Assembly (NCBI RefSeq): GCF_001956985.1
Contig: NZ_CP019082.1
Location: 3,844,001 to 3,908,000, forward strand
From: Paludisphaera borealis
GTDB taxonomy: Bacteria; Planctomycetota; Planctomycetia; Isosphaerales; Isosphaeraceae
Reading direction: 5' to 3'
Length of the DNA: 64,000 nt
Shown: positions 1 through 64,000 of the stretch, piece after piece
How the letters are laid out: every line of letters starts with the position of its first letter
How positions within the stretch are numbered: the stretch's first letter is position 1
Notes under the pieces: model-generated
The model's database searches: none
Seen by the model: the letters and a program-made list of their open reading frames with translations, nothing else
Told to the model about the DNA's origin: nothing
Position numbers and translations under genes: made by a program

Positions 1-303
1 AGCGGCGCGACGCGGGACGAGCTGGCCGCCAAGGCGCTCGAACAACACACCGAGGAACCGTCGATCGGGATCGTCTCCCTCACCGAGCCCAAGTGGTACC
101 ACCACGACGCCGGCCCCGTCTACCCCCTCGGCGGCGCCTTCGTCGAGTTCCTGATCCGGAAACACGGCGCCGACAAGTTCCTCCGCCTCTACAACGAGAG
201 TCGCGAAAGCCGCTTCAAGCATACGTTCCGCGAGATCTACGACGTCGAACTCGACGCCATGGAATCCGAGTTCTGGAACGACGCCCAGGATCGGGACGGC
301 TGA
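1..303 (+). CDS. C-terminal fragment of a gluzincin-like (peptidase MA type) protein
   Basis: This open frame enters from the left edge and ends at the TGA at 301-303, leaving about 100 residues. The fragment contains YPLGGAFVEFLIRKHGADKF, the helix that follows the zinc site in peptidase MA/M1-like proteins, where a Y-x-x-G-G-x-F-V-x-F-L pattern is followed by a (Y/H)-G-x-D-K-(F/L) motif. The HExxH motif would lie upstream, outside the window, so neither catalysis nor export can be judged. The family call is an inference from one helix only. A DUF1570-like planctomycete peptidase is an equally good description. An L-family repeat follows the stop codon directly. Confidence 0.5.
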   Translation, partial: SGATRDELAAKALEQHTEEPSIGIVSLTEPKWYHHDAGPVYPLGGAFVEFLIRKHGADKFLRLYNESRESRFKHTFREIYDVELDAMESEFWNDAQDRDG

Positions 304-356
304 AACAATCAAAACAGGCTGTCGCGAGCATGCCTTCTCCCCTTGCGGGAGAAGGG
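304..356. repeat. Dispersed repeat, L family copy 1
   Basis: The block carries the palindrome CTTCTCCCCTTGCGGGAGAAG next to a conserved tail. Read on the minus strand, the tail (GCATGCTCGCGACAGCCTG and onward) matches the tails of the copies at 3651-3825 and 7366-7440. It lies just after the stop codon of the left-edge gene and before asnB. Confidence 0.7.
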
Positions 357-496
357 AATTCGGCTCCGACCCGCATGCAATTCCAACTCAAATCCAAACC
401 GCGCTGGACCGCGACGCCCGGCCGTCGCAACCATGGAGTCAACTGAGCCCGGGAAGACGCTCCCGGCGGTTGCATCGACGTCGAAAGGCAATCTCC

Positions 497-2419
497 ATGT
501 GCGGCATCTGCGGGGCGGTCTGGAATGACGCCGGCGAGGCTCTGGGCGAAGACCGCCTGACAGCCATGATGGATCGGATCGTCCATCGCGGGCCGGACGA
601 TTCGGGGGTTTATCGCGACGACCACGCGGCCCTCGGGTTTCGACGGCTGGCGATCGTCGACCTGGCGGGGGGCCATCAGCCGCTGTCGAACGAGGACGGG
701 ACGGTCTGGACTGTCTTCAACGGCGAAATCTACAACTTCCAAGAGCTGCGCCATAGGCTCGAAGCCAAGGGGCACACGCTCCGATCCAAAGGCGATACCG
801 AGGTTCTGGTCCACCTCTACGAAGACATGGGAACCCGGATGTTCCCCCTGCTGCGCGGGATGTTCGCGCTGGCGATATGGGACGCCCCCCGGCGCACGCT
901 GGTGCTCGCCCGCGACCGCCTGGGGCAGAAGCCGCTCGTCTACCGCCGTCACGGCGGCCGGCTGACGTTCGCCAGCGAGCTGAAGGCGCTGCTCGCCTTG
1001 CCTGAAAGCCAGATCCCGCGCCGGATCGACGCGATCGCCCTCGACCAGTATCTCACCTACGGCTACGTGCCGCACCCGAGGACGATCCTGGAAGGGGTCG
1101 AGAAGCTCCCGCCGGCGCACTTCGCGGTCTGGCACGACGGCGAGATGCGGATCGAGCGGTACTGGAGCCCCGACTGGAACCGCGAGAATCGGCGGTCGTT
1201 CGAGGACGACGCCGACGAGCTTCGCGCGACGCTGGGCGACGCGGTGCGCGAGCAGATGATCGCCGACGTCCCCCTCGGCGCGTTCCTGTCGGGCGGGATC
1301 GATTCGACGATCATCGTCGGCCTGATGCAGCAAGCCGCGACCCGGCCGGTGAAGACGTTCGCGATCGGCTTCCCCGACGCCGCATACGACGAGACCGCCT
1401 TCGCCGAGATGGCCGCGAAACACCTCGGCACCGAGCACCACACGTTCGTCGTCGAACCCCAGGCGTGGGAGACGCTCCCGGGTCTCGCCCGGCAGTTCGA
1501 CGAGCCGTTCGCCGACAGCTCGGCGCTGCCCACCTGGCACGTCGCCAAGGAGACCCGCCGCGCGGTGACGGTCGCCCTGACCGGCGACGCGGGCGACGAG
1601 TTGTTCGGCGGTTACGATCGCTACCGGGCGCTCGCCGTGACCGAGCTGTTCCATCGCCTGCCGGCCCGCCCGCGACGGTGGCTCGGCGGGACGATGACGC
1701 GCGTGCTTCCTCGTTCCGGGAAGGCGAAATCGCGGCTGCGGGCGGTCGAGCGGATCTTCGAAAGGATCAACGAGCCGGCCCGCGACCGCTACCTGGGCTG
1801 GATGACGACGTTCGACGAGACCGCCCGACTCTCGCTCTACGACAACGACCAGCTCGACCGCCTGGCCTCGCAAGCTTCCAGCCTGTCCGACCCCCGCCTC
1901 GGCGACCCCGCCGCCTTGCTCGCCCGCGCGTTCGCGTCGGCCCGGGGCCGCGACACGGTGACGCAGGCGATGGTCAGCGACGTGCTCATGTATCTGCCCG
2001 GCGATCTTTTGTTCAAGGTCGACATGGCGAGCATGGCGCACAGCCTGGAATGCCGGGGGCCGTTCCTCGACCATCGAGTCGTCGAATTGGCCTCGGCCAT
2101 GCCGCTCGACCGCAAGATGAAGTTCCGGCCGGGACGGTCGAAGGTCGTGCTCAAGCGGGCGTTCGCCGACCTGATCCCCAAGCCGATCCAGACGCGCCGG
2201 AAGATGGGCTTCGGCGTCCCCGTGGGCCGCTGGTTCCAGAAGGAATTGCGGGCCGAGCTGTCCGAAATCCTCCTCGACCGCTCGACCCTGGAACGCGGCC
2301 TGTTCCGCCCCGAAGCCGTCCACGCCCTCGTCGACGACCACGTCGCCGGCCGCCGCGAGCACGGACACCGCCTCTGGGCCTTGGTGATGCTCGAACTCTG
2401 GATGCGGAACTACGCCTAG
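497..2419 (+). CDS. asnB: Glutamine-hydrolysing asparagine synthase family protein
   Basis: The enzyme would transfer ammonia from glutamine to an aspartyl or related carboxylate in an ATP-dependent cytosolic reaction. The start is fixed by MCGICGAVW, because processing exposes the catalytic Cys of a class II glutamine amidotransferase; the frame is open further upstream but lacks the family start. The N-terminal Ntn domain covers about residues 1-210. The PP-loop SGGIDS is at about 265-270, and the C-terminal synthetase domain contains TGDAGDELFGGYDRYRA. At 640 residues it fits the longer AsnB-type amidotransferases, some of which act in polysaccharide or exosortase-linked loci rather than in asparagine supply. 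No capsule genes are adjacent, so the true substrate is open. Confidence 0.9.
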   Translation: MCGICGAVWNDAGEALGEDRLTAMMDRIVHRGPDDSGVYRDDHAALGFRRLAIVDLAGGHQPLSNEDGTVWTVFNGEIYNFQELRHRLEAKGHTLRSKGDTEVLVHLYEDMGTRMFPLLRGMFALAIWDAPRRTLVLARDRLGQKPLVYRRHGGRLTFASELKALLALPESQIPRRIDAIALDQYLTYGYVPHPRTILEGVEKLPPAHFAVWHDGEMRIERYWSPDWNRENRRSFEDDADELRATLGDAVREQMIADVPLGAFLSGGIDSTIIVGLMQQAATRPVKTFAIGFPDAAYDETAFAEMAAKHLGTEHHTFVVEPQAWETLPGLARQFDEPFADSSALPTWHVAKETRRAVTVALTGDAGDELFGGYDRYRALAVTELFHRLPARPRRWLGGTMTRVLPRSGKAKSRLRAVERIFERINEPARDRYLGWMTTFDETARLSLYDNDQLDRLASQASSLSDPRLGDPAALLARAFASARGRDTVTQAMVSDVLMYLPGDLLFKVDMASMAHSLECRGPFLDHRVVELASAMPLDRKMKFRPGRSKVVLKRAFADLIPKPIQTRRKMGFGVPVGRWFQKELRAELSEILLDRSTLERGLFRPEAVHALVDDHVAGRREHGHRLWALVMLELWMRNYA

Positions 2420-2569
2420 AGGTACAAGCCATCATGGCGCCACTGCTTCCGAGCCGTCTGGGCGAGAATTCGCAGAGCCGTCGCAAACAAATCCTCGTCT
2501 CGTGCGTCTAACTTCTCGTCGTCCCACTTCTGAAGCTTCCAGGACGGTCCTGACGAAAGGCTCACGACC

Positions 2570-3574
2570 ATGCGGCGTCTTCTCCTCGTCTCGGCGTGCG
2601 GGATCGTCCCCTTGATCGGTTGCGGCTATGAATCGGCCAGGGAGTCCACGGCGACGGTTTCCATCCCGGCCGCCGCGGAGTCTCCGAGCGTGGCGGTCGC
2701 GAAACGGACCGAGATGGCGGGGCAGGGGATGGGGGGTATGGGCGGGATGATGGGCTCCAGGAAGGGGATGATGGTCGCCGACGGCGCCGTCGCGACGACC
2801 GTCGCCGTCCTCCAGCTATCCGACGCCGCCGTTCCTCCCAACGCGTCGGGGATCTCACGGAAGGTCGTCTACGACGCGACGCTCGAACTGCTGGTCGACA
2901 GCATCGAACCGGCCTCGAAGCGGGTCCCCGAGCTAGTCGAGGATGCTCAAGGCTACATCTCCGAGCAGACCATGACGGGCTCGCCGGGAGCCCAGCGGAC
3001 GGAGCGGTGGAAACTCCGCATCCCCGTCGAGCGGTTCGATTCGTTCGTCGAGGCGGTCAAGCCGATGGGCGAGCTGGCGCAGTTCAACCGCACCTCGCAG
3101 GACGTCACCGCCGAGTTCTACGACGTCGAGGCGCGGATCAAGAACAAGAAGGTCGAGGAGCAGACGCTCAACAAGATCCTCCAGGAACGCTCGGGCAAGC
3201 TCGAAGACGTGCTGAAGATCGAGATCGAGCTGAGCCGGGTACGCGGCGAGATCGAACAGATGCAGGGCCGAATTCGGGTGCTCGAAAACCTGTCGTCGCT
3301 CGCCACGCTGACGCTGAACGTCCGCGAGCGCGACAAGTTCGCGCCGGCCGCCCCGGTGGTCGCCGACTTCCCAACCCAGATCGCCCGCACCTGGCACGCC
3401 TCGGTCCTGAGCCTCACGGACCTGGGCAAGGGCCTCGTGCTGTTAGCCGTGAGCTGGGCGATCTGGATTCCGCTCCTGGCGCTGCTGGCGGTCTTCGCCT
3501 GGATCGTTCTGCGACGGATCGGCCCGATCATTCGGAAGCTTCCTCAAATCCTCGCCACGCCGCGCGGCGAATAA
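2570..3574 (+). CDS. DUF4349 domain lipoprotein
   Basis: This 334-residue protein has a lipoprotein signal ending in LIGC (Cys18), then a Gly/Met-rich low-complexity stretch (about 45-65, GMGGMGGMMG), then a DUF4349 domain from about residue 95. The domain shows the typical KVVYDATLELLV start, a predicted coiled coil (about 185-235: KNKKVEEQTLNKILQERSGK) and a single membrane segment near 290-312 followed by a basic tail. The family is thought to sit in the membrane with the coiled coil outside, but its role is unknown. The Met-rich segment could bind metal, which is speculation. The gene is monocistronic: 150 bp follow asnB, and an L repeat lies downstream. Confidence 0.85.
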   Translation: MRRLLLVSACGIVPLIGCGYESARESTATVSIPAAAESPSVAVAKRTEMAGQGMGGMGGMMGSRKGMMVADGAVATTVAVLQLSDAAVPPNASGISRKVVYDATLELLVDSIEPASKRVPELVEDAQGYISEQTMTGSPGAQRTERWKLRIPVERFDSFVEAVKPMGELAQFNRTSQDVTAEFYDVEARIKNKKVEEQTLNKILQERSGKLEDVLKIEIELSRVRGEIEQMQGRIRVLENLSSLATLTLNVRERDKFAPAAPVVADFPTQIARTWHASVLSLTDLGKGLVLLAVSWAIWIPLLALLAVFAWIVLRRIGPIIRKLPQILATPRGE

Positions 3575-3650
3575 AAGGAGGAGGCGCCGCGATCGACGCC
3601 TGACCTCCACGTGTTGATTGCTGTGGAGTCGCGGCCGGGATGAGTTCGCT

Positions 3651-3825
3651 TCCCTTCTCCCCTTGCGGGAGAAGGCAGCCCGCAGGGACGGATGAGGGGT
3701 CCTCGATCGCCGACGCGGTTGAAGAGAAGACTGTTATGATCAACCCCTCATCCGGCCTTCGGCAGCCTTCTCCCGCAAGGGGAGAAGGCGTGCTCGCGAA
3801 GGCCTCGTTGGATCGCTGTTCGCGG
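3651..3825. repeat. Dispersed repeat, L family copy 2 (long inverted repeat)
   Basis: Two arms of about 45 bp (3652-3699 and 3744-3788) are near-perfect reverse complements, each built round CTTCTCCCCTTGCGGGAGAAG. The right arm continues into the tail shared with the copies at 304-356 and 7366-7440. It fills the gap between two convergent genes, where a transcript from either side would fold into a strong hairpin. Confidence 0.8.
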
Positions 3826-3841
3826 CCGTGAGTCAACCACG

Positions 3842-4012
3842 CTACACCGCTGGCGGGCCGGACCGGCCGAAGATCAGCGAGACGATGAACAGGATGAGGA
3901 AGACAAACACCAGGATCTTGGCGATGTAGGCCAGGTCTCCTTGAAGTCCGCCAAATCCCAGTAGCCCCGCGATGATCGCGAGAACGAAGAAGGCGATAGC
4001 CCAGCGCAACAT
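3842..4012 (-). CDS. DUF1328 small membrane protein
   Basis: A 56-residue peptide that is almost entirely two hydrophobic helices: [20 protein letters not shown], then a second segment ending [12 protein letters not shown]. The sequence follows the DUF1328 (YtjA-like) pattern closely. I chose the start at 4012 because MLRW is the family start and AAAGGG lies at a proper distance upstream; an in-frame ATG six codons earlier is possible. Members are widespread inner-membrane peptides, often stress-linked, with no assigned reaction. It is transcribed alone, convergent with the DUF4349 gene and divergent from the large membrane protein at 4652. Confidence 0.85.
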
Positions 4013-4651
4013 GGCGATTGACCCTTTCATGGAAGGAAATGCGTACCGGAGGCGGACACGCCGCGGCGCGAACGGTCCCTGGCACCATCAAATACGGCAA
4101 GCGAAAAGCAAGACGCTCCGACGAAAACATGTTGATTCGGAACTCAGACGCGCCGCCGGCCGCCGAACATCCCGGTCCCGACGCGCATCGGCTCGTCCTG
4201 TTGAATCCGTCGTTCACATCTCGACGTACACGCCACAGTTAAGCAAACGCGATGCCGTTCGCCGCTCGCCGCCGCAACTCGCGCCCGCCGGGCTTCCCCG
4301 GCCTCCGTCGCGCAGGCCGGTGCGCATCCCCGCGCGACGCTGCACCCACGCGGCGTTCGCAGAGAAGCATGAAGGCTTACTCAATCGTTCGGGCTCGGCT
4401 CGGGAGGAAAACCGGCGGATGGGGTGAATCGGGCGCATGCCGATGGTCGATAACGGATCGCATGGACGCACATCACGATCGGTCCGCGACGAGAGGATGA
4501 TGCTGTGCACCTGGGAACCGAGCGAACGCCTATCCCCCGATCGGCGGCTTTGTGGTATGGTTCGACCACGACCACGTCGTCAAGATCGTCCGCCGGGGCT
4601 CCGGCTGAGGACGAAGGATCGGCTACTTTCCCGTTCAGAGCCAGTATCACG
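4013..4651. other. Intergenic region between divergent genes
   Basis: About 640 bp separate the DUF1328 gene from the membrane protein at 4652. Reading frames here have no recognisable domain and no convincing ribosome site. The reading frame of the next gene is open back to 4505. I see no hairpin or repeat of the families found elsewhere; promoters for both flanking genes must lie here. Confidence 0.4.
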
Positions 4652-6574
4652 ATGGGAACGCGTGTGCTGCGACCTACGCGAGTGGACGCCTTGAAGCGGA
4701 TTCGTCTCGCCCCGACGGCGGTGCACGCCCCCCGGCCGCTCGTCCGTCCCGCGCCGCGGTCGGCGATCTTCTTCCCGCTGGTCGTCCTGCTCGCGGTCTT
4801 GCCCGGCATGGCGGCCCTGCGGTCGTGGGATCTGACGCTTCCAGGACCGCTCTGGGGACTGCGGGCGATGGCCGTGGTCGACGGCCTGAAGCTCGACCAG
4901 ACGGCGGCGGCGGACGACATCAAACCGGTGCGCGAGTCGGCCGGCTTCCGGAGCGTGGCGCTCCAGCCGCCGTTGTACGCGTGGCTCGCGGCGGTCGGTC
5001 TGACCCTTAGCGGCGATTGCGACCCGCTCGCGTGCGTGCTCCCGAGCTATATGGCGGGCGTGATCGTCGTCATCCTGATGTACTTCCACGGCCGACTCTG
5101 GCGCGGGGGCGGGGTGGGGTTCACCGCGGCCCTCCTGATGAGTTTCAACCCCCACCTGCTGCTGCGGATGCAGGAAGTCACCCCCAGCACCCTGGCCCTG
5201 GCGGGGGCGCTCGCTTGCCTGTTCTGTTACGGCCGGCGGACCCAGTGCGTCATCGAATCGGCCGGGGCGGGGGGGGCGGCGGCCTTCTGGACGATGGTCG
5301 GAGGCCTGGCGCTGGGGCTGTCGCTGCTGGCGGTCGAGGGGCTGGGGCTGCTCGTCATCCCCGTGGTGCTGCTCCATCAGGTCTACCTGCGAGCCGGCGC
5401 CGACGCCGACCCGAGCTTCCGCCCCCGGACTCGAAACGCCCGGTTGGCGTCGTGGTGCAAGGTCGGCGGCGGGCTCGGCGACGTCCTCCTGGCGCTGGGC
5501 GTCGCCCTGGCGACGGCCGCGCCCTGGCGGCTGTATATGATCTATAATCACGGATGGGACGCCGTGGCCGCCCTCAACGCGCCTCCGGTGGGCTGGGAGA
5601 CCGGCTCGGCGAACCTGCTGGCAACGCTGCTCGCCCTGTCGCCGGTGACGCTCCCCCTGGGCCTCTACGGCGCGGTCCGGATGATCCGCCTGGCGCTCAC
5701 CGCCGAGACCGAGGACCGCGAGACCATCGGCGGCTCGCTCTGGGTGGTCTGGCTGGCGGTGTCGGCCCTGGCGCTGTCGCTGTGGCCGAACGGCCCGCGT
5801 CCGTCGCTCGAATTGTTCCTGCTCGTCCCGCTCAATCTGCTGGCGGCGTCGACGGTCGCCGACCTGGTCAACCGCCGGGTTTCGGTGCGGGCGTTGGTCG
5901 GCCTGGCGCCGGCCACCGCGCTGGCGATCGCATGGTGGGCCGGCGAGGAGCTGCGGGGGGGCGTCGAAGACCTGTTCAACGGCCGGGCGGGCGCCGCGAC
6001 GATCCTGGGCCTGCACGTGACCTTCGACCTGATCGTGATCTCGGTGCTGCTGACGCGCGGTCTCGACCGCTGGGCGCGCGGCCGCGACGACCGCCAGCGC
6101 CGGGTGCTGACCGCGTTCTTGCTCGCGACGCTGGCCGTGGCCGTCGGCGCGGGGGTCCGTGAAGTCGTTTTCCGCCACAGCGAGACGAACGACCTGCTGA
6201 TGTTGCGGACGATGATCCTGCGGCGGAACCGCGAGCAGCCGTTCCACGTCGTCGCCGTGGTCAGCCCGCACTCGGTCCTCGCCCTGCCGTCCGACGAGGC
6301 CGCCGCCGCGTCGATGCTCGACGCGCCCTACCCGGGCGGTCGGCTCCGGTTCATCCTCCGCACCGCACTGCCGAACCTGCCCCAGCTCGACCTCACCGAC
6401 ATCGACGAGCTGCTCTCGTTGCCGGACGAGCCGCGACTCGTCATCCTCTACGGTGCCGGCCAGCGGCTTTCTTACGCCGTCCAGTCGCGGCTCGGCCTGG
6501 AAGCGATCCACCCCGGCCGCACCGGCATCCTCGACGCCTACGCCACAGCCTCGAACCGCGGCGCGCGGCGCTGA
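4652..6574 (+). CDS. Polytopic membrane protein, GT39/ArnT-like glycosyltransferase topology
   Basis: About 640 residues with a basic N-terminus, a first membrane helix (SAIFFPLVVLLAVLPGMAAL), a soluble loop, then eight or more further hydrophobic segments and a soluble C-terminal domain (from about residue 520). The layout, and QPPLYAWLAAVGL after the first loop, resemble GT-C glycosyltransferases of the GT39/ArnT group that use polyprenyl-phosphate sugars. The acidic pair expected in the first loop is not clear here, so transferase activity is an inference. The frame is open upstream to 4505, but those residues look non-coding, and the ATG at 4652 is the likelier start although no strong ribosome site precedes it. 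No neighbour indicates a substrate. Confidence 0.6.
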   Translation: MGTRVLRPTRVDALKRIRLAPTAVHAPRPLVRPAPRSAIFFPLVVLLAVLPGMAALRSWDLTLPGPLWGLRAMAVVDGLKLDQTAAADDIKPVRESAGFRSVALQPPLYAWLAAVGLTLSGDCDPLACVLPSYMAGVIVVILMYFHGRLWRGGGVGFTAALLMSFNPHLLLRMQEVTPSTLALAGALACLFCYGRRTQCVIESAGAGGAAAFWTMVGGLALGLSLLAVEGLGLLVIPVVLLHQVYLRAGADADPSFRPRTRNARLASWCKVGGGLGDVLLALGVALATAAPWRLYMIYNHGWDAVAALNAPPVGWETGSANLLATLLALSPVTLPLGLYGAVRMIRLALTAETEDRETIGGSLWVVWLAVSALALSLWPNGPRPSLELFLLVPLNLLAASTVADLVNRRVSVRALVGLAPATALAIAWWAGEELRGGVEDLFNGRAGAATILGLHVTFDLIVISVLLTRGLDRWARGRDDRQRRVLTAFLLATLAVAVGAGVREVVFRHSETNDLLMLRTMILRRNREQPFHVVAVVSPHSVLALPSDEAAAASMLDAPYPGGRLRFILRTALPNLPQLDLTDIDELLSLPDEPRLVILYGAGQRLSYAVQSRLGLEAIHPGRTGILDAYATASNRGARR

Positions 6575-6594
6575 GGAGCCATCGGGACCGTGCG

Positions 6595-7089
6595 TCAGTG
6601 CGCGACTGTCACCGCGTTGACGACGTTCTCGGCGATCTCGGTGAGCAGGTCGTCGGTCCGTTTCTCTTCCGCGAGCGAATCGCCGAGGAGCTTCTTGATC
6701 CTGATCTCGCCGAGGAGGCCGGCCCAGGTGCAGAGGCAGCCATAGCTGGCGATCTCGTAGTGCTCGACCTTCTGCGCGGCGGCGATCATGGCGGCGTCCT
6801 TCACGTCCGGCGGCGCATCGAGTTCGAGGATCTCCTTGCCCTCGTCGAGCAGGCCCTGCATCGCGCGGCACTTCTTGGCGCGGATCGGCTGGCCGAGCAG
6901 TTCGAGAACCTCTTCGAGACGATGGACGTGGAGCTTGGTCTCTTCCAGATGCTTCTCGAACGCCTTGCGAAGGTGCGGGCTCGACGCCGTCCTGGCCATC
7001 TTGGGAAGCGCCTTGAGGAGTTGCTTCTCCGCGTCGAACGTGTCGCGGACAACGTCGATCATCAGATCGGACAAGGTTTGAATCTTCAT
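6595..7089 (-). CDS. DUF892 (YciE/YciF-type) ferritin-like protein
   Basis: A 164-residue all-helical protein beginning MKIQTLSDLMIDVVRDTFDAEKQ, the usual opening of the DUF892 family. The repeated acidic and His residues expected of a ferritin-like four-helix bundle are present: D-A-E-K-Q near 18, E-x-H-x-x-R-L-E near 50-60, KVEHYEIASYG near 110, and a late E-E-K-x-T-D. Family members are stress-induced diiron-like proteins of uncertain activity. The start was chosen at the canonical MKIQ; the frame is open upstream but that part looks non-coding. It lies convergent to the membrane protein, with 20 bp between their stop codons. Confidence 0.88.
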   Translation of the reverse strand: MKIQTLSDLMIDVVRDTFDAEKQLLKALPKMARTASSPHLRKAFEKHLEETKLHVHRLEEVLELLGQPIRAKKCRAMQGLLDEGKEILELDAPPDVKDAAMIAAAQKVEHYEIASYGCLCTWAGLLGEIRIKKLLGDSLAEEKRTDDLLTEIAENVVNAVTVAH

Positions 7090-7365
7090 CGAGCAACTCC
7101 GTAAATCGAGTCGAGTCGGTCTTCGCGTCGCGGACTCTTGCCGTCGGGACACATGCCAGTAAACAAATCGAGGCAAATCCGGCGCCGCGCCCGCCGGGAA
7201 ACGCCCCGCGACACGAGTTCCCAACTGGAGAACGCAGCTCCCTCGACGCTTGAACGCATCGACGCATCGCTGGGTTGCTATCACGATGCTAGGAAGTGTC
7301 CTTGGGATGTATCGGTCTTCCTTATCGCGGTTTTCCTTGGAGATTCACACGAGCCGAGGCAGAAA

Positions 7366-7440
7366 TCCCTTCTCCCCTTGCAGGCGCAAGAGGAGAAAGT
7401 ATGCTCGTGGCAGCCTGTTTTGATGGCTGTTCGCAACCCG
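7366..7440. repeat. Dispersed repeat, L family copy 3 (partly decayed)
   Basis: CCTTCTCCCCTTGCA begins a decayed hairpin followed by the shared tail TATGCTCGTGGCAGCCTG and so on, matching the copies near 304 and 3790. It lies in the 370-bp gap between the DUF892 gene and the secreted protein at 7459; nothing else is visible in that gap. Confidence 0.65.
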
Positions 7441-7458
7441 GGACGATGCCGCGCCCGT

Positions 7459-8220
7459 TCACTTGGGCTCGGCGAAGGTCTCGGCGGGGAGGTTTTCCTC
7501 GACTTTGAAGTCGACGACGGTCTGCTCGATGAACGGCTCGCCGTCGCGCGTGCTGACGACCTTCGTGGGCCGCTTGACGCCGCCGAAGTCCTTGTAGTCG
7601 GAGAACAGGCTCGCCTGCTCGAACTCCTCGCCGTTCCAGCCGGCGACACGGGCCACGGCCTTGACGGGCAGGCCGCTCTCCTTGTCGAAGAAGAGGCGGA
7701 AGTCCTTGCCGTCGGGGCCGACGATTTTGAGGACGTCGGCCGGCTTGTCGCCCACCTTCTCCTCGCCGTCGGCCGACACCTTGAACCCCTTGCCCTTGAG
7801 GCGGGTCGGCAGGGCCGGCGAGACGATCAGGTACAGCGTCCGCTTCTCGCGGGCGATGTCGTCGGCGCCGAGGTCTTGCTGGTTGTCGTTGAACTTCCTC
7901 CAGCCCTTGTCGCCGTTGACGATCGTCGAGCCCTTGATCGGGTTGCCGCCGAACTCGGCGTCGAAATCAATATGTATGCGATCGTCGCCCTGGAACGTCA
8001 CGCTGGTGTTGAACTTGCCCTCGCCGCCGTTCACGGTCAGTTTCCCCTCGGCTTTCCAGGACGCGGCCTGGATCTTCGCCAGCTTCTCCTCGCCCCCCAA
8101 CGCCTTGACGGCCTTGTCGAGAATCTCGACGGCCTTCGCGTCGTCGGCCTTCGACGGGCCCGTCATGCCGAACAAAAGCAAGGCGGAAGCCGCCGGCGCC
8201 GCAATCCAAGATCGTCTCAT
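7459..8220 (-). CDS. Secreted LolA-like / outer-membrane lipoprotein-sorting-like protein
   Basis: A 253-residue protein with a Sec signal (MRRSWIAAPAASALLLFGMT, cleavage likely before DDAKAVEIL). The mature part opens with a DKAVKALGGEEKLAKIQA helix, a hallmark of planctomycete periplasmic proteins of the LolA/LppX-like fold. It continues as alternating beta strands ending FKVEENLPAETF, where LolA-like domains also end. A role in carrying a lipid or lipoprotein is possible; no partner (LolB, LolCDE) is nearby. The start at 8220 is favoured by AAGGA upstream; an earlier in-frame start at 8244 would add eight residues. Confidence 0.7.
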   Translation of the reverse strand: MRRSWIAAPAASALLLFGMTGPSKADDAKAVEILDKAVKALGGEEKLAKIQAASWKAEGKLTVNGGEGKFNTSVTFQGDDRIHIDFDAEFGGNPIKGSTIVNGDKGWRKFNDNQQDLGADDIAREKRTLYLIVSPALPTRLKGKGFKVSADGEEKVGDKPADVLKIVGPDGKDFRLFFDKESGLPVKAVARVAGWNGEEFEQASLFSDYKDFGGVKRPTKVVSTRDGEPFIEQTVVDFKVEENLPAETFAEPK

Positions 8221-8354
8221 GTGTGGTCCTTGCGCTGATGCCAAGATGACGAAATTCCCGAGGCGAGCTTATCAGATCGGCGGACGATTTGAACGGGGGA
8301 GCGTACCTCGCCGCGCCGAGATTCCCAGACGCGGCCGGTCCGCTCTCGCGATGG

Positions 8355-8807
8355 TCAGTCGGCGTGTTTCTTGAGGACGAACAGCAACTGCTTGTCCTTC
8401 GTCTTGAACTCGCGGGGGATCTCGCCGCCGGGCAGCGCGTAGATGAGCCGGACCTTGTCGCCCTTCTTCTCGATCAGGCCCTGGGCTATCTGGTTCTCGT
8501 CGGCGGCGAGCTTGCTGGTCAGGGTGATCTTGCCGACGCCGTGCTCGCCGGCTTTCAGCTCGTAAGTCGCGCCGTAGACCTCTTTTTCTTCCTTGTCCAT
8601 GACGACCACCCGGTCCTTGGTGAACTGGACGGTCGAGCCCTTGATCCGCTCGTCGGGCTCCTTGACGCCGAATTTCTCGCCCGAAACGATCTCGTAGCCG
8701 CCGACCAGATCCTCGGCCTTGAGGGCGTCGTCGGCCCTGGAAACCGGGGCGGGAAAAGCGGCGAGCACGAGGGAAATCACATTCAGACCGATCGTCGCGC
8801 ACAGCAT
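8355..8807 (-). CDS. TIGR03067-like secreted small protein
   Basis: About 150 residues with a signal peptide (MLCATIGLNVISLVLAAFPA) followed by LKAEDLVGGYEIVSGEKFGV, matching the L-x-G-x-(W/Y)-x-(V/I)-V-S-x-E pattern of the TIGR03067 lipocalin-like family, which is expanded in planctomycetes. The end differs from the classical RP-x-x-F motif (IPREFKTKDKQLLFVLKKHAD), so it is a divergent member. Function is unknown; the fold predicts a small beta barrel outside the cytoplasm. The ATG at 8807 has GGAGA at good spacing, which argues against the longer frame starting at 8864. It shares orientation with the LolA-like gene downstream, 134 bp away, and may be cotranscribed. Confidence 0.7.
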   Translation of the reverse strand: MLCATIGLNVISLVLAAFPAPVSRADDALKAEDLVGGYEIVSGEKFGVKEPDERIKGSTVQFTKDRVVVMDKEEKEVYGATYELKAGEHGVGKITLTSKLAADENQIAQGLIEKKGDKVRLIYALPGGEIPREFKTKDKQLLFVLKKHAD

Positions 8808-8926
8808 GGGTCGCGTCTCCCAGAGAGGGCGTTCGAGAGGCCGGCGAAAGGCGTCGACCATCAACGCTTAACGATCCGGCAATTCCGGCGCCGCGCGGTC
8901 GGGTCGGACGGTCTTCGTGAGGAGGT

Positions 8927-10276
8927 TCAGGTCGTCTCGCGCTGGGGGGCGTAGGTCAGGCCCCCCCGAGGGAAGACGCGGACGGTCGGTTCACGGCTCG
9001 ACGCGCCGAGCGACCGCCGCGCGACGCGCCAGAGTTCGGCCTGGTCGCCGAACAGGCGGACGGGTCCGAGCCGGCCGCCGATTCGGTCGTACAGCGGGGG
9101 CGAGTAGACCAGTACGGTGCGGTCGACGACCAGCTCGCGGGCCCAGCGGAGCATGAAGGCCGCCGGCGAGCCGGTGGTCGAGAGGATGCGTTCGGTCAGT
9201 GGGACCAGTCGGCGGATGGCCCAGCCGCCGGGAGCCCCCGAGCCCGCGATCAGCCGCATCGCCGATCGCGGCATCGAGCGGTCGATCTCGTCGGGATCGG
9301 TCCAGAACAGGCCGACCAGGACCCCGCCCGGCCGGCTCGCGGCCCGGTGGTGGAGCAACACCTTGAAGCTCTGCATCGGGTCGCCGGGCCAGGGGTGGTT
9401 GCCCACCACCACGACGTCGGCGGGGAGGGCGGGGGGGGCCTCGAACCGGCCCTTGGCCGCCGCCGCCAGCCGGTCCTGAACCGATTCGGGACGGCCCGTG
9501 ACCACCCCGAAGATCATGCCGGGCGAGCCGATCAGGTGGCTGATCGAGACGCACGGCCCGAGCCGCCCCGCCGCTTCGTGGATCGCCCGCCGCATCGGGT
9601 TTCCCGACGCGCAGCCGCCGAGCAGCCGGCCGGCGTCGCTGTCGGCCGACAACCCCTGGCGGTGCAGGGCGCCCAGCGTCGTCCGATGGCTCGTCCCCGG
9701 GAAGATCAGCTTGTAGCCGCCGCCGAACCCCGCCTGCAAATGCGGCAAAACCGACCCGATCAAGATCCGCGCGTCGGCCTGGGCGACCGGTCGGAAGACG
9801 CGGATCGGAACCCCCTGCGAGGTCGTCCCCAGGTCTTCGTAAGCGGAAAGGTCGTCGACCGGTGGGCTGAAACAGGCGTAACGGGCCGCCACGTCGTCGC
9901 CCAGCCGCCGCCGCATCGCCTGGTCGTCGACCGCGTGATGGCGGCCGACCCCCACGCTGATCGTCACGTCCCGCTCAACCACCCCCGCGTCGTGCAGCCG
10001 CCGCAAGACGATCGGCAAGGCCTCGCGCACCGGCGTCCACCGCGACGGATCGTCCACCACCAGGGCGACCTTCGACCCGCCTCGCACCAACTCTTCCAGC
10101 CGGGGCGAGTCCAAAGGCGCGTCAAGCGCCGCTTCCAGGGCCGACGGATAATCGGCGACCGCCCCGGCCAGATCAGGCTCGACGACCGATTCACGGCCCA
10201 CCCGCCAGTCGTCGGGGAACTCCAGCCGCAAAACCCCGTCCGCGCCCCACGGCGCCTCGATCGGCCCCATTCCCAT
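8927..10276 (-). CDS. LarA-family (DUF2088) nickel-dependent racemase homologue
   Basis: About 449 residues. The core residues of lactate racemase LarA can be mapped: D-D-P-S-R-W-T-P (the D-x-x-R motif near residue 95), G-V-G-R-H-H, and PHLQAGFGGGYK. Numbered from 10276, His179, Lys189 and His205 keep exactly the spacing of LarA His174, Lys184 and His200, the nickel ligands and the lysine that binds the nickel-pincer cofactor. This suggests a working 2-hydroxyacid racemase or epimerase, with an unknown substrate. The start was chosen at 10276 (GGAGGG upstream); 10270 is equally possible. No larB, larC or larE cofactor genes are in the window. Confidence 0.8.
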   Translation of the reverse strand: MGMGPIEAPWGADGVLRLEFPDDWRVGRESVVEPDLAGAVADYPSALEAALDAPLDSPRLEELVRGGSKVALVVDDPSRWTPVREALPIVLRRLHDAGVVERDVTISVGVGRHHAVDDQAMRRRLGDDVAARYACFSPPVDDLSAYEDLGTTSQGVPIRVFRPVAQADARILIGSVLPHLQAGFGGGYKLIFPGTSHRTTLGALHRQGLSADSDAGRLLGGCASGNPMRRAIHEAAGRLGPCVSISHLIGSPGMIFGVVTGRPESVQDRLAAAAKGRFEAPPALPADVVVVGNHPWPGDPMQSFKVLLHHRAASRPGGVLVGLFWTDPDEIDRSMPRSAMRLIAGSGAPGGWAIRRLVPLTERILSTTGSPAAFMLRWARELVVDRTVLVYSPPLYDRIGGRLGPVRLFGDQAELWRVARRSLGASSREPTVRVFPRGGLTYAPQRETT

Positions 10277-10510
10277 CCCCTCCCTCCCTCGAATCCCCCA
10301 AGCCGGCCGCCACGCGACCGCCCCCGTTACGCTATCGCCCCGCCCGACCGACACCAACCCCTTTGCTCTCGCCCGACATTGCGCCTGAAGGAAGATTAAT
10401 GATAATTCAGGATAGCTACAGAATTTGCGGTAGTTGGTCGATATAGGGTGTTATCAGTCCGTTCCCTCTGGATATTGGGTGCGCTGCGCCTTTCAGGGAT
10501 GGTGAGACAT

Positions 10511-11884
10511 ATGAGTCGATCGAGAGACGGCCGCCGCCGTTCGATGAGTCTTCGGCCGGCCGGCGACAACCTGGAAACCCGCCAGTTGCTCAACGGCACT
10601 TGGCCCACGTACATCTCGAAGGCCGAGCTGCGATCGTTGTTGAACGACCCGCCGGGGCAGCCGGCGGTGCGGCCCAACACGCCGGTCCTTCCCTACGGGA
10701 CGCCGGCCAAGTCGGCGACGTTCATCGACCCCTCGGTATGCGTCACCAACGGTTACGCGGTCATCATCAGCCAGAACAGCTTCATCGGCCCGTACGCCAA
10801 GCTGAACGCGCAGGCGGGTATCGTCAAGATCGGCAGCTACACGGCGATCCTCGACAACGCATCGATCACCGCCAATCCGTCGAACCTCCACGGCGGTCCC
10901 GCGCCCGAGGTCCTGATCGGCAGCCAGGTCGAGATCAGCTACGGGGCGACGGTCACGGGCCCCGCGGTGATCGGCGGCTACAACGCGGCGACCAAGCCGA
11001 CGTACGTCGGCCCCGGCGCGGTGATCGACGGCGCGACGATCGCCCCCGGCGCGTTCGTCTCGGCCCTGGCCCGGGTGGGTCCCGGCGTGACCGTCCCCGC
11101 GGGGATGAAGGTCTTGCCTGGCGCGAACGTCACGACCGACGCCGAAGCTTCGGACCCGGCGCTTGGCAAGGTGACGCCCGTCACGGCGGCCGACCAGGCC
11201 GACCTGGTCAAGACCCTGAACGCCAACTACTCGCTGGGCATCGGCTACGCCACGCTTTACCAGGGCCAGTCGGCCACCGGAGCGAGCCCCGGGGTGCCGA
11301 GCACGGTGAGTGGGGTGAACAACGGCAACCTCTGGACCGTCACCGGCGCGAACTCGCAACCGGGGTCGCCGACGGCCTCCACCGCCTACCTGCCGCCGGG
11401 AGCGGGGCCAAAGTTCCCGACGCCCCACCGGCCGCTCCTGGCCCAGGGGCTCTTGGGCAGCTTCACGTCCCGCGTCACCGGCGGCGCCCGGTTCACCCAG
11501 CGGGCCGCGAGCGTGCAGGCCGCCCTCGGCCGCCGGAACTCGATCCGGGCCGACCAGGGCCAGCCGATCTCGGTCGGGTCGATCGCCCAGACCGGCTCCA
11601 GCGTCACGATCAACTCGCCCGAAGGGGGCTCGCTCGCGATCGGCCAGCAATTCAGCGCGGGCCGAGGCGCGGTGATCCTGGGCGGCACGAGCGCCAAGCC
11701 GGCGGTGATCGGCGACGACGTCACGATCGGCGCGGGGGCGGTCGTCGACCGCAGCTCGCTGGGGAGCGGCTCGACGGTCGGCACCCTCGCCTACGTGCTC
11801 AACTCGACCTTCCCCGCCGGAACCAACATCCCGGACGGGGCCATCTACATCAACAACGTGCTCGTCGGCCACGTCAGCCGCTGA
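10511..11884 (+). CDS. LEPR-XLL-type secreted left-handed beta-helix protein (gamma-carbonic-anhydrase-like fold)
   Basis: About 457 residues. The N-terminus is basic and carries LRPAGDNLETRQLLNG, a variant of the LEPR-XLL motif found at the start of planctomycete surface proteins. Two blocks of hexapeptide repeats follow (about 80-210 and 370-450; for example IVKIGSYTAILDNASI and AVIGDDVTIGAGAVVD), predicting left-handed parallel beta-helix as in gamma-class carbonic anhydrases and acyltransferases. The zinc-site His seen in gamma-CA (IGHGAILHG type) is replaced here (ISYGATVTG), so carbonic anhydrase activity is unlikely. The linker contains Pro/Gly-rich sequence. The start at 10511 follows GGTGAG; earlier in-frame ATGs exist. 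An AT-rich upstream region (10395-10465) probably holds the promoter. Confidence 0.75.
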   Translation: MSRSRDGRRRSMSLRPAGDNLETRQLLNGTWPTYISKAELRSLLNDPPGQPAVRPNTPVLPYGTPAKSATFIDPSVCVTNGYAVIISQNSFIGPYAKLNAQAGIVKIGSYTAILDNASITANPSNLHGGPAPEVLIGSQVEISYGATVTGPAVIGGYNAATKPTYVGPGAVIDGATIAPGAFVSALARVGPGVTVPAGMKVLPGANVTTDAEASDPALGKVTPVTAADQADLVKTLNANYSLGIGYATLYQGQSATGASPGVPSTVSGVNNGNLWTVTGANSQPGSPTASTAYLPPGAGPKFPTPHRPLLAQGLLGSFTSRVTGGARFTQRAASVQAALGRRNSIRADQGQPISVGSIAQTGSSVTINSPEGGSLAIGQQFSAGRGAVILGGTSAKPAVIGDDVTIGAGAVVDRSSLGSGSTVGTLAYVLNSTFPAGTNIPDGAIYINNVLVGHVSR

Positions 11885-11966
11885 GCCGTTCCTCCCAGAT
11901 TCGTTCCGCCCGCGGGGCCGGCCGACTTCACCGTCGAGCTGGCCCCGCTCGCTTCCCGCCTCGGGC

Positions 11967-12403
11967 AATTTGGCTTCGTTCGCGCCGAAAACGCCCCGCC
12001 GGGACGCTCCCCCGCGTCTCCCCGGCCCCTTCGTCCCAAATGGCTTCGTTCGCGCCGGCCGACGTGGAACCGACCGCCGAACCCACGCCGCAACCCGTTT
12101 ATCCTGAACGCGTTAACGTCGACCGAGCGTCCCGAGAAAATGGGTTCGTTCGCGCGGTTTTCGCCCGCTCGGCCTCGTTCGCACCGCCTCGCGACCCACC
12201 CGGGCCGCATTGGGTCCGTTCGCGCGGTTTTCGACCAGGCCGAACGCCGCAGAATCGCCTTAACTGATTTTGCACAAATTTCTTAGCGACACGCCCCCAG
12301 CCCCGAAATTGGCTTCGATTGCTCAGAAACTCGCGACGTTCGGCACTGCCGCCGACGTCGCGACGGTCTGAAGGCCCGATTGGGTCCGTTCGCGCGGTTT
12401 TGA
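11967..12403 (+). repeat. Direct-repeat array, R family, array A
   Basis: A unit close to ATTGGGTCCGTTCGCGCGG, followed by TTTTCG or AAAACG, occurs in one orientation at about 11967, 12037, 12137, 12209 and 12379, with weaker copies near 12169 and 12307. Core-to-core distances are about 70 or 100 bp. The intervening sequence is unique and pyrimidine-rich. No protein is encoded; antisense reading gives only repeated RANEP/SARTDP-like peptides. A second array lies at 43311-43850. Confidence 0.8.
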
Positions 12404-12434
12404 TCTGAGAATAGCCCCGCGCGGGCATGCTCCG

Positions 12435-12554
12435 ATACAAGCTCGAAGCGCCAGCGAGTGGATGGATTCGACCCGCCGATCGGAGATTCCCTCGGCCGGG
12501 GGGCCGAGTCAGCGAACGCAAGACAATGCACTCGCTTGCGCTTCGGGCTTGTAT
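12435..12554. repeat. Long hairpin repeat, H family copy 1
   Basis: Arms of 26 bp (12435-12460 and 12529-12554) are near-perfect reverse complements based on AAGCGCCAGCGAGTG. The loop contains its own 7-bp hairpin (12491-12507). A fragment of the composite element flank (CCCATTTTCATGAGG) follows at 12586-12625. Confidence 0.8.
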
Positions 12555-12816
12555 TCGGAGGCCGTCCGCGTGACTCCTCGACACTCCCATTTTCATGAGG
12601 TCGGGCACCCCAAACTGGGATATGACGATTCGGCTGCCGCCCGTCCCTGAACCACCTGACACCGCATTGTTAAAGAGCCCACTTCCGCTGATCCACCAGT
12701 TTAAGTATGCGCCAAGCGGCCTCTCGCCGAAAAACGCGAGCGTCGAATCAACACGCCGGACGCCGGCCGGCACGATGGGCGCGGACAACCGGCCGTGCCA
12801 CGTCTCCGCTCATGGG

Positions 12817-13113
12817 TCACGGGATCGCGATCCAGAAGAAGAGGAGGATCGCCGCGATCCCGACCAGCCAGGCCAGTCCTCGGATCGTCGTCAGGCTGCT
12901 TCGGGTCCCGGTCGCCGCGACCAGCGCCGCCCCCATGCCCAGGAACGAGCCGACCAGCGCCCCCTTGACCACGATCCAGACTGCGTCGAAGTCGGCCGCT
13001 CCTCGGATCGCCGACCACGCCACGCCGACGATCAATCCGCCGAGGAGGCCCGCGATCGGGATGATGACCGTCCTCGCCGCACTCGCCCCAAGACGCGATC
13101 CGGTTTGATCCAT
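12817..13113 (-). CDS. Small hypothetical membrane protein
   Basis: A 98-residue protein with three hydrophobic segments (about 14-34 AARTVIIPIAGLLGGLIVGV, 46-66 and 78-97), ending in FFWIAIP. A GGAG lies six bases before the ATG at 13113, supporting translation. I do not recognise the family. It sits alone between two repeat blocks (H copy 1 and the composite element), so it may be an isolated gene in a repeat-rich gap. The Gly-rich first helix could pack against another membrane protein, but no partner is indicated. Confidence 0.6.
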   Translation of the reverse strand: MDQTGSRLGASAARTVIIPIAGLLGGLIVGVAWSAIRGAADFDAVWIVVKGALVGSFLGMGAALVAATGTRSSLTTIRGLAWLVGIAAILLFFWIAIP

Positions 13114-13202
13114 GGCAGGCTCCTAACCTCTGTCAAGGCTTCGAGTCCGAGCCTACCACCGGCCCCGCCCCAGGACAACTGTCTGGGAGAGAAACGGAAT
13201 AC

Positions 13203-13469
13203 AAACCATCATGACGCCGGCGGGACACCCGGCCTCATGAAAATGGGGGGCTTTTCGCATGGCGTCACGACCAGGTCCGGTAGGGGCACCCCTTGTGGGT
13301 GCCCGGCTCGTTTCACGCCGACCGCTCCCGCTCGGCGATCGGGCGCCCACAAGGGGCGCCCCTACGGCAGACCACGGACCGGAATTTTCATGGCAGCTCG
13401 AAGCGCCAGCGAGTGAATTTCCGGTCGGCGGGTCGAATTCATTCACTCGCTGGCGCTGCGGGCTTGTAT
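13203..13469 (+). repeat. Composite repeat element (flank + G hairpin + H hairpin), copy 1
   Basis: Three blocks occur in order. First a flank (CATCATGACGCC ... CCTCATGAAAATGGGGGGC ... GGCGTCACGACC). Next a G hairpin with 26-bp arms at 13280-13305 and 13340-13365 (core GGGGCACCCCTTGTGGGTGC). Last, after a spacer CAGACCACGGACCGGAATTT, an H hairpin (arms 13395-13415 and 13444-13469). The same blocks in reverse order and orientation make up 45563-45826. No coding sequence is inside. Confidence 0.85.
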
Positions 13470-13489
13470 CGGCGCATGCCCTCGCCGCG

Positions 13490-14098
13490 CTATCGGCCCG
13501 ATCCCGCGTGGTCGTCCCCCTCGATCCGCAGGCCGCGCACCGTGCCCCAGCCGTTCGGGGTCAGCGCGACCTCGGCCCACAACTGGTTCTGCTTCACCGC
13601 CTCCTCGTAGGCTTTCCCCTGGCCTTCCTGGACGTAGAACGACTCGATTCCGAAGTCGATCCGAGACGCGCTTTGAAGCGTCCCCTGGATGTAGACGGTC
13701 CCCGACGGCGGGGGGGACGCGCTGACGAGCTCGCCGCGATAGTGCGAGCCGTCGGCTTCGGGGACGAGCGTCACGAAGACCGGGCGGCCGTGCCACGCCT
13801 GCTGGTTGTCCGACGTGTACGGGCCCGGCAAGCCCTCGACCTCGCCGGAAGGCAGCCGGCTGAACGGGTAGCTCAGGATCACGTAGTCGCCCCGCATCAG
13901 GTCGCGCGGATCGACCGGCACGACTTGCAGGAGAACGACGCGGCTGTCGCGAAACATGAGCATCATGCCGCCGATCATCCAGCCGAGGATCGCGAGCTGG
14001 AAGACCGCCGCTGCGACCACCAGCGCCGGCTCACGGGCGGCCAGCCGCCGCCAGAGGCCGGGCTCGGGTCGTTTCGGATTCGCGTCAACGTCAAGCAT
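13490..14098 (-). CDS. GDYXXLXY domain membrane-anchored protein
   Basis: A 202-residue protein with one membrane helix (about 24-48, ALVVAAAVFQLAILGWMIGG) followed by an extracytoplasmic domain containing RGDYVILSY, the defining GDYxxLxY signature, at about residue 68. Family members are nearly always encoded next to a DUF2157 membrane protein, as here. The two genes overlap by eight bases, and GGGGAGCG before the ATG at 14098 lies within the upstream gene, so translation is probably coupled. The biochemical role of the pair is unknown; a joint membrane complex is the natural inference. Confidence 0.88.
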   Translation of the reverse strand: MLDVDANPKRPEPGLWRRLAAREPALVVAAAVFQLAILGWMIGGMMLMFRDSRVVLLQVVPVDPRDLMRGDYVILSYPFSRLPSGEVEGLPGPYTSDNQQAWHGRPVFVTLVPEADGSHYRGELVSASPPPSGTVYIQGTLQSASRIDFGIESFYVQEGQGKAYEEAVKQNQLWAEVALTPNGWGTVRGLRIEGDDHAGSGR

Positions 14099-15488
14099 GG
14101 TCGCTCCCCTTTCGACTTCGCCGTTGCCAGAACCGGGCCACGCCGAAGAGCGCCGCGCCGCAGAGGAAGAACATCAGGGCCGCGCCCACCATGCCGCCGA
14201 AGTCGCCGAACATGTCGACGTAGCGGCAGACCGCCCAGGTCAGGAAGTAGAGCACGCCCGCCGTGAACGGTCGGCCCCGTTCTTCGCGGAGGCCGACCAT
14301 CATCAGCCAGAGCGAGAGCGCCAGCATCGCGACGTTGGCCGCGATCGTCGGCGCGAGCGGGGTGCCGACCAGCGCGTTCCAGAAGCCCATGGCCGCCATC
14401 AGCAAGACGAGCCCCAGCGGAATCCGCCGGCGCTCGTCGAGGAAGGCGTTGCCCACGCGCGGCGCGGAACCGTAACCGGAACCGGAAAGCGTCGCGCGTC
14501 GGCGTTCGAGTTCGGCCGCCAGCACGACCAGGCCCACGGCCACGACCGCCGCCACGGCCGTCTCGATCACCAGCGGCGTCGGCATGACGCGGCCGAGGGC
14601 GTCGCTGTTGAAGGTGTAGACGCCCAGCAAGAGCAAGACGCCGCCGGTCAGCAGCACGCCGAAGGTGCGATAGGGAATGGCCAGGGGGCTCCGGGCCGGG
14701 TGGCACTCGGCGATCAGCAAGAGCAGGGCGCCCACCGAGCCGACCCAGAAGATCGGCGCGTCGTCGAGCCGCCAGGCCGTCGGCTGCACGAGCACCCACC
14801 AGGTCAGCAGCATGACGTACATCCCAACGCCCCCGGCCGACTTGCGCCCGTACGCCCAGATCAACCCGGGCAGCGCGAGCAAGGGGATGCTGAAGGCCGG
14901 GTCGCTCAACCGCTCCGACGAGCCACCGCTGCTGAAGAACCAGCCGACAGTCGAAAGCCCCGTATAAGTCGCCAGGATCGCCGCGACCAGGCCGTGCAGC
15001 GCCAGGCTCCGCGACGCCAGGGCGAACGGCAGCGAGCCCACCGCCCACCACCAGAAGCCGGTGTTGCTGGCGACGGTGATATTGAAGACCTGCGCGGTCT
15101 GCCAGATCGCCCCGCCGTAGAAGAGGCAGCCCAGGAAGAACAGCGCGTCCGAGGCCGCTCGGCGTCCCATCCGGAACCGGAGGAACCATCCTCCCGCATG
15201 CGAGGCGAGCATCGCCGCGACGACGAGCACGATCTTCAACGCCGCCGGCAGCACCATCCAGTTGAAGGCGACCAGCAACAGCACGCCCAGGCCGACGAGC
15301 AACGTCGCCAGGCTCGTGATCGCCGAGACCGCCTGGCCCCCCCGGCGCGCCGAACGCTCTTCGGGGCTCCCGTAGAGCCCGAGTATCCGCGCCGCCTGGT
15401 CGCCGGTCAGCAGCCCTTGCGCGGTCCAGGATTCCATCTCGCCGGCCAGCCACTCATGCCGACCGTCGCTGATCTCTCGGGTGTTCAT
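14091..15488 (-). CDS. DUF2157 polytopic membrane protein
   Basis: A 465-residue protein. Residues 1-50 are cytosolic (EWLAGEMESWTAQGLLTGDQAARIL, the helical opening typical of DUF2157), followed by about 11-12 membrane segments through to residue 455. The segment FFLGCLFYGGAIWQTAQVFN matches the conserved G-x-x-I-x-x-x-x-Q-x-x-x motif of the family. It is the first gene of the two-gene unit with the GDYXXLXY protein downstream. Function is unknown. The start at 15488 is the first good ATG and gives the expected soluble N-terminal helix, although its ribosome site is weak. Confidence 0.85.
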   Translation of the reverse strand: MNTREISDGRHEWLAGEMESWTAQGLLTGDQAARILGLYGSPEERSARRGGQAVSAITSLATLLVGLGVLLLVAFNWMVLPAALKIVLVVAAMLASHAGGWFLRFRMGRRAASDALFFLGCLFYGGAIWQTAQVFNITVASNTGFWWWAVGSLPFALASRSLALHGLVAAILATYTGLSTVGWFFSSGGSSERLSDPAFSIPLLALPGLIWAYGRKSAGGVGMYVMLLTWWVLVQPTAWRLDDAPIFWVGSVGALLLLIAECHPARSPLAIPYRTFGVLLTGGVLLLLGVYTFNSDALGRVMPTPLVIETAVAAVVAVGLVVLAAELERRRATLSGSGYGSAPRVGNAFLDERRRIPLGLVLLMAAMGFWNALVGTPLAPTIAANVAMLALSLWLMMVGLREERGRPFTAGVLYFLTWAVCRYVDMFGDFGGMVGAALMFFLCGAALFGVARFWQRRSRKGSDHA

Positions 15489-15670
15489 TCTCGGCCCGCC
15501 CTCACCGCCCTGATGCTCGGCGATCGTCGACGCACGACGACACGCACCAACACTCTACGACACGCCCGTGATGGACATGGCCGAAAGTCGGTTCCGCGTG
15601 ACATCGCGTCGGCAAATTCGCCACGAATCGGCGCGATCGGCGACGTCCGGCCTAGCGCCGGCGGAGGTCG

Positions 15671-15784
15671 TCTGGGTGGCTGTGACGGAGCGGAGCGACG
15701 CCACAGGGCGGACGCCGCGGCCCTCGCATCTGTGGCATTTTGCCAGAGCCACCCATTGCCGTCTGCATCCCCAAAATAGCCCGC
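15671..15784 (+). repeat. MITE-like repeat, K family copy 1, with flanking direct repeats
   Basis: A 114-bp element starting TCTGGGTGGCTGTGACGGAG and ending about AAAATAGCCCG is repeated at 37298-37410. It has internal complementary segments (GGGTGGCT with AGCCACCC). A 19-bp perfect direct repeat (CTAGCGCCGGCGGAGGTCG) flanks it at 15652-15670 and 15786-15804. The right flank copy is the last codons of the neighbouring gene. Confidence 0.8.
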
Positions 15785-15785
15785 G

Positions 15786-16073
15786 CTAGCGCCGGCGGAG
15801 GTCGCGAGGTTGAGATGGCTGGGACGATTCGCGGGCGGTGAAATTGTCGCTCTCGAAGACGTAGCCGCAGACCAGGATCGAGAGGCTGCCCGCGAACAGG
15901 AGGGCGATGGTGTTGACGAGTTGAAGTTGAGGCTCGGGGAGGTTGGCGGGGAAGATCGCCGGGGCGACGTCCTCGACGTCGCGCATCATGTCGCTGACGG
16001 CGTTGTTCACGGACGTCGCGGCGAGCACGACCTGGCCTAGCACCCGCGGAATCGCACGCTTGGCAAGGGCCAT
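15786..16073 (-). CDS. Hypothetical protein with one membrane segment
   Basis: A 95-residue protein. The ATG at 16073 is preceded by AAGGAGG at ideal spacing, the clearest ribosome site in this region, so I regard it as a real gene. Residues 1-45 form a likely amphipathic helix region (MALAKRAIPRVLGQVVLAAT, then SVNNAVSDMMRDVEDV), followed by one hydrophobic segment (about 58-78, NTIALLFAGSLSILVCGYVF) and a polar tail ending RDLRRR. No family recognised. Its stop codon lies in a 19-bp sequence duplicated on the far side of the K element, suggesting insertion at the 3' end. Confidence 0.6.
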   Translation of the reverse strand: MALAKRAIPRVLGQVVLAATSVNNAVSDMMRDVEDVAPAIFPANLPEPQLQLVNTIALLFAGSLSILVCGYVFESDNFTARESSQPSQPRDLRRR

Positions 16074-16115
16074 CGGACGCCTCCTTCTCAACGGGCCGCC
16101 GGCGCGGCTCCGAGG

Positions 16116-17108
16116 TCAGGCTGGATCGGTCGAAACTTCGGCGGACGCCTCCCGGCCGCCGTCTCCGTTCTCGCCGTTGCCGAGCGGCGAGGAGGGGAAC
16201 GCGACGTTCGGGACGGGCCCGTCGGCGTGCGGCGGCTCGCTCGGCGACGGCCGTTCGCCGCCGTTGGCCAGGCTCCGCTCGCGCGCCCGGCGCTGAGTTT
16301 CCATCGCCTGCACAAGCTGCTCCTGAGCTTCAGCGACGTACGCGGCCCAGTCGGTCGAATAATCCTGACGGAACGCTTCGATGTACCCCGGCTCGTATTG
16401 CCGCGACAGCCACTTGAGCTGGTGGAAGATCCGGTGCCCCAGGGCTTGCAGCTCCTCGGTGATCTCGGCGTCGCGTTCGTGCGCGGCCTGGAAGTGGCGG
16501 AACCGGCCGATCCAGACCTTCAGCCGCGCGTACTGCTCAAGTTTGACGAGGTTGGCGAACGCATTGAGCCCGGCGTCGACCTCGTGGCCCAAAAGCTGGA
16601 GCTGGCCGCCGGGAAAGTGGCTCTCGGCGTCCCACAGCAGCCGGTCCTCGGCGGCGAACTGCTCGACCAGCCCCGGCTGAAGCCGCTCCAGCTCGCGGCG
16701 CAGTTGGCGGTACTGGTCGAGGGCCGTCCGCAGCTCGCGGCGCGCCTCCTCAAGTTCGCGCCCGGCCTTCTCCAGGTTCGCCTTGGCCTCTTGCCGGGTG
16801 CGCTCGATCTCCGCCTGCGACGTGGCGATCAGCTCCTCGGCGTCGGCGTCGGAGGCCAGCGACGACTTGTACTGGGCCAGCTTCCGCACCAGATCCTTCA
16901 ACAGATGCTCGTCGGTGTCAGCCTGTTCGACCGCCCGGAGACTCGCCGGCCGCACCGCGCGCATCCGTTCCAGCGCCTGGCGCGACCTCAGCTCGGCGGC
17001 CCGAAAATGGTCGGCCGCGTGCTGGGTCTCGGCCTCGATCTTCTTCGCGCGCGTCTTGGCTTCCGCCTGGCGAACGAGTTCGGCGAGCCGCTCCAACGAT
17101 GGGGTCAT
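16116..17108 (-). CDS. Hypothetical coiled-coil protein
   Basis: A 330-residue, highly charged protein dominated by heptad-like helices: about 5-60 (LERLAELVRQAEAKTRAKKI) and 60-165 (EEARRELRTALDQYRQLRRE), then a mixed helical region rich in aromatic residues (about 165-275: HFPGGQLQLLGHEVDAGLNA) and an acidic, Pro/Ser-rich disordered tail. No signal peptide or membrane segment, so it is likely cytosolic. I do not recognise a family. It precedes the 95-residue protein by 42 bp in the same orientation, so the two may be cotranscribed. A structural or scaffolding role is the most that can be suggested. Confidence 0.65.
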   Translation of the reverse strand: MTPSLERLAELVRQAEAKTRAKKIEAETQHAADHFRAAELRSRQALERMRAVRPASLRAVEQADTDEHLLKDLVRKLAQYKSSLASDADAEELIATSQAEIERTRQEAKANLEKAGRELEEARRELRTALDQYRQLRRELERLQPGLVEQFAAEDRLLWDAESHFPGGQLQLLGHEVDAGLNAFANLVKLEQYARLKVWIGRFRHFQAAHERDAEITEELQALGHRIFHQLKWLSRQYEPGYIEAFRQDYSTDWAAYVAEAQEQLVQAMETQRRARERSLANGGERPSPSEPPHADGPVPNVAFPSSPLGNGENGDGGREASAEVSTDPA

Positions 17109-17453
17109 GTTCGATTCTCTTCCACGATTTCTTTAGTCGCCGCCGTCGCGCCGAGGTCGGGGAACGAATCCACGCAGCCCGGCGAGCCGGCCCGGAGGCC
17201 CTGATTCAACCAGCTATGCCGCCACATTATCAAATCGCGAAATTCTATTCTTTCTTATGTCTCGTCGATTCGAGATCGACGATCCGTTCTTCGGGCGGGC
17301 GCGCCGGCTCCCCCCTTTTGCCTTCGACTTTGAAAGGAACTTGCGGGAGACGGCGGTCGTGTTGAACGGTCCGTCGTCGCGGCGTCGCCGCTCTACCGCA
17401 CCATCATACACACGAATTCCTGAAAGATGAATAATCCGCTTCCCGCGCGCCCT
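17109..17453. other. Intergenic region upstream of the coiled-coil gene
   Basis: About 345 bp with an AT-richer patch at 17222-17262 that could hold the promoter of the gene at 17108. No repeat of the window's families and no convincing gene is visible here. Confidence 0.35.
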
Positions 17454-18269
17454 CTAGAAGCGGTAGCGGAGTAGCCGGCCGATGCGCCGCAGGGCGGGGA
17501 AGCAGGACCAGACGCGGATCAGGAGTCGACTGGTCCACGACATGCGGGCGACGACCGATGGGTTGTAGTACGCCGTCTCCTCAACCAGCTTCAAGCGCGG
17601 GATCATCGCCTCAAGCTCACAGGGGTCGTCGATCCCCCAGCGGAAGGTCGCGCCGGTCGCCTGGATGCAGGGGAGGTTCTTCATGAACCGGAGCCCCAGG
17701 CGGCTGTATCCGTCGAACGCGAGGACGCCCGTCGGGAAGTGCGTGGTGAGCCGTTCCAGCAGTCGCCTGAGGTCGTCTTCTTCCAGATAGGGCATGAGCC
17801 CCTCGGCGACGATGAGCGCCGGGCCGTCCGACGGCAGCGCGCCGATCCAGTTAGGGTCGGTCACCGACGTACCGATCAGGCGCCCCCCCGCGCGGTCGGG
17901 ATAGAGACGGCGGCGAAGTTCGACGACCTCCGGGAAGTCGACGTCGAACCAGCGGACGGCCGCCGGGGGATCAAGCCGGTAGACCCGGCTGTCGAGGCCG
18001 CAGCCCAGATTGAGGACGATCCCCCTCGGGTTCTCGACGAGGAACTCCGAGGTCCAGCGATCGAGGTGCTTCGCCCGCATGGCGATCCCGATCGTCTCGT
18101 CGCGCTTGATCTTCAGCTTCGCGAAATCGTAATCGAGCCGGCCGACCGCCTCGTCGGCCCACCGATCGCCCAGGATCGAATCGGCCGCGCGACTATCCAT
18201 CGCCTTCGCAAAGAGCGTGATCAGGAGGGTCTCCTTCTCCTTCGTCAGCTCGACCTTCAACGTTCCCAT
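17454..18269 (-). CDS. SAM-dependent methyltransferase, LCM/Ppm1 (Tcmp) family
   Basis: A 271-residue class I methyltransferase. The SAM-binding loop VLNLGCGLDSRVYRL (about residues 85-100) followed by VRWFDVDFPEVVELRRRL is the signature of the leucine carboxyl methyltransferase / O-methyltransferase group (Pfam LCM). The VAEGLMPYLEEDDLRRLL motif, which follows in this family, is also present. Bacterial members mostly methylate small-molecule hydroxyls or carboxyls; the substrate here is unknown. The gene begins 24 bp after the panE-like gene and very likely shares its transcript, though no metabolic link between them is evident. Confidence 0.85.
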   Translation of the reverse strand: MGTLKVELTKEKETLLITLFAKAMDSRAADSILGDRWADEAVGRLDYDFAKLKIKRDETIGIAMRAKHLDRWTSEFLVENPRGIVLNLGCGLDSRVYRLDPPAAVRWFDVDFPEVVELRRRLYPDRAGGRLIGTSVTDPNWIGALPSDGPALIVAEGLMPYLEEDDLRRLLERLTTHFPTGVLAFDGYSRLGLRFMKNLPCIQATGATFRWGIDDPCELEAMIPRLKLVEETAYYNPSVVARMSWTSRLLIRVWSCFPALRRIGRLLRYRF

Positions 18270-18293
18270 CGTGCGCTCCGTGCGAGGGTCAGA

Positions 18294-19238
18294 TCAGGCG
18301 TCGGACAGCCACGACTCGCGCCCGGCGCGGGCTTCCTGAGCCTTGAGTGCGGTGTAGGCGAGGCGGAGCAGCGAATGGTCGGGCGCGGGAGCCTCCGGGC
18401 GGCGGCGGAGGAGGTCGCCGAGGACGTGGTCGGCTTCGGTCCGGCCGCCGCGTTCGAGGTCGGTCAGCATCGACGCGGTGAGGTGCGAGCCCGGCGCGGT
18501 GAGCCGGGCGCGGGCCGATTCGAAGGCCGAGGGGCGGGGGGGGCGGCCGTTGGCGTCAGCGACGGCCCGGCATTCTTCCAGCATCGCCGCGGCCAGGTCG
18601 GCCCCTTCCGCGGCGACGACGTCGCCGATCGACGCCCGCATCAGGCAGGTGACGCCGGCCAGCGTGGCCAGGAAGACCCATTTCTCCCACATTTCAAGCA
18701 AAATGTCGTCGCTCGCCCGCGATTCGAACGTCGCGCCGGCGAAGGCTTCGGCGATCGCCTCGACCTGTTTCGCCTGGGACGGGACGCGGGCCCCGAACGC
18801 CAGCCGGTGAACGTCGCTGAGGTGGGCGATCCGGCCGGCGTCGTCGAGCTTCGTCGAGATCAGGCAGAGCCCCCCCAGCACGCGGTCCGCGCCGAACCGA
18901 GCGTCGAGGACGTCGAGATGTCGCAGGCCGTTAAGGAGCGGCACGACGGCGGTCTCCGGCCCGACCGCCGGCGCGAAGTCGGCGATCGCCCCGTCCAGGT
19001 CGTACGATTTGCAACTGACGAGCACGAGGTCGAACGGCTCGTCGATCGCGCCCGCCGTGATCGTCGGCGGCGCGGGCCAGTCGACGTCGCCGAACGCGCT
19101 GCGGATCGACAACCCCGACTCCGCCAGCCGCGCCGCCCTGGCCGACCGAACGAGGAACGTCACGTCCCGCCCCGCCTCCAGCAGCCGCCCCCCGAAATAC
19201 CCGCCGATCGCACCGGCGCCGACGACCAGGATTCGCAT
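18294..19238 (-). CDS. panE: 2-dehydropantoate 2-reductase
   Basis: A 314-residue NADPH-dependent reductase converting ketopantoate to pantoate for coenzyme A synthesis in the cytosol. The N-terminal Rossmann motif is clear (MRILVVGAGAIGGYFGGRLL), followed by VLVSCKSYDLDGAI, which contains the conserved Lys next to the active site, and PLLNGLRHLD, the conserved N-G motif. The C-terminal helical domain carries the catalytic Lys region (EMWEKWVFLATLAG) and later S-H-L-x-x-S-M-L-x-D-L-E-R-G-G-R-T-E. Length and motifs are standard. Paralogues acting on other 2-oxoacids exist, and panB/panC are not nearby, so the exact substrate is likely rather than proven. Confidence 0.88.
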   Translation of the reverse strand: MRILVVGAGAIGGYFGGRLLEAGRDVTFLVRSARAARLAESGLSIRSAFGDVDWPAPPTITAGAIDEPFDLVLVSCKSYDLDGAIADFAPAVGPETAVVPLLNGLRHLDVLDARFGADRVLGGLCLISTKLDDAGRIAHLSDVHRLAFGARVPSQAKQVEAIAEAFAGATFESRASDDILLEMWEKWVFLATLAGVTCLMRASIGDVVAAEGADLAAAMLEECRAVADANGRPPRPSAFESARARLTAPGSHLTASMLTDLERGGRTEADHVLGDLLRRRPEAPAPDHSLLRLAYTALKAQEARAGRESWLSDA

Positions 19239-19313
19239 CGTTCCGTCCCCCTCGACGACATGAAGCCCTCACGAGTTCAAGACGTCGCGCGAGTCCGATG
19301 GCGTCTTGCAAAC

Positions 19314-19664
19314 TCACTTCAGCGGCAGGTAGGTAACGCGGTTCGCCAATTCCTGAGGGTCGCAACAGGTCAGGAGCAATTCCAAATCCGCCGCCAATCC
19401 CCCGAGGCTGACGCCTCGCTGGGGCGCGAAGACGATACCGAGAAACCAGCGTCCCGCCGCCTGCCATTCCGCGGCGATACTCAAGAAATCTTGATCTTGC
19501 GAGAACAGGACTCGGCCCAAATCCGTCGCTCTCGCAAGAAGCGTCTGGTCGTCCACGGCGGCGGTGTCGTCTTCCTGGCTCGTGAGCACGTCCAGCCCTC
19601 GCCTCCGCAGCGACTGCGTCACCGACATAGGCACATGGACATCCATATAGACAGCCAGCGGCAA
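19314..19664 (-). CDS. DUF5615 PIN-like toxin
   Basis: A 116-residue protein with the DUF5615/Mut7-C-like PIN fold pattern: YMDVHVPMSVTQSLRRRGLD (first acidic residue Asp8), TSQEDDTAAVDDQTLLARAT, then GRVLFSQDQDFL, giving the acidic set expected of a PIN-type nuclease. Family members are toxins of DUF433/DUF5615 toxin-antitoxin pairs and probably cut RNA. The start codon is TTG at 19664, only two bases after the stop of the upstream antitoxin gene; starting at the later ATG would remove the first beta strand. It is coexpressed with the DUF433 gene. Confidence 0.8.
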   Translation of the reverse strand: MPLAVYMDVHVPMSVTQSLRRRGLDVLTSQEDDTAAVDDQTLLARATDLGRVLFSQDQDFLSIAAEWQAAGRWFLGIVFAPQRGVSLGGLAADLELLLTCCDPQELANRVTYLPLK

Positions 19665-19666
19665 CG

Positions 19667-19981
19667 TCAGGGCTCCCGATTCATCCGGCGCTTCATCAGG
19701 TCGGCGCGGGAGATCGGTTGCTTCGCCGCCTCGCGCCGCGCGACGTCCGCCGCCTCGCTCATGGCCCCGACCATCGATTCGTGGTGGTCGTAGAAGTAGG
19801 TCAACGCGGCGTAGACCTGCTCAGGCCGGAGATCGGGGTGCTGACGCAGGATCTCCTCCGCAGACCAGCCGTAATGATAATGCTCGCCGGCCAGGTGGAT
19901 CACCTTGTATCGCGTGCCATCAATCCGCGCCGTTCCATCCGCGTCGATGCTCAGATGAGGGTACTTGACGATCGTGCTCAT
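19667..19981 (-). CDS. DUF433 antitoxin
   Basis: A 104-residue protein. HLSIDADGTARIDGTRYKV followed by HYHYGWSAEEILRQHPDLRP and EQVYAALTYFYDHHE is the standard DUF433 sequence, a winged-helix-like DNA-binding domain that acts as the antitoxin to a DUF5615 toxin. The ATG at 19981 (MSTIVKYPHL) is preferred over a TTG eleven codons upstream because the family starts about there. The gene lies directly before the toxin, with two bases between them. By family analogy, it should bind the toxin and repress its own promoter. Confidence 0.8.
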   Translation of the reverse strand: MSTIVKYPHLSIDADGTARIDGTRYKVIHLAGEHYHYGWSAEEILRQHPDLRPEQVYAALTYFYDHHESMVGAMSEAADVARREAAKQPISRADLMKRRMNREP

Positions 19982-20253
19982 GCCGGCCCGTCCGACGATC
20001 CAAATTCGACTCAAGAATTGACGACGGATATGGCTCCAGCTTACCGCGAGGCGGTCCGGAAGGACAGGCCGTGCGCGTAACGCTCAGGCCCGTTGCGAAG
20101 TCCGCAAGCCGATCGCGGAGACAATCCTCTTGCGGACCCGCGTCGGCGCGATTCCAATTTCTAACGTACCGAAGGGCCGCCCGCCCGGGAAAGCGACAAC
20201 CGCTCGTCCAACGGAGATTCTCGGGCCGTCCCGTTTCACAAGGATACCGATTG

Positions 20254-20874
20254 ATGTCGATTCATGGAATTCTCGCCTGCGCCGCGATCGTCCTCGCCTA
20301 CCCCGCCGACAAGGACCGTGAGCCGGTCGCGGCGGAGCCCGGTTTCTCGTACCTGTACCACCACGGCGATCCGCTGGCCCAGGGCTGGAAGATGGTCGGC
20401 CCCGGCGCGATCAAGGAGGAGTCGGAAGGGGTGCTCCTGACCTCGGGCGGCATGGGAATGCTCTGGTTCGCCGACTCCAAGTTCAAGGACTACACGCTCC
20501 GGGTCGACTACAAGCTAACCAAGCCGGGCGACAACTCGGGCGTCTTCGTCCGCTTCCCCGAAGCGCCCGCCGACCCGTGGGACGCGGTGAAGACCGGCTA
20601 CGAGATCCAGATCTGCGAAGGCGCCGACCCCGAACATCGCACCGGCGCGGTCTACAGCTTCAAGGCCGCCGAGAAGACCCCGAAGGCCAACCCGGCCGGC
20701 GAGTGGAATTCCTACGAAATCGCCGTCAAAGGCCAGGACTACACGATTTCGCTCAACGGCGAGGTGATCAACCACTACAAGGGCTCGCGCGGCGCCGACG
20801 GCTATATCGGCCTCCAGAACCACGACGACGGCTCGATCGTCCGGTTCCGGAACGTCCGGATCAAGACGGAATAA
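20254..20874 (+). CDS. DUF1080 (3-keto-disaccharide hydrolase family) secreted protein
   Basis: A 206-residue protein with a short signal sequence (MSIHGILACAAIVLAYPADK) and a concanavalin-like beta-sandwich domain. GMLWFADSKFKDYTLRVDYK, then GDNSGVFVRFP, then GYEIQICE and the closing IVRFRNVRIK are the typical order of DUF1080/PF06439 motifs. Planctomycetes carry many members, thought to act on oxidised disaccharides or other glycans outside the cytoplasm. ATG at 20254 is preceded by AAGGA. The frame is open to 20071 but that part reads as non-coding. It stands alone, with an H hairpin directly after it. Confidence 0.85.
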   Translation: MSIHGILACAAIVLAYPADKDREPVAAEPGFSYLYHHGDPLAQGWKMVGPGAIKEESEGVLLTSGGMGMLWFADSKFKDYTLRVDYKLTKPGDNSGVFVRFPEAPADPWDAVKTGYEIQICEGADPEHRTGAVYSFKAAEKTPKANPAGEWNSYEIAVKGQDYTISLNGEVINHYKGSRGADGYIGLQNHDDGSIVRFRNVRIKTE

Positions 20875-20899
20875 GGGATCGCGTTCGGCATGCCCGAAG

Positions 20900-20972
20900 A
20901 CGAGCCCGAAGCGCCAGCGAGTGAATTTCCCCAACACACCATGATGCACTCGCTGGCGCGTCGGGCTCGTAT
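20900..20972. repeat. Long hairpin repeat, H family copy 3
   Basis: Arms 20900-20923 and 20947-20972 match the other H hairpins (AAGCGCCAGCGAGTG and its complement), with a 23-bp loop. CATTTTCATGACGCCGGGG, the flank fragment of the composite element, follows at 20998. It lies between convergent genes (DUF1080 and DUF1559). Confidence 0.8.
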
Positions 20973-21032
20973 CCGGCCCCGGACCGCCCCGAACCCTCAT
21001 TTTCATGACGCCGGGGAAGATCGTCCTCGCCG

Positions 21033-22004
21033 TCAGAATTGATCGGCCGAAACCACTTCGCCGCCCGCCCGCGTGGACAGGAAGCTGAAGATCCGTGGAT
21101 TCACCGATTCCTTGATGAACCGGACCGAGGCGTCGCAAAAGAGGAAGTTGCAGCCGCCCGGATGCAGGCTCCAGAAATCATCCGCCCCGGCCCCTTTGTA
21201 ATTCGGCACGTCCACCCACTTCTGGTCTGGCGACGGGCCGGTATGCCCGAGCACCATGACGTTGGCCGTCTCGCACGACCGGATCGGCCATTTCGGGTTG
21301 GTGCAGACCCGGGAATAGGGAATCACCCCCACCCAGGTCGCGTCCGCGACGTTGCGCGACCGCTCGCCGGCCATCAGCGTCGTGCTCGACCCGTCGGTGA
21401 CGTCGCGAAGGCCGTTGCGGCTGTTGCGATAGAGGAGGCCGTTGTTGCTGGCCGGAAACTCCTCGACTTCGAGCTGCCCGGCCGAGGCGACGTATTGCCC
21501 GGGCGACAGATCGGTGACGAGCGTGGAGCCCGTCGCATCCTTCAGGAGCACCGGCCCGGCGTCGGTGGTGGAACTCGGGCAGAGGAACACGGACAGGCTC
21601 ACCGTCCGCACGGTCATCGACGCCGCGACGGTGATCGGCAGGCTGAAATTCGCCGCGTTGTAGGCGGTGGATTGCTCCAGATTGTTGAGGAGCATCGCGC
21701 CCCAGCCCCAGCCGGGACCGGTCTCCGGGCTGTTCGGATTCGGACTCTCCGTCCCGGTGATGTAGCCGGGCGGGAACACGTCATGCGTTGCGTGGTAGCT
21801 GTGCATCGCCAGCCCGATCTGCTTCAGGTTGTTCGAGCACTGCATCCGGCGGGCGGCCTCGCGGGCCGACTGCACCGCCGGCAGCAGCAGGGCGATCAGC
21901 ACGGCGATGACGGCGATCACCACCAGCAGCTCGATCAGGGTGAACGCGCGCGAAGTCGGGACGGTGAACGCGCGCGAAGTCGGGACGGTGCGGACATATC
22001 GCAT
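21033..22004 (-). CDS. DUF1559 pseudopilin-like protein with duplicated leader segment
   Basis: A 323-residue protein with a type IV prepilin-like leader, [20 protein letters not shown], followed by [20 protein letters not shown], the constant opening of planctomycete DUF1559 proteins. The body is a predicted secreted beta-rich domain ending [14 protein letters not shown]...[16 protein letters not shown], as in the family. Members are probably processed by a prepilin peptidase and displayed at the cell surface; their role is unknown. Oddly, the segment just before the leader (VPTSRAFT) is present twice in tandem owing to an exact 24-bp duplication at 21940-21987. AGGAGA precedes the ATG at 22004. 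Confidence 0.9.
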
Positions 22005-22106
22005 GGGAAATCTCCTGTTCTGAGTCGGTGTCTCGGGACGTGGATCGACCTGACCGACACGGACCGCGAGCGGGTGCGTCGGCGATGAACCGGTTCCGAG
22101 GCGACT

Positions 22107-22460
22107 TCAAAACAGGAAGATTTGCAGCCAGGCGTGGCGCACGTTCGGCGGGTGCGGCGGCCACCAAACCCGCTCCCGCAACGCTTCGGCTTCGCCCACG
22201 GTAATAGACCGAGCAGCCGAAGCGGGCGTTGGGATGAACGGGGCGGCCGAGGAGAAGGGATCGGCGATGACGCTGGCGTGCGTCCCGGCAAGGGTTCCGA
22301 CGCCGGAATCGTCGCCCACCCCGCCGTCCGGCGTTTCGAGGTTGGCCGGTTCAAACTGTTCGATCATCGAGCGGCAAAGGTCGTCGGCGGCTTCCGCCTG
22401 CCGAAGCGGCGTGCCGGCGAGAGCCGCGATCAGGATGATCCAGTTTGCCGTCCGCAACAT
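22107..22460 (-). CDS. Small putative secreted protein
   Basis: A 117-residue frame with a plausible signal peptide (MLRTANWIILIAALAGTPLR, cleavage near AEAADD) and a short, Pro/Ala-rich mature part ending in an unusually hydrophobic WLQIFLF. No domain recognised. It lies between the esterase upstream and the DUF1559 gene downstream, all in the same direction, with gaps of 59 and 102 bp. No strong ribosome site is visible. The signal peptide and matching codon-position GC are the only arguments for a gene; it could be a shadow of non-coding DNA. Confidence 0.45.
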   Translation of the reverse strand: MLRTANWIILIAALAGTPLRQAEAADDLCRSMIEQFEPANLETPDGGVGDDSGVGTLAGTHASVIADPFSSAAPFIPTPASAARSITVGEAEALRERVWWPPHPPNVRHAWLQIFLF

Positions 22461-22519
22461 GCCGTCATCTTACCGGCGCGCCAGCCCGGCGTCACCCCGA
22501 GTCCACCAGGGGAATGGAG

Positions 22520-23449
22520 TCACCTGGCCGGGACCGGCGCGAGCAGGTCCCGGCTGCGCAGCCAGCGGACGCAGAGCCCCGTCCAGCTCGACGGCAGCTT
22601 GTCGTTCTGGCGGACGCCGAAATCGTGGTCGCCGGTCGCATAGACGTGAAGTTCGGTCGGCACGCCGGCGCGCTTCAATGCCAGGTACATGATCACGCTG
22701 TTTTCCGAGACCGAGCCGCCGTAGCCCACGTTGTCGTCGGAGGTGTGGGCGAGAAACACCGGCGGCATGTCCGTCGGAATCTTGAGGTCCGGCCGGATCT
22801 CGTCCTTGTCGGTGACCTTCAGGTAGCCCGAATAGCACGCGACGGCGAAATCGGGCCGGCTGCTGACCTGATCGACGGCGTCGATCGGCTCGTACAGCCG
22901 GGTGGCGAAGCCGGCGGCGGTCGCCAGGGCGAGATGGCCGCCGGCCGAGAAGCCGACGACGCCGATCCGGTTCGGGTCGACGCCCCACTCGCGGGCGCGA
23001 CTCCGGACCAGCCGGACGGCCCGCTGGGCGTCGAGCCGCGGGCCCAGCGGAGGCTCCCCCTTGACGTCGCCGGGGCGGCGTGGGCAACGGTACTTGAGGA
23101 TGACGCCGGTGATCCCCTGGGCGTTCAGCCACGCCGCCACCTCCTCGCCTTCAAGCTCCCAGTAAAGATCCCAGTAGCCGCCTCCCGGACAGATCACCAT
23201 CGCCGTGCCGGTGTTTTTGTCGGCGGGGGGCCGGTAAATCGTGAGGGTCGGCCTGGTGACGTTGGTGATCAGCTTCGTCGGCCCCACCAGAGGCGATGGA
23301 TGAATCCGGCTGGTTTCCTCCCCCTTGATCCCGACGTCGCCCGGCGCCTTCCCCGGCCAGAGGTCGACGACCAGCGGCTCGTCCGCGGACGCTGGACCGA
23401 CCGCGACGAATCCGGCGAGCAACACGACGGCGAGAGTGATACGGTACAC
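22520..23449 (-). CDS. Secreted alpha/beta hydrolase (BD-FAE-like esterase)
   Basis: About 309 residues with a signal peptide and an alpha/beta hydrolase fold. The oxyanion motif is MVICPGGGYW, the nucleophile elbow GFSAGGHLAL, the acid is in LAHTSDD, and the catalytic His is in GDHDFGVR. The set and spacing resemble bacterial esterases/acyl-xylan deacetylases of the BD-FAE group. It probably removes acyl groups from plant or algal polysaccharide. I prefer the GTG at 23449 (GGAG upstream; gives MYRITLAVVLLAGFVAVGPA). The ATG at 23488 lies in the edge of an H repeat and would add a polar stretch before the signal. Confidence 0.78.
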   Translation of the reverse strand: MYRITLAVVLLAGFVAVGPASADEPLVVDLWPGKAPGDVGIKGEETSRIHPSPLVGPTKLITNVTRPTLTIYRPPADKNTGTAMVICPGGGYWDLYWELEGEEVAAWLNAQGITGVILKYRCPRRPGDVKGEPPLGPRLDAQRAVRLVRSRAREWGVDPNRIGVVGFSAGGHLALATAAGFATRLYEPIDAVDQVSSRPDFAVACYSGYLKVTDKDEIRPDLKIPTDMPPVFLAHTSDDNVGYGGSVSENSVIMYLALKRAGVPTELHVYATGDHDFGVRQNDKLPSSWTGLCVRWLRSRDLLAPVPAR

Positions 23450-23489
23450 GGTGGTCGTCTCCGTCAAAGCCTCGTCGAACTGAACCATC

Positions 23490-23513
23490 CACTCGCTGGC
23501 GCTTCGAGCTTGT
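23490..23513. repeat. Single arm of an H family hairpin
   Basis: CACTCGCTGGCGCTTCGAGC and onward matches the right arm of the H hairpins, but no complementary left arm is found nearby. It may be a deletion remnant. It lies between the esterase and cysA. Confidence 0.65.
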
Positions 23514-23551
23514 CGTCGAGGGCTCGAAAAACTTGTCGGCCGCTCAGCCCC

Positions 23552-24781
23552 TCAGATCCCCGCGCCGGCTTGCCAGGCTTCGTTGAGGGCGCGGTTGACG
23601 TCGACGGGCTGGAAGGCGCCGTGGGTGCGGTCGTAGATGTTGAGATGGCGGGGGGTGACGTAGACCTCGTCGCCGCGGGCGAAGCCGACCTCGACCGACT
23701 GGTCGCAGGGAAGCTCGATCTGGAGCGGGTGGTCCGCGTCGATCTGGAGGTCGAGCCTCAAGATGCCGCCGAGCGGGGTGATCCGGTCGACGCGGGCGGT
23801 CCAGTAGGGCTTGCCGTTGCGCTCGGAGTGAACGTCGAGATCGTGGGGGCGGACGTAGGCTTCGGCCTGCTCGCTGGGCGGAACTTCCAGCAAGGCCGCG
23901 AGCCCCACGCCCCCCTTGCCGGGCTTCAGCAGGCGGAGCGGCAGGATGTTGACGGTCCCCAGGAACTTGGCGACGAACGGGTTCGACGGCCGCTCGTAGA
24001 GCACCTGCGGCGGGCCGATCTGCTGCACGCGGCCCTCGGCCAGGACGACGATCTGGTCGGACACCTCGAACGCCTCGCGCTGGTCGTGCGTGACGAACAG
24101 GCTGGTGACGTGGACCTCGTCATGAAGCTTCCGCAGCCACGTCCGCAGCTCGTCGCGAACCTTGGCGTCGAGCGCGCCGAAGGGCTCGTCGAGCAGCAGC
24201 ACCTTGGGCCGCGGCGCGAGCGCCCGGGCGAGCGCCACGCGCTGGCGCTGGCCGCCGGAAAGCTGCGACGGGTACCGCCCGGCGTAGCCCGCGAGCTGGA
24301 TCAGGTCGAGCAGCTCGTCGACCCGCGACTTGATCTCGGCCCGGGGCACCTTGCGGATCTTCAGGCCGAAGCCGATGTTGTCGCGCACCGTCATATGGCG
24401 GAACAACGCGTAGTGCTGGAACACGAACCCGACCCCGCGCTGCTGCACCGGAAGCTGCGTCGCGTCCTCGCCGGTGAGCATCACGCTCCCCGAGTCGGCC
24501 GATTCCAGCCCGGCGATCGTCCGCAGGATGGTGCTCTTGCCCGATCCCGACGGGCCCAAGAGCGCGACGAGCTGACCGCCGGCCACCTCGAACGAGACGT
24601 CGTTCACGGCCTGGAACGAGCCGTACTTCTTGGAAAGATTCCGCACCTCGATGCCCACGGCGTTCTCCTTGCTGAGCGACAGCCGCGCGGCCTGCGGCTG
24701 CGACGTCGCCTTTCCATTCGCGCTGAACTGGCCGACGGACCTCGGCGGAAACCACGCTGGCGTTCCAACTCCGGCGCTCAC
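23552..24781 (-). CDS. cysA: Sulfate/thiosulfate ABC transporter ATP-binding protein
   Basis: The ATPase of the sulfate importer. Walker A GPSGSGKS, the signature LSGGQRQR, Walker B VLLLDEPFGALD and the H-loop FVTHDQREAFEVSD are all intact. A C-terminal regulatory domain covers about residues 285-400. It shares sequence with CysA and ModC/PotA-type subunits; the neighbours fix the substrate class. Two starts are plausible: GTG at 24781 overlaps the cysW stop by four bases (coupling), while GTG at 24658 is preceded by AAGGAG and starts GIEVRNLSKKYG, the family N-terminus. The 41 extra residues of the longer form look unstructured. Last gene of the sbp-cysT-cysW-cysA operon. Confidence 0.92.
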   Translation of the reverse strand: MSAGVGTPAWFPPRSVGQFSANGKATSQPQAARLSLSKENAVGIEVRNLSKKYGSFQAVNDVSFEVAGGQLVALLGPSGSGKSTILRTIAGLESADSGSVMLTGEDATQLPVQQRGVGFVFQHYALFRHMTVRDNIGFGLKIRKVPRAEIKSRVDELLDLIQLAGYAGRYPSQLSGGQRQRVALARALAPRPKVLLLDEPFGALDAKVRDELRTWLRKLHDEVHVTSLFVTHDQREAFEVSDQIVVLAEGRVQQIGPPQVLYERPSNPFVAKFLGTVNILPLRLLKPGKGGVGLAALLEVPPSEQAEAYVRPHDLDVHSERNGKPYWTARVDRITPLGGILRLDLQIDADHPLQIELPCDQSVEVGFARGDEVYVTPRHLNIYDRTHGAFQPVDVNRALNEAWQAGAGI

Positions 24782-25668
24782 GATTCGTCCTCCCTACCTT
24801 TTTCGAGGAATACGCGAAAAAGTTCCATCCCCACGAGCAAGAAAAACGAGACCGCGGCGAGGACCAGGCTGGCGGCGTAGGCCCCCTGCGGGTGGAAGCT
24901 CTCGATTCCTTCCGAGATGTAGAGCGTGGCCGTCTGGGTGCGGCCGATGACGTTGCCCGAGACGACCAGGACCGCGCCGAACTCGCCCAGCGACCGCGCC
25001 ACGGTCAGCGTGACGCCGTAGGCGACGCCCCAGCGGATCGACGGCAGCGTCACGCTCCAGAACGTCCGCCAGCGGCCCGCCCCCAGCGTGTGCGCCGCCT
25101 GCTCATACTCCTCGCCCAGTTCGCGCAAGACCGGAACCAGCTCGCGGACCACGAACGGCACCGTGACGAACATGGTCGCCAGGATCATCCCCGGCAGCGC
25201 GTAGATCACCTTCACTCCGTGGCCTTCGAGCCAGCGGCCCGCCAGGCTGTCGGGACCGTAGAGCACGACCAGCATCAGCCCGGCGACGATCGGCGAGATC
25301 GCGAACGGCATGTCGACCATGCCGTCGACCAGCGCCCGGCCCCAGAACTTCTGGCGGACCAAGACCAGCGCCAGGGCGACGCCGAAAATCGTGTTGATGA
25401 TCGTGGCGATCGCCGTGATCCCCAGAGACATCGCGAACGCCCGGTGCACCTCGGGCTGGGAGAGCGCGTCGATCATCGGGCGCAGCCCACCGTCCAGGGC
25501 CTTCCTCACCAGCGCCAGGCCGGGGATCAGGATCAACATCGCGAACCAGATCAGGACGGCCGCGATCAGGAGCCGGCGGCCCCAGGGCGACCCCGCGTCG
25601 CGGTCGCGCGCGGGATGGGGAAGATTCGCGGCCGACGGGGTCGCCGTCCATTCGACGTCAGTTGCCAT
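24778..25668 (-). CDS. cysW: Sulfate ABC transporter permease CysW
   Basis: A 296-residue integral membrane subunit with six predicted helices. The permease coupling motif EEYEQAAHTLGAGRWRTFWSVTLP (EAA loop, about residues 185-208) contacts the ATPase. The order VDMPFAISPIVAGLMLVVLY before it and ARSLGEFGAVLVVSGN after it is typical of CysW. Its start overlaps the cysT stop by 11 bases, and its stop overlaps the GTG of cysA by four, so the three are translationally linked. With CysT it forms the heterodimeric channel for sulfate or thiosulfate. Confidence 0.93.
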   Translation of the reverse strand: MATDVEWTATPSAANLPHPARDRDAGSPWGRRLLIAAVLIWFAMLILIPGLALVRKALDGGLRPMIDALSQPEVHRAFAMSLGITAIATIINTIFGVALALVLVRQKFWGRALVDGMVDMPFAISPIVAGLMLVVLYGPDSLAGRWLEGHGVKVIYALPGMILATMFVTVPFVVRELVPVLRELGEEYEQAAHTLGAGRWRTFWSVTLPSIRWGVAYGVTLTVARSLGEFGAVLVVSGNVIGRTQTATLYISEGIESFHPQGAYAASLVLAAVSFFLLVGMELFRVFLEKGREDES

Positions 25669-26497
25669 CGTGGACGCCTCCCCGACGCTGAAGCGCGTTG
25701 AGACCGACGAGGATCAAGAGCGAGGAAGCCAGAAGCACCGCCGAGACGGCCAGCGCGCCGGAGCGGTTGCCGCTCTCGATCTCGCCGAAGACGTAGATCG
25801 GGGCCGTCTTGGTCAAGAGCGGCTGGTTGCCGGCGACCATGACCACGCTGCCGAACTCGCCGAGCGCCCGGCTGAACGACAGCCCCGCGCCGGTGAGGAT
25901 CGACGGCCAGAGCGTCGGCAACGTGACGCGGACGAAGGTCGTCCACGGCCGCGCGCCGAGTGTGGCGGCGGCCTCCTCCTCGGCCCGGTCCAGCTCGATC
26001 AAGACCGGCTGGACGCTGCGGATCACGAACGGATAGGTCACGAACAAGAGGGCCAGGATGATCCCCGGCTGGTCGTAAATGATCTTCCAGCCGGCCTTGC
26101 CGATGACCGCGCCGACCACGCTCGACGGCCCGTAAAACGCCACGAGCATCACGCCGGTGACGACCGTGGGCACGGCGAACGGCAGGTCGATCAAGGCGTT
26201 GACCAGGCTCCGCCCCGGGAATTGGTAGCGGACGAGCACCCAGGCCGTGGCCGTGCCGGTCACCACGTTCACCGCCACCATGATGAGCGCGGTGACGAAC
26301 GTAAGCTTCAGCGCGTGCCAGGCGTAGGGCTCGGAGATCGCCTCCCAGAACGCCCGAGGCCCCGGCTGCACGGCCTGGATGGTCATCGCCAGCATCGGCA
26401 GGACGACCATCACGCCGAGGTAGAACAGGCTCGTCGCGCGGAGGGTCAGGCCCTGCGACGGCCGGTGTCGTTGGAGAGTTCTCGCACCGATCGCCAT
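25658..26497 (-). CDS. cysT: Sulfate ABC transporter permease CysT (CysU)
   Basis: A 279-residue membrane subunit, the partner of CysW. It shows six helices, the motif IDLPFAVPTVVTGVMLVAFYG, and the EAA loop ELDRAEEEAAATLGARPWTT (about 168-187), followed by SRALGEFGSVVMVAGN. Compared with CysW, the extended proline-containing FAVPTVVTG segment marks it as CysT. It begins four bases after the stop of the sulfate-binding lipoprotein gene, confirming a single transcript. Substrate is inferred from the binding protein. Confidence 0.92.
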   Translation of the reverse strand: MAIGARTLQRHRPSQGLTLRATSLFYLGVMVVLPMLAMTIQAVQPGPRAFWEAISEPYAWHALKLTFVTALIMVAVNVVTGTATAWVLVRYQFPGRSLVNALIDLPFAVPTVVTGVMLVAFYGPSSVVGAVIGKAGWKIIYDQPGIILALLFVTYPFVIRSVQPVLIELDRAEEEAAATLGARPWTTFVRVTLPTLWPSILTGAGLSFSRALGEFGSVVMVAGNQPLLTKTAPIYVFGEIESGNRSGALAVSAVLLASSLLILVGLNALQRRGGVHDGN

Positions 26498-26501
26498 GTC
26501 G

Positions 26502-27554
26502 TCATTTCCCCCGATTCTGGGCGCGTTCGGCCGCGATCGTCGTCCACAGGCCCTTGGTCGAGTACAGCTCCTCTTCGAGCTTCGCCCAGCCGCCGAGGTC
26601 GGCCGTCGTGAACAGCCGGGCCGGCGCGGGACGCGCGGAGATCGCTGCGGCGGCCTCCTTGTTCACCGGCCGGAAGCCATACTCGGCGAAGATCGTCTGC
26701 CCCTCGGTCGAGTACAAGAATTCGATGAACGCCGCCACCAGCTCCTTGTTGCCGTGCTTGGCCGTCGACTCGTCGACGACCGCCACGGGGCTCTCGATCA
26801 AGAGGGTCGCGGGGGGCACGACGTAGGGGATCGCGTCCCCTTCCTTGGCCCGCAGGAGCAGCTCGTTCTCGTAGGTGACCACCGCGTCGCCCGTCTTCCG
26901 CTCGGAGAAGTTGGCCATGCTCTGACGGCCCGACTGGTCCATGTTCACGACGTTGGCCTGGATGGCGGCCATGATCTCGCGGACCGGGGCGAGGTTTGGA
27001 GCCTCCTTGTTCTTGTCGCGGGCTTCGAGCAGCGCCGCGCCGTAGATGGCGTTGATGTTCCACCGAGCGCCGCCGGAGGTCTTGGGGTCGGGGTAGAGGA
27101 CGCCGACGCCCGACTTGGCCAGGTCGCTCCAGTCGTGGATCGACTTGGGGTTGCCCTCGCGATGCCCGATCACGACCAGGCTGTTGGTGAGGATTCCCTT
27201 ATATTCTCCGGCGTTCCAGTCGGGCTTGACCTTGCCGGCCTTGACCAGCAGCTCCATGTCGCCCGAGTGCGAGAGGACCGCGACGTCGGCGTCGAAGCCC
27301 GAGGAGATCGACCGCGCCTGGGCGCCCGAGGCGTTGTACGACTCCTCGAACGCGACGTCGCGGCCCGTCTTGGCCTTCCACTTCGCCTTGAACGCCGGCA
27401 GGACGCCGTCGTGGAGGACCTCGCGGACCACCGAGTACGCGCCGATCTTCAGCCCGTCGGTGTTCGGCGCGGTCGAGGACTGACAGCCGGTGATCGCAAG
27501 CGAGACCGGGAGCGACAGAAACAAAGAGAAGCGGAACGGCCAGGCGCGGCTCAT
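26502..27554 (-). CDS. sbp: Sulfate-binding lipoprotein of ABC transporter
   Basis: A 350-residue lipoprotein with lipobox ITGC (Cys23), so it is anchored rather than free in the periplasm. The mature part matches Sbp/CysP: IGAYSVVREVLHDGVLPAFK near the N-terminus, FEESYNASGAQARSISSGFD with the SGAQ sulfate-contact region, and PDPKTSGGARWN, the conserved loop contributing sulfate ligands. It is the first gene of the operon. No CysB- or Cbl-like regulator or sulfate-reduction gene is nearby, so regulation cannot be read from the context. Confidence 0.92.
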   Translation of the reverse strand: MSRAWPFRFSLFLSLPVSLAITGCQSSTAPNTDGLKIGAYSVVREVLHDGVLPAFKAKWKAKTGRDVAFEESYNASGAQARSISSGFDADVAVLSHSGDMELLVKAGKVKPDWNAGEYKGILTNSLVVIGHREGNPKSIHDWSDLAKSGVGVLYPDPKTSGGARWNINAIYGAALLEARDKNKEAPNLAPVREIMAAIQANVVNMDQSGRQSMANFSERKTGDAVVTYENELLLRAKEGDAIPYVVPPATLLIESPVAVVDESTAKHGNKELVAAFIEFLYSTEGQTIFAEYGFRPVNKEAAAAISARPAPARLFTTADLGGWAKLEEELYSTKGLWTTIAAERAQNRGK

Positions 27555-27705
27555 GGAAAAAATCCTCGGAATCAGTCGAAGCGTTGAAACGGGAAAGGCC
27601 AGGCCCGAATACGTCGCGCGACGCTCGGGACCTGGCTGGCGGTTTCGCCGGGTTGTCGGTCTCGTCGACTCAAGTCAGCACGACCCGGTCGACTCGACCT
27701 CGATT

Positions 27706-28707
27706 TCAGTACTGGTCGGCGGAGATCACCTCGCCGCCGGAGCGGGTCACCAGGGCGGCGAAGGTCTGCAGAGCCACGCTCTCCTTGACGAACCGGACCG
27801 AGCCGTCGCCGAGGAGGACGTTCGCCCCGCCGGGATGGAAGGCGAAGATGCCGCCGGTCCCCTCGGTGCCGTAGTACGGGTGCGGGAACGGCTGGCCGTA
27901 GACGTCTTCGCCGTTGGCCGCGTTGATCACCACGGGGCCGGGGAAGTACGAGCCGTCGGCCGTCGAACCGTTGAGGGTGACGTCGCTGGCGGGCCGGCTC
28001 CAGCCGCCCGAGTTCAGCCGATGGTCGGGGACGGCCCCGAACTGCTTGCCCCCCTTGCGGTAGACGAACGGCCGGCCGGCCGACTCGACGAAGACGATCG
28101 TGTTCGAGAGGCCGTCGGTGGCGGTGGCCAGCGTCGTCTTCACGTTCTTGACGATCAACGTCAGCGGCGGGGTGGTCCCCACCGGAAACACGCCGAAGGC
28201 GCTCAGCCGCGAATCAATGCCGACGATCGGCGAGTAATCGGTGATCGCCGCGACGTTCGGGGCCCACGTCGGCGAGTAAGGCTCAACCTCGGGGATGCCG
28301 TCGAGCCGGCTCGGGTCGGCCGGGCTCGACGGGCAGATGAGCGTGGCGATCCGCGTCTGGACGGCCGTGGTGTTGGCCGGGTCGCCCCAGGTGATGCCGA
28401 TGTTCACCGCGTTATAGATCTGCGCCTGCTCCATGTAGTTGAGCATGGTCAGAAGCCCGGCGATACGGGGCAGGGTCGTCAGGCCGGCGGGACGGACGCT
28501 GCTGGGCATCTGGCCGTTGACGTCGTGGAAATTATGGACCGCGATGCCGAGCTGCTTGATGTTGTTGACGCACTGGACGCGGCGGGCCGCCTCGCGGGCC
28601 GACTGCACCGCCGGCAGCAACAGGGCGATCAATACCGCGATGATCGCGATCACAACCAACAACTCGATCAGCGTGAAACCCGCCGGACGGCGACGCAAAC
28701 GAATCAT
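27706..28707 (-). CDS. DUF1559 pseudopilin-like protein
   Basis: A 333-residue protein. The start [10 protein letters not shown] precedes the prepilin-type leader [20 protein letters not shown] and [20 protein letters not shown]. The extended domain ends [20 protein letters not shown] and ITRSGGEV-type residues ([14 protein letters not shown]), matching the family. The ATG at 28707 has AGGAG at eight bases. It is encoded 108 bp after a small lipoprotein with a predicted Ig-like/transthyretin-like domain, a pairing seen often in planctomycetes; both are probably exported to the cell envelope. Function is unknown. Confidence 0.9.
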
Positions 28708-28815
28708 TCCGGAACTCCTCGTCGAATACGAATAAAGAAAGTCTGTGTCTGGGAGCAGTCGTCGAAACGAACCATGTCTGGGGAAAGAGAAGGGGCCGAC
28801 CTCGTCGGCGGTCAC

Positions 28816-29322
28816 TTACTTCTTGGTGATCGTGTACGGATCGAGCTGGTTGGGAGCGTCCTTGACCGTGACCTTCCAGGGGGTGGTCTCGGGCTTGTCG
28901 TAGATCGGCGGAATCACGTTAGGGCCGGCAGCCGTGTCGTTGCCTTGCTTGATCAGCTTGGTCCACCGGATCGTGACCGCGTAGTCGCCGGCCGGGGCAC
29001 CGTCGGCCTGGCTGAACGTCGTCAGCTCGAACGTGCCGTCGGGCTGGACCTGGGCCGTGGACCGCGGCGTCTCCTCACCCGATTTGGCCGGCGCCGTGGG
29101 ATGGAAGACCACGAACGCGCCGGCGGCCGGCTCGCCCTCGAACTTGACGCTCCCCTTCACGGGGAAGACCGGAACCTTCGACCCCGAGCCCTCGGAACAT
29201 CCCGCGAACGCGGCGACCACCGCCAGCACGGCCATCCGGCCGACCCACTCGGCCGCTCGACGGCCTCGACCCGTCACGGCCCTCGATCCCGAAACCTTCA
29301 TGCTTTCGATCGCCTTGTTCAT
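28816..29322 (-). CDS. Lipoprotein with carboxypeptidase-regulatory-like (transthyretin-like) domain
   Basis: A 168-residue protein with a basic N-terminus, a hydrophobic segment (MAVLAVVAAFAGC, lipobox FAGC) and a domain beginning VFPVKGSVKFEGEPAAGAFV followed by FHPTAPAKS and APAGDYAVTIRW. This is the standard planctomycete beta-sandwich lipoprotein found near DUF1559 genes. A second start at 29301 (MKVSGSRA) is possible. It lies upstream of and in the same direction as the DUF1559 gene and is probably cotranscribed. It may be a surface structural partner of the pseudopilin, by inference from recurrent pairing only. Confidence 0.82.
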   Translation of the reverse strand: MNKAIESMKVSGSRAVTGRGRRAAEWVGRMAVLAVVAAFAGCSEGSGSKVPVFPVKGSVKFEGEPAAGAFVVFHPTAPAKSGEETPRSTAQVQPDGTFELTTFSQADGAPAGDYAVTIRWTKLIKQGNDTAAGPNVIPPIYDKPETTPWKVTVKDAPNQLDPYTITKK

Positions 29323-29827
29323 CTCTATGTGATCCTGCCCATCAATCCGAGAAATCCGTGCTCGTCGTCCACCGCTCGCGACGCCGTTCCCATCCCCGTT
29401 CCGCCGCGGCGCCCCATCGACCGCGCCAAGACCTCGTCCCCAATCGTCGGGACGGTCTCGGCTCACCAGCGCCCCGTCCAGGTCTCGCCCCCGACCGAAG
29501 CCGCAACCGTAACGGTCGCGATCGATGCTCGGCCGAAAACCTCTCGCCTCACGGCCTCGTGGCAAGTACAACGAGCGGGAAAGCGGGGCGAAACGGTGAC
29601 GTCGCGGCTTCGTACCGTCAGGCTGCTCCGTGCATCGACTCGGTCGCGACGCCCGGACCAAACCTTTCAGGTAGGAAAACTCATGAACGAACCTGGGGTA
29701 TTGCAAGCGGTATGCCAACAGCCTCCGGAGCGGCTCAACTTTTTGGAAACCTGACTATTGAAGGTAGAAAAGTAAGAATTCAGGGGTGATGGAGAGGGCG
29801 GGTGGACGCCCCGACTTCGCAGGCCGT
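29323..29827. other. Divergent intergenic region
   Basis: About 500 bp between the lipoprotein gene and the operator before the regulator gene. The first 300 bp show nothing; 29695-29785 is clearly AT-richer than its surroundings and could contain promoter elements for the regulator. No window repeat occurs here. Confidence 0.35.
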
Positions 29828-29857
29828 GAAATATCACGGACGAGACCGTGATATTTC
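29828..29857. promoter_or_regulatory. Perfect inverted repeat, candidate operator 1
   Basis: GAAATATCACGG (29828-29839) and its exact complement CCGTGATATTTC (29846-29857) are separated by six bases. The right edge is 38 bp before the regulator ATG at 29896. The length and symmetry suit a dimeric DNA-binding protein, or an RNA hairpin in the leader. Confidence 0.65.
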
Positions 29858-29865
29858 CTGGTTTC

Positions 29866-29881
29866 CCAGGATATATCCTGG
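29866..29881. promoter_or_regulatory. Perfect 16-bp palindrome, candidate operator 2
   Basis: CCAGGATATATCCTGG reads identically on both strands and lies 14 bp before the ATG at 29896. Its GATAT core resembles the arms of the preceding inverted repeat, so the two sites may bind the same protein, possibly the regulator itself. The site would cover the ribosome-binding region. Confidence 0.65.
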
Positions 29882-29895
29882 TAGAGTGGGACGCC

Positions 29896-31491
29896 ATGAC
29901 GAGCTTCGACCCTTTGCTTCTGGACGTCTGGCGCGAGGTCTCGCGGCATACGGCGCTCGACGAGTCGTTGGCCCGGATGATGTCGCTCCTGGTCGAGCGG
30001 CTCCCCCTGGGCGAGCTGATGATCCGGGCGATCGACGCGGCCGGCGGCTTTCTGGAGACGACGGTCGTGGAGTCGGCCCGTGGAGGCCGTCCCGCGCCCC
30101 TCGGCGACGCCAAGACGGTCGTCGCGGCGAGCGACCTGGAGCGGCTGCTGGAGTGGGGGCGACTCGGCGAGCCGGCCATGGGCGACGATCGGGCCTTCCG
30201 CAAGCGGTTCCCGGGGTTGGCGCCCGAGAAGGCCACGGGCCATCTCCTGGCCGCCCCCTTGAATGCGGCGGAAGGGGAGCCGGCGGTCCTGATCCTCGCG
30301 GCCGACCCGCCCAGGGTCTTCGAGCCCAGGCATGAGGCGCTGGTGCGCGCCCTGATCGACCCCTTGACCGTCGCGGTCGAGAACGACAACCGCCTCCGCG
30401 AGCTGGTCATGCTCCGCGAGGCGGTCGAGGCCGAGAACCGCTCGCTGCGGTCGCGGCTGGACCGGAACGACATCAGCGGCTCGATCATCGGCGCCGAGAC
30501 CGGCCTGAAGGAGGTCATGGAGCAGATCGACATGGTCAGCCTCTCCGACGCCCCGGTGCTGATCCTGGGAGAGACCGGCTCGGGCAAGGAGGTCGTCGCC
30601 CGGGCGATCCACACCCGGTCGCGGCGGTCGACCGGCCCGTTCCTCCGCGTCAACTGCGGCGCGATCCCGTCGGAGCTGGTCGATTCCGAGCTGTTCGGCC
30701 ACGAGCGCGGCAGCTTCACCGGGGCGGTCGGCGAGCGCAAGGGGTGGTTCGAGCGGGCCGACGGCGGCACGTTGTTCCTCGACGAGTGCGGCGAACTGCC
30801 GCCGGCGGCCCAGGTGCGGCTCCTCCGGATTCTTCAGGACGGCCAGTTCGAGCGCGTGGGGGGGGAGAAGGCGCGACACGTCGACGTCCGGATCATCGCC
30901 GCGACCCACCGCGACCTCCAGGCAATGACCGTCGACGGCCGGTTCCGGCAAGACCTCTGGTATCGCCTGGCGGTCTTCCCGATCCATCTGCCGCCGTTGC
31001 GCGAGCGGCTGTCGGACATTTCGGCGCTGGCGGCCCACTTCGCGATCCGCGCCGCCGGGCGGCTGGGCGTTCCGCAGCTCCTGCCGACGGCCGACGACGT
31101 CGGGCTCCTAGTCCAGTACTCCTGGCCGGGCAACGTCCGCGAGCTGGCCGCCGTGATCGAGCGGGCGGCCATCCTGGGGAGCGGCACGGGCCTCGACGTC
31201 GCCCGGGCGCTCGGCCTGCCCGCGCGTGGGCTCGCGCAGTCGTCCGCCCCGCCGAAGCTCGACGCCGCGTCCCCGGTCTCCGACGGCCCGTTGCCGACGC
31301 TCGACCAGGCCGCGGCCCGCCACATCGAGCTGGCCCTCAGCCAGTGCGGCGGCCGCATCGAAGGCCCCGCCGGCGCCGCCGCCCGCCTCGGCGTCAACCC
31401 TCACACCCTCCGCTCCCGCATGCGCAAGCTCGGCGTCGACTGGAACAAGTTCCGCGCCTCCCTCGTCCCAACCCCGTCCCGCGGCCTCTAA
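29896..31491 (+). CDS. AAA+ enhancer-binding regulator with GAF-like sensor (sigma-54 type)
   Basis: A 531-residue protein. An N-terminal GAF-like domain (about 1-190) is followed by a short coiled linker (VMLREAVEAENRSLRSRLDR), then an AAA+ domain (about 205-440) with Walker A GETGSGKE, the sigma-54 contact loop ESTGA-type GSFTGA, Walker B GTLFLDEC and the arginine-finger region, and a Fis-type helix-turn-helix (about 490-525, GAAARLGVNPHTLRSRMRKL). It would remodel sigma-54 holoenzyme in response to a ligand of the GAF domain. GSFTGA in place of GAFTGA is tolerated in some members. Start 29896 (MTSFDPLLLD) follows the two palindromes, implying autoregulation. The regulon is unknown. Confidence 0.88.
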   Translation: MTSFDPLLLDVWREVSRHTALDESLARMMSLLVERLPLGELMIRAIDAAGGFLETTVVESARGGRPAPLGDAKTVVAASDLERLLEWGRLGEPAMGDDRAFRKRFPGLAPEKATGHLLAAPLNAAEGEPAVLILAADPPRVFEPRHEALVRALIDPLTVAVENDNRLRELVMLREAVEAENRSLRSRLDRNDISGSIIGAETGLKEVMEQIDMVSLSDAPVLILGETGSGKEVVARAIHTRSRRSTGPFLRVNCGAIPSELVDSELFGHERGSFTGAVGERKGWFERADGGTLFLDECGELPPAAQVRLLRILQDGQFERVGGEKARHVDVRIIAATHRDLQAMTVDGRFRQDLWYRLAVFPIHLPPLRERLSDISALAAHFAIRAAGRLGVPQLLPTADDVGLLVQYSWPGNVRELAAVIERAAILGSGTGLDVARALGLPARGLAQSSAPPKLDAASPVSDGPLPTLDQAAARHIELALSQCGGRIEGPAGAAARLGVNPHTLRSRMRKLGVDWNKFRASLVPTPSRGL

Positions 31492-31575
31492 CCGCGTCGC
31501 CCACGGAATTCCTCCGTCTTATCGCCCTGATTCTCTTGACGTTCATGCTCCAAGTTTTCATAGTAGAAGCATGCA

Positions 31576-31661
31576 GCCGAAGTGGCGGAATTGGCAGACG
31601 CGCTAGGTTCAGGTCCTAGTCCGCTTAACGGCGGGTGGAGGTTCAAGTCCTCTCTTCGGCA
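31576..31661 (+). tRNA. tRNA-Leu (anticodon CAG)
   Basis: The acceptor stem GCCGAAG pairs perfectly with CTTCGGC, the discriminator is A, and the anticodon stem CTAGG/CCTAG encloses CAG at 31610-31612. The long variable arm (class II) and the T arm with GGTTCAAGTCC confirm leucine. CCA is not encoded. A terminator follows eight bases later. Confidence 0.95.
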
Positions 31662-31668
31662 CTGCTGC

Positions 31669-31706
31669 AAAAGGACTTACGTCGAGAGGCGTGAGTCCTT
31701 TTTTCA
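31669..31706 (+). terminator. Rho-independent terminator after tRNA-Leu
   Basis: A stem of about 13 bp (AAAAGGACTTACG with CGTGAGTCCTTTT, one G-U pair) with an eight-base loop is followed by a run of T. It starts eight bases after the tRNA, so the tRNA is transcribed alone. Confidence 0.85.
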
Positions 31707-32185
31707 TTTCCCCTTCCGCTCGGAAACAGACTGAGCTTCGTGTTGATCTCGGGTCGGGGTGCGCGGTCAAACACCACCGGACGAAGTCGCGCGAGGACGT
31801 CCTACGGCGACAATTCGAAGAAAAAGACGGCCCGGTTCTACTTCCGCCACGGCGGCCGGCCGTGCAACCGCTTCATGAAGGTCGACGACCGGCGGCAGGA
31901 GCGAGGGCCAAGGCGTCCCTCTTGTCGCCCAATCGCCCTCGCAAATCACCCGTCTATTGCGATCTCAATCGGTCGCCTCGGTCCGGGTCGCCGCTTCAGT
32001 CGGCCCGAGTGCTTGAGTCCCCGATTGAGGGGCTCGCCGGCCGCCGCTACAAGTCGGCCGACCATTAGGATACGATCTCCGGAGTGCTTTTCGGACCGGC
32101 TTCGCAACTTCGGAAACACGTGACGGAAATGGCCGATCGATCCCTCGCCCCTTCTGCTTCTCCGCAGTCCCCACGGAGTTCGATC
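31707..32185. other. Intergenic region between tRNA-Leu and the DUF4071 module
   Basis: About 480 bp without a convincing gene or any window repeat. I looked for a duplicate of the tRNA 3' end that would mark an integration site and saw none here or just after the module. The promoter of the module must lie here. Confidence 0.35.
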
Positions 32186-33538
32186 ATGGCGAACCAACCC
32201 TTGTGTTTCATTCTGATGCCGTTCGGCAAGAAGCCGGACGCCACCGGCCGGATCGTCGACTTCGACGCGGTTTATCGCGAACTGATCGTCCCAGCGGTGA
32301 CGGAAGCCGGCCTCGACGTCCTGCGGGCGGACGCGGAGATGACCGGCGGGATCATCCACAAGCCCATGTTCGAGCGGCTGGTCCTGTGCGAATACGCGGT
32401 CGCCGACCTGACCACGGCCAACGCCAACGTGTTCTACGAGTTGGGAGTCCGGCACGCCGCGCGGCCGTGGAGCACCGTCCTGCTGTTCGCCGAGGGGGGC
32501 CGACTTCCGTTCGACGTCGCCCCCTTGCGGGCCATCCCGTATCGGTTGTCCGCCGAGGGCAAGGTCGAAGCCGACGACCTGCCGACGGCGCGCGCTGCCC
32601 TGGTCGACCGGCTGGCGGCCGCGCGCCGGGCCGCGGCCGACGTGCCGCTCAAGGACAGCCCGCTGTACGAGCTGCTCGACGACTACCCTGGCCTCGCCCA
32701 CACCAAGACCGACGTCTTCCGGGAGCAGGTCCGATCCTCCGAGGAGCGGAAGGCCGGGATCGCCGCCGCCCGTGGGCAGGGGCTGGACGCGCTCCGGAGC
32801 GTGGAAGCATCCCTCGGTCCGCTCGCCGACACGGGCTCCGCCGTGGTGATCGACCTCTTCCTCTCCTACCGGGCGGTCAGCGCCTGGCAGCCCATGGTGG
32901 ATCTGGCCGGTCGGATGCCCCGGCCGCTCGCCGAGACCGTCATGGTTCAAGAACAGCTCGGGCTGGCGCTCAACCGCCTGGGCCGGGGAGCCGAGGCCGA
33001 GGTCGTACTAAAGAACCTTATCGAGAAACGCGGCCCGAGCAGCGAGACCTACGGCATCCTGGGTCGGGTGTACAAGGATCGATGGAAGGCGGCCGTCGAG
33101 TCGGGCAATAGGATCAAAGCCGTCGGCCTGCTGAATCAGGCCGTCGAGACTTACCTCCAGGGCTTCGAGGCCGACTGGCGAGACGCGTATCCCGGAATCA
33201 ACGCGGTCACGCTGATGGAGTTGAAGGAGCCCCCGGACCCGCGGCGGCAAAAGCTGGTCCCGATCGTCGTCTATGCGGTCGAGCGACGGATCGCCGTCGG
33301 CAAGCCGGACTACTGGGATTACGCCACCCTCCTCGAACTCGCGGTGCTCGCCAAGGACCAGACCGCCGCCGAGGAAGCGGCCAGCAACGCCCTGGCCCGG
33401 ATGAGGGAGCTTTGGGAGGGGGAGACGACCGCCGGAAACCTCCGCCTGATCCGCAAGACCCGCGAGAAGCGCGGTGAATCACTGGAGTGGGCGGTGCCGC
33501 TCGAACAGGCGCTGGACCTGGCCGCCGACGTGACCTGA
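32186..33538 (+). CDS. NDT-like (putative nucleotide hydrolase) domain fused to TRAFs-binding (DUF4071) domain
   Basis: A 450-residue cytosolic protein. Residues 1-150 resemble the nucleoside 2-deoxyribosyltransferase-like/TIR-related fold: FILMPFGKKPD at the first strand, LRADAEMTGG, then AVADLTTANANVFYELGVRH, with Asp74 and the likely catalytic Glu85 in YELG. Residues about 190-450 form a helical-repeat TRAFs-binding (DUF4071) domain with its signature ETYGILGRVYKDRW, AVETYLQGFEADWRDAYPGI and NAVTLMEL. Animal ASK kinases carry a comparable domain before the kinase. Start at 32186 (MANQPLCF) was chosen at the first family residues. The next gene, 43 bp downstream, shares DUF4071. Nucleotide cleavage as part of defence signalling is an inference; no activity is shown. 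Confidence 0.8.
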   Translation: MANQPLCFILMPFGKKPDATGRIVDFDAVYRELIVPAVTEAGLDVLRADAEMTGGIIHKPMFERLVLCEYAVADLTTANANVFYELGVRHAARPWSTVLLFAEGGRLPFDVAPLRAIPYRLSAEGKVEADDLPTARAALVDRLAAARRAAADVPLKDSPLYELLDDYPGLAHTKTDVFREQVRSSEERKAGIAAARGQGLDALRSVEASLGPLADTGSAVVIDLFLSYRAVSAWQPMVDLAGRMPRPLAETVMVQEQLGLALNRLGRGAEAEVVLKNLIEKRGPSSETYGILGRVYKDRWKAAVESGNRIKAVGLLNQAVETYLQGFEADWRDAYPGINAVTLMELKEPPDPRRQKLVPIVVYAVERRIAVGKPDYWDYATLLELAVLAKDQTAAEEAASNALARMRELWEGETTAGNLRLIRKTREKRGESLEWAVPLEQALDLAADVT

Positions 33539-33581
33539 CGTGAGATAAGAACGAGCCTTGCAGCGCGGAGACAAGCATATT

Positions 33582-36395
33582 ATGCCCCCCGATCGGACCC
33601 TGGAAAAGATCGTCGCCGAGGCGAGGCGAGAGAAAGCATCAAGGAGGTACGGCCGGGCGGCGGTCCTCTTCGCGGAAGCCGCGGAGACCCCGGAAGCGAA
33701 AGCCGACGCCGATACGCGGAGGTCGCTGTTGCGCCAGGAGGCGGCGTGCACGTATCTGGACGACGAGACCCCCAAGGCGACGCGGGTGCCCGAGGCCATT
33801 GGGCTCCTCGTCGAGCCGGGCCCCGCGTCCCAGGTCGCCGCCCGGATCGAGCTGGCGATGGCGCTCAAGGGCGAGACCGCCTTCGGCCAGGCCCGGGTGC
33901 TGCTGGCCGAAGCCCGCGAGCTGATCAAACAGGGGGGGAATCCCGCCCTGCAGTCCCTCGAACTCAAGGCGAGGCAGCAGCACGCGCTCTGCACATATAA
34001 GGACGTCGACCTGCCGCCGGGCGAGCGGTTTGACGAGGCGTTGAGCATCCTCGGAGTCGAGGGCCTGAAGACGACCGTGGACCCGGAGACGCTCGGCATC
34101 GCGGGCGCCGTGCACAAGGCGATGTGGAAGCTCGACGCCCAGCGCGCCCACCTGGAACGATCGCTCCACTATTACGAGCGCGGCTGCCGCGCGGGGGTCG
34201 CCACGGCCAACGGCTACCCGGCCATCAACGCCGCCTACATCCTCGACCTGCTCGCCTCGCTCGAGGAGGACGACCTCGGGCCGGACGATCCATCCATCGT
34301 GAAGCGACGGACACGCGCCCGGGAGATCCGCGAGCAGATCCTCGCGACCGTGCCCCCGATCGCCGCCGAGAAGACCAAGAAGCAATGGTGGTACGCCGCG
34401 ACGCTCGCCGAGGCGGAGTTCGGGCTGGGCCAATTCGACCAGGCGGCCAAGCGGCTTGAGGAAGCCCGCGAGGCGAGTCACGTGGAGGACTGGGAGTTCG
34501 AAGCCTCGGCCCGACAACTGGCGTCCTTGCTCCATCTGCTCCCCGAGGACGGCCCGTCCAGCGAGGCGGCTCGGAAGGCTTTCTCCCAGGCCTTCGGCGT
34601 CGATCCCAAAGCCGCCGCCATCCTCCTCGCCGGCAAGTTCGGCCTGGCGCTTTCCGGGGGCGGGTTCCGCGCGTCGCTGTTCCACATCGGCGTCCTCGCC
34701 CGCCTGGCCGAACTGGACGTGCTCCGTCACATCGAGGTCCTCTCGTGCGTCTCGGGCGGGTCGATCATCGGGGCTTACTACTACCTGGAAGTCCGACAGC
34801 TCTTCAAGAAGAAGGCCCCCAAGGACGTCACCCGTCAGGATTACATCGACATCGTCGAGCGGATCGCGCGGGAGTTCCTCGCGGGCGTTCAGACCAACGT
34901 CCGGATGCGCATGGCGGGGAGCCTCGTCGAAAACCTGCGGATGATCTGGCGCAACCTCTCGCGCACTGAGCGGACGGGAGAACTCTTCAAAGAGAATCTT
35001 TACTCACGTATCGATGACGACAAGGTGCGCGTTCTGAAGGATCTGACGATCACGCCCCCAGATTGGAAGCAGGAATGCCGGGGGCCGTTCCAGCCGAAGT
35101 ACCACAACTGGCGCCTTGAGGCGAAGGTCCCGATCCTGATCCTCAACGCGACGACGCTCAACACGGGGCACAACTGGCAGTTCACGACCTCGTTCATGGG
35201 CGAATCCCCGCTGGCCGTCGATCCCGAGGTGGATGGCAACAACAGGCTGCGACGGCTTTACTACAACGCCGCCCCGACCGAGGAGCTGAAGCAGTTTCAG
35301 CTCGGCAGGGCGGTGGCGGCGTCGGCCTGCGTGCCGGTCCTCTTCGAGCCGATCGCCTTGAGCGGGCTCTACCCGGGCAAGACGGTGAGGCTCGCCGACG
35401 GCGGCGTCCACGACAACCAGGGGATCGTGGGCCTGCTGGAGCAGGACTGCACCGTCATGCTGGTCAGCGACGCCAGCGGACACGTCGGGATCGAGAACGA
35501 CCCGAAATCGTCGTCGCTGGGGGTCGCCGGCCGGTCCAACGACCTCCTGATGGCCCGGGTGCGCGGGGCCCAGTACCGTGACCTGAAGTCGCGGCTCCGC
35601 TCACGCGTGGTCCGAGGCTTGATGTTCCTCCACCTGCGCAAGGATCTCGACGTCGATCCCGTCGACTGGGCGCGATGCAACGATCCCTCGACGCTCCCGC
35701 CGCGACGGATCTCGACGAGCTACGAGATCCGCAAGGACGTCCAGGAGAAACTGGCGGCGATCCGCACCGACCTCGATTCCTTCGGCGAAGCAGAGGCGTT
35801 CGCCCTGATGACGAGCGGCTACTGCATGACCAACCAGGTGTTCCCCGAATGCGTCGGGAAGCTGGTGAAGACGAACTTGAATCAGGAGTCCTGGGAATTC
35901 CTCCAGATCCGCGGCCTGCTGACGGCCCCCGGCTCAGGTTCCCAGGCCGACCGCGACGACCTGTCGCGGGTCCTCGACGTCGGCCGGCACCAGTTCTTCA
36001 AGTATTTCTACTTGCATCCGAAGTTGATGAAAGCAGCGGGTGTCGCGCGCTGGCTCGTGCCGGCTTCGGCCTTGATCGCGCTGATCGCGCTGTTCTACGT
36101 CCTTCGGGCTCATCCCTCCTATCAGTCGATCATCGCCGGCGGGATGATCCTGGCGCTGATTTGTCTCGGCGTCCTGAGGTGGCTCACGAAGCAGCCCCTC
36201 CTCAAGCTGGTGCAAAACATCGGCATCGCCGTCGTCGGCTCGCCGGCGGCCTTCGTGCATCTGCGCTACTTCGACCCGCGGTATCTCAGGCGGAGCACCG
36301 ACTATCGGAAGTCGATCAAGCCCGCGGCCTCGCCGCCGACCGGGACGACGCCGACGCCGATTGGACCGGCCCCGACCGCCCGGGTTTCGAGGTAG
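33582..36395 (+). CDS. Patatin-like phospholipase with N-terminal TRAFs-binding (DUF4071) repeats and C-terminal membrane segments
   Basis: A 937-residue protein. Residues 1-330 are helical repeats including the DUF4071-like segment VDPETLGIAGAVHKAMWKLD and ERSLHYYERGCRAGVATANG. The patatin domain (about 350-650) has the oxyanion motif SGGGFRAS, the nucleophile Ser391 in SCVSGGS and Asp606 in LADGGVHDNQG, a complete Ser-Asp dyad. Two hydrophobic segments lie near residues 817-865 (VARWLVPASALIALIALFYV and a second), with a Pro-rich tail. It would hydrolyse membrane phospholipid at the inner membrane. The ATG at 33582 is preferred over a TTG eight codons earlier. The architecture suggests an effector controlled by the adjacent DUF4071 protein, like CapV-type phospholipases, though no cyclase gene is present. 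Confidence 0.85.
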   Translation: MPPDRTLEKIVAEARREKASRRYGRAAVLFAEAAETPEAKADADTRRSLLRQEAACTYLDDETPKATRVPEAIGLLVEPGPASQVAARIELAMALKGETAFGQARVLLAEARELIKQGGNPALQSLELKARQQHALCTYKDVDLPPGERFDEALSILGVEGLKTTVDPETLGIAGAVHKAMWKLDAQRAHLERSLHYYERGCRAGVATANGYPAINAAYILDLLASLEEDDLGPDDPSIVKRRTRAREIREQILATVPPIAAEKTKKQWWYAATLAEAEFGLGQFDQAAKRLEEAREASHVEDWEFEASARQLASLLHLLPEDGPSSEAARKAFSQAFGVDPKAAAILLAGKFGLALSGGGFRASLFHIGVLARLAELDVLRHIEVLSCVSGGSIIGAYYYLEVRQLFKKKAPKDVTRQDYIDIVERIAREFLAGVQTNVRMRMAGSLVENLRMIWRNLSRTERTGELFKENLYSRIDDDKVRVLKDLTITPPDWKQECRGPFQPKYHNWRLEAKVPILILNATTLNTGHNWQFTTSFMGESPLAVDPEVDGNNRLRRLYYNAAPTEELKQFQLGRAVAASACVPVLFEPIALSGLYPGKTVRLADGGVHDNQGIVGLLEQDCTVMLVSDASGHVGIENDPKSSSLGVAGRSNDLLMARVRGAQYRDLKSRLRSRVVRGLMFLHLRKDLDVDPVDWARCNDPSTLPPRRISTSYEIRKDVQEKLAAIRTDLDSFGEAEAFALMTSGYCMTNQVFPECVGKLVKTNLNQESWEFLQIRGLLTAPGSGSQADRDDLSRVLDVGRHQFFKYFYLHPKLMKAAGVARWLVPASALIALIALFYVLRAHPSYQSIIAGGMILALICLGVLRWLTKQPLLKLVQNIGIAVVGSPAAFVHLRYFDPRYLRRSTDYRKSIKPAASPPTGTTPTPIGPAPTARVSR

Positions 36396-36569
36396 TTGCG
36401 TAAAATGGCTTGGCTCTTGCCGGCGGCGGGGCGGCGGTCGAGGGGGGGCAAGTGACTGGCATGGTCTACCTCGGCTATAATTCGGATCGTTGGACGCCCG
36501 GCCCGTAGGGGCGAAAACCGTGCGCCGCACGACATGCCGTAGTCATTTGCACCCGGAGTTCGTGGTCCC

Positions 36570-37259
36570 ATGATGCAACCTACGTTCCGCGCGTCCGGCC
36601 TCTTGAAGTCCGTGCCGGCCTTGTTGCTCGCGACGCTCTTCCTTCCCTGCGCCGACGCCGCCCGGGGCTCCGAGGAACCGAAGAAGCCGGCTCGGCCGGC
36701 GGGCCGGAAGCTCACCCACGAGGAGACCCTCCGCTGGATCGCCGAGCACAAGGCCTGGCGGCTGGCCCGCAAGACCAAGCCGATCTGGGCCCGCCCGGTT
36801 GCGCCGGAAGAGGTTGGCAAGGAATTCGAGACCGCCGATCACGTCAAGGAAGTTGCACGCGAAGGCGCGTGGCTCTGCGTCGGCGTCGCTGGCGAGCCCT
36901 GGTTCCAGAGCCTTGAGAAGATCGAGGCGAAGTACGAGCACTCCGGCGAAAAGGCCAAGAAATTCGACTTCGACAAGGAACCTCGCGAATACCAGAGCTA
37001 TAAACCGAAGGCCGCGACACGAAACTGGGTGGCGCAGGTGAAGGGTGATGGGATCGAGGGCTTCACCATCCGTCCCGGCTACGATCCCGACCTCCCGCTC
37101 TACTCTCCAGCCGGCGGCTACGTCGTCCGGGATGACGTGACCGACCCGTACAAGACGCCGGCCGAGGACGCCTGGCTCGTGCAGCAACCCCTGTTCGAAA
37201 GCACATACGAACTGGTCCCCGAGCCGAGCGAACAGTCGCCCGCCCCCGCGCCGAAATAG
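36570..37259 (+). CDS. Hypothetical secreted protein
   Basis: A 229-residue protein with a signal peptide (about 1-32, LLKSVPALLLATLFLPCADA) and a charged, Lys/Glu-rich mature part. It has a notable Trp/Pro motif (TKPIWARPVAPEEVGKEF) and ends in a Pro-rich tail (EPSEQSPAPAPK). I do not recognise a domain. It follows the patatin gene by 174 bp on the same strand, but the gap and signal peptide argue that it is a separate gene rather than part of that module. A K element lies directly downstream. Confidence 0.65.
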   Translation: MMQPTFRASGLLKSVPALLLATLFLPCADAARGSEEPKKPARPAGRKLTHEETLRWIAEHKAWRLARKTKPIWARPVAPEEVGKEFETADHVKEVAREGAWLCVGVAGEPWFQSLEKIEAKYEHSGEKAKKFDFDKEPREYQSYKPKAATRNWVAQVKGDGIEGFTIRPGYDPDLPLYSPAGGYVVRDDVTDPYKTPAEDAWLVQQPLFESTYELVPEPSEQSPAPAPK

Positions 37260-37297
37260 TCGCGGTTTGCATTTGAGTTGCATACGGGGTCGCTAGT

Positions 37298-37410
37298 TCT
37301 GGGTGGCTGTGACGGAGCGAAGCGACGCCACAGAGCGGACGCCGCGGCCCTCGCATCTGTGGCATTCTGCCGCAACCACCCATTGCCGTCTGCATCCCAA
37401 AAGTAAACCA
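37298..37410 (+). repeat. MITE-like repeat, K family copy 2
   Basis: A 113-bp copy of the element at 15671-15784 in the same orientation, about 90 percent identical by eye. It is flanked by the direct repeat CGCTAGT (37291-37297 and 37411-37417). It lies in the gap before the P450 gene. Confidence 0.8.
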
Positions 37411-37673
37411 CGCTAGTCGCGCGGCCGGTCGGGCTTGTATTTCGGAGCCAAGCATCGCGAATTGTCGGCGCCCGGAATAAGTGTCGGGTCGTCGGCCCGG
37501 GGAAAAAGGATGTTTACATCGAGCTTTCGTGATGTCTGTCCGTGTGCATTGCACGAGCAAACCGGGTTCAGTGCCGCCGTCGACACGGCTTTCCGCCCCT
37601 CCTGGTTCACGCTACTCTGACGGTCGGCTTTTCGGTCCCACGTCCGCGAACGACCGACCCAGGAGGAGCATGG

Positions 37674-38930
37674 ATGAGCATCGAAAACCCGAAGCCGATG
37701 GAGCCGTCCGTCGTTCGATTCGATCTCTGCTCGCAAGCGTTCAAGCAAGATCCGTTTCCGACGCTCGCGAAGATGCGCGCGCAGGGGCCGTTGATCCGCA
37801 TTCGGCTGCCGATAATCGGCGCGGTCTGGATGGCGACGACCTATGATGCGGTGAACGACCTCTTGCGCGATCACCATCGGTTCATCCAGAATCCCGCCGC
37901 GGCCGGCAACCGTTTCGCGGCCGGCCTTATGCGATGGCTGCCGCGGTCGTTGCGACCCATCACCACGCACATGCTCATCCGCGACGAGCCGGATCACCGC
38001 CGGCTCCGCGGCCTCGTCGAGCGGGCGTTCCTGCGGCAGAACGTCGACGCCCTCCGCCCCCGGCTCGAAGCGCTCGCCGACGAGGCGCTCGATCGGCTCG
38101 CCGAGCAAGCCGCCCGCTCGCCCGGCGGCGTTGATCTCCTTACGGAGTTCGCACGTCCCTTCCCGCTCGCGGTGATCTGCGAGTTGCTCGGCCTTCCCGC
38201 CGAAGACCGGCCGAAGTTCACCCAATGGGCCTCGGGCATCAGCAAAGCCGGCTCGTTGGTGGGGATTCTCTTCGCACTTCCAGGCATAAGCAAACTGATG
38301 CGCTACCTTCGCGAGGAGATCCAGCGGCAGACCGAGCACCCGCGCGACGGCCTGCTCTCGGCCCTGATGCAGGCGGAAGAGGCCGGCGACCGCCTCACCG
38401 AAGACGAGTTGCTGGCGATGGTCTTTCTGCTCCTGCTGGCGGGACACGAGACGACGCTCCACCAGATCGCCGGCAGTGTGCTGATCCTCCTCGACCACCC
38501 GGAGCAACTCCGCGAGCTGACCGCCGACTGGTCCCTTGCCGAGACCGCCGTGCAAGAGTTGCTCCGATACCTCTCGTTCGCCCAGGTCACGAAACCGCGA
38601 TACGCCCGCGAGGACCTCGAATTCCAGGGCCAGGCGATCCGCCGCGGCCAGATGCTCATCGCCTGCCTCGCCTCCGCCAACAGCGATCCCAGCCGCTTCG
38701 AAAACCCCGACCAGCTCGACCTCCACCGCGAGCCCAACCGCCACGTCGCCTTCGGCGCGGGCATCCATGCCTGCCTCGGCGCAAAGCTCGCGCGAGCCGA
38801 GACCGAGATCGCCCTCCAGCGCCTGTTCACCCGCTTCCCGAACCTCCAGCTCGCCGTCCCCCGCTCCCAGATCCGGTTCACCAAACGCATCGGAGCGCGA
38901 GGCCTCGTCCAACTGCCAGTCAGGTGGTAG
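37674..38930 (+). CDS. Cytochrome P450
   Basis: A 418-residue soluble bacterial P450. The I-helix has AGHETT (about residue 257), the K-helix E-x-x-R region is ELLRYL, and the heme-binding loop is FGAGIHACLGAKLARAE, with the Cys thiolate ligand in HACLG. It would insert oxygen into a small molecule, with electrons from a ferredoxin and reductase encoded elsewhere. The ATG at 37674 follows AGGAGGAG, an excellent ribosome site, so the longer upstream frame is rejected. No biosynthetic cluster surrounds it; the substrate is unknown. Family resembles CYP107/CYP102-unrelated class I bacterial enzymes, not assignable by eye. Confidence 0.92.
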   Translation: MSIENPKPMEPSVVRFDLCSQAFKQDPFPTLAKMRAQGPLIRIRLPIIGAVWMATTYDAVNDLLRDHHRFIQNPAAAGNRFAAGLMRWLPRSLRPITTHMLIRDEPDHRRLRGLVERAFLRQNVDALRPRLEALADEALDRLAEQAARSPGGVDLLTEFARPFPLAVICELLGLPAEDRPKFTQWASGISKAGSLVGILFALPGISKLMRYLREEIQRQTEHPRDGLLSALMQAEEAGDRLTEDELLAMVFLLLLAGHETTLHQIAGSVLILLDHPEQLRELTADWSLAETAVQELLRYLSFAQVTKPRYAREDLEFQGQAIRRGQMLIACLASANSDPSRFENPDQLDLHREPNRHVAFGAGIHACLGAKLARAETEIALQRLFTRFPNLQLAVPRSQIRFTKRIGARGLVQLPVRW

Positions 38931-39081
38931 CGACGGCGACACGAACGTAAGTCCATGCACATCAATCGGTTGAAAAATCTCCCCGAAATCGCCGGGGAGG
39001 CTGTCGATTTCGCCGCTCCTCGTTCGACGTGATGGTAGAGCAGCCGGTCGAACCGGGCGAAAACGAGAAGGAGCCACGACG

Positions 39082-39510
39082 ATGCGATTCATGATGCTGA
39101 TGATTCCCAAGGGGTACGAGTCGGCCGCGCCGGGCGCGATGCCGCCCGCCGAGAAGGTCGCGACGATGATGAAGTACAACGAGTCGCTCCAGAAGGCCGG
39201 CGTTCTGCTGGCGCTCAACGGCCTCCATCCGCCGTCGATGGGGACGCGGGTCTCGTTCGCCGGGGGCAAGCCCAAGGCGACCGACGGACCGTTCAGCGAG
39301 GCGAAGGAGGTCGTCGGCGGCTACTGGATGATCCAGGTGAAGTCGAAGGAGGAAGCCGTCGAATGGGCCTCGCGCTGCCCCGCCTCGGACAACGAAGTGA
39401 TCGAGGTTCGCCAGGTCCGGGAGTTCTCGGACTTCCCCGCCGAATTCCAAGACGCCGTGGCCGGACTCCCCGAGATGCAGGCGCGGGCGGGTCAGGGCGG
39501 GGGGGCGTAA
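39082..39510 (+). CDS. YCII-related DGPF protein 1
   Basis: A 142-residue protein beginning MRFMMLMIPKGYES and carrying TDGPFSEAKEVVGGYWMIQV, the DGPF motif of the YCII-related (PhnB/DGPF) family. These ferredoxin-like fold proteins are regularly encoded beside ECF42 sigma factors, as here. They are suspected to modulate the sigma factor or to act as small enzymes; no function is proven. It is the first of three tandem paralogues, with gaps of about 60 bp. The first two residues and conserved spacing match those of its neighbours, pointing to local duplication. Confidence 0.85.
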   Translation: MRFMMLMIPKGYESAAPGAMPPAEKVATMMKYNESLQKAGVLLALNGLHPPSMGTRVSFAGGKPKATDGPFSEAKEVVGGYWMIQVKSKEEAVEWASRCPASDNEVIEVRQVREFSDFPAEFQDAVAGLPEMQARAGQGGGA

Positions 39511-39571
39511 CAGGATCAGGCGCGGGCGATTCCATCAGCATTTTCTGACATCCCGAAACGGAGACGATACG

Positions 39572-40000
39572 ATGCGATTCATGGTGATCATCAAGGCCAA
39601 CAAGGACACGGAAGCGGGCGTCATGCCGAGCGAGCAGCTCCTGACCGAGATGGGCAAGTTCAACGAAGAGCTGGTGAACGCCGGCGTGATGCTCGCGGGC
39701 GATGGGCTCCACCCGAGTTCGAAAGGCGCCCGCGTCAAGTTCTCGGGCGACAAGACGACCGTGATCGACGGCCCGTTCACCGAGACCAAGGAGCTGATCG
39801 CCGGCTTCTGGATGTGGAACGTGAAGTCGAAGGAAGAGGCGATCGAGTGGGTCAGGCGCTGTCCGAACCCCACCGGCGAGGAGTCCGAGATCGAGATCCG
39901 CCAGGTGTTCGAGGCGTCGGACTTCGGCGACGAGTTCACCCCCGAGCTGCGCGAGCAAGAGGACCGCATTCGCGCCAAGGCGGCCCAGCAGAACTCGTAG
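39572..40000 (+). CDS. YCII-related DGPF protein 2
   Basis: A 142-residue paralogue of the preceding protein: MRFMVIIKANKDTEAGVMPS opens it, and IDGPFTETKELIAGFWMWNV holds the DGPF motif. It lacks the Pro-rich stretch of the first copy but keeps the C-terminal IEIRQVFEASDFGDEF helix. It is nearer in sequence to the third copy (VFEASDF versus LFEASDF), so the duplications were probably stepwise. Same orientation and probable operon with the ECF sigma gene. Confidence 0.85.
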   Translation: MRFMVIIKANKDTEAGVMPSEQLLTEMGKFNEELVNAGVMLAGDGLHPSSKGARVKFSGDKTTVIDGPFTETKELIAGFWMWNVKSKEEAIEWVRRCPNPTGEESEIEIRQVFEASDFGDEFTPELREQEDRIRAKAAQQNS

Positions 40001-40064
40001 CGAGATCGACTCGGAATCCTCGTGGCTCACAACCAACATCCAATCATTAATAGGTAATGCGACG

Positions 40065-40439
40065 ATGCGAATCATGGGACTGCTCAAGGCCGACAAACAC
40101 TCCGAAGCGGGCGCTCCTCCGAGCATGGAGATGATGCAGCGGATGGGGACGTTCGTCGAGGAGATCACCAAGGCCGGCGTGATGCTCTCGACAGACGGGC
40201 TCACGCCGACCTCGAAGGGGAAGCGCGTCCGGCTTTCGGACGGCAAGGTCACCGTGACCGACGGGCCGTTCACCGAGTCGAAGGAGCTGATCGCCTCCTA
40301 CGCGCTGTTCCAGGTCAAGACGATGGACGAAGCGGTCAAGTGGACCACGCGGTTCCTCGAAGTGCTGGGCGAAGGCGAATGCGAGCTGCGCCCGCTGTTC
40401 GAGGCGTCGGACTTCTCGCCCGAGGAGACGAAGCGGTGA
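40065..40439 (+). CDS. YCII-related DGPF protein 3
   Basis: A 124-residue paralogue, shortened at the C-terminus. MRIMGLLKADKHSEAGAPPS at the start and VTDGPFTESKELIASYALFQ in the middle define it as a DGPF protein; RPLFEASDFSPEETKR closes it. It ends 54 bp before the ECF42-type sigma gene, so it is the member most likely to be coregulated with it. Confidence 0.85.
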   Translation: MRIMGLLKADKHSEAGAPPSMEMMQRMGTFVEEITKAGVMLSTDGLTPTSKGKRVRLSDGKVTVTDGPFTESKELIASYALFQVKTMDEAVKWTTRFLEVLGEGECELRPLFEASDFSPEETKR

Positions 40440-40493
40440 TTGCGGTGAGCCTCGGGTCGAGCGAGGGGGCGGAAGCCGGTAGAATGGTCCGCC

Positions 40494-41756
40494 ATGACGG
40501 CTTCCGACATCCATCGCACGATCGACGCGGTCTGGAGGATCGAATCGGCCCGGCTCATCGCCGGCCTGGCGCGGATCGTCCGCGACGTCGGCGTCGCCGA
40601 GGACCTGGCGCACGACGCCCTCGTCGCCGCGCTCCAGCAATGGCCCGAGTCGGGCGTCCCGAACAACCCGGGCGCCTGGCTCATGGCCGCGGCGAAGCAC
40701 CGGGCGATCGACCATGTGCGGCGGAACAAGCTGCTCGAACGCAAACATGAAGAAATCGGCCGAAGTCTGACGTCCCAACCCGATGACGCCGTCGCGGATC
40801 TCGACGCGGCCCTCGACGACGACGTCGGCGACGACCTGCTGCGGCTGATCTTCACGGCCTGCCACCCGGTCCTCTCGACCGAGGCGCGGCTGGCCCTCAC
40901 GCTCCGCCTGCTCGGGGGTCTGACGACCGACGAGATCGCGCGGGCGTTCCTCGTCTCGGAGCCGACGATCGCCCAGCGGATCGTCCGGGCCAAGCGGACC
41001 CTCGCCGACAAGGGGGTCCCCTTCGAGGTCCCCCGGGGCGCCGAGCTGGCCGACCGCCTGGCGTCGGTTCTCGAGGCCGTCTACCTCGTCTTCAACGAGG
41101 GCTACACGGCGACGGCCGGCGACGACTGGATGCGGCCGGCGCTCTGCGAGGAGGCCCTGCGGCTCGGTCGCATCCTCGCCGGGCTGGTCCCAGACGAGCC
41201 CGAGGTCCACGGCCTGGTCGCGCTCATGGAGATCCAGGCGTCGCGGTCGAGGGCCCGGGTGGGACCGTCGGGCGAGCCGATCCTGCTGCTCGACCAGAAC
41301 CGCGCCCGCTGGGATCAGCTCCTGATCCGTCGCGGCCTCGACGCCCTCGCGCGGGCCGAGGGGCTCGGCGATCTCGGCCCCTACGCGCTCCAGGCGTCGA
41401 TCGCCGCCTGCCACGCCCGGGCCCTCGTCGCCGAGGACACCGACTGGGCCAGGATCGCGGGCCTCTACGCGGATCTGGCCCGACTGACGCCGTCGCCCGT
41501 CGTCGAGCTGAACCGGGCCGTGGCGGTCGCGATGGCCTTCGGGCCGCGGGCCGGCCTCGATCTCGTCGACGCCCTGGCCTCGGAGCCGTCGCTCCGGGAC
41601 TACCACCTGCTGCCGACCGTCCGCGGCGACTTCCTCGCCAAGCTCGGCCGCTTCGCCGAAGCCCGCCCGGAGTTCGAGCGAGCGGCCGGGCTCACCCGCA
41701 ACGCCCGCGAGCGGGCGCTGCTGCTTGACCGAGCCAGGGCCTGCGAGGACGGCTAA
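40494..41756 (+). CDS. ECF RNA polymerase sigma factor, ECF42 type, with C-terminal TPR-like extension
   Basis: A 420-residue protein, about twice the size of a simple ECF sigma. Region 2 is at about 15-85 ([20 protein letters not shown]), region 4 at about 115-165 ([20 protein letters not shown], then [12 protein letters not shown]), and the C-terminal 250 residues are helical repeats ([38 protein letters not shown]). This architecture, together with upstream DGPF genes, defines the ECF42 group, where the extension rather than an anti-sigma factor controls activity. The regulon probably includes the three DGPF genes. Its stop overlaps the stop of the convergent MoaD-like gene by sharing CTAA. 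Confidence 0.92.
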
Positions 41757-42049
41757 CCGCCGGCCATGGCGCCGACGACCAGGAACGGCTCGGCCCCGGA
41801 CGCAACGGCCTGGGGCAGGGGGGCGTCGGGCGGCTCGTGGGACAGGTCCTCCTCGCATGCGAAGAACCTCACGAATGGACGACGCCGATGCGTAACGTGA
41901 TCGCGGATCGTCCCGCGCAGGACCGGGTGGACGGCTTCGAGCGCGTCGAGGACCGAGCCTTGCGTGGCCGGCCCCTCGACGTCCAGCACCACCTCGCCGG
42001 CGACTCGCGCAAGCGTCCGCAGATGGGTCGGCAGCACCACGCGGATCAT
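41753..42049 (-). CDS. MoaD/ThiS-like ubiquitin-fold protein ending in Gly-Gly
   Basis: A 98-residue protein starting [20 protein letters not shown], followed by [20 protein letters not shown] and [15 protein letters not shown], a MoaD/ThiS pattern, and ending VGAMAGG. The terminal Gly-Gly would allow adenylation and thiocarboxylation or conjugation, as in other ubiquitin-like sulfur carriers. Its ATG overlaps the stop of the BNR propeller gene by four bases, so the two are translationally coupled. No MoaE, ThiG, E1-like ThiF/MoeB or molybdopterin genes are present, so a molybdopterin role is not supported; a role linked to the propeller protein is an inference. Confidence 0.85.
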
Positions 42050-43161
42050 GACAGCGCCTGGACCTCCACGGAGAGGACGGCCGGGAGGTCGCGGACGATC
42101 GGCGCCCAGCCGTCGCCGGAATCGGCCGACGCGTAGACCTGCCCGCCGGTGGTGCCGAAGTAGACGCCGCACGGGTCGAGCGAGTCGACGGCCATGGCGT
42201 TCCGCAGGACGTTCACGTAGCAGTCGCTCTGCGGCAGGCCCTTCGTGAGCGGCTCCCATTCGTTCCCGCCGGTCCGGCTCCGGTAGACGCGGAGCTTGCC
42301 GTCGAGCGGGAAGTGCTCGGAGTCGCTCTTGATCGGCACGACGTAGATCGTCTCGGGCTCATGTGCGTGGACGTCGATCGGAAACCCGAAGTCGGTCGGC
42401 AGGTTGCCGCTGACCTCGCGCCACGAGTCGCCGGCGTCGTCGCTGCGCATCACGTCCCAGTGCTTCTGCATGAACAACACGTCTGGACGCGACGGATGCA
42501 TCGCAATCCGGTGGACGCAGTGGCCGACCTCGGCGTTCGGATTCGGGATGCCCTGCGACTTGAGGCCGCGGTTGATCGGCCGCCACGACTTGCCGCCGTC
42601 GTCGGTCCGGAACGCCCCGGCGGCCGAGATGGCGATGAAGATCCGATCGGGGTTGGTCGGGTCCAGGAGGATCGTGTGCAGGCACATCCCCCCCGCGCCC
42701 GGCTGCCACGACGGGCCCGACTCATGCTCGCGCAGGCCGGGGAGTTCGTGCCAGCTCGCCCCGCCGTCCGTCGACCGGAACAGGGCGGCGTCCTCCGCGC
42801 CGGCGTAGACGAGGTCGGGGTCGGTCCGCGACGGTTCGAGATGCCAGATCCGCTTGAATTCCCAGGGGTGCTGCGTGCCGTCGTACCACTGGTGCGTGCC
42901 GGGGACGCCGTCGTAGGCGAACCCATTGCCCACCGGCTCCCACGACGCGCCGCCGTCGTCCGAGCGCTGGATCATCTGACCGAACCAACCGCTCGACTGC
43001 GACGCGTACAGCCGGTTCGGATCGAGAGGCGAGCCCTTGAGGTGGTAAACCTCCCAGCCCGCAAAATGAGGACCGCTGACATCCCACTTCTCGCGCTTGC
43101 CGTCCGACGTCAAAACGAACGCGCCCTTGCGCGTGCCGACCAGTACTCGCACCCCGCTCAT
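42046..43161 (-). CDS. BNR/VPS10-like beta-propeller protein
   Basis: A 371-residue protein with repeated Asp-box motifs (S-x-D-x-G-x-x-W): [52 protein letters not shown] and [12 protein letters not shown]. This predicts a six- or seven-bladed sialidase-like propeller. It has no signal peptide, so it is probably cytosolic, unlike most sialidases, and no catalytic sialidase residues are evident. The start at 43161 follows AAGGAG; the open frame continues upstream into R repeats and is rejected there. It is coupled to the MoaD-like protein, a pairing I recall from other genomes, but no activity is known to me. Confidence 0.85.
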
Positions 43162-43310
43162 TCCGCGCTCCTTCTCGTCAAGGCTTGGACCTGGCTGTCG
43201 TCGTGGTCCGTTTGGGCGACCGCCCTCCTCGGCAAAGGTATCAGGCGTACACCATACAATCGGATCAAAGCAGGTCAAGCGCAAACTGTCCCGGCCGTCG
43301 CCCCAGCGCG

Positions 43311-43850
43311 CGAAATTGGGTTCGTTTGGATCCCTCAGGCCCCCGGTCGTGCGTCGCAACATGTTGATCTGAAGCGTTTTGCACGCCCCATCGCAATTGG
43401 CTCCGTTCGCGCGGAAAACCGCCTCACCTTCCGCTCTCACACGACCGCCGACGTGGGTTCCGGGTCCGGGCCCCAATTGGGTCCGTTCGCGCGGAAAACG
43501 CCCCGACGCCTCGCTCTCGGCTCCCGATCCTCTCCCCGCGCGGATTGGGTCCGTTCGCGCGGAGAACGGCCCTCTCTCGTCCCGCCGCCCTTCCCGAGCC
43601 CCCCACATCGGGAGTGAAACCGCCCCGCGGCGATTTCGGTTCGTTCGCGCCGGACTCCTCGAGAACCACCCAGAACATGAGACACAACATGATTCAAATC
43701 AATGCCTTGCATCGAACCAACGAGCCTAGGAATTGGCTTCGTTCGCCCACAATCCCGGTGGTCGAGGCCCCGCGTCCGCTCCCGACTTCACCCGCGCCGT
43801 CCTCGCCATTCGCCGACCGGAGGATTGGGTCCGTTCGCGCGCTTTTCGAC
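43311..43850 (+). repeat. Direct-repeat array, R family, array B
   Basis: Copies of the R unit (ATTGGGTCCGTTCGCGCGG with variants) occur at about 43314, 43395, 43475, 43543, 43633, 43731 and 43823, all in the same orientation and with core distances of about 70-100 bp. The closest matches end GGAAAACG, others GGAGAACG or GCTTTTCG. The gap sequences are unique and pyrimidine-rich. Array A lies at 11967-12403. Confidence 0.82.
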
Positions 43851-44085
43851 GATTCCCAAGGCGACCAAGGAATCTCTCCGCCCGGCTTGCGCACCTGCCG
43901 CCAAATTGCCAAAGACCCTACAACCCGCTAGTTCTCCATTCTAAATATACGACATGCGACGCCTGGTCTGAAAAGCGGCCGTGCGGGCCTCGGACGTTCG
44001 ACGGAATCACCCATAGGGGTCCGTCCACGAACGCAATTCACCTATGAGTTGCGCACACCCAGCGTGGCCGGAAAACCGTATCGCC

Positions 44086-44171
44086 GTAGGGGCGCCCCTT
44101 GTGGGCGCCCGAATCGCGGAGATCGCCGTGGCTGCCGATCCGGATCGGGCACCCACAAGGGGCGCCCCTAC
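44086..44171. repeat. Hairpin repeat, G family copy 2
   Basis: Arms 44086-44111 and 44146-44171 pair through GTAGGGGCGCCCCTTGTGGG. It matches the G hairpin inside both composite elements but stands alone here, without the flank or H blocks. Confidence 0.8.
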
Positions 44172-44245
44172 GTGAGCATCGCGAACGAATCGCGCGCCAA
44201 CTCGCAGTATGGAGTCGAAACGCGGGGTCGAAGAAATTCATGAAC

Positions 44246-44709
44246 TCACCACGGAGGACGCGGAGCGGAAGGGGAGAGGATTCGAGCGCAGATCCATGGA
44301 ATTGAGTTCCCCCCCTCGTTTTCTCCGTGTCCCCCGTGGTGAATTTCTTCGATCCGACTTGTCACCACGGAGGACGCGGAGCGGAAGGGGAGAGGATTCG
44401 AGCGCAGATCCATGGAATTGAGTTCCCCCCCTCGTTTTCTCCGTGTCCCCCGTGGTGAATTTCTTCGATCCGACTTGTCACCACGGAGGACGCGGAGCGG
44501 AAGGGGAGAGGATTCGAGCGCAGATCCATGGAATTGAGTTCCCCCCCTCGTTTTCTCCGTGTCCCCCGTGGTGAATTTCCTCGATCCGACTTGTCACCAC
44601 GGAGGACGCGGAGCGGAAGGGGAGAGGATTCGAGCGCAGATCCATGGAATTGAGTTCTCCCCCTCGTTTTCTCCGTGTCCCCCGTGGTGAATTTCTTCGA
44701 TCCAATACA
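44246..44709. repeat. Four tandem 116-bp hairpin units, J family
   Basis: Four near-identical 116-bp units begin at 44246, 44362, 44478 and 44594. Each starts TCACCACGGAGGACGCGGAG and ends CCCCGTGGTGAATTTCTTCG, so each unit is itself an inverted repeat. The fourth carries minor changes. Two related units lie on the opposite strand at 62643-62870. No protein is encoded. Confidence 0.9.
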
Positions 44710-44823
44710 GAGGTGGGCCGGAATTCCGAAGTATAGCCGGGGTCTGAGACGGAGCGCCGTCGCCCTCGCCCGGCGAACTTGAGCGACGCTGCGGGCGAGG
44801 GCGTTCAGGTGGTCGGGCGATCG

Positions 44824-45402
44824 TCAACGCACCGGCGGATTGAGGTTCAGCTTGATCGTCAGCGTCCCGCCAATCGCGCTGTTGGCACCGGTCGACTTGG
44901 CCTGGACGGTGTCCGGGCCGAAGATCACCGTCGCGGTTCCGATGCGGCGAAAGTTCTTATAGGCGCCGGTGCCGCTCACGACGGAGGCCGACAGGTTGAG
45001 GGTTGCGCCGGGCACCTGGCCGTTCCCGCCCAGACCGTTCAACTGTAAAGTGACCGTCCCTCTCGCGTTGGACAATTTCACCGTGCCGGTGACGTCGTTG
45101 CCGGGCATCCGGAACCCGCCGAGCTGGAGCGAGCCCGACAACTGGGTGCGGCCCAGGTCCTTGACCTGGCCCGTGCCGGTCAGTTTGACATCCAGGGGGG
45201 CGTCCGCCGCGCGCATGTCCTGCCCCGCGGAATACCGTCCCTGGAGGGTGTTCGTCTGCTGATGCTGGCCCTTCGCGGCAAGGAGGGTGGAGACCTCCGC
45301 CGGATTGCCCACGCCGACGCCCGGCGTCGCCGTAAGGCTCAGCAAGAGCTTCGATTCGAGAAGGCTTGCATCAGGGCGGAAGGCGTATCGTTTTCGGTGC
45401 AT
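44824..45402 (-). CDS. LEPR-XLL-like secreted hypothetical protein
   Basis: A 192-residue protein starting MHRKRYAFRPDASLLESKLL, a basic N-terminus with a LEPR-XLL-like motif (LLESKLLLSL), typical of planctomycete surface-associated proteins. The rest is Gly/Thr-rich beta sequence (LTGTGQVKDLGRTQLSGSLQ; GTVTLQLNGLGGNGQV; GAYKNFRRIGTATVIFG), suggesting an all-beta extracellular domain. The last strands resemble those of a lipocalin-like or AllB-like barrel, but I cannot assign a family. The ATG at 45402 was chosen because the motif follows directly. Repeats surround it on both sides. Confidence 0.65.
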   Translation of the reverse strand: MHRKRYAFRPDASLLESKLLLSLTATPGVGVGNPAEVSTLLAAKGQHQQTNTLQGRYSAGQDMRAADAPLDVKLTGTGQVKDLGRTQLSGSLQLGGFRMPGNDVTGTVKLSNARGTVTLQLNGLGGNGQVPGATLNLSASVVSGTGAYKNFRRIGTATVIFGPDTVQAKSTGANSAIGGTLTIKLNLNPPVR

Positions 45403-45562
45403 GAGAAAGGTTCCATCGGCCTTTGATCGGTGAACGGCTTCGGTCTTGCTGCTCGTCGGCGCGGCACGGCTTCCTTTCAATCGAAACAGCCCGCCACATC
45501 GCGACACGCGTCCCGCTTCCTCTGAAAATAGCCCGTGGAACCGATCGGGGAGCGAAATGGAA

Positions 45563-45826
45563 GGAAGCCCGAAGCGCCAGCGAGTGAATCGATTCCAACG
45601 GTCGTTCGGACATTCACTCGCTGGCGCTTCGGGCTTCCCTGAAAATTCCGGTCCGTGGTTTGCCGTAGGGCGCCCCTTGTGGGTGCCCGATCGCCGAGCG
45701 TGAGCCGTCGACGTAGAACGAACCGGGCGCCCACAAGGGGCGCCCCTACCGGCCCCGGTCGTGACGCCATGCGAAAAGCCCCCATTTTCATGAGGCTGGG
45801 GGTCCCCACGGCGTCATGATGGTTTC
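45563..45826 (-). repeat. Composite repeat element (H hairpin + G hairpin + flank), copy 2, inverted
   Basis: Block order is the mirror of copy 1 at 13203-13469: an H hairpin (arms 45563-45586 and 45615-45638), the spacer AAATTCCGGTCCGTGG, a G hairpin (arms 45665-45689 and 45724-45749), then GGTCGTGACGCCATGCGAAA and CCCATTTTCATGAGG. Its right end contains the last codons and stop of the SUMF1-like gene. Confidence 0.85.
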
Positions 45827-47082
45827 CGCTGATCACTCTTGCTCGGCCCGGCCTCGACGACGATCCGGAAGATCGGGGAGCCTCCTTCCCAGATCGTCCC
45901 GTTCTGGGTCGCGGCGCCGTGGATGTTCGGCCGCCTGTGGTCGTAATGCGGCCCGCCTCGGGTCTTGTGCAAAAGCCCGGTGGCGTCTCGATGGACTTGC
46001 GGGTCGTTCGCGGCCGGCCCTTTCGGGTCCACTTGCTTCGTCCGGACGTTGTCGGACTTGTAGTCGCCGGTGACGTGCCAGCCGCCGCAAAGCATGTCGT
46101 ACAGGCCCCAGGCGTTGGGCTGCTTGCTCCGGACCGGCGTGGAGTCGGGCTTGCTCCCCGTCTCGCTGAGCTGGTCCTTGTACTTCTCGGTCAGGCAGGG
46201 GTTGGACGTGCCGACCCGGGCCGCGTATTCCCACTCGGCGTCGGTCGGCAGCCGGACCGACACGCCGTTCTCCCGCGACAGGAGACGGCAGAATTCGAGG
46301 ATGTCCGCGAAGGCCGCGCCCTCGACCGGGAGCCGCGCGCCCTTGCTGAGCGACGGGTTCTTGCCCATCACGGCCTCGAAGATCTCCTGGGTGACGGGAA
46401 TCTCCGACATGTAGAAGGGCCGGGTCAAGACCACCTCGTGGGGGTATTCGTCCTGATAGCGCCGTTGATAGAACGGGGAGCCCTGGAGGAACCGGCCGGC
46501 GGGCAGGAGGAAGCAGTTCAACGTCAGGCCGCCGCGCGTCTTGAGGACGAGCGGTTCACCGCCACGCGGGGCGAAGGGGCGATCGGCGGCGCGCATCTTC
46601 GCCGGGAAGGCGACCTCGGCCGGCTCATACCGGGTGAGGGTGATCCACTTCTTCCCGCCTGACTCATGGATCGACCCGGTGAGGGCCAGCAGTTGCGAGC
46701 CGGCCTCGACGTCCTTGTGGATCTTCTCCGCGAGCCGGCCGGGCGAGATGTAGTACTTCAGGTGCTTTCCGAATTCATCCTGAATCTTCAGCGCGTCCTC
46801 GACGCCCAGGCCTCGGTCCGGATATTCCTTCATGATCTCTTGGAGCCGCTCGGCGATCGCGGGAGTGCCCTCCAGGGCGTAGACGATGGGCGTGTGATCG
46901 CCGTCTCCGGGGTCCCAGGCCCACGGCTTGAGGTCCGTGGCCCGATTACAAAGCACGTTGCCCTTGATGGTCACGTCGCCTCGCGGCCCCGGCGGCTCGT
47001 CTCCGCCCGAGGAGCGGGCAACCGCCGGCGCCAGCGCCACGATCATCACCGTCAGGATGCCGATTCGTCGTCGCCGTAACAT
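45814..47082 (-). CDS. Secreted SUMF1/formylglycine-generating-enzyme-like protein
   Basis: A 422-residue protein with a signal peptide (about 1-25, RIGILTVMIVALAPAVARSS), an N-terminal region of unknown type, and an FGE-sulfatase (SUMF1/EgtB/PvdO) domain from about 200. PFYMSEIPVTQEIFEAVMGK, VRLPTDAEWEYAARVGTS and GLYDMLCGGWHVTGDY match the C-type-lectin-like core. The usual NVWEW after GLYDM is changed to CGGWH, and the expected pair of catalytic cysteines is not seen, so it probably does not make formylglycine. The C-terminal codons (QRKPS) lie inside a repeat, so the end may have been replaced by insertion. GAGGG precedes the ATG at 47082. Confidence 0.8.
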   Translation of the reverse strand: MLRRRRIGILTVMIVALAPAVARSSGGDEPPGPRGDVTIKGNVLCNRATDLKPWAWDPGDGDHTPIVYALEGTPAIAERLQEIMKEYPDRGLGVEDALKIQDEFGKHLKYYISPGRLAEKIHKDVEAGSQLLALTGSIHESGGKKWITLTRYEPAEVAFPAKMRAADRPFAPRGGEPLVLKTRGGLTLNCFLLPAGRFLQGSPFYQRRYQDEYPHEVVLTRPFYMSEIPVTQEIFEAVMGKNPSLSKGARLPVEGAAFADILEFCRLLSRENGVSVRLPTDAEWEYAARVGTSNPCLTEKYKDQLSETGSKPDSTPVRSKQPNAWGLYDMLCGGWHVTGDYKSDNVRTKQVDPKGPAANDPQVHRDATGLLHKTRGGPHYDHRRPNIHGAATQNGTIWEGGSPIFRIVVEAGPSKSDQRKPS

Positions 47083-47250
47083 ATCGAGCCCTCTTCGGTC
47101 GGGGTCGGAGGTCTGCAAGGCAAGCGACCGCAGGATCAGCTCCATTGTGGATGCAATGGTTTCGGAACGCTATACGGCGAGTCGTTCGAACGTCGGCCGA
47201 GCGGATCACCCCCGCCTGATCGATCTCAGACGTGCATGCGAAGGCGGTCG

Positions 47251-48267
47251 TCAGTCGGTCGTCGTGAAGGTGTGAGCCTTGAAGATCCGGAACAGGTAGA
47301 CGAGCGAGGGGATGAGGACGAAGGCGCCGGCGGCCAGGGCGGAGAGCAGCAAGATGAGGGTCCGCCGCGAGGCGGCGGCGTTGTAGATCGTCAGCTCGGG
47401 CGGGACGAGGTAGGGGTAAAGAGCCAGCCCGCATCCCCAGAGGATCAGGGCCGTCTGAACCATCGCGGCCCCGCGCGCGACGTGGTACCGGCGCGTCGTC
47501 AGAGCCAGCAGGGCGAGGATCGCGCAGGCCCCGGTGGCGATGCGGACGGGACGGCCCCACGGGGAGGCGTCGAGCTGGCTGAAGACGAGCGGGGCCTGCG
47601 TCCGGGCCAGCAGGTAGACCAGCCAGGCCAGGGCGCCCACGACGACCGCCGAGGCCAGCGCCCGGCGGCGGAAGTCGTCGCGAAGCTCGGGGTCGTCCGT
47701 CTCCAGGATCAGGTAGACGGCCGCCAAGTAGGCGAAGATCGCCAAGGCGAACAGGCCCACGGTCAGCGGGAAAGTCCCCAGCCAACGGGGCGCGAGCAGG
47801 TCGACGACCTCGCCGGGGCGGGGTGCCGCCTCGCCCGCCGCCAGGGCGCCGATCACGATCCCGAGCAGCACCGGGGTCGCCACGCTGGGGGCTGCGAACG
47901 CCCGGCCCCAGCGCCGGCGGCGCGGCGCGGAGGCGTCGTAGTGGCGGAACGTGAACGCCGAGCCCCGCAGGACGATCCCGATCAGCATCAACGAGAGGGG
48001 TAGGTGCATCGTGGACGTCACGGCGGCGTACGCGGCGGGGAAGGCCGAGAACAGGAGCACGACGACCAGGATCAGCCAGACGTGGTTGGCCTCCCAGACC
48101 GGGCCGATCGCCCGGTCGATCAGCTCGCGCTGGGCTTCTTTCCGCCGGCCGGTGGCGAGCAGATACCAGACCCCCGCGCCGTAGTCGGCCCCGCCAAGCA
48201 GCGCGTAGACGATCAGCGAGACCAGCATCGCCACGGCGACGATCGTCGCGAGGGCCGCGTCGCTCAT
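47251..48267 (-). CDS. cydB: Cytochrome bd oxidase subunit II
   Basis: A 338-residue membrane protein with eight or nine helices. YALLGGADYGAGVWYLLATG in helix 1 and IGPVWEANHVWLILVVVLLF are the CydB hallmarks; the latter also carries the conserved residues facing the subunit interface. With CydA it forms the quinol-oxidising bd-type oxidase in the inner membrane, reducing oxygen with high affinity. Its start overlaps the cydA stop by four bases. Length is within the usual range of the short-form, CIO-like enzymes. Confidence 0.93.
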   Translation of the reverse strand: MSDAALATIVAVAMLVSLIVYALLGGADYGAGVWYLLATGRRKEAQRELIDRAIGPVWEANHVWLILVVVLLFSAFPAAYAAVTSTMHLPLSLMLIGIVLRGSAFTFRHYDASAPRRRRWGRAFAAPSVATPVLLGIVIGALAAGEAAPRPGEVVDLLAPRWLGTFPLTVGLFALAIFAYLAAVYLILETDDPELRDDFRRRALASAVVVGALAWLVYLLARTQAPLVFSQLDASPWGRPVRIATGACAILALLALTTRRYHVARGAAMVQTALILWGCGLALYPYLVPPELTIYNAAASRRTLILLLSALAAGAFVLIPSLVYLFRIFKAHTFTTTD

Positions 48268-49595
48268 TTCCCACCCCCGACCTTTCCGCCGGCCTCGCGC
48301 ACTTCCGGACTCGCCCGGAAAAGCTGAAGCATGAGCATCACCACGATCCCGCCGAGCATGATGTACAGGGCCGAATAGGTCAGCAGCGAGACCCAGAGCC
48401 CGCGAACGTCGGTGACGGAGTCGGCCGTGCGCATCACCCCCTGGATGACCCAGGGCTGGCGGCCGACCTCGGTGACGACCCAGCCGGCCTCGACGGCGAG
48501 CATGCCCAGCGGGCTCGCCGCGACCACGACCCGGAGGAAGCCGTCGCTGTCAGGGACCGCCCGCCGCCGCCAGGCCGACCAACCGGCCCAGAGGGCGACC
48601 GCCATCATCGCCATGCCGCAGCCGACCATGACCTGGAACGCGACGTGGACGACCCGGACGTTCGGGCGATCCTCGGGCGCGAAGTCGTTGAGGCCCAAGA
48701 CCTCGGCGTCGGGACGGCCGTAGGCCAGGATGCTCAGGCCCGCGGGGATCTCCAGGGCGTACCGCGTCTCGCCGGCCGCCGGGTCGGGAAACCCGCCGAT
48801 CCGCAGCGGCGCCCGCCGCTCGGTGCGGAACTGCCCCTCCATCGCCGCCAGCTTCACCGGCTGGGTCCGCGCCACGACTTCGGCCGCGTAATGGCCGGTC
48901 GCGGGTTGAATGATCGCCGCCACGCCCCCGACGGCCAGGGCGATCGCCAGCGCGCGGCGATGGAACAGGTTCGAACGGTCGCGCCGCAGCAGGAAGGCGT
49001 GGACACCGGCGACCGCGAACCCGGCGGCCGCGTACGCCGCGATCGTCATGTGGAGCGTCTCCGCCAGGGCGGCGGGGCTCATCATCGCGGCGATCGGGTC
49101 GACGTCCACAGGACGGCCGTCCACGACCCGGAAGCCCACGGGCGTGTTCATCCAGGCGTTGGTCATCACCACGAAAATCGCCGAAGCCGCCCCGCTCGCC
49201 GCCACCATCACCCCCGCGAACCAATGCGCGAGCGGCGGGATGCGGTCCCAGCCGTAGAGGTAAATCCCCAGGAAGATCGCCTCGGTGAAGAACGCGAACC
49301 CCTCGAGTGCGAACGGCAGCCCGATGATCGATCCGGCGAAGGCCATGAACCGGGGCCAGAGCAGGCCCAGCTCGAACGACAGGACCGTGCCCGAGACGGC
49401 GCCCACCGCGAACAGGATCGCCGAGCCCTTCGCCCACCGCCTCGCCAGCAGCCGATAAACCGGCTCGCCCGTGCGGAGCCAGAGCGCCTCGGCGATCACC
49501 ATCATGAAGGGCAGGGCGATCCCGATGACGGCGAAGACGATATGGAACGCCAGCGACGTCTCCATCTGAATGCGCGCGGCCATGAGTTCTGACAT
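48264..49595 (-). CDS. cydA: Cytochrome bd oxidase subunit I
   Basis: A 443-residue membrane protein, heme-bearing subunit. The first His ligand lies in MAARIQMETSLAFHIVFAVI, GRQPW (about 390) is conserved and VMVGCGMAMMAVALW contains the Met/heme region. The quinol-binding Q-loop is short, as in cyanide-insensitive (CioA-type) oxidases. The gene is directly downstream of hemD (21 bp) and coupled to cydB. No cydX or cydDC is nearby. The enzyme probably serves microaerobic growth or resistance to respiratory inhibitors. Confidence 0.93.
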   Translation of the reverse strand: MSELMAARIQMETSLAFHIVFAVIGIALPFMMVIAEALWLRTGEPVYRLLARRWAKGSAILFAVGAVSGTVLSFELGLLWPRFMAFAGSIIGLPFALEGFAFFTEAIFLGIYLYGWDRIPPLAHWFAGVMVAASGAASAIFVVMTNAWMNTPVGFRVVDGRPVDVDPIAAMMSPAALAETLHMTIAAYAAAGFAVAGVHAFLLRRDRSNLFHRRALAIALAVGGVAAIIQPATGHYAAEVVARTQPVKLAAMEGQFRTERRAPLRIGGFPDPAAGETRYALEIPAGLSILAYGRPDAEVLGLNDFAPEDRPNVRVVHVAFQVMVGCGMAMMAVALWAGWSAWRRRAVPDSDGFLRVVVAASPLGMLAVEAGWVVTEVGRQPWVIQGVMRTADSVTDVRGLWVSLLTYSALYIMLGGIVVMLMLQLFRASPEVREAGGKVGGGK

Positions 49596-49616
49596 CGGAG
49601 GCGTCTCGTTTCGCGT

Positions 49617-50489
49617 TTATTCGCTCGGCCGCGACTCCGCGGCCTTGCCGACCCCACGCCAGCCGGCGGCGACGGCCGCGACCAGGGGGCCCATCTTGGG
49701 ATGCTCGGGCTCGACGTCGACCGGCAAACCGTGGGCTCGAAGGCATTCCGACGTGGTCGGGCCGATCGAGCCGACCACGGCGCGCGAAGCCAGCGCCGAG
49801 CGGAGGTCGGCTTCGCGCCCGTCGTCGGCCGCGACCTGGAGCACGTGCACGACCTGCTGGGCCGACGTGAACAGCACGGCCCCGATCGCGCCGTCGCAGA
49901 TCTCGGCGATCGCCCGACGAACCGGTCCGAGATCTTCCGGCAGGGCCCAACGATAGACCGGCAGCGACGTGACGATCGCCCCGCGCTGTTGGAGCCCGTC
50001 CATCAGCTCGACGCTCGGCTGGCCGTATTCCTGGACAACCACCCGCTTGCCCTCGACCGGCAGGTGGGCGTCGAGGACGGCGAGGGTCTCGCGCCAGGTG
50101 TTGGGCTCGGGAACTTGGAGGTCGATGCGGACCTTCAGCTCGCGCAACGCCGAGGCCGGCTTGGGCCCTCGGGCGACCACCTGCACGCCGGCCAGGGCGG
50201 CCAGCCAGGCGTCGCGGCTGATCCGCGACTCGATCGCCCCGGCGAGATAGCGGACGCCGACGCCGGTCTCGAACACGACCACGTCGAAGCCGCCGGCGAG
50301 CAGGCGGTCGGTGAAATCATCGATCACCGGGTTGCCCCCCAGCGGGACTTCACGGAGCGCCGGCGCCTCGACCGGCTGGCCTCCCTGCTTGCGGATCAGG
50401 CCCGCCAACGGCCCCGCCATCCGCGCCTCGAAGGCGGCCACGCGGAGGCCGGCGAACGTGTTGGAGTCGTTTGCATTGACTTTCGACAT
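49617..50489 (-). CDS. hemD: Uroporphyrinogen-III synthase
   Basis: A 290-residue two-lobed protein that would cyclise hydroxymethylbilane to uroporphyrinogen III in the cytosol, the last common step to heme and siroheme. Motifs supporting the call are the opening GLRVAAFEARMAGPLAGLIR, the interlobe FDVVVFETGVGVRYL, VVVQEYGQPSVELMDGL, then AVLFTSAQQVVHVLQVAAD and SRAVVGSIGPTTSECLRAHG. HemD is poorly conserved, so the family rests on this motif order. It sits 13 bp after the sufS-sufE fusion and 21 bp before cydA, making heme supply for the bd oxidase a reasonable reading. Confidence 0.88.
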   Translation of the reverse strand: MSKVNANDSNTFAGLRVAAFEARMAGPLAGLIRKQGGQPVEAPALREVPLGGNPVIDDFTDRLLAGGFDVVVFETGVGVRYLAGAIESRISRDAWLAALAGVQVVARGPKPASALRELKVRIDLQVPEPNTWRETLAVLDAHLPVEGKRVVVQEYGQPSVELMDGLQQRGAIVTSLPVYRWALPEDLGPVRRAIAEICDGAIGAVLFTSAQQVVHVLQVAADDGREADLRSALASRAVVGSIGPTTSECLRAHGLPVDVEPEHPKMGPLVAAVAAGWRGVGKAAESRPSE

Positions 50490-50502
50490 ATAATGATCAG
50501 CC

Positions 50503-52290
50503 TCAAGCGGACGAAACGTCGGTCGCGAACGCGCGGAGCCGCTTGATCATCTCGGCCAGGCCGTTCCGCCGGCCGGTCGTCAGGTTCGAGGCGAGGCCGG
50601 CCTTGTCGAGGAAGCCCGCGAGGTCGAACGCGAGGACGTCGGCCGCGCGATGGCCGGAGAACAGCTCTTGCAGCAGGGCGAGCAGGCCGGCGACCAATTC
50701 GCTGTCGCTGTCGGCCAGGAACTCGACCGTGTCGCGCGTGTCCGGCCTGACGCGGGCGGCGAGGTGCACGATGCTCTGGCAGCCGCGCACCCGGTTGGCC
50801 TCGGTCCGCAACACGTCGGGGAGCGCCGGCGCCTTGCGGCCCAGCTCGATCAGGAACTCGTACCGCTCGGCCCAGTCGCCCAGGCCGTTGAACTCGTCGA
50901 GCAGCGACGCGGCGGCGGTCTCAATGGTGGGTGCCGACGGCCCCGGGTAATCGGCGGCGGTCTCGTCGTTGTGATCCGTGCTTCGACGCCCGGCTTCGGC
51001 CTCACCCACGATCGACCGGACGGCGGCGGCGAGCCGCTCGACGTCGGCGGCGTCGTTGTAGATCGCGAACGAGGCGCGGACGGTCCCCGAGACGCCGAGC
51101 CGGCCCATCAGCGGCTGGCAGCAGTGGTTCCCGGCGCGGACGGCGATCCCTTCCGCATCGAGCCGAGCCGACACGTCGAGGGGCGACATCGGCGGGTCGT
51201 CGACGGCGAACGAGACCACCCCGGCCCGGTGCCCCGGCTCGCCCACGAGCCGCACGCCGGGGATCTCCGAGAGCCGGCGGACGGCCAGATCCAGCAGCGT
51301 CGCCTCGTGGTCGGCGGCGGCGCGACGGCCGACGCCTTCGAGGAACTCCAAAGCCGCCGCCAGCCCGACCGCGCCGGAGACGTTCGGGGTCCCCGCCTCG
51401 AACCGGTAGGGGGGGCCGCTGAACGTCGTCGCGTCGAAGCCGACGGTGTCGACCATGTCGCCGCCGTGCTGCCAGGGAGGCATCGACTCCAGCACGTCGA
51501 GCCGGCCGTAAAGCACGCCGATGCCCATCGGCCCGTACACCTTGTGGCCGGAGAAGACGTAGAAGTCGCAGCCCAGCTCCTGGACGTCGATCGGCACGTG
51601 CGGCGCGGCCTGCGCGCCATCGATCAGCACCGGGACGCCTCGCCGGTGGGCCGCCTCGATCACCCGCTTGATCGGGTTCACCGTCCCCAGCGCGTTCGAG
51701 ACGTGAGACACGGCGACGAACTTCGTGCGCGGGGTGATCAGGCTTTCCAGGACGTCGAGCTTCAGTTCGCCCTTATCGGTGATCGGCGCGACGACGAGCC
51801 GGGCGCCCTGCTCGCGACAAAGCTGCTGCCAGGGGACGAGGTTGGCGTGATGCTCCATCTCGGTGACGAGCACTTCATCGCCGGGGCCGACGTGCTGACG
51901 GCCGAACGTCTGGGCCACGAGGTTGATCGCCTCGGTCGCGCCTCGGACGAAGACGATCTCCTCGGTCCGCCGGGCGTTGAGGAACCGCCGGGCCGTCTCG
52001 CGCGCCTTCTCATAAGCCGCCGTGGCCCGGTCGCTGAGGGCGTGCGCGCCGCGGTGGACGTTGGCGTTGTCGGCCTCGTAGTAGCGGACCAGGGCGTCGA
52101 TCACCGCGCGCGGCTTCTGCGTGCTCGCGGCGTTGTCCAGATAGACCAGCGGCTTGCCGTTGACGTTCTGACGGAGGGCCGGGAAAAGAGCCCGGACCGG
52201 GGCGGGGGTCGTCGTCGGTCCTCCCGGGTCGAGGTGGGAACCGCTCAACACCGGGGCCGCCTGCCCGACGGCGGCGCTGACGATGGTCAT
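50503..52290 (-). CDS. sufS: SufS-SufE fusion: cysteine desulfurase with C-terminal sulfur acceptor
   Basis: A 595-residue fusion. Residues 1-425 are a group II cysteine desulfurase: VYLDNAASTQKPRAVIDAL at the start, TEMEHHANLVPW, PLP-lysine Lys250 in SGHKVYGP and the persulfide Cys390 in NHCCQPLM. A linker of about 25 residues is followed by SufE (about 450-595): LLDEFNGLGDWAERYEFLIE and the sulfur-accepting Cys504 in NRVRGCQS. Normally the two are separate subunits of Fe-S cluster assembly; the fusion would pass persulfide within one chain. The start was moved to the ATG at 52290 (AGGAG upstream) from a TTG at 52305. No sufBCD here. The first gene of an apparent operon with hemD-cydA-cydB. 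Confidence 0.93.
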   Translation of the reverse strand: MTIVSAAVGQAAPVLSGSHLDPGGPTTTPAPVRALFPALRQNVNGKPLVYLDNAASTQKPRAVIDALVRYYEADNANVHRGAHALSDRATAAYEKARETARRFLNARRTEEIVFVRGATEAINLVAQTFGRQHVGPGDEVLVTEMEHHANLVPWQQLCREQGARLVVAPITDKGELKLDVLESLITPRTKFVAVSHVSNALGTVNPIKRVIEAAHRRGVPVLIDGAQAAPHVPIDVQELGCDFYVFSGHKVYGPMGIGVLYGRLDVLESMPPWQHGGDMVDTVGFDATTFSGPPYRFEAGTPNVSGAVGLAAALEFLEGVGRRAAADHEATLLDLAVRRLSEIPGVRLVGEPGHRAGVVSFAVDDPPMSPLDVSARLDAEGIAVRAGNHCCQPLMGRLGVSGTVRASFAIYNDAADVERLAAAVRSIVGEAEAGRRSTDHNDETAADYPGPSAPTIETAAASLLDEFNGLGDWAERYEFLIELGRKAPALPDVLRTEANRVRGCQSIVHLAARVRPDTRDTVEFLADSDSELVAGLLALLQELFSGHRAADVLAFDLAGFLDKAGLASNLTTGRRNGLAEMIKRLRAFATDVSSA

Positions 52291-52326
52291 CTCTTGCTCC
52301 TGCAATCCAATGGGACGCCGGTCGAG

Positions 52327-52530
52327 TTACTGGATTCTGTGCCTTCCATCCTCGCTCAGATCGGTCGAAATATCGAGAGAGGATCGCCCGACGCCGGCCG
52401 TCGGCGTCCCCGGACGGGCCGGCCGCAGCTCGCTGAACCCCCGGCCGCGAAGCCACCAGACGACGAGGAAGGTCATCAAGAAGAAGCAGCCCAACAAGAA
52501 AACCTGGATGACGAATCCCACGATCTCCAT
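52327..52530 (-). CDS. Small membrane protein, hypothetical
   Basis: A 67-residue peptide with one strong membrane helix (EIVGFVIQVFLLGCFFLMTF) followed by VVWWLRGRGFSELRPARPGT and a polar tail. The ATG at 52530 sits directly against AGGAAGG, too close for ideal use; a GTG three codons later (52521) has GGAG at proper spacing. It lies between the DUF983 gene and the sufS-sufE fusion, all in the same direction with gaps of 78 and 36 bp. I do not recognise a family. Confidence 0.55.
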   Translation of the reverse strand: MEIVGFVIQVFLLGCFFLMTFLVVWWLRGRGFSELRPARPGTPTAGVGRSSLDISTDLSEDGRHRIQ

Positions 52531-52608
52531 CCTTCCTGAGACGCGAAAGGCTTATGTCGCCTTGATGAAACCTGGAACAAGACAAGCAATCACGCCCGCG
52601 CGTCCCGC

Positions 52609-52983
52609 TCAATCCCCCGCGCCCTCGGGGTCGAAATAGCGGTCGAAGTGGATGAACAGGACTCGCGAGTAGCGGAACACGGCCGGGACGAGCGGCAGGG
52701 TGACGATCCACACAGCCGCCAGGATCCAGTGGAGCGGCCACGAGCGGACGACCAGAAGCTTCCCGAGCAGCACCCCGGCCGCGATCAGTGGGATGCCCAG
52801 AGCGTAGCTGAAGTACATCGCCCCGGTGAAGTAGCCGGGACCGCGCTCGAACTTCACGCCGCAGACCGGGCAGCGCTCGTTCATCCGGAACCCGCCCTCG
52901 AAGACGCGGCCCTCGCCGCACTCCGAGCATTGCTGCCGGAAGATCGCCCCGGGCCGGAAGCAGTGACTCCGCGCCATGCTCAT
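52609..52983 (-). CDS. DUF983 membrane protein with zinc-ribbon
   Basis: A 124-residue protein. An N-terminal CxxC pair (QQCSECGEGRVFEGGFRMNE, then CPVCG) forms a likely zinc ribbon, followed by ERGPGYFTGAMYFSYALGIP and two membrane helices, ending RVLFIHFDRYFDPEGAGD. This is the DUF983 pattern. The family is often near cytochrome oxidase genes; here it lies upstream of the sufS-hemD-cydAB run, consistent with a respiratory link, but no biochemical role is established. Start 52983 was chosen since it has AGAGGTGG at usable spacing; GTG at 52995 or ATG at 52977 are alternatives. Confidence 0.82.
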   Translation of the reverse strand: MSMARSHCFRPGAIFRQQCSECGEGRVFEGGFRMNERCPVCGVKFERGPGYFTGAMYFSYALGIPLIAAGVLLGKLLVVRSWPLHWILAAVWIVTLPLVPAVFRYSRVLFIHFDRYFDPEGAGD

Positions 52984-53237
52984 CGCGTGTTCCACCTCTC
53001 GAATCGAAAAAGGCCGTCGTTCGTTGCGATGAACCTACAAACGCACGTCCCGGGCCACGCCGAGCCAAAGCGGCAATATCATGCCGCCACACGGTTTACG
53101 TTCAACCCTACTACGACCGACGCTCACGAAAGTTCGCGACCATCACGAAACCCCGTGAATCAGCGACGAAATCTCGTAGAATGGGCATGGAGATACGTGA
53201 CGAACCATACGCCCGCCACGGATTCCGAGCCCTCGAA

Positions 53238-53331
53238 ATACAAGCCCGAAGCGCCAGCGAGTGCATGAATTTGCGTTTGCTGATTCAGCACGCTGGCTGG
53301 GAATGCACTCGCTGGCGCTTCGGGCTTGTAT
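53238..53331. repeat. Long hairpin repeat, H family copy 6
   Basis: Arms 53238-53263 and 53306-53331 are perfect complements. Its loop (about 42 bp) is nearly the reverse complement of the loop of the copy at 55071-55164, so the two are inverted copies. The 400-bp gap before the regulator holds nothing else but CCCATTTTCAG, a remnant of the composite flank. Confidence 0.85.
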
Positions 53332-53396
53332 TCGGCCCCTCCGGCCGACCGTGAGCCCCATTTTCAGCCGCTCAGCGTGACGAGAGGGGAAACGCC

Positions 53397-54974
53397 ATGC
53401 AACCGCTTCGACGGCTCTTGCTCGACATGGCGCAGGAGCGTTCGGTGGACGCCTTGCTGGGTCTGATCGTCGATCGGCTGGCGGCGGTCGCCGACGCGGC
53501 GTTGGCCCGGATCTGGCTGCTGGAGCCGGGCGACATCTGCCGCGTCTGCCCGATGGCCGACGTCTGTCCCGACCACGCGGCCTGCCTGCACCTGGTCGCG
53601 AGCGCGGGGCGGTCGCACCAGCAGGGGAAGGATTGGTCGGGGCTCGGCGGTCGGTTCCGGCGGTTCCCGTTGGGCGTGCACAAGGTCGGGTTGATCGCGT
53701 CGCGGGCCGAGGCGATCGAGGTGCCCGACCTCCAGGCCGACGCGACCTGGCTGGCCGATCCCGACTGGGCGCGTCGCGAGCGGATACGGGGGTTCGCCGG
53801 TCAGCCGCTGTTGCACCGGGGGCGGGTGCTGGGGGTCCTCGGGGTGTTCTTGCGGACCCGGCTGGACGGCGAGATGCTCGTCTGGCTGCGGATGATCGCC
53901 GACCACGCCGCGGCGGCCATCGCCAACGCTCGCGCCTTCGAGGAGATCGAGCGGCTGCGCGCCCGGTTCGAGCTGGAGAACGTCTATCTGCGCGACGAGG
54001 TCAAGGCGGCCTACGCGTTCGGCGACGTCGTCGGCGCCAGCCCCGCGCTGGGGGCCGTTCTCGAACAGGTGGATCTGGTCGGCCCGACCGAGGCCAACGT
54101 GCTGATCCTGGGCGAGTCGGGCGTGGGCAAGGAGCTGATCGCCCGGGCCGTCCACGACCGGAGCCGGCGCCGCGACGGGCCGATGATCAAGGTAAACTGC
54201 GCCTCGGTGCCGCGCGACCTGTTCGAGAGCGAGTTCTTCGGCCACGCCAAGGGCGCCTTCACCGGGGCGGTGCGCGACCGGGTCGGCCGGTTCGAGCTGG
54301 CCGGCGGCGGCACGCTGTTCCTCGACGAGGTCGCCGAGATCCCGATGGACCAGCAAGGCAAGCTGCTGCGGGTGATCCAGGAACGGACGTTCGAGCGGGT
54401 CGGCGAGGACCGCTCGCGCGCGGCCGACGTCCGGGTCGTCGCCGCGACCAATCGCGACCTGAAGGCGGAAGTAGACGCGGGGAGGTTCCGGCCGGACCTC
54501 TATTATCGGCTGGGCGTGTTCCCGATCGTCGTCCCTCCGCTCCGCGACCGCCCGGAAGACGTGCCGCTTCTAGCCGCGCACTTCCTGCGACAGAGCGGCC
54601 GGCGGCTGGGCGTCCCCGAGCGTCGATTGGGCGAGCGCGACGTCGTGAAACTGACGACCTATCCGTGGCCGGGGAACGTCCGGGAGCTTCAGAACGTGAT
54701 CGAGCGGGCGGTCATCACGTCGCGTTCGGGGACGCTGCAAATCGATCTTCCCGCGCCTCCGGCCCGCGTCCCGTCGCGGCCCGAGGCTTCCGCCCGGCGC
54801 GACTTGCTCACCCAGGCCGAGTTTCAGGAGCTGGAGCGCGCGAACCTTCGCGAAGCCCTGCGCCGGGCCGGCGGTAAGATCTCGGGCGCCGGCGGGGCCG
54901 CCGCGCTGCTCGGCGTCAAACCGACGACGCTGACGTCGCGACTCAAGGCGATGGGAATCGAGCGCCCCGACTGA
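53397..54974 (+). CDS. AAA+ enhancer-binding regulator with Cys-rich GAF domain
   Basis: A 525-residue regulator. The GAF-type sensor (about 1-180) has a Cys cluster, [19 protein letters not shown] (C-x2-C-x5-C-x5-C near residues 45-58), which could bind a metal or Fe-S cluster and report redox state. An AAA+ domain (about 205-435) follows with Walker A GESGVGKE, an intact GAFTGA loop and Walker B GTLFLDEV, then a Fis-type HTH (about 480-522, [20 protein letters not shown]). It should activate sigma-54 promoters in response to the GAF ligand. It is bracketed by inverted H hairpins at 53238-53331 and 55071-55164. No target is adjacent except perhaps patZ downstream. Confidence 0.9.
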
Positions 54975-55070
54975 AGCCCCTCGACACGACGCGGCCGAAG
55001 GGGGACACTCAACGCAACGGCGAGGTATTGCGAGGGCTCGGAATACGTCTCGGACGCTCCCTGGAGCGCA

Positions 55071-55164
55071 ATACAAGCCCGAAGCGCCAGCGAGTGCATT
55101 CCCAGTCCGCGTGCTGAATCAGCAAATGCAAAATCATGCACTCGCTGGCGCTTCGGGCTTGTAT
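55071..55164. repeat. Long hairpin repeat, H family copy 7
   Basis: Arms 55071-55096 and 55139-55164 (AAGCCCGAAGCGCCAGCGAG and complement) are perfect. Its loop is inverted relative to the H copy at 53238. It lies between the regulator and patZ. Confidence 0.85.
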
Positions 55165-55237
55165 TGCGAGGGCGTCGACCGCGTCGACTGCGTCAACAAC
55201 ATCGACACTTACAACTAATCCACACAATTTATTCATC

Positions 55238-57982
55238 ATGAATCGTTCAACCGCGACCGACTGGGAAAACGAGGGAGGCGCGTCGGGCGAACGGCCGCTG
55301 GATGCGATCTTCGCGCCGAGGACGGTGGCGGTGATCGGGGCGACCGAGAAGGCGGGGAGCGTCGGCCGGTCGGTGCTCTGGAATCTGATCAGCAGCCCGT
55401 TCGGCGGCACGGTCCATCCGGTGAACCCCAACCGTCGCAACGTGCTGGGGATCAAGGCGTACAAGGACGTCGCCGCCGTGCCCGACGCGGTCGACCTTGC
55501 GGTGATCGCGGTCCCGGCGGCGACGGTCCCGGGCGTGATCCGCGAATGCGTCGACGCCGGGGTGAAAGGGGCGATCATCCTCTCGGCCGGGTTTCGCGAG
55601 ACCGGGCCGGAAGGGGCGAAGCTGGAACAGCAGGTGGTCGAACAGGCGGCCCGGGGGCGGATGCGGATCGTCGGCCCCAACTGCATGGGCGTGATGCGGC
55701 CGCACAGCGGCTTGAACGCGACGTTCGCCCCGCGAGCGGCCCGGCCCGGCAACGTCGGCTACATCAGCCAGAGCGGCGCGCTCGACATGGCGGTCCTCGA
55801 CTGGAGCCGCAAGGAGAACGTCGGCTTCAGCGCCTTCATCTCCGTCGGCTCGATGCTCGACGTCGGCTGGGGCGACCTGATCGACTACCTCGGCGACGAT
55901 CCGCACACCAAGTCGATCGTGATCTACATGGAGTCGATCGGCGACGCGCGGGCGTTCCTGTCGGCCTCCCGCGAGGTGGCGTTGACCAAGCCGATCATCG
56001 TCCTGAAGGCGGGCCGGGCCGAGGCGTCGGCCCGCGCGGCGGCGTCGCACACGGGGACCCTGACCGGCAGCGACGAGGTTCTGGACGCGGCGTTCCGGCG
56101 CGTGGGGGTGCTCCGGGTCGACTCGATCGCCGAGGTCTTCGACATGGCCGACGTGCTCTCGAAGCAGCCCCGCCCGCGCGGGCCCCGGCTGGCGATCGTC
56201 ACCAACGCCGGCGGCCCGGGCGTGCTCGCGGCCGACGCCCTGCTCGAACACCGCGGCGAACTCGCCGAGTTGTCGCCCGAATCGACGGCCGCCCTGAACG
56301 CCCTGCTGCCCGAAGCCTGGAGCCGCGCCAACCCGGTCGACGTCCTGGGCGACGCCGACGCCCAGCGGTTCGGCCGGACGATTGAAGTCCTCGCCGAAGA
56401 CCCCGGCGTCGACGGCCTGCTGGCGATCCTGACGCCGCAGGCGACGACCGACCCGACGGCCACGGCCCATGAGGTGAGGCGGCACGCCAAGATCCTCGGC
56501 AAGCCGCTGCTGGCCGTCTGGATGGGTGGCGAGTCGATCGAGGAGGGGACGAAGATCCTCACCGAGGCGGGCGTTCCGACCTATCTCAACCCCGGCACGG
56601 CCGCTCATGTGTTCACGCTAATGTGGAAGTCGTCGTACAACCTTCAGGGCCTTTACGAGACGCCCCGGACGCCGGTCGACGACGCGACGGGGGGCTTCGC
56701 GGCCGCCCGCGAGCAGGCCGAGGCGGTCGTCGCCGAGGCCCGCCGCGAGGGGCGGACGATCCTCACCGAGGCCGAGTCGAAGCGGCTGCTGGCGTTCTAC
56801 GAGATTCCGACCGTGCCGACCACGGTGGTCCAGACCGCCGACGAGGCGGCGGCCCTGGCCGAGTCGATCGGCTTCCCCGTCGCGGTGAAGCTCAATTCGA
56901 CGACCGTCACCCACAAGAGCGACGTCGGCGGCGTCCGGCTCAACCTGTTCGACGCCGACGCCGTCCGGGGCGCGTTCCGGGCGATCGAAAAGTCGGTCGC
57001 CGAGCACGTCGGGCCCGAGGCCTTCCAGGGGGTCGGCGTCCAGCCGATGATCCAGCCCGAGGGCTGCGAGATCCTCCTGGGAAGCAGCCTCGACCCCGAG
57101 TTCGGCCCGGTGATCCTCTTCGGCGCCGGCGGTCGGCACGTCGAGGTCGTCGCCGACCGCGCGCTCGCCCTGCCGCCGCTCAACACCACGCTGGCGCGGC
57201 GGATGATGGAGCAGACCCGGATCTACACCGCCCTCAAGGGGATTCGCGGCCAGCGACCCGTCGACCTCGCCGCGCTCGAACGGCTGCTCGTACGGTTCAG
57301 CAACCTCGTCGTCGAACAGCGCTGGATCAAGGAGATCGACGTCAACCCGCTGTTCGCCTCGCCCGATCGGATGATCGTGCTCGACGCCCGGGTGATCGTC
57401 CACGGCCCCGAGGTCCTGGCCGACGACCTCCCCCGGACGGCCATCCGCCCCTATCCGTCGCAATACGCGTCGCCCTGGACGTCGACGCGAGGCGAGCACG
57501 TCATGATCCGCCCGATCCGTCCTGAGGACGAGCCGCTCATGGTCGCGTTCCACGCCACGCTCTCGGAGCGGTCGGTCTCGTTCCGCTATTTCCATGCGAT
57601 GAAGTACAGCGCGCGCGTCGCCCACGAGCGGCTGACGCGGATCTGCTTCAACGATTACGACCGCGAGACGGCGCTCGTCGCCGACTACAGAGACCCGGAG
57701 ACGGGCGAGCGGAAGATCCTCGGCGTGGGCCGGCTGAGCAAGGTCCGAGGGGGGAGCGAGGCCGAGTTCGCCCTTCTGGTCAGCGACCAGTTCCAGGGCC
57801 GCGGCCTCGGCACCGAGCTGCTTCACCGCGTGATCCAGGTCGGCCGCGACGAGCATCTCGCCCGGATCGTCGGCGACGTCCTGCCCGAGAACGTCGAGAT
57901 GCTCCGCGTCTGCGAGAAGCTCGGCTTCCGCCTCACCCGCCAGCTCGACGAACCCGTGGTCCGGGCCGAACTGGCGCTGTGA
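55238..57982 (+). CDS. PatZ-like protein acetyltransferase (ADP-forming acyl-CoA synthetase domains + GNAT)
   Basis: A 914-residue protein. The ADP-forming acyl-CoA synthetase-like alpha and beta parts fill about 1-730: [42 protein letters not shown] and the ATP-grasp [25 protein letters not shown] acetyltransferase follows (about 745-914), with [20 protein letters not shown] and [20 protein letters not shown], the Q/R-x-x-G-x-G/A acetyl-CoA motif. This is the Pat/PatZ arrangement, which acetylates lysines of acetyl-CoA synthetase and other enzymes. It may be controlled by the upstream AAA+ regulator, 260 bp away, but no site is visible. ATG at 55238 was chosen; the earlier frame lies in the H repeat. 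Confidence 0.9.
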
Positions 57983-57985
57983 ATG

Positions 57986-58004
57986 GGGGGCCGGCGAGGC
58001 CCCC
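57986..58004. terminator. Possible bidirectional terminator hairpin
   Basis: GGGGGCC and GGCCCCC form a seven-base-pair stem with a five-base loop, four bases after the patZ stop and just before the convergent PEP-CTERM gene end. There is no T run, so it is at best a weak or Rho-assisted terminator. Confidence 0.4.
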
Positions 58005-58012
58005 TCGAACCA

Positions 58013-59029
58013 TTACCGCGTGCGGCGGGAACGCGCGGCGGCCAGGATCGTCGCAACGCCGACGCCCAGCATGGCGAACGAGGCGGGTTCGGGCACGGCG
58101 GAGGCGGCGGGGCCGAACTGCGTCACGAACATCCGCGGGCCGGCGTCCGATGAGAACGAGCCGAGCGAGTTCAGGTCCTTGTCGAGGAAGATCGGCGTCT
58201 GGGTCCGGCTGCCGACCAGCAGGCGGCCGTCGGCGCCCAGGAACAAGTCGTCGGCGTAGGTGAAGGTCTTGGCCCCCAGCAGCGCCCCGGTGGCGTAGTC
58301 GATCTTCATGACCTGAAAGTAATGGCTGGAATCGCTCAGCATCGACGCGTAGAGGACGCCGGTGCTCGCGTCGTATTCGAGGCCTCGCAGGTCGACGAAC
58401 CGGTAGGGGTTCGCCCCGTTTTCGGCCTGAGTGAGATCGCGCACCACGTGGCCCGAGCCGTCGAGCTCGTAGATGTCGTACGCCGAGGCCACCAGCATAT
58501 GCCCGTTGGCCAGGGTCTTGACGTCGAAAACCCCGTAATTCGACGTGGGGAAGACGAGGTTTCCCGACCCAGGGCTCCCCTCGGTAAATTCCAGCAGGCC
58601 GCCGCCGGCGCCGACGAAAAAGTGTCCGGAGGAATCGAAGGAGATCTTGCCGTAGGAGATATTGTTCATATTCGAACCCGGGCCGTCGTACGTGTAGCTT
58701 TCCTTGAGGGCTCCGGTGCTGTCGAAGGCCAGGACGCCCACCTGGTTCACGAGGTTGAAGTTGGCGTCCTGGTGCAACTGGTCCTGGACCACGTAGAGGA
58801 GGCCGTCGGGTCCGAAGCCGAGGCCGCGCGTGCTGCCGTAGATCGACGTCGCGGGCATCGCGATCGAACCGAGGTACGCGCCGGTCGAATCATAACGGGC
58901 GACGGCGTTCTCGTCGTGCAGCTCGTTGTACGTCGCGTAGATGTCGCCGATCGTGAAGCCCGCGCGCGTGTCCGCCGATGCGACGCAGCAGCAGGCGGCC
59001 GCCACGGCGCAGATCAGAAATCGCTTCAT
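58013..59029 (-). CDS. PEP-CTERM-anchored beta-propeller-like secreted protein
   Basis: A 338-residue protein with a Sec signal (MKRFLICAVAAACCCVASAD), an NHL/SMP-30-like repeated region (about 50-310; for example STRGLGFGPDGLLYVVQDQL and YGKISFDSSGHFFVGAGGG) and a PEP-CTERM end: VPEPASFAMLGVGVATIL followed by basic residues. Such tails are sorted and cleaved by exosortase and attach the protein to the envelope. No exosortase gene is in the window. A carbohydrate- or surface-binding role is plausible; no catalytic residues are obvious. Confidence 0.85.
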   Translation of the reverse strand: MKRFLICAVAAACCCVASADTRAGFTIGDIYATYNELHDENAVARYDSTGAYLGSIAMPATSIYGSTRGLGFGPDGLLYVVQDQLHQDANFNLVNQVGVLAFDSTGALKESYTYDGPGSNMNNISYGKISFDSSGHFFVGAGGGLLEFTEGSPGSGNLVFPTSNYGVFDVKTLANGHMLVASAYDIYELDGSGHVVRDLTQAENGANPYRFVDLRGLEYDASTGVLYASMLSDSSHYFQVMKIDYATGALLGAKTFTYADDLFLGADGRLLVGSRTQTPIFLDKDLNSLGSFSSDAGPRMFVTQFGPAASAVPEPASFAMLGVGVATILAAARSRRTR

Positions 59030-59352
59030 GGGTGTTGTTTCCCGCCGAACCGAGAAGTGTTGATTGTTAATTCAACCGCGAGCCGTCACGAATGCCTCGC
59101 CTCACGGTTCCTCGCAACATAGCGACCCGTCGCGATTCCTACAAGAATCAGATCCTAATGTTCTTTAAGATTTCACACGGAAGTTTTCATAATGGCGACG
59201 ATGTTGATCAAAGGCATCAGCCGGCGAGAACCTCGGCGGTCGCAGCATGGGTGGACTCGGGGTTCGTCTGGTCGAAGCGGCCGGAGGGTGATACAACGCC
59301 GCAGCGGCGACGGCGGTTCGTCCCTTCCCCTCCAACGGCGGACTCAGCGGAC
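59030..59352. other. Divergent intergenic region
   Basis: About 320 bp between the PEP-CTERM gene and the DUF5648 gene. The stretch 59055-59190 is AT-richer and should hold the two divergent promoters. No repeat seen. Confidence 0.35.
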
Positions 59353-60378
59353 ATGGCGCATCGATTCTGTCGACTCGTGGTGGTCTTCGCGATCGCGGCG
59401 GTTCCCTGCAAGGCGAAGGCCGCGACCGAGATCCGGCTCGAAAAGGACTTCCTCGCCGGCGTGGTCGAGAAGCTGCCGCCAAGCCCGTTCGAGAAGGCGG
59501 GGCAGTATCGCGGGTCGGTGCATTCATACCGGCTGGCGGGGTTCGACCCCAAGCGCCGCAGCCTGCTGGCGGCGTTCACGGCTGAGGGGGAGTTCCAGCC
59601 CCCGGCGTCGGGACCGATCTCCGAGCGTGTCAGTCGGTCGAAGGATCACACCGACGGCTGGCGGAAGTTCCGGTTCGAGATCAAGGCGAGCGTGAACGTC
59701 GAGGCCGGCATGGACGGCTCGCCGAGGTTCAAGGTCGACGTCGACGAGGTCAAGCGGACCGAGCTGGAAGGGGTCGCCGGCCTGCTCGCGAAGCTGCTGG
59801 GCAAGCGGTTCGACGAGATCGCCACGCAGGTCGTCGACGGCAAGGCGGCGGCGGTCAACCAGCAGCTCAACGCCGAGATCATGAAGCGAGCCGCCGCGTT
59901 CAAGGACTACGGCGTGTTTTGCGGCATCGACTACGCCGTCGACTCCGTCGTCCTCCGCTTCGACCTGACGCGGCTGAAGCGCGAGGGCTTCGTCGGCTAC
60001 GTCTTCCCCGAGCCCCGGCCGGGCGCCTCGGCCTTGCACCGGTGGGTCGACATGCGGACCGGCGCCCATCGCTACACGCTGTCGCCGAGTCTGGAAAGCC
60101 CCGGCCGCTACATCAGCGACGGGATCGCCGGCTACGTGCCCGACGCCTCCGACCCCGCCGCGAAACCGCTCTACGCCTTTCGCGGCCGCATTGACAACTT
60201 CTACACCCCCGACCCCCAGCACGAAATGATCCGCCCCCGACTCTTCCGGGCCGAAGGCGTCGCCTTCAACGTCCTCGCCGAACCCAAGGACGGCGCCGTC
60301 CCGTTCTACCGGTTCTTCGACGAGCGCCGGGGCCTCCACTTCTACACCGTCCACCCCCACGCCGAGTTCGCGAAGTAA
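59353..60378 (+). CDS. Secreted DUF5648-repeat protein
   Basis: A 341-residue protein with a signal peptide (MAHRFCRLVVVFAIAAVPCK), an N-terminal domain of unknown type (about 25-210, rich in charged residues), and a C-terminal DUF5648-like region (about 215-341): ALHRWVDMRTGAHRYTLSPS, KPLYAFRGRIDNFYTPDP and PFYRFFDERRGLHFYTVHPH. The repeated Y/H-R-(F/W)-(V/F)-D-x-R-x-G-x-H-(F/R)-Y-T pattern is diagnostic. DUF5648 repeats are thought to bind surface ligands. The first ATG after the upstream stop-free stretch at 59353 was chosen because it gives the signal peptide. Confidence 0.78.
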   Translation: MAHRFCRLVVVFAIAAVPCKAKAATEIRLEKDFLAGVVEKLPPSPFEKAGQYRGSVHSYRLAGFDPKRRSLLAAFTAEGEFQPPASGPISERVSRSKDHTDGWRKFRFEIKASVNVEAGMDGSPRFKVDVDEVKRTELEGVAGLLAKLLGKRFDEIATQVVDGKAAAVNQQLNAEIMKRAAAFKDYGVFCGIDYAVDSVVLRFDLTRLKREGFVGYVFPEPRPGASALHRWVDMRTGAHRYTLSPSLESPGRYISDGIAGYVPDASDPAAKPLYAFRGRIDNFYTPDPQHEMIRPRLFRAEGVAFNVLAEPKDGAVPFYRFFDERRGLHFYTVHPHAEFAK

Positions 60379-60439
60379 TCGAGGAAGCCCCATCGGCGAT
60401 CGGTCTGGAGAGCAAAGGCCCCCGCCTGACGCCCCGAAG

Positions 60440-61117
60440 TCAATTCAATTTCGACGCCCACTCCCGCACGACGCGAGCCATCTCGACGAACACGTCCTCG
60501 TCGCTCGCGCGGGAGCGCTTCAGCACCTTGTAGCCGTGGTCGGCGGTATCCACCGCGTGCAGCGTCGCCAGTTTTCCGAGCTTCTTGCAGACGGGTTTCA
60601 AGAGGTCCAGATCGGCCAGCTCGTCGCGCGTGCCGCTGAGGAACAGCATGGGGACGGCGACCGACGCGAGATGGTCGGCCCGCTTCGTCTCCGGCTTGCC
60701 GGGTTGATGCAAGGGGAACGAGAAGAAGACCAGACCGCGCACGCCCTCGAGCGGGGATTCCGACGCAGCCGTCGAGGTCATGCGCCCGCCGAACGAATGG
60801 CCGCCCGCCAGCAGTGGTAAGTCGGGCGCAGCCTCGCGGGCCGCCGCGACCGCCGCGCGCACGGTCGCCGTGCACACCGCCTGTGAGTCGCGACCCTTGC
60901 CATTTTCCGAATAGGGGAAGTTGTACCGCAAGCTCGCGACGCCCGCCTCGGCCAGCCGATCGGCGATCGACTGCATCGTGGCGTGCCACATGTTCGTGCT
61001 CGCCCCGTGGCCGAGGACGAGCAAGTGACTCGCACTTTCGGGCCGGACCAGCAACGCGGAGACTTCGCCCTTCTCCGGCGTGGCGAGGAATTTGAACTCA
61101 CGGGCTTCGCGAGACAC
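60440..61117 (-). CDS. KANL3/Tex30-like alpha/beta hydrolase
   Basis: A 225-residue cytosolic alpha/beta hydrolase. SREAREFKFLATPEKGEVSA opens it; LVLGHGASTNMWH is the oxyanion strand; GGHSFGGRM holds the nucleophile Ser; the acid is Asp in GTRDELADL and the His is in ADHGYKVLK. The compact build and G-H-G-A-S-T-N-M motif match the KANL3/Tex30 (Abhydrolase_11) family, whose substrate in bacteria is unknown. GTG at 61117 is the likely start (AAGGAG upstream). It is 59 bp downstream of the ceramidase-like gene in the same direction. Confidence 0.8.
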   Translation of the reverse strand: MSREAREFKFLATPEKGEVSALLVRPESASHLLVLGHGASTNMWHATMQSIADRLAEAGVASLRYNFPYSENGKGRDSQAVCTATVRAAVAAAREAAPDLPLLAGGHSFGGRMTSTAASESPLEGVRGLVFFSFPLHQPGKPETKRADHLASVAVPMLFLSGTRDELADLDLLKPVCKKLGKLATLHAVDTADHGYKVLKRSRASDEDVFVEMARVVREWASKLN

Positions 61118-61176
61118 GGCGGAATGCTCCTTGATCGAACAGGCTGATCGGAGTCGCCCAGGCGAGAGTCGATCGA

Positions 61177-62604
61177 TCACCCTCCGGCCTTGAGCGCCGC
61201 CTTGAGTCCCTCGGTGAGGACGGCCTCGGCGGTGGGGTCGACCCAGCACCAGTCGCGGAGGTTGCCGTCGTGCTCGGCGAGCTGAGAGGCGGTGGGGATG
61301 TAGCCGGTGGCGGCGTCGCCGTAGCCGAGGGTCATGACGAAGCGGTCGGGGCGAAGCTTCTCGGCGAGGAGCTGGTATTCGACGTAGGTCTCGCCGGGGG
61401 CGACCGAGAGCAACGCGTGGCCCAGGTCGAGCGTCGGCAACGCGATCGGCTGATCGCTCGCGAGTCGCTTCCGCCAGCTCAGGCCCATGGCGGCGAGGCA
61501 CTGGCCGAACGGATGCTCGTGATCGGCGAGCCGCTTTTTGAGGTCGGCCTCGGTGAATCCGTCGTCCTCGCGGGCCTTGAACCGCAGGGGCTGGAGCCGC
61601 AGCGAGGCGTGTTCGAGGGGCTCGCGGCGGGTGGTTCGCCAGGCCTCGGCCATCGCCGCTTCGAGCCGGCCGGCAAGCTCGGCGCGGTTGGCGGGGGCGC
61701 CGTCGTTGTACTTGCCGGCGGTCACGTTGCCGCTGCACCCCGAGGCGTAGATCTGGACGACGCCGGGCAGGCTCTTTTGCCGGGCGCGACGAGCCATGCC
61801 CACGAAGTCGGCCGAGACCTCGCCCTGGCCGTAATGCGCCATCGGGTGAATCGCGTAGCTGCTCAGCGCGAGCAACGGCTCGTCGCCGTTCCAGAAGCTG
61901 AGGACCTTCACCCAGGGGTCGATCGTCCCCTCGTCGGCCTTGTGCGCCTGCGGATCTTTCGAGGCGCTCGTGCGGTTGTACGAGATCGATCCATCCGCCA
62001 GAACGTAACGACGATTCGATGCAACCCGGTCGGCCTTCGCCCGGCCCATGCCGATGTGCGTCACGCGCTTCGGGGTCTTCTTTACCGCCGTCGCCGCCGC
62101 GCGGGCCACGCGCTTGACCACCAGGTCGTGGAACGCGAGATTGCAGATCCGTCCGGTGCAATTGTTCTCTTCGAGCAGTCGTTCGGCGGTGAGGTCGGCG
62201 ATCGGCGTATCGTGCTGGTGGACGGCCGTCACGATGACGTTCAGCGGGTCGGTGCCGACCGCCTTGGCGATCGCCTCGCGCCAGGCGTCGTAGGCGTCGT
62301 TGCGGATCTCGCACCAGTCGACGACGACCACGGCCACGGGCTTGGCCAGCGAGCCGCCGCGAAGCACGAAGCCGATCGCCTCCAGCGGATCGAGGATCAA
62401 CTTCACCGGCGCAATCCCGCCTCCCATGCAAGGGTGCCCGACGAGCGGCGTGACGTCGGCCGAGAACGTGAACAGCTCCCAGGGCCGGCCCGGCGCGGCG
62501 GCCGTCTGGCCCTGGCCCTCAGAACGGGCGGCCCCCGGCCAGAGCGCGCCGGCCGCCAGCCCGCCCAGAAGGTTTCGCCGTGTGATCCGCGATTCGAAGG
62601 GCAT
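61177..62604 (-). CDS. Ceramidase-like (neutral/alkaline non-lysosomal) protein with Tat signal
   Basis: A 475-residue protein with a twin-arginine signal (ESRITRRNLLGGLAAGALWP), so it is exported folded. Its body resembles the N-terminal domain of neutral ceramidases: FSADVTPLVGHPCMGGG near the start, then VVVVDWCEIRNDAYDAWREA, NVIVTAVHQHDTP (the His-containing metal motif) and YASGCSGNVTAGKYNDG. It is shorter than true ceramidases because it lacks the C-terminal domain, so it may hydrolyse another amide or ester. AGGAGCG precedes the ATG at 62604. The J repeats start 39 bp upstream. Confidence 0.78.
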   Translation of the reverse strand: MPFESRITRRNLLGGLAAGALWPGAARSEGQGQTAAAPGRPWELFTFSADVTPLVGHPCMGGGIAPVKLILDPLEAIGFVLRGGSLAKPVAVVVVDWCEIRNDAYDAWREAIAKAVGTDPLNVIVTAVHQHDTPIADLTAERLLEENNCTGRICNLAFHDLVVKRVARAAATAVKKTPKRVTHIGMGRAKADRVASNRRYVLADGSISYNRTSASKDPQAHKADEGTIDPWVKVLSFWNGDEPLLALSSYAIHPMAHYGQGEVSADFVGMARRARQKSLPGVVQIYASGCSGNVTAGKYNDGAPANRAELAGRLEAAMAEAWRTTRREPLEHASLRLQPLRFKAREDDGFTEADLKKRLADHEHPFGQCLAAMGLSWRKRLASDQPIALPTLDLGHALLSVAPGETYVEYQLLAEKLRPDRFVMTLGYGDAATGYIPTASQLAEHDGNLRDWCWVDPTAEAVLTEGLKAALKAGG

Positions 62605-62642
62605 GAATTCGCTCCTGGCAGCAATTGTTGGATCGAGCAATC

Positions 62643-62870
62643 TCACCACGGAGGACTCGGAGAATTCGGGGGGGGGGAACAACTCAATTCCATGGAGAAT
62701 CTGTTCTCAACTCCTCTCCCTCTCTGCTCCGCGTCCTCCGTGGTGAAATCTGGTTCGAGCAATCTCACCACGGAGGACTCGGAGAATTCGGGGGGGGAAC
62801 AACTCAATTCCATGGAGAATCTGTTCTCAAGTCCTCTCCCTCTCTGCTCCGCGTCCTCCGTGGTGAAAGG
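62643..62870. repeat. Two tandem J family hairpin units
   Basis: Units begin at 62643 and 62765 (period 122 bp). Each runs from TCACCACGGAGGACTCGGAG to GTCCTCCGTGGTGA, forming an inverted repeat with CAATTCCATGGA in the middle. They are the opposite-strand relatives of the four units at 44246-44709. Confidence 0.88.
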
Positions 62871-62900
62871 ATGAATTTCTTCGACTCTCCAGGCGAGGGA

Positions 62901-64000
62901 TCAACCGGGGTTCGCCGGGGGATCGTCCTGGCCCTCGGGCGCGGGCCGATCGAGATCCAGAATGGTTCGCAGCGATTCGAGGCTGGTCAAGGGCCTGGTC
63001 CGCTTCCGCCACGAATCGAACGCGGGATCGGCCTCCCGGCGCGCGCGAAAGCTCGCGAACGCGGCCATCGTCCGCCAGTCGGAGTCTTCGACCGTCAGTC
63101 GCCGGCCGCCATTGTGGACGAAGGTTTCAAGGATGCGGAAGACGCCGGTCCTGGGGTTGGCGGGGAAGGCCGTCGACCGCAAGGCAACGGCGACGGCCCC
63201 TCGGTCGCCGGCTCGGGCCGTCAGCTCGTTGATCTGGCGGGCGAGCGCGCCTCCCTGGGCCGACTTGTTGCAGACGCCCGCGAGTCGCTTGACTCCGGCG
63301 TCGTCGATCGTTACGAACCGGCCTTCGGCCTGGCAGGCGATCGCGCGGGGCGGCGACAGCTCGCGCGCGGCGTCGGCGATCGCCTCGGCGAGCACGGCCG
63401 CCAGTTCGGCCTCTTCGACCGTAGGCCCGGCCGCGTGGTCCGACCGGAAGGCGTTCCATTCGCCCTCGATCGCGTTGGCCGACCGCTCGGCGTCGACCTC
63501 GTCCCGGCGACCGCCCGAGCCCGAATCCGAGCCCGGCCCTTCAAGAGGGTAGGGGGCCATCTTCCCTTCCTCGACGCAGCGCTCGCGGTACGCCTGGCAT
63601 TCGAGCAGGACGTCGCGGGCGCGAAGGCCGGCCAGCCGCGACACGAGTGCCTCGGGGATCGGGAACGTCGGCTCGTCGGCCCGGTACGAGGCCCCGCCGA
63701 CTTCGAATAGATGGTGCAGCCGACGGCCGATCAGGGCTCGGACTTCGGCCAGGTCGCACGGGGTTTGCAGGCTCACGGGGCGCGGGTCGTTCTCGACGCG
63801 GTCCTTGATCGAGCGAGTCAGCAGCGACTTCAACTCGTCGTAGAAATTCTCCAGGCACGAGATCACGACGACGGCCGAGGGGAGCCGGCTGACGATGTCG
63901 CAGAGCACGGCCATCGCCTTGCGGAACTTCAGCGCCGCCTCGTCGAGATCGAAGACGTCTTCAAGCTGATCGACGCAGATCACCAGCGGAACCCGTTCGA
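62901..64000 (-). CDS. C-terminal part of a P-loop ATPase, truncated at the window edge
   Basis: The frame runs off the right edge, leaving about 366 residues. The visible start reads ERVPLVICVDQLEDVFDLDE, a Walker B-like strand (hydrophobic stretch + D-Q-L-E) of a P-loop NTPase, followed by VISCLENFYDELKSLL, LQTPCDLAEVRALIGRRLHH and a long helical C-terminal part. The Walker A motif must lie beyond the window. The D-Q-x-E motif resembles those of AAA-like ATPases in signalling and defence loci, for example the BrxC/PglY-type or AAA/NACHT-type proteins, but the family cannot be fixed from this half. A GTG at 63983 should not be taken as the start. Confidence 0.6.
   Translation of the reverse strand, partial: ERVPLVICVDQLEDVFDLDEAALKFRKAMAVLCDIVSRLPSAVVVISCLENFYDELKSLLTRSIKDRVENDPRPVSLQTPCDLAEVRALIGRRLHHLFEVGGASYRADEPTFPIPEALVSRLAGLRARDVLLECQAYRERCVEEGKMAPYPLEGPGSDSGSGGRRDEVDAERSANAIEGEWNAFRSDHAAGPTVEEAELAAVLAEAIADAARELSPPRAIACQAEGRFVTIDDAGVKRLAGVCNKSAQGGALARQINELTARAGDRGAVAVALRSTAFPANPRTGVFRILETFVHNGGRRLTVEDSDWRTMAAFASFRARREADPAFDSWRKRTRPLTSLESLRTILDLDRPAPEGQDDPPANPG

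Follow-up and report, generated by a model that had tools for sequence, protein, structure and literature searches.

A composite repeat in Paludisphaera borealis: a REP-like dimer probably nested in an IS630-type TA-MITE

The window, that is, the whole 64-kb stretch of DNA analyzed here, comes from the 7.65 Mb genome of Paludisphaera borealis (three contigs; hereafter G000) and contains two copies of a short repeat whose core is designated K. Copy 2 is a complete K-in-MITE, found at 37259-37413 between two TA dinucleotides (37257-37258 and 37414-37415). It is composed of a left TIR with its spacer on the plus strand (37259-37299; matrix score 37.5), the 83 bp K core, also on the plus strand (37300-37382), and a right spacer with its TIR on the minus strand (37383-37413; score 40.8). 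The ORF at 36570-37259 ends in the stop codon TAG, whose first two bases are the left target TA. When the element is removed, the flanks read by eye as ...GCGCCGAAA-TA-GTCGCGC..., and since they rejoin at TA, the stop codon of this ORF is kept with or without the insertion. TA-MITE boundaries at copy 2 would imply AAATAGTCGCG as the empty site. Empty sites were sought in five genomes of the same genus, but none could be demonstrated: the protein flanking copy 2 was matched in none at E 0.001 and the protein flanking copy 1 was matched only weakly, in three, at 32-33% identity.

To the left of copy 1 (L001) is a 19 bp sequence, CTAGCGCCGGCGGAGGTCG (15652-15670), which occupies the position expected of the left MITE TIR. 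The K core follows on the plus strand at 15673-15755 as an 83 bp inverted pair of REP-type arms (TGGGTGGCTGTG...CCACCCA). Next to it, on the minus strand, the TA-MITE shell is represented by its right spacer and TIR (15756-15786; score 18.3), which end at the target TA at 15787-15788. The 19 bp recur without a mismatch at 15786-15804, as the preliminary description of this locus had reported, and it was equally correct in placing this right copy at a gene end: the ORF 15786-16091 on the minus strand has its stop codon there, and the TA at 15787-15788 is part of that codon. The element itself was delimited less accurately. It had been given as 114 bp (15671-15784), but the stretch between the two repeats measures 115 bp (15671-15785) and the K core only 83 bp. 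A second copy does exist in the window as claimed; however, the word CGCTAGT, taken to be its flanking direct repeat, does not flank it. The left word (37291-37297) lies in the left spacer, 32 bp inward of 37259, where the element actually begins, and the other (37411-37417) straddles the right end; the pair is no target duplication.

The window also contains a degenerate MITE shell with a GTAG-tagged dimer (GTAGGGGCGCCCCTTGTGGGCGCCC) at 44029-44195 (left TIR score 20.0; right end placed by eye) and a second degenerate shell with a hairpin of the CCTTCTCCC type at 7323-7453 (left TIR score 28.1; right end again by eye). A half-shell with the same type of hairpin lies at 304-406. Its right TIR scores 20.1, its start was placed by eye just past a TGA, and no left TIR was seen. 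In an Rfam search of the window, a tRNA was the sole match.

Alignment of 16 copies defines the K core as 83 bp running from TGGGTGGCTGTGG to CCACAGCCACCCA, with a short form of about 75 bp. K was found at 16 places in G000 by DNA similarity and at 19 by a covariance model, whose 36 hits on the two strands correspond to 18 distinct places with E below 1e-5 and a 19th (L126) with E 0.006. As 150 of 7141 candidates from this genome were scored in the covariance search, the count of K is a lower bound. L126 (G000:C1:3665666-3665756) is a weak relative which keeps the feet GGGTG/CCACCC and has a wholly different 11 bp stem. By DNA similarity K was found in one of 40 genomes, its own, and in none of 39 relatives. 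The covariance model gave no hits in five genomes of the same genus, with 150 of 7,141 to 11,709 candidates scored per genome, and exact patterns of the K arms and shell TIR had no matches in a broader contig scan from which own or near records were possibly excluded. A shell TIR accompanies K at four of its 19 copies, on the right side only in L001 and L003 and on both sides in L002 and L010. At the other 15 there is no shell TIR scoring 12 or more within 250 bp. Among the first 16 copies, inspection by eye located the tail TTGCCGTCTGCATCCCAAAAGTAAACCACGCTA at the same four loci, closely matching in L001, L002, and L003 and diverged in L010.

Further analysis revealed that this tail has a distribution of its own. 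Searched alone, with up to three mismatches, the tail end occurs at 12 places, compared with zero for a reversed control. Two of these are K copies (L002 and L003). The other ten show no K in their flanks by eye. The tail of the K copies is the end of another repeat, namely the TIR of a separate TA-flanked MITE. The consensus end of this shell family is TA followed by GAGCGGTTTGCRTTTGGGTTGCACAC. The earlier suggestion of a MITE-like element was partly borne out, in that a MITE does contribute to the repeat. The 114 bp unit itself is not this MITE; it joins a K dimer to a single TIR from another MITE, one flanked by TA. The shell family was found at 86 places with tail model R1 (E up to 1) and at 75 with model R3 (E up to 0.02), both numbers being lower bounds because 150 of 1456 and 150 of 2040 candidates from this genome were scored, respectively. 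R3 was built on 44 of 50 ends. Six were dropped by hand: the two ends of L112, which is identical to L111, the two of L121, and a single end each of L119 and L122.

Pairing of the ends was carried out with a weight matrix on 62 loci, which gave 39 pairs, or 38 once L222 was removed as the same place as L105, together with 22 unpaired loci and one without a hit. Regions were taken for all pairs and most unpaired hits, and the unpaired loci stand outside the 38. The 38 distinct pairs of TIRs face inward and are closely spaced, at 121-536 bp (35 at 121-240 bp and the others at 259, 311, and 536 bp), which makes the shells too short for a transposase gene. In five of the pairs the weaker end scores just 11.5-14.6; over the entire window the matrix gives seven hits of 9 or more. 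L127 and L128, two half-shells with K, are among the 22 unpaired loci; at 15 of these 22, a cargo word lies no more than 300 bp inward.

TA was found at the outer two bases of 47 out of 76 shell ends, against 1.1% TA among the dinucleotides of the window; for this count the first four columns were excluded from anchoring, while the pairs themselves had been picked with the full matrix. Many ends are degenerate, and TA is retained at both ends in 14 of the 38 shells (15 when a single inserted base is tolerated in L100). The CTAG at both window junctions, which had been read as an insertion target, is truly present in the letters, and it results from the TA target together with the terminal G/C of the element, since a TA target followed by G reads as CTAG on the right. 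As a rule for the target it did not hold, as 15 of the 19 K copies are without the tail and the K flanks inspected by eye show no CTAG rule. A 1991 paper reportedly describes, going by its title, a preference of IS630 for TA in CTAG.

TIRs of the shell type were also found around IS630-family genes of relatives. In a genome of the same genus (G002), L154:491-1529 is a 1039 bp element with TIRs TACAGCGGTTTGCC/TACAGCGGTTTACC (scores 25.3 and 34.0), each beginning with TA. Its 323-aa ORF matches NF033545 (IS630-family transposase) at 173.6 bits, against a cut-off of 100, and a DDE_3 domain is present. This IS is a candidate autonomous partner of the shells. Similarly, L223 (G006) has TIRs scoring 18.9 and 21.8 around a 313-aa IS630-family ORF (165.5 bits). 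Among those listed in seven relatives, 30 IS630 loci were compared: 18 have no shell-type end, five have one, and seven have a pair (scores of 9 or more), although five of these seven are copies in G014 with weak scores of 12-15. In G000 itself, no autonomous IS630 with the shell TIR was found at the five PF13358 (DDE_3) loci, one of which is below the curated cut-off; two of them, L138 and L140, have other inverted repeats starting with TA. The helper enzyme had previously been called unknown, which is too strong as regards its type: relatives carry IS630-family genes with such TIRs, though no matching IS630 gene was found at the five loci in G000. Movement of the shells by cut and paste at TA appears well supported by the kind of element that they resemble.

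We consider it highly probable that the K-bearing repeat combines two mobile repeats unrelated to each other, with a REP-type dimer lying inside a TA-MITE of the IS630 type. It has two parts, which belong to separate families, and it is flanked by TA. The inner K would be a REPIN/BIME-like dimer with a GTGG foot, moved now or once by a RAYT-type single-strand transposase with no target duplication. The outer TA-flanked MITE, with its IS630-type TIRs, would be moved in trans by an IS630-family DDE transposase. As to the order of events, K may have entered one MITE shell, and shell and K would then have moved together, reaching at least four places, including the two in the window.

The composite is damaged at copy 1. 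No left TIR was seen there; instead, the target sequence occurs a second time, ending two bases ahead of K. The 19 bp repeat is not a chance match, since in 500 random comparisons of two 33 bp stretches of the window the longest common word was 15 bp and the 99% point was 8 bp. L003, found elsewhere in the genome, is also without a left TIR, and L001 and L003 break on the left at the same position, 2 nt before TGGG (breakpoint CGTCTGGG). However, the outer flanks of L003 (40 bp on each side) share at most 6 bp, in a test which recovers the 19-mer at L001. It is suggested that at both loci the left TIR was lost as far as the base of the K hairpin, and that at copy 1 the broken end was joined to a second copy of the target sequence, which would have produced the 19 bp direct repeat. 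The likely cause would be a gap repair that failed, or template switching, at the hairpin. Alternatively, the repeat could be older than the insertion. In that case the gene end would already have been present twice, and the left TIR would have been removed by a deletion reaching from the left copy to K. By eye, the left spacer of copy 2 reads GGGGTCG near K and the 19-mer ends in GGTCG, a possible microhomology for such a deletion, but this history demands an earlier duplication of exactly that stretch and the CTAGT of the spacer is missing as well, which leaves it rather doubtful.

A long direct repeat is found at only one of the four units of K with a TIR. For the other three units the longest word common to both flanks was 6 bp, the same length as at the 15 shell-free K places, and at the 38 shells it was 8 bp. 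The test on the edges of K is unsuited to the four copies with a TIR, and their outer ends were tested separately. Copies without direct repeats are what the preliminary description had itself named as contradicting its model. With these now found, and with no shell TIR at 15 of the 19 K places, a single element whose copies all have the tail, CTAG, and direct repeats is not retained.

Within the composite, the assignment of K to the REP type was examined through its arms. A published rule describes REPs as GT[AG]G, 0-2 nt, a stem of 7-20, and a loop of 2-5 (PMC6006769). Applied strictly, this rule is fitted by at least one arm at 12 of the 19 K places, including the weak relative L126, and by both arms at four. 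In the fitting arms, a GTGG foot leads directly into a perfect stem, 7-11 bp long and usually 8, with a loop of 3-5 nt. Neither arm fits at the remaining seven places, among them L001, L002, L003, and L010; that is, all four TIR-bearing copies, including both window copies, fail the strict rule. Across the entire window the rule gave five matches, and the two printed belong to the related GTAG family. G000 has five PF01797 (RAYT) loci, and at none of them is a RAYT gene flanked by K, a single K-model hit being at chance level (E 0.73). None of the five loci contains CTGTGGC or GCCACAG, although L019 has a single GCCACCC and L021 a single GGGTGGC. Given that at least one arm fits the rule at 12 places and neither arm at seven, that shell-free places show no target duplication, and that no RAYT gene flanked by K was found, K would be best called REP-like.

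It is unlikely that K is instead an ordinary TIR-MITE of a DDE transposase. Its arms are near-perfect inverted repeats, and both the five PF01797 loci without an adjacent K and the seven places failing the strict rule would agree with such an origin. On the other hand, the flank words at the 15 shell-free places never exceed 6 bp, arms with foot and hairpin of the published REP form are present at 12 of 19 places, and L126 has retained its feet on a different stem. Less probable still is the possibility that the 115 bp of K and right TIR are mobile in their own right, with the left end of K as an element end and target duplications of variable length: the perfect 19 bp repeat at copy 1 and, as the best argument, the left breakpoint common to L001 and L003 point that way, since a half-shell could itself be mobile, but the flanks of L003 do not repeat beyond 6 bp, the 7 bp repeat does not coincide with the ends of copy 2, L002 and L010 carry the left TIR where it is expected, and elements of the IS630 kind with a TA target duplicate TA only, as described for ISY100 (PMC2170065).

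In the composite reading, K is the cargo of a MITE shell, and other shells were found to carry other hairpins. A script (at least 80% identity) detected cargo words of four unrelated hairpin families in 35 of the 38 shells, as opposed to 55 of 2000 random 171 bp segments of the window. The most common cargo is the GTAG-tagged dimer (GTAGGGGCGTCCCTTGTGGGCGCCC; 17 shells), followed by CCTTCTCCC...GGGAGAAGG (15 shells), K (two), and GGGAGGGCGAGGCTCCCG (one). The remaining three shells (L107, L115, and L205) have a hairpin of the CCTTCTCCC kind that was recognized by eye only. Shells were identified from their ends rather than from their cargo, yet the starting tail had been taken from K copies. 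The GTAG dimer has at least 62 sites among the matches listed (122 matches in all). Of these 62, 23 lie within 200 bp of a listed shell end, compared with a random mean of 0.2 and a maximum of 4. The other 39 have no listed end nearby, but the one at window position 44096 is still inside the degenerate shell found by the matrix. This dimer has a possible RAYT in the genome: at L018, one of the five PF01797 loci, a RAYT-like gene (1009-1878) and a GTAG-tagged dimer (2268-2340), which belongs to the 39, are about 400 bp apart, the gene scoring above the cut-off for PF01797 and 66.1 bits for NF047646, below the cut-off of 80.

The number of captures appears to be much smaller than the number of shells. 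Spacers are common to the copies within one cargo class (by eye), and therefore the 17 and 15 shells are descendants of few captures, possibly one per class, with about four independent captures. In relatives, shells of the same TIR type were found with other hairpins (L156 in G014; L158 and L151 in G008). Moreover, L144 (G006) is a 103 bp shell without a large dimer by eye, so cargo is not obligatory.

REP dimers inside longer palindromes were reported for A. variabilis GTAG-15, H. neapolitanus CGTC-1, and T. roseum GTAG-23 and, in the sections of that paper available, REP-free palindromes were not found for two of these three species (PMC3733652). As in the shells, REP dimers there lie within longer inverted repeats, and the A. 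variabilis palindrome begins and ends with TA. In contrast, the same sections give one REP family per palindrome and do not call the palindrome a transposon, whereas G000 has one TIR family with at least four unrelated hairpin families and a TIR type tied to IS630 transposase genes. The presence of REP dimers inside palindromes is therefore already in print, and what is added here is that the palindrome is an IS630-type TA-MITE and that it holds several hairpin families. A literature search of titles and abstract openings returned no publication on REP dimers inside IS630-type MITEs, which is not proof of absence. RUP of S. pneumoniae is linked to IS630. It is also named as a MITE in a passage of one of the above papers (PMC3733652).

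Compared with REPINs and BIMEs with their RAYTs, as presented in parts of PMC3116915 and PMC6006769, K has the same inverted arms of foot and hairpin, a foot of the GTAG/GTGG kind, and no target duplication. It differs in that no adjoining RAYT gene was found, the candidates scored gave just 19 places, and its arms are often degenerate. The shells, in turn, are similar to IS630/Tc1-mariner elements and MITEs such as those outlined in an extract on ISY100 (PMC2170065): they are short, non-coding, bounded by TIRs, and flanked by TA, with a terminal G/C that creates CTAG. Unlike these, they have REP-type hairpins as their interior, and their own genome yielded no autonomous copy sharing the TIR.

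Based on the four unrelated hairpin families in one shell family and the other hairpins in shells of the same type in relatives, it may be speculated that REP dimers land preferentially on the hairpin that an IS630-type MITE extrudes and are then carried along when the MITE is cut and pasted. This would amount to parasitism on two tiers, with a single shell family exchanging one REP cargo for another in the course of time, a reading in which we place little confidence. A TA-MITE family with four REP-type hairpin families nevertheless offers a direct test of whether RAYTs prefer the hairpin loops of other elements. It also touches on where REP dimers settle and on their route into new genomes. 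The same family calls for caution, since short repeats read from sequence alone may be chimeras and direct repeats at a single copy are a poor guide to target duplication.

Two further observations concern individual loci of G000. At L020 and L021, RAYT-like genes lie amid several copies of their own repeat, of GCACTCGCTGGCGCTTCGGGCTTGTA types, and by eye, copies of this kind are also located beside K at L004 and L012. Separately, L046 (G000:C1:7388988) is a short shell, about 80 bp long, that seems to have lost its GTAG dimer through a deletion between GGGC words, leaving GTAGGGG (by eye).
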